Shown: positions 1-32,607 of the stretch, piece by piece | Numbering within the stretch: position 1 is the first letter of the stretch | Layout: each line of letters starts with the position of its first letter | Made by a program: the position numbers and the translations under genes | Source of the DNA: Candidatus Gastranaerophilales bacterium | GTDB lineage: Bacteria; Cyanobacteriota; Vampirovibrionia; Gastranaerophilales; Gastranaerophilaceae | Length of the DNA: 32,607 bases | Assembly: GCA_944324055.1 (NCBI GenBank) | Contig: CALUUV010000011.1 | Coordinates: 1 to 32,607 of the forward strand | Reading direction: 5' to 3' | The notes under the pieces: generated by a model | What the model was told of the DNA's origin: nothing | Databases searched by the model: none | What the model saw: the letters and a program-made list of their open reading frames with translations, nothing else

Positions 1-1088
1 GGTTGAATATGAGTAATCTGTTTTGCACTGATTGAACGAGCTTTTGCCATTAAATCTTCTGATGAATTATAGAATTTATCTGATAATGCTTCTTTATTTG
101 TTGAAATTACATTTGTTTTCTTTGCAAGTTCAAGTTGGTTTTCTTTATTTGTTAAAAATAGTCCAAAATCTAGTGCTTCATCTTTATATTTTGCTTTTAG
201 CGGAATTACAAAGTTCATCAATGAGAAATCATTTTGACCTAAGGTTCCAATAATCTGCGGCGCAACATCTGTTACTTCATAAACATTTGGGGCATTATCT
301 TTAATCATGCTAAGGAAGTTTGCCCCGCCTTGGAAAAATACTATATTTTCTGACATGTATTTTTCTAAAGCTTCTCTATGGGTTTGAGTGATACTTTCTG
401 CAGGTATTAAACCTTTTTGATAAAGTGATTTAAAGCTATCAAAAACTTTTATACTTTGTTCAGAATTGATATTTGAATAAGAATTTACCCCATATTTATT
501 TAATATCTTTAGCATTGTGTCATTTTCTGTAATTGTTGGTAGATAAATAAATTTGCCAGTATTCTTTTTAACTTGTTCTGCATATTTTGCTAAATCTTCA
601 TAAGTTGCTGGCATGTTATCAAGTTTTGCTTGATTGAATAATTTTTTATTATAGATTGTTACTGCAGATGTTGCGTACCAAGGTATAGCAAATAATTCAC
701 CTTTGTATTTAAGAGAATCAACAATATCTTTGTTATATTCAGATAATTTATTTTCATCAATAGATGCTAAAGCTCCTTTTTGAGCAAGAATTGCAGAAAA
801 ATCTGGGTTAAGGTTGATTAAATCTGGAGGATTGTTGCTTAGTATAGCTGCAAGTGTTCTTTTATCTCCTTCAGAAAAAGGTACATCAATCCATTTTATT
901 TTAATATTAGGGTGGTTTGATTCATATTTAGAAATTATGTTATTCATATAGTCTGCAAAATCTCCCATTTGCAGAGTCCAAACTATAACTTCTTTTCTAG
1001 TATCAGTATTTGTTTTTTTGAAAACAGTAAAATATGTTACGCAAAGCGCTATAACTAAACTTAATATCCAGAACCATTTATTCTTCAT
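1..1088 (-). CDS. ABC transporter extracellular solute-binding protein (family 1, sugar type), 3' end cut by window
   Basis: Reading the minus strand from ATG 1088 gives about 362 residues with no stop before the window edge, so the C-terminus is missing. The N-terminus (MKNKWFWILSLVIALCVTYF) is a signal peptide or signal anchor. The Cys in it is preceded by Leu, so it is not a normal lipobox. The rest has the layout of family 1 sugar-binding proteins: a beta-strand 'EVIVWTLQ', then 'YESNHPNIKIKWIDVPF', 'NPPDLINLNPDF', 'LFAIPWYATSAVTIYNKKLF' and 'FFQGGANFLSMIKD'. It should bind a sugar or glycerol-phosphate-like ligand outside the inner membrane for an ABC permease that is not in view. A ribosome binding site (AAGAGGTG) precedes the ATG. 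Its start lies only 28 nt from that of the divergent rarA. The ligand cannot be told from sequence. Confidence 0.85.
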   Translation of the reverse strand, partial: MKNKWFWILSLVIALCVTYFTVFKKTNTDTRKEVIVWTLQMGDFADYMNNIISKYESNHPNIKIKWIDVPFSEGDKRTLAAILSNNPPDLINLNPDFSAILAQKGALASIDENKLSEYNKDIVDSLKYKGELFAIPWYATSAVTIYNKKLFNQAKLDNMPATYEDLAKYAEQVKKNTGKFIYLPTITENDTMLKILNKYGVNSYSNINSEQSIKVFDSFKSLYQKGLIPAESITQTHREALEKYMSENIVFFQGGANFLSMIKDNAPNVYEVTDVAPQIIGTLGQNDFSLMNFVIPLKAKYKDEALDFGLFLTNKENQLELAKKTNVISTNKEALSDKFYNSSEDLMAKARSISAKQITHIQ

Positions 1089-1101
1089 AATGCACCTCTT
1101 A

Positions 1102-1119
1102 TGGTACAATTATACTATG
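1102..1119. promoter_or_regulatory. Interleaved divergent promoters of rarA and the solute-binding protein gene
   Basis: Only 28 nt separate the two divergent start codons. On the plus strand an extended -10 (TGG-TACAAT, hexamer 1105-1110) ends 6 nt before the rarA ATG. On the minus strand TATAAT (1114-1109) lies 20 nt before the binding-protein ATG. The two -10 hexamers overlap by two bases, so one polymerase should exclude the other. Inferred from motif match only. Confidence 0.55.
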
Positions 1120-2349
1120 AATAATTTATTTACAGAACTGGAAAATATAAATAAACAAGTTCCTTTGGCAGAGTTAATGCGTCCAAAAACATTGGAGGAA
1201 TTTTTAGGTCAATCTAATGTGATTTCGCATAATTCTCCTTTGTTAAATTTGATAAAATCGCAAAGATTATTTTCTTTGATTTTATGGGGGACTCCAGGCT
1301 GTGGAAAAACGACATTGGCAAGATTAATTGCATCTCAGGTTAATGCAAATTTTCTAGAGTTATCAGCTGTTTCATCAGGGGTAAAGGATATAAAAGAAAC
1401 CGTTGAAAAAGCTAATGAAGCTTTAAGATATGGTCAAAAAACTATTGTTTTCATAGATGAAATTCATCGTTATACAAAAACTCAACAAGATGCTCTGTTA
1501 CCTTATTTAGAAAATGGAACATTCTTTTTAATAGGATCTACAACTGAAAATCCTTCTTTCCAGGTTGTTCCTGCATTAATGTCACGAGTTCAGATTATAA
1601 GATTGAATTCTATTGATGATGATAGTATGGGTAAGATTATTGATAGAGGTTTTCAGTATTTAGAAAAAACTTATCAACCAATAGTATATGATGATGAAGT
1701 AATAAAGTTTATTGTCAATAATGCACGAGGTGATGCGAGATGTGCATTAAATATGGTTGAGAATTCATATTTTGCAAGTAATTTTTCTAATAATACAAGG
1801 TTATTGAATATTGAAATATTAGAAAGTATTACTCAAAAAAGAAATACAAGATATTCAAAACAAGAGCATTATGATTGCGCATCAGCATTTCAAAAGAGTT
1901 TGAGAGGATCTGATGTAAATGGAGCTATATATTATTTAGCCAAGATGATAGAAGCAGGGGAAGACCCAAGATTTATTGCAAGAAGGTTAATTGTATGTTC
2001 CGCAGAAGATGTTGGAATGGCTGATCCAAATGCATTGAATGTTGCTGTTAATGCATATAAGGCTGTTGAGTTGTTAGGAATGCCGGAAGGAAGAATTCCT
2101 TTAGCTGAGGCTGTAATATATGTAGCAAAGGCTCCAAAATCAAACAAGGTAATTTGTGCAATCGATGAAGCATTAGCAGATATTCAGTCTGGCAAAGATT
2201 ATCCCCCTCCGATGCATTTAAGAGATGCACATTATAAAGATGCTTCAAAATATGGGTTTGGAGTAGATTATGTTTATACGCATTCAAATCCTGATTATAA
2301 ACAACAATTTATGCCAGATGAATTAGTTGATAGAGTTTATTTTGAATAG
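1117..2349 (+). CDS. rarA: Replication-associated recombination protein A (RarA/MgsA), AAA+ ATPase
   Basis: A 410-residue clamp-loader-like AAA+ ATPase acting at stalled replication forks. Visible motifs are the N-terminal box 'RPKTLEEFLGQSN', Walker A GTPGCGKTT near residue 58, Walker B 'IVFIDEIHR', sensor 1 'LIGSTTENPSF' and the RarA/MgsA C-terminal signature 'CSAEDVGMADPNAL' with 'PEGRIPLAEAVIYVAKAPKSN'. An in-frame upstream ATG at 1018 would add 33 residues, but that stretch lies antisense inside the solute-binding protein gene and has no family similarity. I therefore start at ATG 1117, where homology begins. No ribosome binding site precedes it and a -10 ends 6 nt upstream, suggesting a leaderless mRNA. 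Length fits the family (about 400-450). Confidence 0.95.
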   Translation: MNNLFTELENINKQVPLAELMRPKTLEEFLGQSNVISHNSPLLNLIKSQRLFSLILWGTPGCGKTTLARLIASQVNANFLELSAVSSGVKDIKETVEKANEALRYGQKTIVFIDEIHRYTKTQQDALLPYLENGTFFLIGSTTENPSFQVVPALMSRVQIIRLNSIDDDSMGKIIDRGFQYLEKTYQPIVYDDEVIKFIVNNARGDARCALNMVENSYFASNFSNNTRLLNIEILESITQKRNTRYSKQEHYDCASAFQKSLRGSDVNGAIYYLAKMIEAGEDPRFIARRLIVCSAEDVGMADPNALNVAVNAYKAVELLGMPEGRIPLAEAVIYVAKAPKSNKVICAIDEALADIQSGKDYPPPMHLRDAHYKDASKYGFGVDYVYTHSNPDYKQQFMPDELVDRVYFE

Positions 2350-2370
2350 CTAAAGAATAAGTAAAGAAAC

Positions 2371-2399
2371 TTTAACCACCTATATATTTATGTTATGAT
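2371..2399 (+). promoter_or_regulatory. Probable proS promoter
   Basis: TTTAAC (2371-2376), a 17-nt spacer and TATGAT (2394-2399) form a sigma-70-type promoter. An inverted repeat ATTTATG (2386-2392) / CATAAAT (2405-2411) brackets the -10 and the expected start site. The transcript would carry a leader of about 29 nt with GAGGA before the ATG. No T-box structure is visible. Confidence 0.5.
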
Positions 2400-2434
2400 T
2401 TACTCATAAATACATTATATGAGGATTTTTGCGT

Positions 2435-4174
2435 ATGAAAATGTCAAGACTTTTTGTTCAAACTCTTAGAGAATTTCCTTCTGATGCAGAAGTTGTTTCT
2501 CATAAGTTTCTTGTTAAAGCAGGATATATTAGAAAATTAACATCTGGGGTATATAATTACTTACCGTTGATGTGGAGAGTTTTGAAAAAAGTTGAGAACA
2601 TTGTAAGAGAAGAAATGGACAATGCAGGTGCACAAGAACTTCTTATGCCTTTTGTTCAACCTAAAGAACTTTGGGAAGAATCAGGTAGATGGGAAGTTTA
2701 CGGTCGTGAATTGATGAGATTAAAAGATAGACACGATAGAGAAATGTGTCTTGGACCAACTCACGAAGAAATTATTACTGCAATCGCTCGTGATGGACTT
2801 AAATCTTACAAACAATTACCTGTAAATCTTTATCAAATTCAATCAAAATTTAGAGATGAAGTTCGTCCTCGTTTTGGACTTTTAAGAGGTCGTGAATTTA
2901 TTATGAAAGATGCATATTCTTTCTCAACTTCTCAAGAAGATTTAGAAAAAGAATATGATAATATGGCAAAAGCATACAAAAGAATATTTGATCGTTGTGG
3001 ATTACCGACAAAAATGGTTCAATCAGATTCAGGTGCAATTGGTGGAAGTGTTAGCCACGAATTTATGGTAATAACTGATACTGATGCTGGTGAAAATGAT
3101 GTATTCTATTGTGATGATTGTGATTATTCTGCAAATTCAAATCACGCGATATCTAATCTTCCAACGGCAAAAACAGATGGTGCAAAATTCGGATTAAATG
3201 AATACAAAGTCGTAGATACTCCTAATATGAAAACAATAGACGAAGTTTGTGCTTTCTTAGGAGTGGATCCTACTGTTCTTTGTAAATCATTGGTTTATAT
3301 TGCTGATAAAGAACCTGTTATTGCTCTAATTAGAGGAGATAAACAAGTTGAAGAAACAAAATTAATGAATGCAGTAGGTGCAATTGATATTAGAATTGCA
3401 ACCGCTGAAGAAATAGAAGAATTAATGGTAAAAAATGGATTCAATGCAAAAGCTGGATTCATTGGACCAATGGGTATGAAAGATGTAAAAATTGTTGCTG
3501 ATAATACAGTTAAAGAATTAAAGAACTTTGTTATTGGTGCAAATGAAAATGATAAACACAAAGTTGGTGTAAATTTTGATATGTTACCTGAAGTTCAGTT
3601 TGAAGATATAAGACTTGTTCAAGCAGGAGAACTTTGTCCTCAATGTGGTAAGCCTCTAAAAGTTACAAGAGGTATTGAAGTTGGTAATATTTTCCAATTA
3701 GGTACAAAATATTCTCAACCAATGAACGCAGTTTATATGGATGTTGATGGCAAAGCAAAACCTTATATCATGGGTTGTTATGGTATTGGTATTTCAAGAA
3801 CAGCTGCAGCTGCAGTTGAAGCTCATTATGATGATTGGGGTATTAAATGGCCAATCTCTATCGCTCCATACCATGTTGTAGTAGTTCCTGTAAGTACAAA
3901 AGATGAACTTCAAATGAAGGTTGCTCAAGAAGCTTATGAAAAATTACTTGCTGCAGGTATTGAAGCAGTAATTGATGACAGAGATGAAAGACCTGGTGTT
4001 AAATTCAAAGATGCTGATTTAATAGGTTTCCCATTCAGAATTACTGTTGGTAAATCAATCCAAAATGGTAATGTTGAATTTGTTGTAAGAGAAACAGGTT
4101 CAAAAGAAGAAATGGCTCCTGAAAAAGCTGTTGAATATGTAATAAGCCATGTAAGAGAAGCTCTAAAACACTAA
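2435..4174 (+). CDS. proS: Proline--tRNA ligase (bacterial type with editing insertion)
   Basis: Prolyl-tRNA synthetase of 579 residues, the usual length for the bacterial type. Class II motif 1 is in 'LPLMWRVLKKVENIVREEMDNAGAQELLMP', motif 2 in 'FRDEVRPRFGLLRGREFIMKDAYSF' and motif 3 in 'GCYGIGISRTAAAAVE'. The INS editing (YbaK-like) domain sits between motifs 2 and 3 (about residues 225-380). The anticodon-binding domain ('APYHVVVVPVS', 'DDRDERPGVKFKDADLIGFPFRITVG') ends the protein. In-frame TTG 2429, ATG 2435 and ATG 2441 are possible starts; 2435 has GAGGA 9 nt upstream and is chosen. The 3' end overlaps the convergent acetyltransferase gene by 4 nt. Confidence 0.97.
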   Translation: MKMSRLFVQTLREFPSDAEVVSHKFLVKAGYIRKLTSGVYNYLPLMWRVLKKVENIVREEMDNAGAQELLMPFVQPKELWEESGRWEVYGRELMRLKDRHDREMCLGPTHEEIITAIARDGLKSYKQLPVNLYQIQSKFRDEVRPRFGLLRGREFIMKDAYSFSTSQEDLEKEYDNMAKAYKRIFDRCGLPTKMVQSDSGAIGGSVSHEFMVITDTDAGENDVFYCDDCDYSANSNHAISNLPTAKTDGAKFGLNEYKVVDTPNMKTIDEVCAFLGVDPTVLCKSLVYIADKEPVIALIRGDKQVEETKLMNAVGAIDIRIATAEEIEELMVKNGFNAKAGFIGPMGMKDVKIVADNTVKELKNFVIGANENDKHKVGVNFDMLPEVQFEDIRLVQAGELCPQCGKPLKVTRGIEVGNIFQLGTKYSQPMNAVYMDVDGKAKPYIMGCYGIGISRTAAAAVEAHYDDWGIKWPISIAPYHVVVVPVSTKDELQMKVAQEAYEKLLAAGIEAVIDDRDERPGVKFKDADLIGFPFRITVGKSIQNGNVEFVVRETGSKEEMAPEKAVEYVISHVREALKH

Positions 4175-4866
4175 ATATTATTGAACCATCTAGGTTGTTT
4201 TTTATCTAATGGTTTTGTTAAAAAATCTGCATATTGAGGATAGTCTATTCTGTCCTCTTTCATGCTATCAATGATTCTTGCTTGACCTGAGTGTCTTGGA
4301 GTTAATGGTTTAAATCCTAATTTTTTATAAAAAGGTACGGATTCTGAGTATGATACAAGAAACATATCAGAATATTTGTTGTTGCTATCAATTACTTTGT
4401 TTATAAGTGTTTCTCCAATATGATTCCCTCGATATTTTTTATTAACAGCAACTGAATCTAGGTATAATGTGTTTTCTTCTTTTATGATATTTGGAATGTT
4501 TAATGGTTCTGTAAGAATAGCTGCAGTAAGCTGCTTTTTCTTATTACGACCAAGCATAATAGTTGTGTCAGGGTTTTTTAATCGTCTTTTTGCTTCATCC
4601 ATTGTGTAATTAATATAATCATCATATGTTGCTTTGTTAAATGTATCTGTGTGTTTTCTGCATAATTTCCAAAACGGATGAGCTGATTGATTAGCAAAAT
4701 TATCTAAAAAGAAAGTCGAAATTTCTTTTAGTAGTTTATTTTTAACAGGCTTATTATAATCAATTTCTTTAAAATAAATAACATCATTTCCTGTTTTAAT
4801 TTTAAAAGGTTTAACAGGATTATTTAAAGATTTGAAATTAGTATGACTATAATTCTTAATTTTCAT
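4171..4866 (-). CDS. GNAT-family N-acetyltransferase
   Basis: A 231-residue protein whose C-terminal half carries the GNAT fold. Motif A is 'LYLDSVAVNKKYRGNHIGETLINKVID', with the acetyl-CoA loop R-G-N-H-I-G, followed by 'DMFLVSYSESVPFYKKLGFKPL', the typical motif B region. The N-terminal 110 residues ('FKIKTGNDVIYFKEIDYNK...') are not recognised. The acceptor substrate is unknown. An in-frame TTG at 4872 would add two residues; ATG 4866 is preferred. No ribosome binding site is evident. Convergent with proS, overlapping its stop by 4 nt, with no terminator between them. Confidence 0.8.
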   Translation of the reverse strand: MKIKNYSHTNFKSLNNPVKPFKIKTGNDVIYFKEIDYNKPVKNKLLKEISTFFLDNFANQSAHPFWKLCRKHTDTFNKATYDDYINYTMDEAKRRLKNPDTTIMLGRNKKKQLTAAILTEPLNIPNIIKEENTLYLDSVAVNKKYRGNHIGETLINKVIDSNNKYSDMFLVSYSESVPFYKKLGFKPLTPRHSGQARIIDSMKEDRIDYPQYADFLTKPLDKKQPRWFNNI

Positions 4867-4903
4867 ATTCAATTAATGCTTGTAAACATTGAATTTTGAT
4901 ACT

Positions 4904-4979
4904 TTTGTAAAGTAATGTTAACAACAATAAAAACAAAAAGGCAATTTTTAAAACGGTATATACTTTATATATACATAAG
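4904..4979 (+). promoter_or_regulatory. Conserved small-protein promoter, copy A
   Basis: Contains TTTGTAAA (4904-4911) and TGTTAAC ten bases further on, then CAATTTTT (4942-4949), exactly 13 nt, then CTTTATATATACATAAG (4963-4979), which supplies the probable -10 (TATATA). GTATATA/TATATAC around the -10 forms an inverted repeat. The same arrangement with the same 13-nt gap precedes the genes at 5623, 19447 and 25893. The reverse complement TTTACAAA matches the consensus half-site of the cyanobacterial HLR1 element. Regulator identity is inference. Confidence 0.6.
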
Positions 4980-4987
4980 AGATAACT

Positions 4988-5017
4988 AATTAGAAATTAG
5001 GATTTAAAAGGAGAATA
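4988..5017 (+). repeat. 30-nt leader repeat, copy 1
   Basis: A 30-nt block that includes GGATTTAAAAGGAGAATA and the ribosome binding site. It is identical to 5589-5618 before the next small-protein gene. In each case it ends 3-5 nt before the ATG. Conservation beyond what a ribosome binding site needs suggests recent duplication or a constrained 5' UTR. Confidence 0.85.
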
Positions 5018-5020
5018 AAC

Positions 5021-5359
5021 ATGGGCAAATTTGACATCAATGGCGTAAATGGTTCAACACCTGTATCAAGAACAGACGGATTAACAAGAATAACTAAAGC
5101 AGACAAAAAATTTGATTTTGGTTTTAATTCTTCAACAGATATGGAAGTTGGTTTTGATACAGTACAATTTTCTACAAAAGTAGTTACTCAAAGTGACATA
5201 GATAAAATGTGGGAGTATGCAGGTATTACAAAACCTGGATCAATTAATCCTTTAGAAAAAACAATGGCATTTGCAGCTGAAGGTGCAGAATATGGTGTTG
5301 AATATTCTGAAGAAGATATGAATCTTGCAAGATTTATGTTTGAAAACCTAAAAGCGTAA
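5021..5359 (+). CDS. Small acidic protein of unknown function (MGKFDIN family)
   Basis: A 112-residue soluble, acidic protein with no signal peptide or membrane segment; not recognised. It begins MGKFDING, close to the MGSFDINS start of the 176-residue protein encoded next, though the two diverge after about 8 residues. The N-terminal half is Ser/Thr/Asn/Gly-rich and probably disordered. The C-terminal half ('DIDKMWEYAGITKPGS...', 'SEEDMNLARFMFENLKA') looks helical. Expression should be strong: conserved promoter, AAAAGGAG ribosome binding site, and its own terminator after the stop. The 3' UTR of about 110 nt carries the motif described at 5432-5459. Single-gene transcription unit. Confidence 0.75.
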   Translation: MGKFDINGVNGSTPVSRTDGLTRITKADKKFDFGFNSSTDMEVGFDTVQFSTKVVTQSDIDKMWEYAGITKPGSINPLEKTMAFAAEGAEYGVEYSEEDMNLARFMFENLKA

Positions 5360-5366
5360 TGTATAA

Positions 5367-5490
5367 CTTTCCCTTAAAGTAGATTTAATGGCATTGGTGG
5401 ATAACGCCATTTCTATCAACTGCCATCGCCCGTGGGAAATTAGGGAAAGATTGTAAGATAAAGTTTCAAGCGTCAGTAATACTGGCGCTT
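5367..5490 (+). ncRNA. Structured 3' UTR downstream of the 112-aa protein gene
   Basis: CTTTCCCT (5367-5374) can pair with AGGGAAAG (5442-5449). The closed region includes an internal ATGGC/GCCAT hairpin (from about 5389) and CCC-GT-GGG. The 28-nt motif at 5432-5459 recurs after the next gene, and a terminator hairpin follows. No known riboswitch class is recognised. It could be a 3'-UTR-derived small RNA or an mRNA stability element. The pairings were found by eye. Confidence 0.4.
5432..5459 (+). repeat. 28-nt 3'-UTR motif, copy 1
   Basis: The core reads GTGGGAAAT, then AGGGAAA, then GTAAGAT. It matches 6185-6212 at 24 of 28 positions without gaps. In both places it lies between the stop codon of a small-protein gene and that gene's terminator hairpin. 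Confidence 0.75.
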
Positions 5491-5498
5491 TTCTTTTG
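5468..5498 (+). terminator. Intrinsic terminator of the 112-aa protein gene
   Basis: Stem AAGCGTCAG / CTGGCGCTT (one G-U pair) with loop TAATA, followed by a T-rich run TTCTTTTG. It separates this gene from the next small-protein promoter. Confidence 0.8.
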
Positions 5499-5573
5499 TT
5501 TGTAAACATTTCTTAACAAAACTAAGCAAAAAAAGCAATTTTTTCTTATGTATATACTTTATATATACATAAG
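5499..5573 (+). promoter_or_regulatory. Conserved small-protein promoter, copy B
   Basis: TTTGTAAA (5499-5506) and CTTAACA about 10 nt on, then CAATTTTT (5536-5543), 13 nt, CTTTATATATACATAAG (5557-5573). The downstream block is identical over 17 nt to copy A. The TTTGTAAA begins inside the T-run of the preceding terminator. Confidence 0.6.
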
Positions 5574-5588
5574 ATATAAATAACTAAG

Positions 5589-5618
5589 AATTAGAAATTA
5601 GGATTTAAAAGGAGAATA
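5589..5618 (+). repeat. 30-nt leader repeat, copy 2
   Basis: Identical to 4988-5017, including the AAAAGGAG ribosome binding site; see copy 1. Confidence 0.85.
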
Positions 5619-5622
5619 TATT

Positions 5623-6153
5623 ATGGGTAGCTTCGATATCAACAGTTTCAAAAATGCTTTCTTAAGTGAAATGGCAAGAATAGCAAATTCAGAAACAGTA
5701 AGTGGTCAAATAGATACTCAAGGTGAAATTCAAGCTGCAAATAATGCTAAAGCAATTTTTAAATCAGAGTTAGCATCAAATCCTATTGGTGATTCATTCC
5801 AAAAAACAAATGCTGATGCTGTTGCTAATGAGGTATCAGTTGATGATTTAATGGCTCTTCTTGATGATCCTGAATTAAATGTAGCAAGAGTAAATGAATT
5901 AATACAAGAAAAACCTGCTGAAGCATTAGGTAATCTTTCAAAAGTTGGTAGCGTAAAACGTCCTGAAGAAACTACTCAAATGGCAGAATTGTCTGATGCT
6001 GATACAGAAGGTGTAAATTTCTATACAGATAAAGCAATTGCAGAAGGTCGTAATACAGATATTGCAATGGCAACAGATTCAGCAGAAGAAGGAATTGATG
6101 CATTAGGATATAATTTTTATGATGCATTTATGGAAGCTTTGTACGCAGCATAA
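5623..6153 (+). CDS. Small acidic protein of unknown function (MGSFDIN family)
   Basis: A 176-residue, strongly acidic, Ala/Asp/Glu-rich soluble protein with no signal peptide or membrane segment; not recognised. It starts MGSFDINSF, echoing its neighbour at 5021. Predicted mostly helical: 'FKNAFLSEMARIANSE', 'NNAKAIFKSELA', 'VSVDDLMALLDDPELNVARVNELI'. The C-terminus 'EEGIDALGYNFYDAFMEALYAA' is aromatic-rich and amphipathic. It has its own promoter, the 30-nt leader shared with 5021, the shared 3'-UTR motif and a terminator, so it is an independent, probably well-expressed unit. A structural or regulatory small protein is possible; no function is claimed. Confidence 0.75.
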   Translation: MGSFDINSFKNAFLSEMARIANSETVSGQIDTQGEIQAANNAKAIFKSELASNPIGDSFQKTNADAVANEVSVDDLMALLDDPELNVARVNELIQEKPAEALGNLSKVGSVKRPEETTQMAELSDADTEGVNFYTDKAIAEGRNTDIAMATDSAEEGIDALGYNFYDAFMEALYAA

Positions 6154-6184
6154 GAATATACTTAAGCTAATGTTGCGTCCCTTT

Positions 6185-6212
6185 GTGGGAAATAGGGAAA
6201 AGATCGTAAGAT
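6185..6212 (+). repeat. 28-nt 3'-UTR motif, copy 2
   Basis: Second copy of the motif at 5432-5459, 32 nt after the stop codon. CCCT (6179-6182) can pair with AGGG (6194-6197), or TCCC with GGGA (6187-6190). The upstream half of the structured region seen in copy 1 is missing here. Confidence 0.7.
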
Positions 6213-6221
6213 TTGGGTTAA

Positions 6222-6249
6222 AGTTGCGGCATTTATTGCCGCTTTTTTT
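6222..6249 (+). terminator. Intrinsic terminator of the 176-aa protein gene
   Basis: Stem GCGGCA (6226-6231) / TGCCGC (6237-6242), loop TTTAT, followed by a run of seven T. A canonical factor-independent terminator. Confidence 0.9.
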
Positions 6250-6330
6250 GTTTTGTAAAGTTTTTTCGAATAACTAGCAAAATAAATTTGTTATATGTTT
6301 TATTTGATTATCAAATTTAAAGGTTAGTTT

Positions 6331-6789
6331 ATGTCTTTTTTCGAAATTCAAAAAAAATTAACAACAACAGTATCATCCAAGCAACATAAGAATAAACAGG
6401 TTTCTAAACAAGAATTAGAAGCTAATAATAAATCTGCAAATTTGATAATGAAACATAAAGGTCTTACAAATGGGATTATATTTGGTGTAGGTGCTGGCTT
6501 AGGGGATGGTTTTGCAACTGTTTATTCAACTAAGAATAATATAAAAAAATCTTTAGCTGAATATAAAGGATATAGTTTCTCTCAAAAAAAGGAAGCATTA
6601 AAAGAGATTTTAAATATAAAAGGTATGTCCTTAAAGAAATATAAGGATTTCATTCAAAAAGAAATGAATGTATCAATGCCAAAAGTGATGCTAAGAAGAG
6701 CATTATTATATGGTACAGTACTAGGTCTAATTGGTTTTGGCGTAGATGCTTATTCTAATAAAAAAGATAAAGTAACTAAAACCAATTAA
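6331..6789 (+). CDS. Small membrane protein of unknown function with two Gly-rich hydrophobic segments
   Basis: A 152-residue basic protein, not recognised. Hydrophobic segments near residues 48-64 ('GIIFGVGAGLGDGFATVY') and 124-139 ('ALLYGTVLGLIGFGVDAYS') suggest a two-pass helical hairpin. The segment between them is Lys-rich ('YSFSQKKEALKEILNIKGMSLKKYKDF'). AAAGG precedes the ATG. A 13-nt palindrome TTTGATTATCAAA (6303-6315) lies 15 nt before the start and could be an operator. A TTTGTAAA at 6252-6259 weakly echoes the neighbouring small-protein promoters. The stop codon directly abuts that of the convergent ABC-F gene. Confidence 0.65.
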   Translation: MSFFEIQKKLTTTVSSKQHKNKQVSKQELEANNKSANLIMKHKGLTNGIIFGVGAGLGDGFATVYSTKNNIKKSLAEYKGYSFSQKKEALKEILNIKGMSLKKYKDFIQKEMNVSMPKVMLRRALLYGTVLGLIGFGVDAYSNKKDKVTKTN

Positions 6790-8421
6790 TTATTTTGTTT
6801 TAACTAAATCTCTATATAATTCTTTTCTTCTTTTTTGATATGTTGGGTTTGCTAAATATTCATCATATTTACATTGTGCATTTATCCAACCGTTAGGTGT
6901 AATTTCAATAATTCTATTTGCAACTGTTTGAATAAATTGATAATCTTGAGATGTAAATAAAATTGTTCCAGTGTAGTCAATTAGTGCATTATTTAATGCT
7001 GTAATTGATTCTAAATCTAAGTGGTTGGTCGGTTCATCAAAAATAAGAACATTATTTTCTTCTACCATCATTTTAGCAAATAGGCATCTTACTTTTTCTC
7101 CACCTGATAAAACTTTTGATAATTTTTCACTTTCTTCTCCTGAGAATAACATTCTACCTAAGTAGCCTCTTAAGTAGCTTATATGTTGTTCTTTAGAGTA
7201 CTGAGCTAACCATTGAATTAAATTTAGGTCATTATCAAAATATTTTGTATTATCTTTGGGAAAATATGAATGAGTTGCAGTAACACCCCAAGTTGCACTT
7301 CCTGAATCTGGTTCTAGTTCTCCTTCTAGAATTTGGAATAATGTTGTGATTGTTAGTGGGTCTTGTGATATAAATGCAATTTTTTCACCTTGGACAACAT
7401 CTAGACTGAAATTCTTTATTAATAAATTTCCATCAATAGATTTGTTTAATCTATCAATAGTTATTACATCTTTGCCTGGAATTTTTACGTAATTAAATCT
7501 TATTCTAGGATATTGTCTAGAAGATGGTATTATTTCTTCTAATGATAATTTATCAAGCATATTTTTTCTAGATGTTGCTTGTTTTGCTTTTGATGCATTT
7601 GCACTAAATCTTGCGATAAATGCTTTTAATTCTGCAATTTTTTCTTCTGTCTTTTTGTTCTGTTCTTCTTTTTGTTTTTGTATCAGCATATTAGCTTGTG
7701 ACCAGAAAGAATAGTTTCCTGTGTATAATTGAATATTTTTATAATCAATATCAGCAATATGAGTACATACATTATCTAAGAATTTTCTATCGTGAGAAAC
7801 AACTATAACTGTATTTTGAAAATTGATTAAAAATTCTTCTAACCAAGATATTGTTTCTAAGCTTAAGTGGTTTGTAGGTTCGTCTAATAATAAAATGTCA
7901 GGGTTTCCAAATAATGCTTGTGCTAATAATACACGAACCTTTTCACTACCTGATAATTCACTCATTAAAGAATAATGTAATGAATCATCAATACCTAATT
8001 CTGATAACAATGATGCAGCCATCGAGTCAGCTTGCCAACCATCTAATTCTGCAAATCTAGTTTCTAAATCTGCAACTTTCATTCCGTCTTCATCATTAAA
8101 ATCAGGTTTTGCATATAGAGCATCTTTTTCTTTCATTACTTGATATAACTCTTTATGCCCCATAATAACGGTCTCAATAACTGGATATTCGTCAAACTCA
8201 AAATGGTTTTGTTTTAATACTGCAATTCTTTGTCCTTTTTGAATATGTACTTCTCCTGAAGTTGGTTCAATGTCTCCAGATAAAACTTTTAAAAAAGTAC
8301 TTTTTCCTGCTCCATTCGCACCGATTAAGCCATAACAATTACCTGGAGTGAATTTAATATTTACGTTTTTGAATAATACCTGAGAGCCAAAGCTTACAGT
8401 TAAGTTTTGAGTTGTTATCAT
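6790..8421 (-). CDS. ABC-F family ATP-binding protein (YbiT-like) with degenerate second nucleotide site
   Basis: A 543-residue protein with two ABC ATPase domains and no membrane segments. ABC-F proteins act on the ribosome. The sequence tracks E. coli YbiT: 'ETVIMGHKELYQVMKEKDALYA', 'ARFSANASKAKQATSR' in the interdomain linker (about 240-310), 'IRFNYVK'. Domain 1 is intact: Walker A GANGAGKST (34-42), signature LSGSE (156-160), Walker B with DEPTNH, switch SHD (209-211). Domain 2 keeps LSGGE (438-442) and 'LIFDEPTNHLDLES', but the Walker A position reads ISQDPLTITTLF (351-362), lacking the P-loop glycines and lysine, and the switch His is Gln (SQD, 491-493). Lies 28 bp downstream of a DUF115 gene on the same strand, so probably cotranscribed. 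Confidence 0.93.
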   Translation of the reverse strand: MITTQNLTVSFGSQVLFKNVNIKFTPGNCYGLIGANGAGKSTFLKVLSGDIEPTSGEVHIQKGQRIAVLKQNHFEFDEYPVIETVIMGHKELYQVMKEKDALYAKPDFNDEDGMKVADLETRFAELDGWQADSMAASLLSELGIDDSLHYSLMSELSGSEKVRVLLAQALFGNPDILLLDEPTNHLSLETISWLEEFLINFQNTVIVVSHDRKFLDNVCTHIADIDYKNIQLYTGNYSFWSQANMLIQKQKEEQNKKTEEKIAELKAFIARFSANASKAKQATSRKNMLDKLSLEEIIPSSRQYPRIRFNYVKIPGKDVITIDRLNKSIDGNLLIKNFSLDVVQGEKIAFISQDPLTITTLFQILEGELEPDSGSATWGVTATHSYFPKDNTKYFDNDLNLIQWLAQYSKEQHISYLRGYLGRMLFSGEESEKLSKVLSGGEKVRCLFAKMMVEENNVLIFDEPTNHLDLESITALNNALIDYTGTILFTSQDYQFIQTVANRIIEITPNGWINAQCKYDEYLANPTYQKRRKELYRDLVKTK

Positions 8422-8449
8422 AAGTTTTATAATTCCTATCTAGTGTATT

Positions 8450-10099
8450 TTAGTATATTATAGCAAGAAGTTTATCAATTGCCAAAATACATTTTGAGAA
8501 GAATTCATCAACCGCTTCAGGTCTTCCGGCATTTCTAGTGTATTCAATAAGTTCTAGTTGTAGATATTCATTTAACAATGCTGAGTTATTTAATATTTTT
8601 TGTATAACAAGATTTATAGGAGAATGTCCTAGTACGTGATTGTTAATATCAATAATTGCAGCTTTTTCTTTTGCAAGACAAGCTTTTAAATTTATTGAAC
8701 TTGGGGTTAATGTTTTGATTGTTTCATTAATATCTGGTTTGTTGCCATATATAATAATATTGTCAAATGATACATAATTCATTCCTTCAATGAAAGCACC
8801 AAAATCAGTTATATTATATAAATTTTTAAGTCCTTTAGTTTTTATAATTGTTTCAAATGATTTTATAAAGATAGAATAATCCTCTCTTGTTTGAATCATT
8901 CCACCATTTATTGAAGGTACTTCAATTATGTGTTTAATACTTCGATTGATTATTGCTGAATTATTTTGAATATTAATTGTATCATCATTGCAATAAGGTT
9001 TATTATCTTTGAAAGCTAAATCAACTCCACAGAAATATATTTTTTCAAAATCCATACAATTTGCACACATTAAAGATATTAATGTTGTAGTTTGTTCTGC
9101 TGGGTATAATTGAAGATTTAATTCTGGGGCATATTTTTTTATAAATAATTCATTATCAGAAAAATATATTGTTGTGCTTTTAGATTTTAATTCTGATATT
9201 GCTGTTTCTGATTTCCAATCAGTAATAATATTTAGTTTTGATGTATATTCATCGGATAAATTGTAAGTTCTTTTTATGTTCTTAGCATCTGCAAATACTG
9301 CAAAATCAGGAACGATATCGTTTTCTTCTAATGTTTTTAATGCTTTGTTTACTGCAAATATAACAAATTTATTTTGATTGTTTTTAATTGCTTCTATATT
9401 ATCTTTTAAAGATGGTCCAGCGCCTAATATAAGTGCATTTTTGTCTGCATATTTCCATTTGAAATCATCAAGAGTATAAAACTTTTTATCTAAATTTATA
9501 AATTTAATTATATTGTTAACCCAAATTTTAGATAGCACTTTGATTGTATTAATATCAACAATTTTGCTTTTAAGTTTTGAATATAATTTTTCTGAAAATT
9601 TTTCAATATCTTCTTTATAAAAAATAGATAAAATCTTTGATATTGCGAATTCTAATTTATCTTCGTTTAAATAATTAGATAAAATAAACTCAATACATTC
9701 ATCCATATTATCAGAAATAAATACTCTTTTATCTGATAAATATTGTGTTAAATCTACTGTTTCAAAAACAAATCTTAAAAATTTAGAATCTGGTTCATAT
9801 ATAACAATTTTAGATTTTGTTGCATTAAATAATTCATCAAGAATGTATCCAACTCCAAAACCAACACTTGCAATAATATCATTATGAGAAAATGCTTTCA
9901 TGTCAGCAGTAACAAGTGATTTTGCATACCCAACAGGATCAATTGTATCTTCTGTTGGAATATCTCCTTTTAAGAAAACAATATTTCCATTTAATGTTTG
10001 AACAAAAGCAATATCATTAGTACAATCTGTTATTGGTATAGATTGCAATTCTTCTTTTAAACGGTTGTTATTTAATTTGCTTAAATTCTTTTCAAACAT
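8450..10099 (-). CDS. DUF115 / motility accessory factor-like protein 1 (putative glycosyltransferase)
   Basis: A 549-residue protein of the DUF115 (MptE-like) group, which includes the 'motility accessory factors' that glycosylate flagellin in other bacteria. Visible are an N-terminal Rossmann-like part ('IIASVGFGVGYILDELF', 'IVIYEPDSKFLRFVFETVDL') and the DUF115 core ('NALILGAGPSLKDNIEAI', 'FAVNKALKTLEENDIVPDF', 'IYFCGVDLAF'). ATG 10099 is preferred over the upstream in-frame ATG at 10180, which would add a hydrophobic, non-homologous stretch overlapping queD's leader. A perfect TATAAT ends 7 nt before ATG 10099. It is paralogous to the protein encoded at 28315-30228. The flagellar link is by family and by the motor operon in this window; substrate unknown. 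Confidence 0.82.
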   Translation of the reverse strand: MFEKNLSKLNNNRLKEELQSIPITDCTNDIAFVQTLNGNIVFLKGDIPTEDTIDPVGYAKSLVTADMKAFSHNDIIASVGFGVGYILDELFNATKSKIVIYEPDSKFLRFVFETVDLTQYLSDKRVFISDNMDECIEFILSNYLNEDKLEFAISKILSIFYKEDIEKFSEKLYSKLKSKIVDINTIKVLSKIWVNNIIKFINLDKKFYTLDDFKWKYADKNALILGAGPSLKDNIEAIKNNQNKFVIFAVNKALKTLEENDIVPDFAVFADAKNIKRTYNLSDEYTSKLNIITDWKSETAISELKSKSTTIYFSDNELFIKKYAPELNLQLYPAEQTTTLISLMCANCMDFEKIYFCGVDLAFKDNKPYCNDDTINIQNNSAIINRSIKHIIEVPSINGGMIQTREDYSIFIKSFETIIKTKGLKNLYNITDFGAFIEGMNYVSFDNIIIYGNKPDINETIKTLTPSSINLKACLAKEKAAIIDINNHVLGHSPINLVIQKILNNSALLNEYLQLELIEYTRNAGRPEAVDEFFSKCILAIDKLLAIIY

Positions 10100-10106
10100 A
10101 TTTTTT

Positions 10107-10135
10107 ATTATACATAATATTTTTAGAATTGTAAA
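10107..10135 (-). promoter_or_regulatory. Promoter of DUF115 gene 1, predicted leaderless
   Basis: On the minus strand TTTACA (10135-10130), a 17-nt spacer and TATAAT (10112-10107). The expected start site is at or next to the ATG (10099), 7 nt downstream of the -10. No ribosome binding site lies between. This is the best consensus promoter of the leaderless set. Confidence 0.75.
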
Positions 10136-10178
10136 AAGAATAATGTTTATAATAAAATTATTAAAAAAGGAGAGAAAC

Positions 10179-10538
10179 ATGTTTGAGATAAAAGCACAAT
10201 TATATTTTTCAGCAGCTCATCACTTATTAAATTATGATGGGGAATGTGAAAACCAACATGGGCATAATTGGTTAGTTGAAGCTTATGTTAAAGGTACTGA
10301 GCTAGATAAAAGTAATATTTTAATTGATTATAAAGTATTAAAGAAAGAATTAAAGAAGGTTTTAGATTTATTAGATCATAAAGATATTAATGAACTTGAT
10401 GATTTTAAAGGAATAAGTCCAAGTAGTGAAATTCTTTCAAAATATATTTATACAAAATTGAAAGAGGTTATCCCAAATATAAGTAAAATTTCAATTTGGG
10501 AAACAGCAACATCTTGTGCAAGTTATTATGAGGATTAA
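10179..10538 (+). CDS. queD: 6-carboxy-tetrahydropterin synthase (QueD / PTPS family)
   Basis: A 119-residue member of the 6-pyruvoyl-tetrahydropterin synthase family. It converts 7,8-dihydroneopterin triphosphate to carboxytetrahydropterin on the way to queuosine (QueD), or is a related PTPS. Zinc ligands are in 'FSAAHH' (residue 14) and 'HGH' (27, 29). The catalytic Cys is C23 in C-E-N-Q-H-G-H. 'LLDHKDINEL' and 'PSSEILSKYIY' carry the conserved Asp-His and Glu, and 'WETATSCASYYE' the substrate Glu. ATG 10179 follows AAGGAG at 7 nt; an upstream in-frame start at 10065 is rejected. A TATAAT at 10148-10153 may be its -10. uppP follows after 3 nt. No queC/queE/queF in view, so QueD versus folate-linked PTPS is not certain. 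Confidence 0.88.
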   Translation: MFEIKAQLYFSAAHHLLNYDGECENQHGHNWLVEAYVKGTELDKSNILIDYKVLKKELKKVLDLLDHKDINELDDFKGISPSSEILSKYIYTKLKEVIPNISKISIWETATSCASYYED

Positions 10539-10541
10539 TAA

Positions 10542-11384
10542 ATGGAATTATTACAAATTATATTAATGGGAATAGTTCAAGGTTTGAGTGAATTTTTACC
10601 AGTTTCAAGTTCTGCTCATCTTGTATTTACATCAAATTTTTATAAAGTATTTAATAATATGCCTATACATCAACAATCTAATCAAGAAGTTTTTGTTGAT
10701 ATTATGCTTCACTTAGGAACTTTGATTGCTGTATTAATTTTCTTTAGAAAAGAAGTTATGGAAATATTAATGGCATTAATAAATGGAATTAAGACTAAAA
10801 ATTATTCAGAACATAATTGTAAATTAGGTTTATACATTATGTTAGGTACAATTGTTACTGTATTAATAGCTTATCCATTGAATGAAGTTGCAGAGAAATT
10901 GGTTTATTCTCCTGTAATTGTTGGTATATTACTTTTCATAACAGGTTTTGTATTATATTTCAGTGAAAAATATTCTGATAAAATCCAAAATAAAGCTTCT
11001 GAAATGGATTTAAAAACGTCAATTTTAATGGCGGTAGCTCAAGGTATAGCAGCATTACCAGGATTCTCTCGTTCAGGTTGGACCATTGCTACAGGTTTAT
11101 TCAATAAAGTTGACAGAGTAACTGCTGCAAGATACTCTTTTCTTTTAAGTATTCCAATTATTTTAGGTGCTTCAATGGTTTATCCATTTGTAAAAATTGA
11201 TATGAGTGAATTAGCTACATATAATTGGGTTGATATTATAATAGGAACTTTTGTTTCTGGATTTGTTGGCTATTTATGTATAAAATATTTCTTGAAGTTT
11301 TTAGCTAAATATTCTCTAAAAGTATTTGCTTATTACTGTTTTATAGTCGGAATATTTACATCAATCTTCTTTTATATAAAATAA
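10542..11384 (+). CDS. uppP: Undecaprenyl-diphosphatase (UppP/BacA)
   Basis: A 280-residue polytopic inner-membrane protein that dephosphorylates undecaprenyl pyrophosphate to recycle the lipid carrier for peptidoglycan and other envelope polymers. Both family motifs are present: 'GLSEFLPVSSSAH' near residues 14-26 and 'PGFSRSGWTIATG' near 173-185, the latter with Phe where Thr is common. About seven or eight hydrophobic helices follow the family pattern. The ATG is 3 nt after the queD stop with GAGG upstream, so the two are probably cotranscribed and translationally coupled. Downstream is the inverted repeat at 11407-11451. Confidence 0.95.
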   Translation: MELLQIILMGIVQGLSEFLPVSSSAHLVFTSNFYKVFNNMPIHQQSNQEVFVDIMLHLGTLIAVLIFFRKEVMEILMALINGIKTKNYSEHNCKLGLYIMLGTIVTVLIAYPLNEVAEKLVYSPVIVGILLFITGFVLYFSEKYSDKIQNKASEMDLKTSILMAVAQGIAALPGFSRSGWTIATGLFNKVDRVTAARYSFLLSIPIILGASMVYPFVKIDMSELATYNWVDIIIGTFVSGFVGYLCIKYFLKFLAKYSLKVFAYYCFIVGIFTSIFFYIK

Positions 11385-11406
11385 ATGAGAATATATTAAA
11401 TAATTT

Positions 11407-11451
11407 AAGGATTAATCGGATATCATGTAATTGATGAGAAGATTAATCCTT
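11407..11451 (+). promoter_or_regulatory. Inverted repeat whose loop holds the start codon of the next gene
   Basis: Perfect 11-bp arms AAGGATTAATC (11407-11417) and GATTAATCCTT (11441-11451) enclose 23 nt containing a possible -10 (TATCAT, 11421-11426) and the ATG at 11434. A short T-run follows the right arm. It may be an attenuator or terminator for uppP read-through, a translational block, or a protein-binding operator. Confidence 0.5.
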
Positions 11452-11814
11452 TTAATATTATTAATATCGGCAATATCAATACCTGTGTATTCTAAGCATT
11501 TGCACTATGAAAAAGAATATCAAGCAGTGTGGTGTAAAAATCATTGTGGGCAAACAGAATATATACTAAATGATGGTGCACGAGTTGATTGTTTGACTAA
11601 AACACATGCAGTGGAGTTTGACTTTGCATCTAAATGGGCTGAAAGCATAGGACAAGCTCTCTACTATGGAATTAAAACTCATCGTAAACCAGCTGTTGTT
11701 TTGATTTTGGAAAATCCTCAGTATGAAGATAGATATGTAACTCGATTTAAGACTGTTGCAAATTATTTATGCTTAGATTATTGGTTCATGTACGAAAAAG
11801 ACCTATATAAATAG
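11434..11814 (+). CDS. Small exported protein, possibly PD-(D/E)XK nuclease-like fold
   Basis: A 126-residue protein with a clear signal peptide (MRRLILLILLISAISIPVYS, cleavage probable near Ser20). The mature part reads 'EKEYQAVWCKNHCGQTEYILNDGARVDCLTKTHAVEFDFASKWAESIGQALYYGI'. I recall the same 'DG-x-RVDCLT ... EFDFA-x-KWAE-x-IGQ-x-LYY' pattern in many short periplasmic proteins of Gram-negative bacteria annotated only as hypothetical. Spacing of Asp, Glu-x-Asp and Lys resembles a PD-(D/E)XK core, but this is inference and no activity is claimed. An in-frame TTG one codon upstream (11431) is rejected. A TATCAT ends 7 nt before the ATG and there is no near ribosome binding site. A bulged terminator hairpin overlaps its 3' end. 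Confidence 0.7.
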   Translation: MRRLILLILLISAISIPVYSKHLHYEKEYQAVWCKNHCGQTEYILNDGARVDCLTKTHAVEFDFASKWAESIGQALYYGIKTHRKPAVVLILENPQYEDRYVTRFKTVANYLCLDYWFMYEKDLYK

Positions 11815-11820
11815 GCTTTT
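11796..11820. terminator. Bidirectional terminator between the exported protein and pit genes
   Basis: Stem AAAAG(A)CCTAT / ATAGGCTTTT with one bulged A and loop ATAA. It overlaps the stop codon of the plus-strand gene, and the A/T flanks could serve either strand. Confidence 0.55.
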
Positions 11821-11852
11821 CGTTATATTTTAAAATTAACTAATAATTTAAA

Positions 11853-12947
11853 CTAACTATATTGTCCAAATGCTGCAAGAGGTGTTTTTGCAAGTATGTA
11901 ATATAATCCTCCAGATACAACCATACAAATAGGAATAGTTAATACCCAAGCAGTGATTATACTTTTAACGATACCCCATTTTACAGCACTAGCTTTAACC
12001 ATACTACCAACACCCATAATTGCTGTTGAAATAATATGAGTAGTACTTACTGGGATACCAAAATGTGAAGCTGTTAAAATAATACCAGATGCTGACATTT
12101 CAACTGCAAAACCGTGCATTGGTTTCATCTTAACTATTTTTGAACTCATAGTTTTAATGATTCTCCAGCCTCCAGTCATTGTACCGCAAGATAATGCAAA
12201 CGCACAAATTAGGATTACCCATAAAGGAATAGAAAAATCAGTATCACCTTTCAAAAATCCAAAAGTAATCAATGATAATGTAATAATCCCCATTGTTTTT
12301 TGAGCATCGTTTGAACCGTGGCTGAATGCAAGGAATGCACAAGACACTAATTGTAATTTTCTGAATGTTCTATTTAATAATTCAGGTTTTAATCTTCCGA
12401 ATATTTTTAGTAAAGCCCATATAACTAAAAATCCAACACAAAAACCAAATATTGGAGATGTAATCATAGGAATAATTACTAAATCTAAAACATTATGTTC
12501 ATTAACAACTTCTAAAGCAGGGTGTTCAAAATGGAAAGCTGGTAATCTTAAAAGTAAATCGTATGGTTTATCAAGTAATAGATAAGCATGCATAATTGAT
12601 GCTCCTAAAAGTCCTCCAATCAATGCGTGTGAAGAACTTGAAGGGATACCAAATCTCCAAGTTATAAGTCCCCATATAATCGCACCTAGTAATGCGCATA
12701 AAATAACAAGTTGAGTAATTGCGTCATGAGCAACCATCCCAACACCAATTGTTTTTGCAACGTGAGTTCCGCATAATGCGCCGGCGCAATCAAAAAGTGC
12801 TGCATATAAAACGGCGTATCTAGGGCTAAGTGCTTTTGTTGAAATTGCCATTGAAATGGCATTTGCTGAATCGTGGAATCCGTTAATGAATTCAAATATT
12901 AACGCAACTCCAACTAATATAATTAAACATAAAATCGTTACTGTCAT
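11853..12947 (-). CDS. pit: Inorganic phosphate transporter, PiT family
   Basis: A 364-residue polytopic membrane protein of the PiT family, importing phosphate (as metal-phosphate or with a cation). The duplicated signature is visible as 'FINGFHDSANAISMAIST' near residue 20 and 'LAFSHGSNDAQKTMGIITL' in the second half. Paired 'WGLITWRFGIPSSSSHALIGG' and 'ASHFGIPVSTTHIISTAIMG' mark the two inverted repeats. The ATG comes 2 nt after the stop of the upstream DUF47 gene with no clear ribosome binding site, so translation is probably coupled. Pit-DUF47 pairs are a widespread arrangement. Specificity (phosphate versus sulfate) rests on the DUF47 neighbour. Confidence 0.93.
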   Translation of the reverse strand: MTVTILCLIILVGVALIFEFINGFHDSANAISMAISTKALSPRYAVLYAALFDCAGALCGTHVAKTIGVGMVAHDAITQLVILCALLGAIIWGLITWRFGIPSSSSHALIGGLLGASIMHAYLLLDKPYDLLLRLPAFHFEHPALEVVNEHNVLDLVIIPMITSPIFGFCVGFLVIWALLKIFGRLKPELLNRTFRKLQLVSCAFLAFSHGSNDAQKTMGIITLSLITFGFLKGDTDFSIPLWVILICAFALSCGTMTGGWRIIKTMSSKIVKMKPMHGFAVEMSASGIILTASHFGIPVSTTHIISTAIMGVGSMVKASAVKWGIVKSIITAWVLTIPICMVVSGGLYYILAKTPLAAFGQYS

Positions 12948-12949
12948 AT

Positions 12950-13588
12950 CTAACTATTCTTGAGAGCAATGTTCAAAACTTCATCCGCTACAGAATGACA
13001 TCTGTCCAATGCGTTCTCCAAGTCCTTATAAATATCTCTAAACTTAATAATTGTTACAGGGTCATATTTCCCTGAGAATAACTCACTAGTAGCTCTTAAA
13101 AGAATATCATCTCCAATAGTTTCTATTTCTTTCATTGTAGCTCTAGAGTTTGTGATATCTTTTGTTTTATGTAATTTTTTCAATAAACTTACAGTGTGAG
13201 TCATTTCAGATGTGGCTTTCATAATAATTTTGCCTTGTTGATACATTTCTTCTGTAGGCTTATCAATTTTATAAGCATAAAAATTTAAAAATGCTTGGCA
13301 GATTTTCTTATTGATTTTTCTTAGCATTGAAGCAAGTAATTGAATATCTTCTCTATCAATAGGAGTAATAAAAGTACTGTTTAATAAAGCAATACTTTCT
13401 CTTTCTAAATCACTGCCTTTACGTCTTAATATTTTTACCTGCATTAACATATCTTCATTGATACCATTTGTAAGTGCTTCATTATAAAGAATTGCACTTT
13501 TTTTGCAATTCAATGCAGCATCAACAAATAAATCAAAGAAAACTTTGTTATCTGGTGGTAAAATCTTTTCCAAAATTCCTAGTTTCAT
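12950..13588 (-). CDS. DUF47 (PhoU-like) Pit accessory protein
   Basis: A 212-residue all-helical DUF47 protein, the usual partner of PiT transporters. Conserved stretches are 'MKLGILEKILPPDNKVFFDLF', 'PIDREDIQLLASMLRKINKKI' and 'EIETIGDDILLRATSELFSGKYDPVTIIKFRDIYKDLENALDRCHSVADEV'. It is thought to regulate the transporter, as PhoU does for Pst. First gene of the DUF47-pit operon. AAGGGA precedes the ATG, and a minus-strand promoter is visible (TTGTAT, 16 nt, TATCAT). Confidence 0.92.
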   Translation of the reverse strand: MKLGILEKILPPDNKVFFDLFVDAALNCKKSAILYNEALTNGINEDMLMQVKILRRKGSDLERESIALLNSTFITPIDREDIQLLASMLRKINKKICQAFLNFYAYKIDKPTEEMYQQGKIIMKATSEMTHTVSLLKKLHKTKDITNSRATMKEIETIGDDILLRATSELFSGKYDPVTIIKFRDIYKDLENALDRCHSVADEVLNIALKNS

Positions 13589-13610
13589 ATAAAGTTCCCT
13601 TTCCTTTTTT

Positions 13611-13638
13611 ATGATAATTCAAATATGCTACGATACAA
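13611..13638 (-). promoter_or_regulatory. Promoter of the DUF47-pit operon
   Basis: On the minus strand TTGTAT (13638-13633), 16-nt spacer, TATCAT (13616-13611), with the start codon at 13588 after a leader carrying AAGGGA. Confidence 0.55.
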
Positions 13639-13681
13639 ATTAATTTTTTTTGACTGTAACAAAAATTTAAAATAATCTTTT

Positions 13682-13690
13682 TGATATAAT
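13682..13690 (+). promoter_or_regulatory. Extended -10 upstream of the TSCPD protein gene
   Basis: TGA-TATAAT is an extended -10; no good -35 is seen. It would give a leader of about 62 nt ending in the strong ribosome binding site AGGAGG. Confidence 0.5.
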
Positions 13691-13759
13691 TTGGCTACTT
13701 TTAAAATCTTTGTAATTATGTAATACTGTTGGTATTGTAAATATTTAGGAGGATTTTAA

Positions 13760-14038
13760 ATGGATTCAAAAATAGAAGTTATTCAATATCAAACACAAGG
13801 AACTTGTTCAAAATTTATAAATATTGCATTAAAAGAGGGTAAAATTGTTGATATTGAATTCATTGGCGGTTGTAATGGTAATCTTAAAGGGATATCAAAG
13901 CTTGTTACCGGTTTAACTATTGATGAAGTAATTGATAAGTTGCAGGGTATTACTTGTGGACCTAAGTCAACAAGTTGTCCAGACCAATTAGCTCAATGTT
14001 TAATACAGTATAAATCAAAATCTCTTATTACAAAGTAG
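13760..14038 (+). CDS. TSCPD domain-containing protein (TIGR03905 type)
   Basis: A 92-residue protein matching the short TSCPD family. It has the end motif 'KSTSCPDQLAQCL' and the family's 'FIGGCNGNLKGISKLVTGL' and 'GITCGPKSTS'. Five cysteines (C16, C38, C66, C73, C80) suggest metal or redox chemistry. The TSCPD domain also occurs at the C-terminus of some B12-dependent ribonucleotide reductases, but the role of the free-standing form is unknown. AGGAGG lies 7 nt upstream of the ATG. The last 11 nt overlap the convergent dgt gene. Confidence 0.9.
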   Translation: MDSKIEVIQYQTQGTCSKFINIALKEGKIVDIEFIGGCNGNLKGISKLVTGLTIDEVIDKLQGITCGPKSTSCPDQLAQCLIQYKSKSLITK

Positions 14039-15068
14039 ATTTATCTAATTCATATAAAATTTTAAGGAAAGTTTCATCGCTTGTTCCTGATATTAAAGGT
14101 CTTGGGATGAACTTTTCTTTATATTTTTCAATTGCATATTGATCAGTCATACCAGAAATATAATCAGTTACTAATCTTTCAATTCTCTTTTCATCATCAC
14201 AGTGTTGTCTCATTATATCTGTGTAGTATTCAAAAAGAGTTTTAATAATATGTCTGGCTTTGACTTCTTCTGTTTTTGCCGGGGAGTCAATATATATATT
14301 TTCAAACATCCATTTTCTTAACTTTGTTGTCATATCCCAACATTCTTCTTCCATTTTTACAAATGGTTGTCCTATTGAATTATTAATTACAGCTTCAATC
14401 ATTTTACTTAGTCTAATAGAAGGTGTTGAAGTAAAGTATTTAATACATTCATTAGGTAAATCACTTTCTGATATTATTCCGGCTCTAATAGAATCTTCTA
14501 TATCATGATTTATATATGCAATTTTATCGGCATATTGAACAATTTGAGCTTCTGGAGTTTGTGGTTTAAAACCCCAAGTATGTGTTAGAATTCCATCAAT
14601 GGTTTCTTTGCAAAGGTTCATATCTTCAAGAACTTCAACAACTCTAACGCTTTGAATATTATGATGGAAACCTCCATTAACTAGCTCATTTAATACCCCT
14701 TCGCCACAATGTCCAAAAGGTGTATGTCCTAAATCGTGTCCTAATGATATTGCCTCTGTTAAATCTTCATTTAAATCTAGAGCTCTGGCAATAGTTCTTG
14801 CAATTTGAGACACTTCAAGAGTGTGTGTAAGTCTTGTTCTAAAATGGTCATCAAAAGGAGCAAGAAAAACCTGAGTTTTATGTTTTAATCTTCTAAAGGA
14901 TTTAGAGTGCAAAATTCTATCTCTATCTCTTTGGAAGTCTGTTCTTAGATCAGATTCTTTTTCTTCTCTTTTTCTTCCTTTTGAGAATCTGCTTTTTGTA
15001 GCAAATTCACTTAGGGTATCAATTTCTCTCTGTTCAAGTTTAAATTTAATAGAATTCTTTTTTTCCAT
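14028..15068 (-). CDS. dgt: Deoxyguanosinetriphosphate triphosphohydrolase-like protein (dGTPase family, HD domain)
   Basis: A 346-residue HD-domain hydrolase that splits dNTPs to deoxynucleosides and triphosphate, so it trims the dNTP pool. N-terminal 'RTDFQRDRDRILHSKSFRRLKHKTQVF' and 'DDHFRTRLTHTLEVSQIARTIARAL' are dGTPase signatures. The metal centre is H in 'RLTHTLEV', HD in 'LGHDLGHTPFGHCGE' and D in 'IVQYADKIAYINHD'. ATG 15068 ('MEKKNSIKF') is preferred to the in-frame ATG six codons upstream, because a TATAAT ends 7 nt before it and would lie inside the longer reading frame. No ribosome binding site; a leaderless mRNA is predicted. Confidence 0.93.
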   Translation of the reverse strand: MEKKNSIKFKLEQREIDTLSEFATKSRFSKGRKREEKESDLRTDFQRDRDRILHSKSFRRLKHKTQVFLAPFDDHFRTRLTHTLEVSQIARTIARALDLNEDLTEAISLGHDLGHTPFGHCGEGVLNELVNGGFHHNIQSVRVVEVLEDMNLCKETIDGILTHTWGFKPQTPEAQIVQYADKIAYINHDIEDSIRAGIISESDLPNECIKYFTSTPSIRLSKMIEAVINNSIGQPFVKMEEECWDMTTKLRKWMFENIYIDSPAKTEEVKARHIIKTLFEYYTDIMRQHCDDEKRIERLVTDYISGMTDQYAIEKYKEKFIPRPLISGTSDETFLKILYELDKSTL

Positions 15069-15075
15069 ATTATTT

Positions 15076-15104
15076 ATTATACACAAAACAAGGAAATTAC
15101 AACA
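15076..15104 (-). promoter_or_regulatory. dgt promoter, predicted leaderless
   Basis: Minus-strand TATAAT (15081-15076) ends 7 nt before ATG 15068. The -35 is either TGTTGT at a 17-nt spacing (15104-15099) or TTGTAA at 15 nt. Confidence 0.55.
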
Positions 15105-15154
15105 TTTTTAATTAGCTAAAATCAAGTATTCATGCATATTTGGTATAAAAACAC

Positions 15155-15183
15155 TAGTCAAATCTGAAAAAGCATGCTATAAT
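15155..15183 (+). promoter_or_regulatory. Promoter of the S1 protein gene
   Basis: TAGTCA (15155-15160), 17 nt, TATAAT (15178-15183). The leader is about 30 nt and contains AAGGG 9 nt before the ATG. Confidence 0.6.
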
Positions 15184-15219
15184 TAAGATATCTGTATTAT
15201 ATAATAAGGGCATAAATTA

Positions 15220-16284
15220 ATGAGTAAAGACTATTCTGATAAGGATTTCGAGTCATTATTAGACAACTATGATTACAAATTTAAAAAAGGTGATTTAGTA
15301 AAAGGAGTAGTATTTGGCTATGAGTCAGATAATGCACTAGTTGATATTGGTGCAAAATCAATTGCCGTAGTTCCAGCAAAAGAGGCCTCAGTAGATTACG
15401 ATGCAAAAATTCAAGATGTACTTGAAAAAAATAAAGAATATGAGTTTTTAATTATTTCAGATGTTGATGAAAATGGACAATTTTGGTTATCACGCAAAAA
15501 AGTTGATTTAGTTTATTCTTGGAAAGAATTAGAAAAAATAAAACAAGCTGATGAAATAATTAATGGTAAAATTGTTCAAATCGTTAAAGGTGGAATACTT
15601 GTTGATATTATAGGTATTAAAGGTTTTGTTCCTTCTAGTCAAATTCAAGAAAGAGAAAATAAGTATTCTGTTGGCGATAAAATTGAGTTAAAGATTTTAT
15701 CTTTAGATGAAGAACAAAGTAATTTAGTTCTATCAAATAAAAAAGTTTATAGCGATACAATTGAATCAGCTAAGAAAGTTATATTTAGCCAAGTTGAAGT
15801 AGGTCAAATAGTTAAAGGTAAAGTTGTTAGAATTGCTTCATTTGGTGCATTTGTAGATATTGGTGGAATAGATTGTTTATTACCTTTATCTCAAATTTCT
15901 TGGAAATGGGTTGAACATCCAACTGATTTATTAACAATAGGTGAAACTATTGATGTTGCAATATTTGATGTAGACAAAGAAAAGCAACGTATTACCTTAA
16001 GCTTGAAGAATGTAACTGATGACCCTTGGGTTGGAGTTGCAGATAAGCTAAAAGAAGGTGATACTAGAGAAGGCGTTGTTACTCGAATAAAGAACTTCGG
16101 TGCTTTTGTTGAAGTTTATCCGGGTGTTGAAGCTCTACTTCCTCATAATGAAGTTGTTGAATATCAAAATGCTAATAACACAATATTAGATGTTGGTGCA
16201 AAAATTAATGTTGTGATTATTAAATTTAATCCTGAAGATAAGAGGATTTCTCTTGGGATTCCATCAAAAGATGATCAAGCTTAA
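15220..16284 (+). CDS. rpsA: S1 RNA-binding domain protein (30S ribosomal protein S1 type)
   Basis: A 354-residue protein of four S1 (OB-fold) repeats, starting near residues 23 ('KKGDLVKGVVFGYESDNALVDIG'), 105 ('INGKIVQIVKGGILVDIIGIKGFVP'), 192 ('EVGQIVKGKVVRIASFGAFVDIGGIDCLLP') and 280 ('KEGDTREGVVTRIKNFGAFVEVYPGVEALLP'). Repeats three and four are the best conserved. It is shorter than the six-repeat S1 of Proteobacteria and similar to the short S1 of Cyanobacteria and many Gram-positives. It probably helps mRNA binding at the 30S subunit. The last 59 nt overlap the convergent maf gene. Confidence 0.9.
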   Translation: MSKDYSDKDFESLLDNYDYKFKKGDLVKGVVFGYESDNALVDIGAKSIAVVPAKEASVDYDAKIQDVLEKNKEYEFLIISDVDENGQFWLSRKKVDLVYSWKELEKIKQADEIINGKIVQIVKGGILVDIIGIKGFVPSSQIQERENKYSVGDKIELKILSLDEEQSNLVLSNKKVYSDTIESAKKVIFSQVEVGQIVKGKVVRIASFGAFVDIGGIDCLLPLSQISWKWVEHPTDLLTIGETIDVAIFDVDKEKQRITLSLKNVTDDPWVGVADKLKEGDTREGVVTRIKNFGAFVEVYPGVEALLPHNEVVEYQNANNTILDVGAKINVVIIKFNPEDKRISLGIPSKDDQA

Positions 16285-16837
16285 GGATAGATTCTTTAAC
16301 AGCATTAGAGGATAAACCAATAACGTTTTCTTTATCTCCAACAATTTGTTTAACGTATCCATCAGGTAATTCTTGGATACCGTAAGCTCCTGCTTTATCA
16401 AATGGTTTAAATTTATCAACATAATATTCAATCATTTGATCTGTTAAAAGGTTGAATTCTACTTTTGTTGTCGTTGAATTAATGTAAAATTTTTCAGTTT
16501 CAGAATCAAGAATACACATGCTTGTAACAACTTCATGAGTTTTATTACTAAGGTCATGGAGCATTTTAATTGCATCTTTTCTATTTTTAGGCTTGATTAA
16601 TATTGTGTTATCCAATATTACAACAGTATCAGCGCTAAGAATATAGGATGGCTGATTAACATTATTAATAGCTCCAAATGCTTTGTTTTTAGCAAGATTT
16701 TCTATTTTTTTATAAGAAAATATGTTATCAGAAAGTTCTTCTTCATAGTCAGAATTAACTAATGAAAAATCAAATCCTGATTTTTTTAGGATTTCTCTTC
16801 GTCTTGGTGATTTTGATGCTAAAACTAAATTTTTCAT
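16226..16837 (-). CDS. maf: Maf/Ham1-like nucleoside triphosphate pyrophosphatase (septum-formation Maf family)
   Basis: A 203-residue Maf-family house-cleaning enzyme that hydrolyses non-canonical or TTP/UTP-type nucleotides to the monophosphate. Motifs: 'LVLASKSPRRREILKKSGFDF' (substrate loop), 'ILSADTVVILDN', 'AIKMLHDLSNKTHEVVTSMCI', 'FKPFDKAGAYGIQE' and 'ENVIGLSSNAV'. The final dozen residues ('MESQEKSSYLQD') extend past the usual family end and are encoded antisense to the 3' end of the S1 gene. A TAAAAT ends 6 nt before the ATG and there is no ribosome binding site, so a leaderless mRNA is likely. Unrelated to the DUF115 'motility accessory factor' proteins also called Maf. Confidence 0.93.
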   Translation of the reverse strand: MKNLVLASKSPRRREILKKSGFDFSLVNSDYEEELSDNIFSYKKIENLAKNKAFGAINNVNQPSYILSADTVVILDNTILIKPKNRKDAIKMLHDLSNKTHEVVTSMCILDSETEKFYINSTTTKVEFNLLTDQMIEYYVDKFKPFDKAGAYGIQELPDGYVKQIVGDKENVIGLSSNAVKESILKLDHLLMESQEKSSYLQD

Positions 16838-16888
16838 AATTTAATTTTAGCATGGGGGTAAATGTAAGTATATTATTTTTATTAAATA

Positions 16889-17335
16889 TTATTTAGTTTT
16901 ATTTACCATTGTAGAAATATCATTAGTTATATCTTTACCACCATATAGAGCAACACTTTTTGCGAATACAAAGTCATATCCGTCTGCTTTTGCTTTGTTT
17001 GAAATCTCTGTTTTAATTTTAGATTCAATATTTGCAAGTTTGCCTGCATACATCTTATCAATCTCTGATTTTTTAGAGTTAAATTGGTTTGTATATTTAT
17101 CTTGGATTTCTACAATTTTTTTAGCATCTGTTTCTTTAGCAATTTCTGCTTGTGCTTTTGATATTATTTGATTTAGTTCTCCAATTTTTGCAGAATGTTC
17201 TTTTTTTAGAGCTTTGACCTGTGAAGAACTATCAACAACTTTTTGTAAGTCAACAACTGCGATATTTGTTTCATTAGCAAAGCTAACTTGTGAAAATAAT
17301 AGTACACAACATGCTGAAAGTATAATTTTTTTCAT
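16889..17335 (-). CDS. OmpH/Skp-family periplasmic chaperone
   Basis: A 148-residue protein with a signal peptide (MKKIILSACCVLLFSQVSFA, cleaved after Ala20) and the OmpH/Skp layout. It starts 'NIAVVDLQKVVDSSSQVKAL', has a Lys/Glu/Gln-rich coiled coil of about 70 residues ('KKEHSAKIGELNQIISKAQAEIAKE...'), and ends with the family's 'IKTEISNKAKADGYDFVFAKSVALYGGKDIT'. Skp escorts unfolded beta-barrels across the periplasm. It is encoded divergently from a TpsB-type barrel, a natural client. AGGAG and a TATAAT (minus strand, 17359-17354) lie upstream. Confidence 0.9.
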   Translation of the reverse strand: MKKIILSACCVLLFSQVSFANETNIAVVDLQKVVDSSSQVKALKKEHSAKIGELNQIISKAQAEIAKETDAKKIVEIQDKYTNQFNSKKSEIDKMYAGKLANIESKIKTEISNKAKADGYDFVFAKSVALYGGKDITNDISTMVNKTK

Positions 17336-17524
17336 ATTTTGAACTCCTAATTAATTATATAAATAATGTTAAATAATTTTATTTATTAATAAAATGACCA
17401 TGTGTATATGTATAAAGATTAATATTCTTATTAAAAAAACTTAAAATAATGAAAATAAATGTTTAATATATATTATGTTTGTAATATAGTTGTGAAATAC
17501 AGGATTTATTTTGGAGTAAGAATG

Positions 17525-19306
17525 ATGAAAAAGATTAAATATTATATATTATTATTGGCGTTATTTTTTGTTTCGCAGAATGCGTTTTCAAATCCTGCAT
17601 TTACACCATCAACAGCACCAGGAATATTTAACAATGGTGCCGATGTAAACAGTCAAATGCAGATGAACCAAATTAAGAACTATAGTATTGAAAAGAATTT
17701 GATTTCACCAGTAGAAAAAATGGAACTTCCAAAAGATGAACCAGAAAGATTTGAAGTCGATGTTCAAAAAGATTTGGAACGTGATGGTGTAATCTATAAC
17801 CCAAAGTTCAAAGTAAATAAAATTGTGTATGAAGGAAATACTAAGATTAAAGATAAAGTATTGAATTCATTAGCTGATGATATTATTGATCATGAAATAT
17901 ATTTTGAAGACTTATTAACTTTTGCATTAAGAGTTAGCAGATATTATCAATCAAAAGGTTACTTAACAAGTTACGCATTTATTCCTGCTCAAGAAATTAA
18001 AGATGGTGTTGTAACTGTTTCAGTTGTTGAAAGTACAGTTGAAAATGTTGATATCTCTGGTAATAAATGGGCTAGAACTTGGTACCTTAAAAATGTAATG
18101 ATGGGAAGAGATGGTCTAAGAGAAGGTACAGTATTTAACGCAAAAGCATTACAAGGTTCTTTACGTGAGATAAACGAAGAAAAATATATAAAAGCTCAAT
18201 CTACAATCTCTAAAAATGGAGATAATACTAATATTGAATTAGATGTAAGAGATAGATTCCCTCTAAGATTTAGTTTTGGTTGGGATGATTACGGTAGAAG
18301 TTATACTGGTGTTCAAAGAGCATCATTCTTACTTGGTTTAGATAACTTAACAGGTTTCGGTGATAAAATATATGGTGGAACAATCTTATCTTCTGGTTCT
18401 ACTGGTGTTTTAGCTGGTTATTCAATACCTGTAAGCCCATACGGAACAAGACTTTCATTTGATTATTCAAACTCTAATATCTCATTAGGTGGACCATATA
18501 GAGGTTTGAATGTTAAAGGTCGTTCTCAAACTATGGGTATTAAATTATCTCACCCTTTAATAAAAAATGCTAAAACAGATTTAGTTGTATTTACTGGGGT
18601 TGATTTTGTAGATTCAAATACCTATTCTAAACGTTTAAATTATACTTTATCTGATTATCAATTATTTGTTATTAGATCTGGTTTACGTGGAATTAGAGAT
18701 GATAAATATGGTAGATGGTTAGGTACTTTAGGCGTAGATGTTGGTTTAGGCGGAACAAAATCAGGTTATGCTAATGGACCTGAAAGTACATTCGTTAAAA
18801 TTGTTGCCGGTGCAACTCGTGTACAACGTTTATGGGGTAGAGTAATTGGTTTAGTTCGTATTAATGGTCAATATTCACCAAATCGTTTGTATGCAGTTGA
18901 ACAAATGCAAATAGGTGGTCCTTATACTTTAAGAGGTTATCAACCTGCTGAGTTAATTGGTGATTACGGTGTTACAGGTACTGTTGAAATCAGAACTCCA
19001 ATTCCTGGATTGAAAAAGATATTACCAAATAAACTTAAATTTATTGATGATAGAGTTAGACTTGCTGCATTCTATGATTTTGGTTGGGTAAAAGAACATG
19101 ACAATGTTTATAATTATCCTCAAAATTTCTTACATAGTGTCGGCTTTGGTTCATATATCAACATTACAGAATGGTTAGCTCTTCAATTCGGTGTTGGTTT
19201 CCCAATTGGTCATAAATACTATGATGAAAGCAGTGGTAGATTCTACTTTGGTTTAAATTCAGAATTTGATAGTTTAATACCATTTAGAAAAACAGAAAAA
19301 TTATAA
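17525..19306 (+). CDS. TpsB/FhaC/ShlB-family outer-membrane translocator (POTRA plus beta-barrel)
   Basis: A 593-residue protein: signal peptide (MKKIKYYILLLALFFVSQ...AFS), a linker, a POTRA_2-type domain near residues 95-175 ('FKVNKIVYEGNTKIKDKVLNSL', 'SRYYQSKGYLTSYAFIPAQEIKDGVVTVSVVE'), a second POTRA, and a C-terminal 16-strand-type barrel. The barrel carries the L6 motif as 'YTLRGYQPAEL', then 'VTGTVEIRTPIPG', and the strand 'VRLAAFYDFGWV'. This is the two-partner secretion layout rather than BamA (only two POTRAs). No TpsA substrate gene lies beside it. ATG 17525 is favoured (GGAG 8 nt upstream); ATG 17522 is adjacent, and the ATG at 17459 adds a non-signal-like stretch. A strong terminator follows. 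Confidence 0.88.
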   Translation: MKKIKYYILLLALFFVSQNAFSNPAFTPSTAPGIFNNGADVNSQMQMNQIKNYSIEKNLISPVEKMELPKDEPERFEVDVQKDLERDGVIYNPKFKVNKIVYEGNTKIKDKVLNSLADDIIDHEIYFEDLLTFALRVSRYYQSKGYLTSYAFIPAQEIKDGVVTVSVVESTVENVDISGNKWARTWYLKNVMMGRDGLREGTVFNAKALQGSLREINEEKYIKAQSTISKNGDNTNIELDVRDRFPLRFSFGWDDYGRSYTGVQRASFLLGLDNLTGFGDKIYGGTILSSGSTGVLAGYSIPVSPYGTRLSFDYSNSNISLGGPYRGLNVKGRSQTMGIKLSHPLIKNAKTDLVVFTGVDFVDSNTYSKRLNYTLSDYQLFVIRSGLRGIRDDKYGRWLGTLGVDVGLGGTKSGYANGPESTFVKIVAGATRVQRLWGRVIGLVRINGQYSPNRLYAVEQMQIGGPYTLRGYQPAELIGDYGVTGTVEIRTPIPGLKKILPNKLKFIDDRVRLAAFYDFGWVKEHDNVYNYPQNFLHSVGFGSYINITEWLALQFGVGFPIGHKYYDESSGRFYFGLNSEFDSLIPFRKTEKL

Positions 19307-19313
19307 TTTATAG

Positions 19314-19345
19314 AAAGGAAGAACAAACAAGTTCTTCCTTTTTTT
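19314..19345 (+). terminator. Intrinsic terminator after the TpsB gene
   Basis: Stem GGAAGAAC (19317-19324) / GTTCTTCC (19331-19338), loop AAACAA, followed by seven T. Flanking AAA/TTT extends the stem. Confidence 0.93.
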
Positions 19346-19348
19346 GTA

Positions 19349-19422
19349 CTGTAAACAATTGTAAACTTGTATTATTAGTTTAGTCAATTTTAATCCGTTG
19401 ATATTCTTTATATATACATAGG
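19349..19422 (+). promoter_or_regulatory. Conserved small-protein promoter, copy C
   Basis: Two TGTAAAC direct repeats (19350-19356 and 19360-19366) spaced 10 nt start to start, then CAATTTTA (19385-19392), 13 nt, CTTTATATATACATAGG (19406-19422). Read on the other strand, the repeats give TTTACAAT-TG-TTTACAGT. This matches a double HLR1-type element at all but one defined position. It would sit about 50-70 nt upstream of the start site, an activator position. Confidence 0.6.
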
Positions 19423-19446
19423 GGATTATTAAGGGGATTAAGTATT

Positions 19447-19689
19447 ATGGCAATTGGTGCAAAAGATCAAATTGATAAGTTATTAGTTCAAAAATATTCA
19501 GATAAACAAGTAGATAACCATGGTAATGACCAATCTACAATATCAGCAGATGATGTAATGAGAATAATGAATTATGTTTCAACAAATACAATGACTCAAA
19601 TGAAACTATCAAGAAGATTATCAATTGCTTGTTATGCAATAAATGCAATGTCAGCAAACTACAATCGTTCAAGACGTCTTGCTGGTTAA
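19447..19689 (+). CDS. Small protein of unknown function
   Basis: An 80-residue soluble protein, not recognised, without signal peptide or membrane segment. The first half is polar ('DKLLVQKYSDKQVDNHGNDQST'). The second half is a probable amphipathic helix followed by a basic tail ('ISADDVMRIMNYVSTNTM', 'KLSRRLSIACYAINAMS', 'RSRRLAG'). It has promoter copy C and AAGGGG before the ATG. Convergent with the motor operon, 13 nt from the fliN stop, with no terminator of its own visible. The shared promoter links it to the proteins encoded at 5021, 5623 and 25893, but their sequences are not alike. Confidence 0.7.
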   Translation: MAIGAKDQIDKLLVQKYSDKQVDNHGNDQSTISADDVMRIMNYVSTNTMTQMKLSRRLSIACYAINAMSANYNRSRRLAG

Positions 19690-19702
19690 TCAGTTTTATT
19701 TC

Positions 19703-20146
19703 TTATTTTTCAGTTGTTGTTTCGTGTACAGTTTTAAGTCTTTCTTCAGGGGCTGCTATACTTGTAATTCTAAGACCAAAGTTATCTTCAATAACAACAA
19801 CTTCTCCAAAAGCAACAAGTTTGCCATTTGCAAACAATTCAACTGGTTCACCAGCTAGTTTATCTAAACTAATGATTGAACCACGAGTTAATTCTAAAAC
19901 TTTTTTAAATGGAAGTTCAGTTCTTCCAAGTTCAACTGACATCTGAAGATTTACATTCATAAGTAAATCAAGGTTTTTATTTTCTTTTCCGTGAACATTT
20001 TCTTCTTCATCAAAAGAGGCGAATTGAACCGGTTGAACAGTAACAGGAGTTTCTTCAACAACATCATCTGATTTTGCTGAATCTATGTTTTGTTCAAAGT
20101 TAAAATTTTGTATATTCTGTTCATCTGGCTGTTGATCGTCAAACAT
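19703..20146 (-). CDS. fliN: Flagellar motor switch protein FliN
   Basis: A 147-residue protein. After a disordered acidic N-terminus of about 70 residues, the C-terminal SpoA (surface presentation of antigens) domain is intact: '[66 protein letters not shown]'. It forms the lower C-ring with FliM and binds FliH and the export apparatus. ATG 20146 is preferred over the adjacent TTG, with AGGGGG 6 nt upstream. Last gene of the motA-motB-fliL-fliM-fliN operon, 12 nt after fliM. Confidence 0.92.
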
Positions 20147-20158
20147 CAAAATCCCCCT

Positions 20159-21154
20159 CTATTCATAATTTCTCATAAGTTCATACATTTCATCGTAGAT
20201 ATCTGTTATTTTAACACAAACATTGTTTTTTAAGATTCCTGGTCTTGCAAAGAATTTTTTTACACCATTGATTTTTACGATTAAATCTTTATCAATAGTT
20301 TCGTCAAGTTTAAGGATATCTCCTTCAGATAATTTCAAAAATTCTTCTAGAGTAATATCACAAGTTCCAAATTGAGCTCTAATATCCATCATTGATGGAT
20401 TTAACTTGTGAATCATTCTTTGTCTTTCTTCACTTGTTGCAACAATCCCTTTTGATTGGAAAATATGTTGTGATGTTAAATGAGGAATAACAGTTTCTAA
20501 TACAGGGTATGGGAAACAAAGACTTGCAAGTCCAAATGTTTTTTCTGATACCTGAATTTCAAAAGTTAATAACGCAACGATTTCTCCAGGAGCAGCAACT
20601 TGTATTGATTGAAAACCGCTATCAAGTCCAACAATTGAATATTCTACAGGGATAATGCTAGTCCAAGCATCATTAAGATTTTTTATTATGATATCTATAA
20701 TCTTTTTAGTAAGTGAAGTTTCTACGTCTGTTAATTCTTTGTATTGAGGAGTTGCATCTCCTTTACCACCAAGCATACGGTCAACAATACAAGATAATAC
20801 TTCGTAAGTTATTCCAAAAAGAATTTGACCAGGTAGAGGGTTGAATTCAAATATTCCAACGCTCATACTTGGAGGCATTGAATTAACAAATTCATCGTAA
20901 GTTAATTGGTCAACAGAAACGATATCAATATTAACTTTCATTCTAAGATAACCGGTAAGAATCATAGATATTTGTTTTGAAAACTCTCTGTGGATATCTT
21001 GTAATGCTCTTAAAGTATCTTTAGAAAATTTGTCGGGTCTACGGAAGTTATATAATTTATAACCTTTTCTAAACTCATTAACATCAATACTTTCCATTAG
21101 CATTGATGTTTCATTTGAGTTTGAATTTGTATCTTGTAATTTATTTTCTTCCAT
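20159..21154 (-). CDS. fliM: Flagellar motor switch protein FliM
   Basis: A 331-residue C-ring protein that couples CheY signalling to rotation. The middle CheC-like domain runs from about residue 45 to 230, with the conserved GGKG (129-132) in 'DRMLGGKGDATPQYKELTDVE'. The C-terminal SpoA domain follows ('QFGTCDITLEEFLKLSEGDILKLDETIDKDLIVKINGVKKFFARPGI'). The usual N-terminal CheY-phosphate-binding peptide (L-S-Q-x-E-I-D-A-L-L) is not recognisable; the protein starts MEENKLQDTNSNSNETSMLM instead. The operon position, 30 nt after fliL and 12 nt before fliN, supports the call. Otherwise full length. Confidence 0.93.
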   Translation of the reverse strand: MEENKLQDTNSNSNETSMLMESIDVNEFRKGYKLYNFRRPDKFSKDTLRALQDIHREFSKQISMILTGYLRMKVNIDIVSVDQLTYDEFVNSMPPSMSVGIFEFNPLPGQILFGITYEVLSCIVDRMLGGKGDATPQYKELTDVETSLTKKIIDIIIKNLNDAWTSIIPVEYSIVGLDSGFQSIQVAAPGEIVALLTFEIQVSEKTFGLASLCFPYPVLETVIPHLTSQHIFQSKGIVATSEERQRMIHKLNPSMMDIRAQFGTCDITLEEFLKLSEGDILKLDETIDKDLIVKINGVKKFFARPGILKNNVCVKITDIYDEMYELMRNYE

Positions 21155-21184
21155 TTCCCTATTTCACCAATCAACAAAATATTA

Positions 21185-21811
21185 TTATTGTATAATAAAT
21201 TGTCCAAAACTTACTCTTAATACTTCGTTTTGTCCAGCTAAAATACCATTTACCGCAGCCATAATTTGTTCTTTAGCAAGTTCTTTTCCTGCAACAGTAG
21301 ATAATTCAGCAGCAGTTTTGCTAGAAAGAGTTGTAAGGATAGCATCTCTAATAGCAGGTTTATATTCAGTCAATCTCTTTTCAAGTTCAGATTGAGTAGG
21401 AGCTGCTTGTTCTTCTCCATGACCGCCGTGTCCGCCAGATTTCTTAGGAGTTGCTTCAGCAACTTGTTCTTCTTCTGTTTGACTTATTTCAAGTGCAACA
21501 TTAGTTTTTAAATATCTTCTGCTAGATTCATCTGCTAAGTTTAATACAAAATCACCTAAGTCAACGATTACTCCGTGTTTTACTTGTTCAGAATCTTCAT
21601 CTGCAGCATAATCAGCTTCTTCTGTTTGATTATTTAAAGTTGCAAGTTTTGAATTTAATAAGTTTGTTTGAATAATAAAATTAGCACAAATAAAAATTAT
21701 ACAAAGTAATGTTGTAGAAATTACATTGATGATAATTGTTTTTAAAAATTCATTAGGTGTTTTATTTGAATTTTGTACGTGTCTTTTTAAATCGATATCC
21801 TCGTTGCTCAT
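21185..21811 (-). CDS. fliL: Flagellar basal body-associated protein FliL
   Basis: A 208-residue single-pass inner-membrane protein (membrane segment about 27-49, 'IIINVISTTLLCIIFICANF') with a periplasmic FliL domain: 'VIVDLGDFVLNLADESSRRYLKTNVALEIS' and the end 'LRVSFGQFIIQ'. FliL surrounds the stators and supports torque. The domain carries an insertion of about 30 residues with a Gly/His patch, 'KKSGGHGGHGEEQ', a possible metal-binding loop. The ATG begins one nt after the motB stop, with GGAG inside motB. Sits between motB and fliM, a standard location. Confidence 0.9.
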   Translation of the reverse strand: MSNEDIDLKRHVQNSNKTPNEFLKTIIINVISTTLLCIIFICANFIIQTNLLNSKLATLNNQTEEADYAADEDSEQVKHGVIVDLGDFVLNLADESSRRYLKTNVALEISQTEEEQVAEATPKKSGGHGGHGEEQAAPTQSELEKRLTEYKPAIRDAILTTLSSKTAAELSTVAGKELAKEQIMAAVNGILAGQNEVLRVSFGQFIIQ

Positions 21812-21812
21812 A

Positions 21813-22460
21813 TTAATCTCCAGTATTATTATCCAATATTATTATATCAACTCTTCTATTCTTCATCCTACCACTATTTGATGTATTCTCTGCAATTGGA
21901 GCAAATTCTCCGTATCCAACAGCAGATAATCTTCGAGGATTTATTCTTTTTGATTCAACAAGGTAATTTATTACGCTTGTTGCTCTTGCAGTAGATAATT
22001 CCCAATTTGATGAATATTTTTCTGATTTTATAGGGAATGAATCTGTATGCCCTTCTATTATAACAGGATTATCTATTTTTGACAAAATATCTATTATTTT
22101 ATTTAAAGTTTGGTAAGCTTCAGGTTGAACTTCTGACTCAGCTGAGCCAAATAATATATTATCTTTGAGTCTTATAATCAAACCTCGAGTATCTTTTAGT
22201 AATATAACATTGTCATCATTATTAAATTCTGTTAATAATTCTTTTTGTAATTCTGGCATTTTTACAACTTTTTGGTTTTTAATTTCTGCGTTAATTGTTG
22301 TTTGGTTGTTTTTACCAGTAGCATTTGCTTTAAGATTTGCAGTGTTAACTGCATACATTACTAAAAATAATGCAAGAAGTAGTGTTACTAAATCTGCGTA
22401 AGATATAACCCAACGGTTTATATAGTCTTTTGAATTGTTGTAATCATAATCTTTAAGCAA
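21813..22460 (-). CDS. motB: Flagellar motor stator protein MotB
   Basis: A 215-residue stator subunit. The single membrane helix 'RWVISYADLVTLLLALFLVMYA' carries the proton-binding Asp at D23, followed by a plug/linker and an OmpA-like peptidoglycan-binding domain ('VIIEGHTDSFPIKSEKYSSNWELSTARA', 'RLSAVGYGEFAPIAEN', 'MKNRRVDIII'). It starts at TTG 22460 with AGAGG six nt upstream; the next Met is inside the membrane helix, so the TTG start is needed. Adjacent to motA (2 nt). A Tol/Exb-type alternative is rejected by the OmpA domain and the fliLMN neighbours. Confidence 0.93.
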   Translation of the reverse strand: MLKDYDYNNSKDYINRWVISYADLVTLLLALFLVMYAVNTANLKANATGKNNQTTINAEIKNQKVVKMPELQKELLTEFNNDDNVILLKDTRGLIIRLKDNILFGSAESEVQPEAYQTLNKIIDILSKIDNPVIIEGHTDSFPIKSEKYSSNWELSTARATSVINYLVESKRINPRRLSAVGYGEFAPIAENTSNSGRMKNRRVDIIILDNNTGD

Positions 22461-22462
22461 AA

Positions 22463-23218
22463 TTAACCTCTATCGTGAATTCTTGTATAACCCATTAATT
22501 TCTCTTCAAGAATTGTAGGACTTTCTTGAAGACATATAGAAATAATACCTTGTAGTATTAATTCTTTGAAAAGAATTTTTTCTCTTGTTTTTTGTTTAAG
22601 ATTTCCTGCAATAGGAAGGAATATAATATTTGCAATTCCTACACCATATAATGTTGATACGAATGCAGTTGCAATACCATAGCCTAATGTATCAATCGCA
22701 GTTAAATCTTTTAATACATTTATTAATCCTAATACTGCTCCAACTAAACCAAATGTTGGTGCATAACCACCAAGAGCTTCAAATACTCTTGAACTAATAA
22801 GTTCTTCTTCCTCTTCGTATGAAATTTCTGAAGATAAAATATCATAAATTAATTGAGGGTTTCCTATATCAACAACAAGTTGTAAGCCTCTAGCTAAGAA
22901 TGAATCAGTTACGTCATTTAGTACATTACCTAAGGCTAATAATCCATTTTTTCTTGCGTATATTGATAGTTGCATTATTTCTTTTATTATTTGATTTGTA
23001 TTAGATTTTTCCATTCTAAAAATATCAATGGCATTTTTTATTGCTATTAATAGAGTTTTTTTATCAAAATTAAGGATAGTTGCACATAATGTTCCACCAA
23101 TTACAATGATGAAAGCAGTCGGTTGTAGAAGCATTCTAATTGAAAGCCCATTTGCTAATTGGCTTGAAAAAACAATGATAACTCCTATTATTCCTAATAA
23201 TAGAATCCCTAAATTCAC
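22463..23218 (-). CDS. motA: Flagellar motor stator protein MotA
   Basis: A 251-residue stator subunit with four membrane segments. 'LNFDKKTLLIAIKNAIDIFRMEK' begins the cytoplasmic loop, 'FEALGGYAPTFGLVGAVLGLINVLKDL' is the third membrane segment, and 'LGYGIATAFVSTLYGVGIANIIFLPIAGNLKQK' is the fourth, with the conserved Pro. Start is GTG 23218 with GAGGG upstream. First gene of the motor operon, divergent from the amidase gene. No clear sigma-28 or sigma-54 promoter is seen in the 125-nt gap. Confidence 0.93.
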   Translation of the reverse strand: MNLGILLLGIIGVIIVFSSQLANGLSIRMLLQPTAFIIVIGGTLCATILNFDKKTLLIAIKNAIDIFRMEKSNTNQIIKEIMQLSIYARKNGLLALGNVLNDVTDSFLARGLQLVVDIGNPQLIYDILSSEISYEEEEELISSRVFEALGGYAPTFGLVGAVLGLINVLKDLTAIDTLGYGIATAFVSTLYGVGIANIIFLPIAGNLKQKTREKILFKELILQGIISICLQESPTILEEKLMGYTRIHDRG

Positions 23219-23343
23219 GATAATCCCTCTTTCTTAACATAATCTCATGTGTTTAATTTTTTGAAAATCCTCTATTGATATGAATTTTTTCTACTTCATA
23301 TAGGTATTTTTATTCAGATTATATTTTAGTAAAATAAATTATT

Positions 23344-24678
23344 ATGAAAAAAATAATATTGCTTTTAATAACTGTTTTAAATTTATTACCAGTGAATGCT
23401 TATGAAATAGCTTTTCCGCAAGAAAAAGAATTAACTTTACCTTATAATGGGATTTTCTTTGTTGGAAAAGTTAATAAGAAAGAAAATTTATGGATAAATG
23501 ATGTAAAAGTTCAACCAACAAAAAATGGCTCTTTTGCATCAACATTTCAATTAAATCCAGGTGAAAATATTTTTGTCGTTACAAATAGAAAAAATGGAGA
23601 TGAATTTAGTAAATACACAATAAATTATTCAAAGACTAATAATGTTGATAGCAAATTATTAGAGTTTTCGACCCAAGATTGTAAAACGGTTGTAGATAAC
23701 GTTATTTTAAGAAAAACTCCTGAGGATTTTGGGATAAATAGATTGGGGTATTTGCCAAAAAATACCGATTTACAAATTACAGGGATACAAAATGAATTTT
23801 CAAGAGTTTATTTAAATCCTAATTTGTCAGCTTGGGTTTTATCAAAAGATATAATTCCAGAACAGAGAGAAATTGCAACTGTTGGTGAATTTAGAGGAGA
23901 GAGTATAAATTCAGATAATTTTGCTGATGTTTATACATATAAATTTTCAAAAAATCTACCATATTCTGTTATATTTGATAAAAATATGTTAGATATAACT
24001 GTTTATAATGTTGAAAATAGAACAGATGAAAAATTTAATTCCAAATTAAGTTTAAAACCTCCATATTGTTACAGTGTAAAAATGAAAGATGGTGACTTGA
24101 ATGTATCTGTTCCAAAGATGAATTTGAACAATCCTAAAATAATAATTGATGCAGGTCACGGCGGAAAAGAACCTGGGGCAGTTGGTTGCATGTCAGATTT
24201 AGAAAAAGATATGAATTTAAAAGCTGCTAAAGCATTAAGAAGAGAGTTAAAATCTCGTAATTATAATGTTTTAATGACAAGAAATTCAGATAAATATGTA
24301 TCTTTAAAGGATAGAGTAAATTATACAAGAGATAAAAAAGGTGTTATTTTTGTAAGTTTACATATGAATTCAGTTCCTGAATCAGCTGATCCAAACACTC
24401 ATAAAGGTACTGAAACATATTATTATAATGATTTTTCAAAGTTATTGGCTAGTTCTATTCAGGGGAATTTAACAAAGTCTTTAGGTACAAGGGATAATGG
24501 TGTAAAACAGGCAAGTTTTGCTGTAATACGACCAACAGAGTATGTTGGTGTTTTAGTTGAAACAGTATTTATGGTTAATCCTGAAGATGTAGCAATTTAT
24601 AAATCAAAAGATTATTTTAAAAAAGTTTCAATAGGTGTATCTGATGGAGTAGATAAATATTTACAGGAATTAAATTAA
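23344..24678 (+). CDS. N-acetylmuramoyl-L-alanine amidase (Amidase_3) with N-terminal SH3-like region
   Basis: A 444-residue exported peptidoglycan hydrolase. Signal peptide MKKIILLLITVLNLLPVNA; a beta-rich region; an SH3-like segment ('CKTVVDNVILRKTPEDFGINRLGYLPKNTDLQITGI'); then the Amidase_3 domain from about residue 263. Zinc ligands are in 'IIIDAGHGGKEPGAVG', Glu in 'DLEKDMNLKAA' and His in 'VSLHMNSVP'. The catalytic Glu is in 'VLVETVFMVNPEDV'. It cuts the amide between MurNAc and the stem peptide, as AmiC-type enzymes do in daughter-cell separation. A weak TAAAAT ends 8 nt before the ATG and no ribosome binding site is present. Confidence 0.92.
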   Translation: MKKIILLLITVLNLLPVNAYEIAFPQEKELTLPYNGIFFVGKVNKKENLWINDVKVQPTKNGSFASTFQLNPGENIFVVTNRKNGDEFSKYTINYSKTNNVDSKLLEFSTQDCKTVVDNVILRKTPEDFGINRLGYLPKNTDLQITGIQNEFSRVYLNPNLSAWVLSKDIIPEQREIATVGEFRGESINSDNFADVYTYKFSKNLPYSVIFDKNMLDITVYNVENRTDEKFNSKLSLKPPYCYSVKMKDGDLNVSVPKMNLNNPKIIIDAGHGGKEPGAVGCMSDLEKDMNLKAAKALRRELKSRNYNVLMTRNSDKYVSLKDRVNYTRDKKGVIFVSLHMNSVPESADPNTHKGTETYYYNDFSKLLASSIQGNLTKSLGTRDNGVKQASFAVIRPTEYVGVLVETVFMVNPEDVAIYKSKDYFKKVSIGVSDGVDKYLQELN

Positions 24679-24683
24679 TTATT

Positions 24684-24711
24684 TTGAGAAGACTTTAATA
24701 CATGTTATAAT
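24684..24711 (+). promoter_or_regulatory. ruvB promoter, predicted leaderless
   Basis: TTGAGA (24684-24689), 16 nt, TATAAT (24706-24711); the ATG is at 24718, 6 nt after the -10. The gap is T-only apart from the codon and has no ribosome binding site. Confidence 0.75.
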
Positions 24712-24717
24712 TTTTTT

Positions 24718-25782
24718 ATGGCTATAATATCAGATGATAATGATTTTGAAAAACAAAATCTAAAACAAAAAAATCCAATAATTAAGACAGAGAGTATCGA
24801 ATACGATAAAACTTTTGAAAATAGTATTCGCCCAAAAACTTTTGATGACTATATAGGTCAATCAGCTTTAAAAGAAACTTTAAAAATCACAATAGAAGCA
24901 GCAAAACTTAGAGAAAAACCATTGGATCATTTGCTGTTCTATGGTCCTCCTGGGCTTGGTAAAACAACATTAGCAGGGGTTATTGCAGAGCAAATGGGTG
25001 CAGATATAAAAATTACTTCTGCTCCTGCGTTAGAAAGACCTAGAGATATTATAGGTATATTGATGTCATTAAAAGGTGGAGAAATTTTATTTATTGATGA
25101 AATTCACCGTTTAAATAAGGTTGCAGAAGAAATTTTATATCCTGCGATGGAAGATTTCTTCTTGGATATGACAACCGGAAAGTCTCAAACTGTAAAAACT
25201 TTAAGGGTTCCACTACCTAAATTCACACTAATTGGTGCAACAACTAAAGCTGGTGAGTTGTCCGGCCCTTTGAGAGATAGATTTGGTATAATATATCGCT
25301 TACAGTTTTATACAATTGAGGAATTGTCTCAAGTTATAAAAAGAACTGCATCTATTTTAGATATAAAAATAACGGATGATGGTGCAGAAGCGATTGCTAA
25401 ACGTTCTAGAGGAACTCCAAGAATTGCTAACCGTTTAGTAAAAAGAGTTGCAGATTTTGCATTAATTAAATTTGATGGAGTAATTACTGATGAGGTTGCA
25501 AATTATTCATTAGATGTATTAAACATTGATGAATTTGGCTTAGATACAACAGATAGAGCTTTATTAAATTTAATTATAGAAAAGTATGACGGTGGTCCTG
25601 TTGGTATTGAAACAATTGCGGCAGCTTTAAGTGAAGATGTAAGAACTTTAGAAGATGTATGTGAGCCATATCTTTTACAAGCAGGTCTATTGCAAAGAAC
25701 TCCAAGAGGAAGAAAAGTATCTCCTGAAGGTTATAGGCATTTGGGTAAAAAATTGGAAAACGTGCAGCAATCATTGTTTTAA
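24718..25782 (+). CDS. ruvB: Holliday junction branch migration ATPase RuvB
   Basis: A 354-residue AAA+ motor that drives branch migration with RuvA. Signatures: '[21 protein letters not shown]', Walker A '[13 protein letters not shown]', '[16 protein letters not shown]', Walker B '[25 protein letters not shown]', sensor 1 '[21 protein letters not shown]', arginine finger region '[19 protein letters not shown]', and the C-terminal winged helix '[41 protein letters not shown]'. Full length. ruvA and ruvC are not adjacent. Apparently leaderless. Confidence 0.98.
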
Positions 25783-25797
25783 AAATATAGTTGAACT

Positions 25798-25861
25798 TTT
25801 GTAACGAAAATCTTAAAATTAGTCAATTTAGGAAGTTGATGTTTCTTATAAAGATGTGAAG
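25798..25861 (+). promoter_or_regulatory. Conserved small-protein promoter, copy D (diverged)
   Basis: TTTGTAAC (25798-25805), CTTAAAAT ten nt on, CAATTTAG (25824-25831), exactly 13 nt, CTTATAAAGATGTGAAG (25845-25861). The reverse complement of the first block, GTTACAAA, fits the HLR1 half-site exactly. It shares TTAGTCAATTT and GTTGAT with copy C. Confidence 0.5.
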
Positions 25862-25892
25862 TAAGTAGGTAGAATTTTTCTAAGGAGAAATC

Positions 25893-26183
25893 ATGAATTT
25901 ATTCGGATCAGGTGACGTAAATCAAGGTCAAGTTAATAAAACAAATAATGTTAATATGTCTTCTCCAATCAAAAATAATGAAGAAATTAATTTGAATTTG
26001 TCTCAACAAGATTCAGGAGTTAAACCTATTAAATTAGATGACTTTTTTGAGTTTTTAGATTCAAAAACTGTTCAAAAAATAATGGAAACACCAGCTGAAT
26101 CAAAACAAAGAATTATAAATGATGTTGCCCAAAGAGAATATGAAACAGATGGCGCAAGAGCCATTCTTAATTCACTTGGATGA
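25893..26183 (+). CDS. Small protein of unknown function
   Basis: A 96-residue soluble protein, not recognised. The N-terminal half is Asn/Gln/Ser-rich and probably disordered ('GSGDVNQGQVNKTNNVN'). The C-terminal half is a compact helical region: 'KLDDFFEFLDSKTVQKIMETPAESKQRIINDVAQREYETDGARAILNSLG'. AAGGAG lies 7 nt before the ATG, and promoter copy D precedes it. It stands alone between ruvB and the DUF475 operon. The shared promoter groups it with the small proteins encoded at 5021, 5623 and 19447. Confidence 0.7.
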   Translation: MNLFGSGDVNQGQVNKTNNVNMSSPIKNNEEINLNLSQQDSGVKPIKLDDFFEFLDSKTVQKIMETPAESKQRIINDVAQREYETDGARAILNSLG

Positions 26184-26247
26184 TTATTTAAGAATTTAAT
26201 TGAAAAACCCTTTATTGTTTTATATAATTACTCCAAGAGGTAATTAT

Positions 26248-27288
26248 ATGAAACATTTTACGGGGTCTTATATAGTAACAATTTTAGGATTGTTAGCAGC
26301 ATTTTTTTGGGGAGAGCATGTTAAACCAGGTTCAGGTTTAATTTGTGTTTTTATTGCTTTCGTCTTAAGTGTTCTAGAAGTCAGCTTATCATTTGATAAT
26401 GCTGTTGTAAATGCGATGAAGTTAGAGAAAATGTCAGAAAAATGGCGTCATCGTTTTATTACTTGGGGGATTGCAATTGCTGTATTTGGTATGAGATTTT
26501 TATTCCCTTTATTAGTAGTGTCAATATTTGCTAAATTAAATATAATAAATGTTTTACATATTGCATTAACTAATTCAAAAATGTATGCATATTATTTACA
26601 CCAAACTCATGCACCAATTGTAACTTTTGGTGGTGCTTTTTTGATTATGTTATTTATGGGGTATTTTATGAATCCTCAAAAGGATTTAGACTGGATTGCT
26701 CCTGTTGAAAAAAGAATGAAAAAAGTCCCAAATAATAAGATTTTAGATACGCTCATATCTCTAGCAATTGTTGATTTAGTTCAAATGTTACAGCCAGTTC
26801 CAATACGATTAAATGTTTTAATTGCTGGTGTTTCAGGGATATTAACATATTTATTAATTGATACTGTTGCAACAAAACTTGATAGTGCTGAAGGTAAACT
26901 TCAAAAAGAGTGTTGTAAATCTAAAAATTGGCTTAATTGCTCATGTTTTGTAAGTTTTATGTATTTAGAATTAATTGATGCATCTTTCTCTCTAGATGGT
27001 GTATTAGGAGCATTTGCATTGAGTAGTGATATTATAATTATTACTATTGGTTTAGCAATAGGTGCAATGTTTGTAAGGTCGTTGACTTTACTTTTAGTAG
27101 AAGAAAAAACTCTTAAGAGCTATCCTTACCTAGAACATGGTGCTCATTGGGCAATTGGGGTTCTTGCTGTTATTATGTTTGTTTCAACAATTTATGAAGT
27201 TCCAGAAGTTGTGACAGGTCTTTCTGGTTTGGCATTCATTGTTGCATCATTAATATCTTCAATTAGAAAAAATAAGGAGATGGCATAA
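26248..27288 (+). CDS. DUF475 integral membrane protein (TerC superfamily)
   Basis: A 346-residue polytopic membrane protein with the DUF475/TerC signature 'VLEVSLSFDNAVVNAMKLEKMSEKWRHRF' in its first half and the matching repeat 'YLELIDASFSLDGVLGAFALS' in the second. The acidic residues within these membrane segments are those used for metal binding in TerC-like exporters, so manganese or another cation is a possible substrate (inference). ATG 26248 has AAGAGG upstream; an in-frame TTG at 26200 is rejected because a TATAAT (26221-26226) lies inside that extension. First gene of an operon with rlmN (1-nt overlap), DUF115-2 and dtd. Confidence 0.9.
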   Translation: MKHFTGSYIVTILGLLAAFFWGEHVKPGSGLICVFIAFVLSVLEVSLSFDNAVVNAMKLEKMSEKWRHRFITWGIAIAVFGMRFLFPLLVVSIFAKLNIINVLHIALTNSKMYAYYLHQTHAPIVTFGGAFLIMLFMGYFMNPQKDLDWIAPVEKRMKKVPNNKILDTLISLAIVDLVQMLQPVPIRLNVLIAGVSGILTYLLIDTVATKLDSAEGKLQKECCKSKNWLNCSCFVSFMYLELIDASFSLDGVLGAFALSSDIIIITIGLAIGAMFVRSLTLLLVEEKTLKSYPYLEHGAHWAIGVLAVIMFVSTIYEVPEVVTGLSGLAFIVASLISSIRKNKEMA

Positions 27289-28322
27289 TGAAAATATTAT
27301 CAGGAATGTCATTGAAGGAAATTGAAGAATTAGTATTAAGTTTAAACGCTTCTAAATTTAGAGCAAAACAAATCCATAACTGGATATACTTAAAGTCTGT
27401 TTCAAATATTGATGAGATGACAGATTTATCAAAACAATTTAGAGAAGATTTTAAACAAGTAGCTCAGGTTACAGACACAAAAATTAAAGTTAAACAAGTT
27501 AGCTCAGATGGAACTATAAAGTATTTGATTGAATATCCTGATGGCGAATGTGTAGAAACTGTATTAATGCGCTTTGATAACAGGGCTAATTTGACTGCTT
27601 GTGTTAGCTCTCAAATCGGTTGTGCTGTTAATTGTTCTTTTTGTGCAACTGGTAAAAGAGGTTTTATTAGAAACCTTTCATATAAAGAGATAATCGAACA
27701 GGTTTTAACTATTCAAAGAGATACAGGATTAAAAATAACTAATGTTGTATTTATGGGACAAGGTGAACCATTATTAAATTTGGATAATGTTTTGAAGGCT
27801 TTAGATATATTTAATAATGATTTTCAAATTGGTGCAAGAAGAATAACTATTTCTACAAGTGGTATAATTCCTCAAATAAAGAAGCTTGCTGAACAAGAAT
27901 TACAATCGACACTTGCAATATCATTACACGCTTCAAATCATGCTGTAAGAAAAGAAATTATGCCTATTGAAAATAAATATCCTATAAATGATTTGATTAA
28001 TGCATTAAAATATTATGTTGAAAAAACAGGAAGACGTATAACTGTTGAATACATATTAATAAAAGGTTTGAATTGTACTTTAGAATCAGCAAAAGAATTA
28101 GCTCATTTACTTCAAGGTTTAAAATGTAATATCAACTTAATACCATACAATCCTGTGGTAAAAACAGGGTATCAAAAACCAAGTAATAATGAAATAATGA
28201 AGTTTAAATATTTGTTAGAACATTCGGGTAAAAAAGTAACCGTAAGATTGGAGAGAGGTTCTGATATTGATGCGGCTTGTGGCCAATTAAGTGGCAAAGC
28301 TGGAGGAAAAGCAAATGAATAA
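27288..28322 (+). CDS. rlmN: 23S rRNA (adenine-2503-C2)-methyltransferase RlmN, radical SAM
   Basis: A 344-residue radical SAM enzyme that methylates C2 of A2503 in 23S rRNA (and A37 of some tRNAs). The [4Fe-4S] motif is C112-x3-C116-x2-C119 in 'GCAVNCSFCATGKRGF'. The GEP motif is in 'VFMGQGEPLLNLDNVL', and the methyl-carrying Cys is in 'SDIDAACGQL' at the C-terminus. N-terminal 'SKFRAKQIHNWIY' is the family's helical domain. The ATG overlaps the DUF475 stop by one nt (TAATG), so translation is coupled. The 3' end overlaps the next gene by 8 nt. Confidence 0.97.
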   Translation: MKILSGMSLKEIEELVLSLNASKFRAKQIHNWIYLKSVSNIDEMTDLSKQFREDFKQVAQVTDTKIKVKQVSSDGTIKYLIEYPDGECVETVLMRFDNRANLTACVSSQIGCAVNCSFCATGKRGFIRNLSYKEIIEQVLTIQRDTGLKITNVVFMGQGEPLLNLDNVLKALDIFNNDFQIGARRITISTSGIIPQIKKLAEQELQSTLAISLHASNHAVRKEIMPIENKYPINDLINALKYYVEKTGRRITVEYILIKGLNCTLESAKELAHLLQGLKCNINLIPYNPVVKTGYQKPSNNEIMKFKYLLEHSGKKVTVRLERGSDIDAACGQLSGKAGGKANE

Positions 28323-30228
28323 AGTTTTTGAACGAAACATATTAGCTCTAAGAGATGCATCTTTAAAAGAGCAAATTATGCAACATGAATATGTATCACG
28401 TCCAATATTGATGATGACAAATGGTTATAATGTCCAATATAACGGTATTTATTTGCATAGTGAAGAAAGTCCTTTAGCAGAATCTCAACAAATATTCCAA
28501 TCTGTTAAAAGTGATGAAAAAAATATTCATATTATCTATGGTTTGGGATTAGGTTACTTGTTTCAATTAGCAGTTAAAGAGTCTAATTCCATTATTATAT
28601 TATATGAACCTAATTTAGATATTTTATATAATGCTTTTACTTTAGTTGATTTTTCTCAAGAGTTTGTAAGACAAAATGTTTTTGTATTTACTGATTTTGA
28701 TTTATTACTAAGATTTTTATCTCAAAATGTAAGACAAAATACAAGTGTTGATATAATATCATTACCTAGTTATAGAGAATTATATAAAGATGTATTTAAA
28801 GATCAAGCTAAAAAGATAGAACTGACTTTTGGTAGTGTATTGTTAGACTATGGTTTTAAAAGAAAAAGATTGTATGCATCAACAGTTAACACAATTTATA
28901 ATATCCCAAGATTAATAAAAGAAACTCCAATTAACAAATTTGAGGGGATATATGCTGGTAAAACTGCGATTATTGTATCTGCTGGGCCTACATTATCAGA
29001 AAATATAGAATTATTAAAAGAAGCTCAAAATAAAGCTGTTATTTTTTCTGTTGGTCCTGCATTAAAAACTCTTGTAGAAAATAATATAAAGCCAGATTTT
29101 CTATGTATTATTGAAGTTATGAATTGTTCGAAGCAGGTTGCTGGTATTGATTTATCTGATATTAATTTGATATTAGAGCCATACACAAACAAAAATATTC
29201 AAGCATTAGAGACAAAAAATAAGTTTGTTCATATATCTTCTAATATGCCTTCAAGTCAATATTTTGCAGATGTAGTGGGGTTAAGTACTGAAGGATATTT
29301 AGCTCAAGGTACAGTTTCTTATATGGCTTTGAATACTGCAGTGAAAATGGGCTTTTCAAAAATAATATTTGTAGGTCAAGATTTAGCATATGTAGAAGGT
29401 CAATGTTATTCAAAAGGTTCTGCTTATGAAGATTTGGTTTGTAAGTTGAATCCTGAAACAGGAAAATATGAAATAACAGCATTAGATTTTGATAAATTTG
29501 TTGATTCATTATCTTCTTCAAACAATATTGATACAAGAATACGTGTAGCAAAAGATAGATTGAGAGATTTGAATTCTGGTTTATATTATGTCAAAGGCAT
29601 TGATGGAAATATGGTTCCAACTGAGGCAGGTTATGCGTCTTTCATAAATCATTTTGCAGATTATGCAAAATCGCTTAATGATATTGAATTAATTAATACA
29701 TCTTTAAAAGGTGCTCAAATTGAAGGTTTTAAAAATATTCCATTAAAAGAGGCTCTTAGTGGCGTAGATGAAATAAATAAGATAGAATTAGAAACTGGGT
29801 TTGATTATGATATTGAAGCAATTTTGAATAAATTGTCAATAACAAAATCTAATTTAAATTCAGCATTAAAAACTTGTGAAGAGTGTGGGAAACTTGCATC
29901 ACGTTTAAATATGGATTATAAACGTAATAAAAATATTGATAAAGATAAATTATTAAAGATTAGAAAATTAATTGAAGAATATATGAAGTTAAATGATTAT
30001 CATAGTAAAGATAATTTAATATTTAAATATACTACAGCGTCAGAAGAAATGACATTAAATGATACATTAACTCAGGTGACAGATTATAATGATAAAACAA
30101 CTCCAATTGTTATAACTGAATTAAAAAAATATTATGAAGATGTTATAAAACGTTTATCTATAGTTATACCAATGTTAGATAATGTAATAAAAGAGGTAGA
30201 AAATGATAGGTCTATTGCAGAGAGTTAA
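28315..30228 (+). CDS. DUF115 / motility accessory factor-like protein 2 (putative glycosyltransferase)
   Basis: A 637-residue paralogue of the protein at 8450-10099. It has the same N-terminal pattern ('NIHIIYGLGLGYLFQLAVKES', 'IILYEPNLDILYNAFTLVDFS') and DUF115 core ('KTAIIVSAGPTLSENIELLKEA', 'SVGPALKTLVENNIKPDFLC', 'KIIFVGQDLAYVEGQCY'). A C-terminal helical extension of about 150 residues is Lys/Glu/Asp-rich. ATG 28315 has GGAGG eight nt upstream and gives 'MNKVFERNILALRD', matching the paralogue's start; a start at 28291 is less likely. Family members glycosylate flagellin with nonulosonic acids in Campylobacter and Aeromonas. The role here is inferred. Overlaps dtd by 26 nt. Confidence 0.85.
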   Translation: MNKVFERNILALRDASLKEQIMQHEYVSRPILMMTNGYNVQYNGIYLHSEESPLAESQQIFQSVKSDEKNIHIIYGLGLGYLFQLAVKESNSIIILYEPNLDILYNAFTLVDFSQEFVRQNVFVFTDFDLLLRFLSQNVRQNTSVDIISLPSYRELYKDVFKDQAKKIELTFGSVLLDYGFKRKRLYASTVNTIYNIPRLIKETPINKFEGIYAGKTAIIVSAGPTLSENIELLKEAQNKAVIFSVGPALKTLVENNIKPDFLCIIEVMNCSKQVAGIDLSDINLILEPYTNKNIQALETKNKFVHISSNMPSSQYFADVVGLSTEGYLAQGTVSYMALNTAVKMGFSKIIFVGQDLAYVEGQCYSKGSAYEDLVCKLNPETGKYEITALDFDKFVDSLSSSNNIDTRIRVAKDRLRDLNSGLYYVKGIDGNMVPTEAGYASFINHFADYAKSLNDIELINTSLKGAQIEGFKNIPLKEALSGVDEINKIELETGFDYDIEAILNKLSITKSNLNSALKTCEECGKLASRLNMDYKRNKNIDKDKLLKIRKLIEEYMKLNDYHSKDNLIFKYTTASEEMTLNDTLTQVTDYNDKTTPIVITELKKYYEDVIKRLSIVIPMLDNVIKEVENDRSIAES

Positions 30229-30640
30229 ACGAGCATCTGTAACCATTGATAATAATTTATATTCTCAAATAGATAAAGGTATATTGGTTCTATTTGGTGT
30301 CGTAAAGGGTGACGATAGAACAAAAGCTGATAAAATTGCCGATAAAATATCAAAACTTCGTATATTTGAAGACGAAGATGGAAAAATGAATAAATCTGTT
30401 GTTGATGTGTCAGGTGAAATATTGGTTGTATCTCAATTTACATTAGCAGGTAATTGTTCAAAAGGTACTCGTCCAAGTTTTGACAGTGCAGAACAACCAG
30501 ATAAGGCTAATGAAATGTATGAATATTTTATACAACAATTAAAAAATAAGGGACTAACAGTTAAAACCGGAGTTTTTGCTGCTATGATGGATGTTGAACT
30601 AATTAATGACGGCCCTGTTACATTTATACTTGATGTATAA
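30203..30640 (+). CDS. dtd: D-aminoacyl-tRNA deacylase (DTD)
   Basis: A 145-residue enzyme that removes D-amino acids (and Gly) mis-attached to tRNA. It starts 'MIGLLQRVKRASVTID', has the catalytic 'VSQFTLAGNCSKGTRPSF' (family S-Q-F-T-L motif) and ends with the cross-dimer Gly-Pro motif 'NDGPVTFILDV'. Length is typical. The start lies 26 nt inside the DUF115-2 gene, with GAGG upstream, so it is the last gene of that operon. Confidence 0.96.
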   Translation: MIGLLQRVKRASVTIDNNLYSQIDKGILVLFGVVKGDDRTKADKIADKISKLRIFEDEDGKMNKSVVDVSGEILVVSQFTLAGNCSKGTRPSFDSAEQPDKANEMYEYFIQQLKNKGLTVKTGVFAAMMDVELINDGPVTFILDV

Positions 30641-30661
30641 ATTTGTATTAAGTTTTTAAAC

Positions 30662-30673
30662 CAAATATATTTG
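30662..30673. repeat. Perfect 12-nt palindrome upstream of rpsO
   Basis: CAAATATATTTG lies between dtd and the rpsO -10. It may be an operator or chance in AT-rich sequence. Confidence 0.3.
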
Positions 30674-30693
30674 TTCCTCTTGATTTTTAGGTT

Positions 30694-30702
30694 TGATATA
30701 AT
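30694..30702 (+). promoter_or_regulatory. rpsO promoter, extended -10
   Basis: TGA-TATAAT is an extended -10 with no good -35. The leader of about 55 nt contains GAGTG (30718-30722) / CACTC (30737-30741), a short hairpin. S15 represses its own translation through leader structures in other bacteria, so this may be its target, but the match is too short to assert. Confidence 0.5.
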
Positions 30703-30762
30703 ATCATAAATGATGTAGAGTGCTTACGCCAATAATCACTCAACAAAAAAAGGAAAACGAAT

Positions 30763-31032
30763 ATGTCAATTAACTTAAAAAACAAAAAAGAAATCGTTGA
30801 AAAATACGGTAAAAATGCTCAAGATACTGGCTCAGCAGAAGTTCAAATCGCAATGTTAACTCAAAAAATTGCTGAACTTACTGAACACCTAAAATCAAAT
30901 AAAAAAGATTTCGCTGCAAAACGTGGTCTTTTAATGATGGTAGGTAGAAGAAAAGGTTTATTATCTTACGTTAAGAGCAGAGATCTTGAAGGTTATAGAT
31001 CTTTGGTTAAAAAATTAGGCATCCGTGGCTAA
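30763..31032 (+). CDS. rpsO: 30S ribosomal protein S15
   Basis: An 89-residue protein, exactly the family length. It has '[69 protein letters not shown]' with the 16S-binding helices and the conserved 'TGS-x-EVQI' start. S15 binds the central domain of 16S rRNA early in 30S assembly. AAAGGA precedes the ATG. A perfect 33-nt palindromic terminator follows. pnp is not next to it. Confidence 0.98.
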
Positions 31033-31053
31033 TTTTAAATCATTTGTTTTCTA

Positions 31054-31086
31054 AAAAGGGTATCTTATTTAATAAGATACCCTTTT
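31054..31086. terminator. Bidirectional terminator between rpsO and the HD-GYP gene
   Basis: A 33-nt perfect palindrome: AAAAGGGTATCTTATT (31054-31069) pairs with AATAAGATACCCTTTT (31071-31086). The outer A/T tracts provide a U-run for either strand, so it can end both convergent transcripts. Confidence 0.93.
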
Positions 31087-31104
31087 AATATTAGTAAATA
31101 TTAT

Positions 31105-32145
31105 TTATGCAGAATATGATGCCATATCACTAAAGCTCATTGTATCGTTGTAACTAAACATGTGAGCGAATGTGTATAAAATTTCTGCAGAAAATCTTTT
31201 TGTTCCGATAGATAACATAAGTCTTAAAACATCACGGTTATTTTTTACAAAGTGTCCTGTTTTATTAAATGCAAAATTGTCATAGCAATTGCATACGTTT
31301 ATGATTTGGCTTTCAATACTAATCCAATCGCTTGAAATACCATGAGGATACCCTGTTCCATCATTATGTTCGTGATGTTGTAGAGCCACATTACAAATAT
31401 GTTCTGGTATTTTTAATTCATTTTTTAAAATATTGTAACCTAGTATTGTATGTTTTTTTATAGATTCAGAATCCGTAGATGTAAGTGTTGATTGAGTATC
31501 AAAAGCATTTGGAATTCTGTATTTACCTATATCATGAACAATACCTGCAAGAATAATATCTGATATAAATTCTTTTTCAAAATCCATTTTTTTTGCAATC
31601 ATTCCTGCCATAATTGCAACATTAATTGGGTGACAAATTTCATAGTCTCCTAATAATCTTAATTCTGTATAGTGCTCAATTTCAGTGAATTTAGGAATAA
31701 CATTTTTGGTTATAATTTCACTAAGATTTGCCATTTTAGGAAAAGCTTCTTTTATAGATGTTCTATTAAGAAGTTCTATTGTTTTAGTTAAATAAGCTTT
31801 CATTTTTATTTGTTCTTTATAATCAATTTTAGAAAACTTATTTATAGGTGTTTTATATTCTTCAACATTAATAGAATCGTATTCAAATTCATCATTAATG
31901 GTTGAAGCTACTATTGTTTTAAGCTGGACTTCAGCGCTGCCTTCTTCAGGAACTTGTTTTTCTTGCGGAGCTTCTTCTTCTGCAGGATTAACATCTCTAA
32001 AAATTTTGTCATAAGCTTTTAATTGTAATAACTTTCCAACAGTTAAAACATCTCCAGCTTTTAAAATTATCTCTCCAGCTTCATTATATAAATTGAAGGG
32101 TAAAATTTTGTATTTACTTAATTCGCTTCTAGAAGTTAGTTTCAT
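31105..32145 (-). CDS. HD-GYP domain protein, putative cyclic-di-GMP phosphodiesterase
   Basis: A 346-residue soluble protein. The N-terminal part ('SRSELSKYKILPFNLYNEAGEIILKAGDVLT') resembles the small domain often found before HD-GYP modules. An acidic linker follows (about 53-70), then the HD-GYP domain. Key residues are H172 ('ICHPINVAIMAG'), H204-D205 with G-K ('GIVHDIGKYRIP'), H257-H258 ('LQHHEHNDGTGYPHG') and the GYP motif at 265-267, so the catalytic set looks complete. It likely degrades c-di-GMP, which controls motility and attachment. Apparently leaderless: TACAAT ends 6 nt before the ATG. Confidence 0.9.
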   Translation of the reverse strand: MKLTSRSELSKYKILPFNLYNEAGEIILKAGDVLTVGKLLQLKAYDKIFRDVNPAEEEAPQEKQVPEEGSAEVQLKTIVASTINDEFEYDSINVEEYKTPINKFSKIDYKEQIKMKAYLTKTIELLNRTSIKEAFPKMANLSEIITKNVIPKFTEIEHYTELRLLGDYEICHPINVAIMAGMIAKKMDFEKEFISDIILAGIVHDIGKYRIPNAFDTQSTLTSTDSESIKKHTILGYNILKNELKIPEHICNVALQHHEHNDGTGYPHGISSDWISIESQIINVCNCYDNFAFNKTGHFVKNNRDVLRLMLSIGTKRFSAEILYTFAHMFSYNDTMSFSDMASYSA

Positions 32146-32151
32146 AAGAGA

Positions 32152-32157
32152 ATTGTA
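32152..32157 (-). promoter_or_regulatory. -10 of the HD-GYP gene, predicted leaderless
   Basis: Minus-strand TACAAT (32157-32152) ends 6 nt before ATG 32145. A TTTATC at 17-nt spacing would place the -35 inside the 3' arm of the upstream terminator. Confidence 0.45.
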
Positions 32158-32174
32158 ACATAATTTTTACAAAA

Positions 32175-32209
32175 GATAAAGAGGTCATTTAAAAAACGAC
32201 CTCTTTATC
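32175..32209 (-). terminator. Intrinsic terminator of the aldolase gene
   Basis: Arms GATAAAGAGGTC (32175-32186) and GACCTCTTTATC (32198-32209) pair perfectly over 12 bp, with an 11-nt loop. On the minus strand the stem is followed by TTTTG. Confidence 0.92.
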
Positions 32210-32232
32210 AAAAGTTATTCTAGAACTATTGA

Positions 32233-32607
32233 TTAGTCATCAGCATGACCCGCAGTACCAAGAACGTCGATCATTTTGTGTTTAACTAATTCTTTAACTG
32301 CAGTTCTACCAGGTCCCATGTATTCACGTGGGTCAAATTTATCAGGATGTTCAACAAAGAACTCTCTGATAGTAGAAGTCATAGCTAATCTTAAATCTGT
32401 ATCGATATTAATTTTAGCAACACCGTGTTTAGAAGCATAGTTAAGCATATCTTCAGGAACACCTTGAGCATTAGGTAATTTACCACCGTATTGGTTACAT
32501 TTAGCAACTAAATCTTGTGGAACTGAAGAAGAACCGTGAAGAACGATTGGATAATCGCCGAATCCAGCTTCTTTTAATGCATCTTTAATTTCTTTTAATC
32601 TATCGAA
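32233..32607 (-). CDS. fba: Class II fructose-1,6-bisphosphate aldolase, C-terminal part (5' end outside window)
   Basis: The frame stays open to the window edge and gives 124 residues. It has 'YPIVLHGSSSVPQDL', with the zinc-ligand His, then 'GVPEDMLNYASKHGVAKINIDTDLRLAMTSTIREFFVEHPDKFDPREYMGPGR', the class II aldolase signature. The enzyme cleaves fructose-1,6-bisphosphate in glycolysis and makes it in gluconeogenesis. An internal ATG at 32448 is not the start, because homology continues upstream to 32607. A strong terminator follows the stop. Confidence 0.95.
   Translation of the reverse strand, partial: FDRLKEIKDALKEAGFGDYPIVLHGSSSVPQDLVAKCNQYGGKLPNAQGVPEDMLNYASKHGVAKINIDTDLRLAMTSTIREFFVEHPDKFDPREYMGPGRTAVKELVKHKMIDVLGTAGHADD

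What the first reader, a model, noticed from the sequence alone, without database searches (positions are those of the whole stretch)
4904..6249. Small-protein genes in a conserved regulatory wrapper: same promoter, leader and 3' UTR, different coding sequence
Two adjacent genes (5021-5359, 5623-6153) share a 17-nt identical -10 block, a 30-nt identical leader, a 28-nt motif (24/28) in the 3' UTR and a terminator. Yet their proteins agree only over MG(K/S)FDIN. Sequence outside the gene is kept while the coding part has changed. This could be a family of small-protein cassettes under joint control, or 3'-UTR-derived small RNAs whose ORFs matter less. Neither protein nor the UTR element matches a family I know.
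Basis: partly seen in the sequence, partly recalled or inferred. Interest (0 to 1): 0.75.

Follow-up and report, generated by a model that had tools for sequence, protein, structure and literature searches.

The report
Small-protein gene pair in hidden regulon
Two neighbouring small-protein genes in an uncultured gut relative of cyanobacteria share a promoter that turns out to be the signature of a previously unrecognised, order-wide set of mostly unknown proteins, and one of them ends in a conserved structured RNA.

Summary
ORFs 5021-5359 and 5623-6153 share promoter, 30-nt leader and a 3'-UTR core. Both ORFs are under purifying selection and occur in 7 of 8 genomes of the genus (at least gene 2 in the eighth). 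The wrapper splits into layers of different reach. (1) The promoter (GCAATT-N10-TATATACTTTATATA) is not private to the pair: it recurs in 127 of 146 genomes of the order, never in the reversed-pattern control, and in 0 of 84 genomes elsewhere in the phylum. A matrix scan of 798 kb of a sister genome found 20 sites (controls 0), all 3-61 nt upstream of an ORF, mostly of unknown family; it also found a third site in the window (19384). (2) Leader and 3'-UTR core are specific to the pair, kept even where the genes lie on separate contigs. 'Cassettes under joint control' is right and wider than supposed; 'sRNA with unimportant ORFs' is not supported. Regulator and function are inferred: probably a dedicated sigma factor or activator, plus mRNA-level control of the pair.

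The parts
4941..4971 (+). Promoter of gene 1: GCAATT (4941-4946), 10 nt, TATATACTTTATATA (4957-4971)
4988..5017 (+). 30-nt leader shared with gene 2, with two GGA motifs, the second in the Shine-Dalgarno
5021..5359 (+). Gene 1, 112 aa, MGKFDINGVNG..., no known family; N-terminal half without predicted structure (low-confidence model)
5367..5449 (+). Structured RNA in the 3' UTR of gene 1: P1 5367-5374/5442-5449; P2 5388-5393/5421-5426; P3 5394-5399/5414-5419; possible pseudoknot 5409-5413/5436-5440
   Evidence: z = -4.65; 6 pairs with changes on both sides; model R2 finds it only in the genus
5432..5459 (+). 3'-UTR core GTGGGAAATTAGGGAAAGATTGTAAGAT shared with gene 2
5468..5493 (+). Intrinsic-terminator-like stem plus T-run of gene 1
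   Evidence: sequence; stem
5535..5565 (+). Promoter of gene 2, same pattern
5589..5618 (+). 30-nt leader of gene 2, identical to that of gene 1
5623..6153 (+). Gene 2, 176 aa, MGSFDINSFKNAF..., no known family
6185..6212 (+). 3'-UTR core GTGGGAAATAGGGAAAAGATCGTAAGAT of gene 2; short version without the inner hairpin
6226..6250 (+). Intrinsic-terminator-like stem plus T-run of gene 2
19384..19414 (+). Third promoter of the same class (3 mismatches)
19447..19689 (+). Third regulon gene in the window, 80 aa MAIGAKDQIDKLL...; relatives stand under exact copies of the promoter in other genomes

Best explanation
The two genes are separate one-gene transcription units belonging to an order-wide regulon defined by one promoter class: (G/T)CAATT, 17 nt, then TTT(A/G)TATATA, read by a dedicated sigma factor or an activator. 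Regulon products are mostly small, mostly without an obvious Sec signal, and of unknown family. Within this genus, genes 1 and 2 descend from a duplicated unit (promoter, leader, start MGxFDIN, 3' core). Their coding parts diverged past recognition while the untranslated parts were held, because the pair shares control at the mRNA level. The leader carries two GGA motifs, one in the Shine-Dalgarno, as in CsrA-type repression. The 3' UTR of gene 1 folds into a hairpin closed by P1, possibly with a pseudoknot, ahead of the terminator, which would protect the message or bind a regulator. Shown: promoter recurrence, position upstream of ORFs, selection on the ORFs, the covarying hairpin. Inferred: promoter function, the sigma factor or activator, the duplication, CsrA control, the task of the RNA.
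For: Promoter: 66 of 78 family genomes and 127 of 146 order genomes, reversed pattern 0 in all; 0 of 84 genomes elsewhere in the phylum; 1 match in the whole viral collection. In 798 kb of G040, 20 sites above 8 bits, reversed control 0, first-order simulation 0, every site 3-61 nt before an ORF start. Of 142 exact-type sites examined, 112 have a ribosome-binding-like site and a start within 130 nt; the median distance over the 138 assigned ORFs is 32 nt. Genes: orthologues of both in 7 of 8 genus genomes, the window's included, gene 2 start in the eighth; dN below dS. Structure: z -4.65; 6 pairs with double-sided change against at most 2 in slid versions. Both leader GGA motifs kept in all copies; CsrA gene in all 8 genomes.
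Against: No transcript data. The block TATATACTTTATATA is itself a near-palindrome, so a repressor or activator site is not excluded. Genes 1 and 2 show no detectable homology beyond 10 residues, so the duplication rests mainly on the untranslated parts. P1 and the pseudoknot do not covary. In the gene 1 structure one 3' GGA lies in P1 and the other in the proposed pseudoknot, which does not suit CsrA.
Confidence: 0.62

Rival explanations
1. Plain tandem duplication: the shared untranslated parts are merely leftovers and carry no function.
For: Genes are adjacent in most genomes; upstream 90 nt are 75-78 positions identical between the two; shared start MGxFDIN.
Against: The promoter recurs before unrelated ORFs across the order. 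Leader and 3' core stay nearly unchanged while the proteins fall to about 60% identity, and also in G070, where the genes lie on separate contigs. Compensatory changes.
Confidence: 0.08
2. 3'-UTR-derived small RNAs: the main product is a stable 3' fragment acting in trans, and the ORFs are of minor importance.
For: Strong fold before a terminator and a conserved tail GATNGTAAGAT shared by both.
Against: ORFs are kept with dN below dS and the C-terminus of gene 1 is nearly invariant; the inner hairpin is missing from gene 2. Hfq and ProQ were not searched.
Confidence: 0.12
3. CsrA-controlled pair: leader GGA motifs bind CsrA, and the 3' GGA-rich core is a second binding site or sponge. This is a refinement of the best explanation rather than an exclusive alternative.
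For: CsrA present once in all 8 genus genomes; an AGGA kept in the leaders upstream of the Shine-Dalgarno.
Against: A GGA is expected in any Shine-Dalgarno; the 3' GGA motifs are partly in a stem; no binding data.
Confidence: 0.25
4. Export cassettes: regulon proteins are substrates or effectors of a conserved flagellum-like type III export apparatus, and the shared protein start and leader help targeting. Also compatible with the best explanation.
For: A locus FliE-FliF-unknown-FliH-FlhA and a second FlhA type in nearly all family genomes, also in those where no flagellar-type FlhA was found; regulon members include an EF-hand protein (NCBIfam hit XopAW), lytic transglycosylases, a calpain-like protease and a weak phosphatase hit; products rich in N, S, T, G and poor in C.
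Against: No regulon site at that operon in the loci inspected; most members have no known domain; such secretion signals cannot be read from sequence with these tools; some promoter-negative genomes keep this FlhA.
Confidence: 0.3
5. The block is an operator for a repressor or activator working with the housekeeping sigma factor, not a promoter specific to one alternative sigma factor.
For: TATATA-CTT-TATATA is an inverted repeat; the spacing of GCAATT to TTTATA is 17 nt, as in sigma-70 promoters.
Against: The most invariant part in the scanned sites is the asymmetric CTTT(R)TATA, not the symmetric arms, and the sites keep one orientation to the gene.
Confidence: 0.35

Closest known systems
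Alternative sigma factor regulons (for example FliA/sigma-28, sporulation sigma factors)
   Same: One promoter class with fixed spacing before many scattered genes
   Different: (K)CAATT-N17-TTTATATATA matches none of the consensus sequences I know (from memory, not tested against a library); the regulator is not identified
CsrA-regulated mRNAs
   Same: Two GGA motifs in the leader, one in the Shine-Dalgarno; CsrA gene present
   Different: No binding data; the 3' element is not a row of GGA hairpins
3'-UTR-derived sRNAs and structured 3' UTRs
   Same: Stable fold between stop codon and terminator
   Different: ORFs are clearly selected; trans activity unknown; no Rfam family matches
Flagellar/type III export substrates
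   Same: Low-cysteine, N/S/T/G-rich proteins, mostly without an obvious Sec signal, in genomes with conserved export genes
   Different: No shared domain and no demonstrated export

Membership tests
Promoter-defined regulon | Motif recurs above chance in many genomes | tested here: met
Promoter-defined regulon | Sites lie in fixed orientation just upstream of genes | tested here: met
Promoter-defined regulon | Transcription starts at the motif and depends on one factor | not testable with these tools
   needs RNA data
Structured RNA | Fold more stable than shuffles | tested here: met
   gene 1 z -4.65; gene 2 only -1.81
Structured RNA | Compensatory base changes | tested here: met
   hairpin P2/P3; not P1 and not the pseudoknot
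Known Rfam family or riboswitch | Match to a covariance model | tested here: not met
CsrA target | CsrA encoded in the genome | tested here: met
CsrA target | GGA motifs accessible and bound by CsrA | tested here: inconclusive
   leader largely unstructured, 3' motifs partly paired; binding not tested
Type III export substrate | Export apparatus encoded | tested here: met
Type III export substrate | Protein leaves the cell through it | not testable with these tools
   none
Homologous protein pair | Detectable homology of gene 1 and gene 2 products | tested here: not met
   10 residues, probability 7%
sRNA derived from a 3' UTR | Stable processed 3' fragment | not testable with these tools
   needs sequencing

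The most novel reading that the evidence does not exclude
Gastranaerophilales use a dedicated, previously undescribed promoter class and its own regulator to switch on dozens of small proteins and effector-like enzymes as a unit, exported by a conserved flagellum-derived apparatus; genes 1 and 2 are its genus-specific, RNA-controlled members.
Probability: 0.25. Interest if true: 0.85.

Novelty: new variant of a known kind. Interest (0 to 1): 0.63.

Why it matters
Gastranaerophilales are uncultured or barely cultured gut and environmental bacteria about whose gene regulation almost nothing is known; no paper in the library searched holds both their name and 'promoter motif'. A promoter that can be read from sequence alone delimits a co-regulated set of unknown proteins in well over a hundred genomes and gives a handle on its regulator. 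Reports that many members have only a partial flagellar gene set (PMC4040986, PMC5877343) gain a possible meaning if a second, conserved export apparatus serves this set. The gene 1 RNA is a new, compact structured 3' UTR.

Tried and rejected
Rfam at gathering and relaxed thresholds: only chance matches. Pfam, NCBIfam, PHROGs and PDB sequence searches with both proteins: nothing usable. AlphaFold models of both proteins had mean pLDDT 43 and 37, so no fold search was made. Weak protein hits outside the genus (L010, L018) are unrelated ORFs. RNA model R1 was built with a misplaced structure and dropped for R2. Weak R2 matches in other genera (E 0.07-0.46) were taken as chance. A 22-aa ORF inside the gene 1 3' UTR (ATG at 5388) and the antisense ORF 5348-5509 are not conserved: the ATG is lost in G040 and G070, and a one-base gap shifts the frame in G153 and G169. 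Phage origin: one promoter match in the viral collection, the 3'-UTR core none. Integron-like cassettes were considered and rejected by eye: no attC-like site recognised and no integrase noticed among the window ORFs. Linking the promoter to one sigma factor by listing sigma genes was inconclusive: 8 sigma-70 region-2 proteins in the genome. Loss of the promoter did not track loss of either FlhA type.

Full report
What is there. ORFs 5021-5359 (112 aa) and 5623-6153 (176 aa) each have their own promoter-like block, ribosome-binding site, 3' UTR and terminator-like stem with a T-run. The 30-nt leader is identical and occurs nowhere else in the genome, tested on its 26-nt core with 3 mismatches. 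The 3'-UTR match of 24/28 is correct.

Taxonomy. The same-genus contigs are deposited as Candidatus Gastranaerophilales, apart from one labelled only uncultured bacterium; the genome set holds eight genomes of the genus, the window's own included.

The genes are real. Orthologues of both occur in G040, G070, G117, G153, G169 and G179. In G135 two contig ends carry the start of gene 2-like ORFs under the same promoter, so a repeated copy probably broke the assembly there. In G070 the two genes lie on different contigs, next to different neighbours. dN is below dS: ratio about 0.4-0.5 for gene 1 and 0.1-0.3 for gene 2. The C-terminus of gene 1 is nearly invariant. No library gives a family. Profile comparison finds only the first 10 residues in common.

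The promoter is the wide layer. GCAATT followed by 10 nt and TATATACTTTATATA occurs 3-8 times in each genome of the genus (which allowed 8-16 nt), in 66 of 78 genomes of the family and in 127 of 146 of the order, including 10 of 22 sampled genomes of other families. The pattern read backwards gave no match in any of these searches. Elsewhere in the phylum it was absent from 84 of 84 genomes, though many of these may be less AT-rich. The viral collection holds one match. A matrix from 143 instances scanned over 798 kb of G040 gave 20 sites above 8 bits, against none in the reversed sequence and none in a first-order simulation; each lies 3-61 nt before an ORF. By length this suggests around 50 sites per genome; that is an extrapolation. 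The matrix includes G040's own exact sites among its instances, so it is not fully independent of them; the inexact sites are. The scanned sites show the invariant part to be CTTT(A/G)TATA, with (G/T)CAATT upstream at a spacing of 17 nt to TTTATA. The matrix also found 19384-19414 in this window, before an 80-aa ORF whose relatives in other genomes stand under exact copies of the promoter. That is an independent confirmation that the block belongs to the gene.

What the regulon encodes. From 142 sites, 112 had a ribosome-binding-like site and a start within 130 nt, falling into 44 sequence clusters. Of 50 proteins scanned few matched Pfam or NCBIfam: transglycosylase SLT (best NCBIfam name the flagellar-assembly type), EF-hand (NCBIfam hit XopAW), calpain-like protease, thioredoxin, DUF3137; some of these were assigned from ORFs more than 130 nt away and may not belong. 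In G040 there is also a weak dual-specificity phosphatase hit and a ribbon-helix-helix protein. A crude test found no Sec-like stretch in 104 proteins, but it missed at least one obvious signal peptide (L051/L058), so it is only a rough indication.

The RNA layer. The 3' UTR of gene 1 folds well below shuffles (z -4.65); that of gene 2 does not stand out (z -1.81). On seven genomes, six pairs of the inner hairpin change on both sides: the U-A, U-A, G-C run at its middle becomes C-G, C-G, A-U in G040 and G070. Slid versions reach at most 2, and 1 of 500 shuffles reaches 6. Seven related sequences are few, and changes shared by G040 and G070 may be single events. A pseudoknot AUUUC/GAAAU fits all seven but is invariant. 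A covariance model finds strong matches only in seven genomes of the genus, one each; the two-copy core is likewise confined to the genus. Small ORFs across this stretch are not conserved.

How it most likely works. The promoter calls genes 1 and 2 together with the rest of the regulon. The shared leader and 3' core suggest that the pair has a further control of its own at the mRNA level. CsrA is a fair candidate, as it is encoded in all eight genomes and an AGGA is kept upstream of the Shine-Dalgarno, but nothing here tests binding. The origin is best read as an old duplication of one unit, followed by divergence of the coding part.

Export. Nearly all family genomes have a FlhA-type protein distinct from the flagellar one. 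In the locus annotated in G006 it follows FliE, FliF, an unknown protein and FliH; similar gene order is seen by eye in G022 and G040. Earlier papers describe partial flagellar gene sets in this order (PMC4040986, PMC5877343). That the regulon supplies this apparatus is a guess: the loci inspected carry no regulon site at the operon itself.

Limits. No expression data; proteins are too novel for confident models; the regulator is unidentified; comparison of the promoter with known sigma consensus sequences was from memory.

Noticed in passing
L208:7081-13064 (G006), also L209, L210: A conserved locus FliE-FliF-unknown-FliH-FlhA, distinct from the flagellar FlhA; this FlhA type is in nearly all family genomes, including genomes where no flagellar type was found.
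   Followed up: partly
L212:9728-11203: A third protein in most genomes carrying only the C-terminal FHIPEP part (about 165 bits), function unknown.
   Followed up: no
L171, L179 (G135): Two contig ends within near-identical gene 2-like starts: probably several copies of the cassette in that genome.
   Followed up: no
L176:2015-2624 (G070), L241:8552-9165 (G040): A further gene (MDSSSANTTNM.../MESSSANTTNM...) starting only about 3 nt after the promoter block, possibly leaderless; in G070 it lies directly after gene 1.
   Followed up: no
L067, L079, L080, L087, L089: Exact promoter copies with no obvious ORF close downstream; L067 and L079 share CACACTAACT: candidate non-coding transcripts or long leaders.
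   Followed up: no
L243:6429-7289, L145:1039-1941: Regulon genes with a weak phosphatase match (CNQGSHRTD) and a GACDCWLLSAVNAL stretch that looks calpain-like: effector-like enzymes.
   Followed up: partly
L192 (7579 bases), 85-115, minus strand: The single viral-collection contig with the promoter, followed by a ribosome-binding-like site and an ATG.
   Followed up: no
window 19703-23218: ORFs that look like fliN, fliM, fliL, motB and motA (by eye, no search made) next to the third regulon gene at 19447.
   Followed up: no
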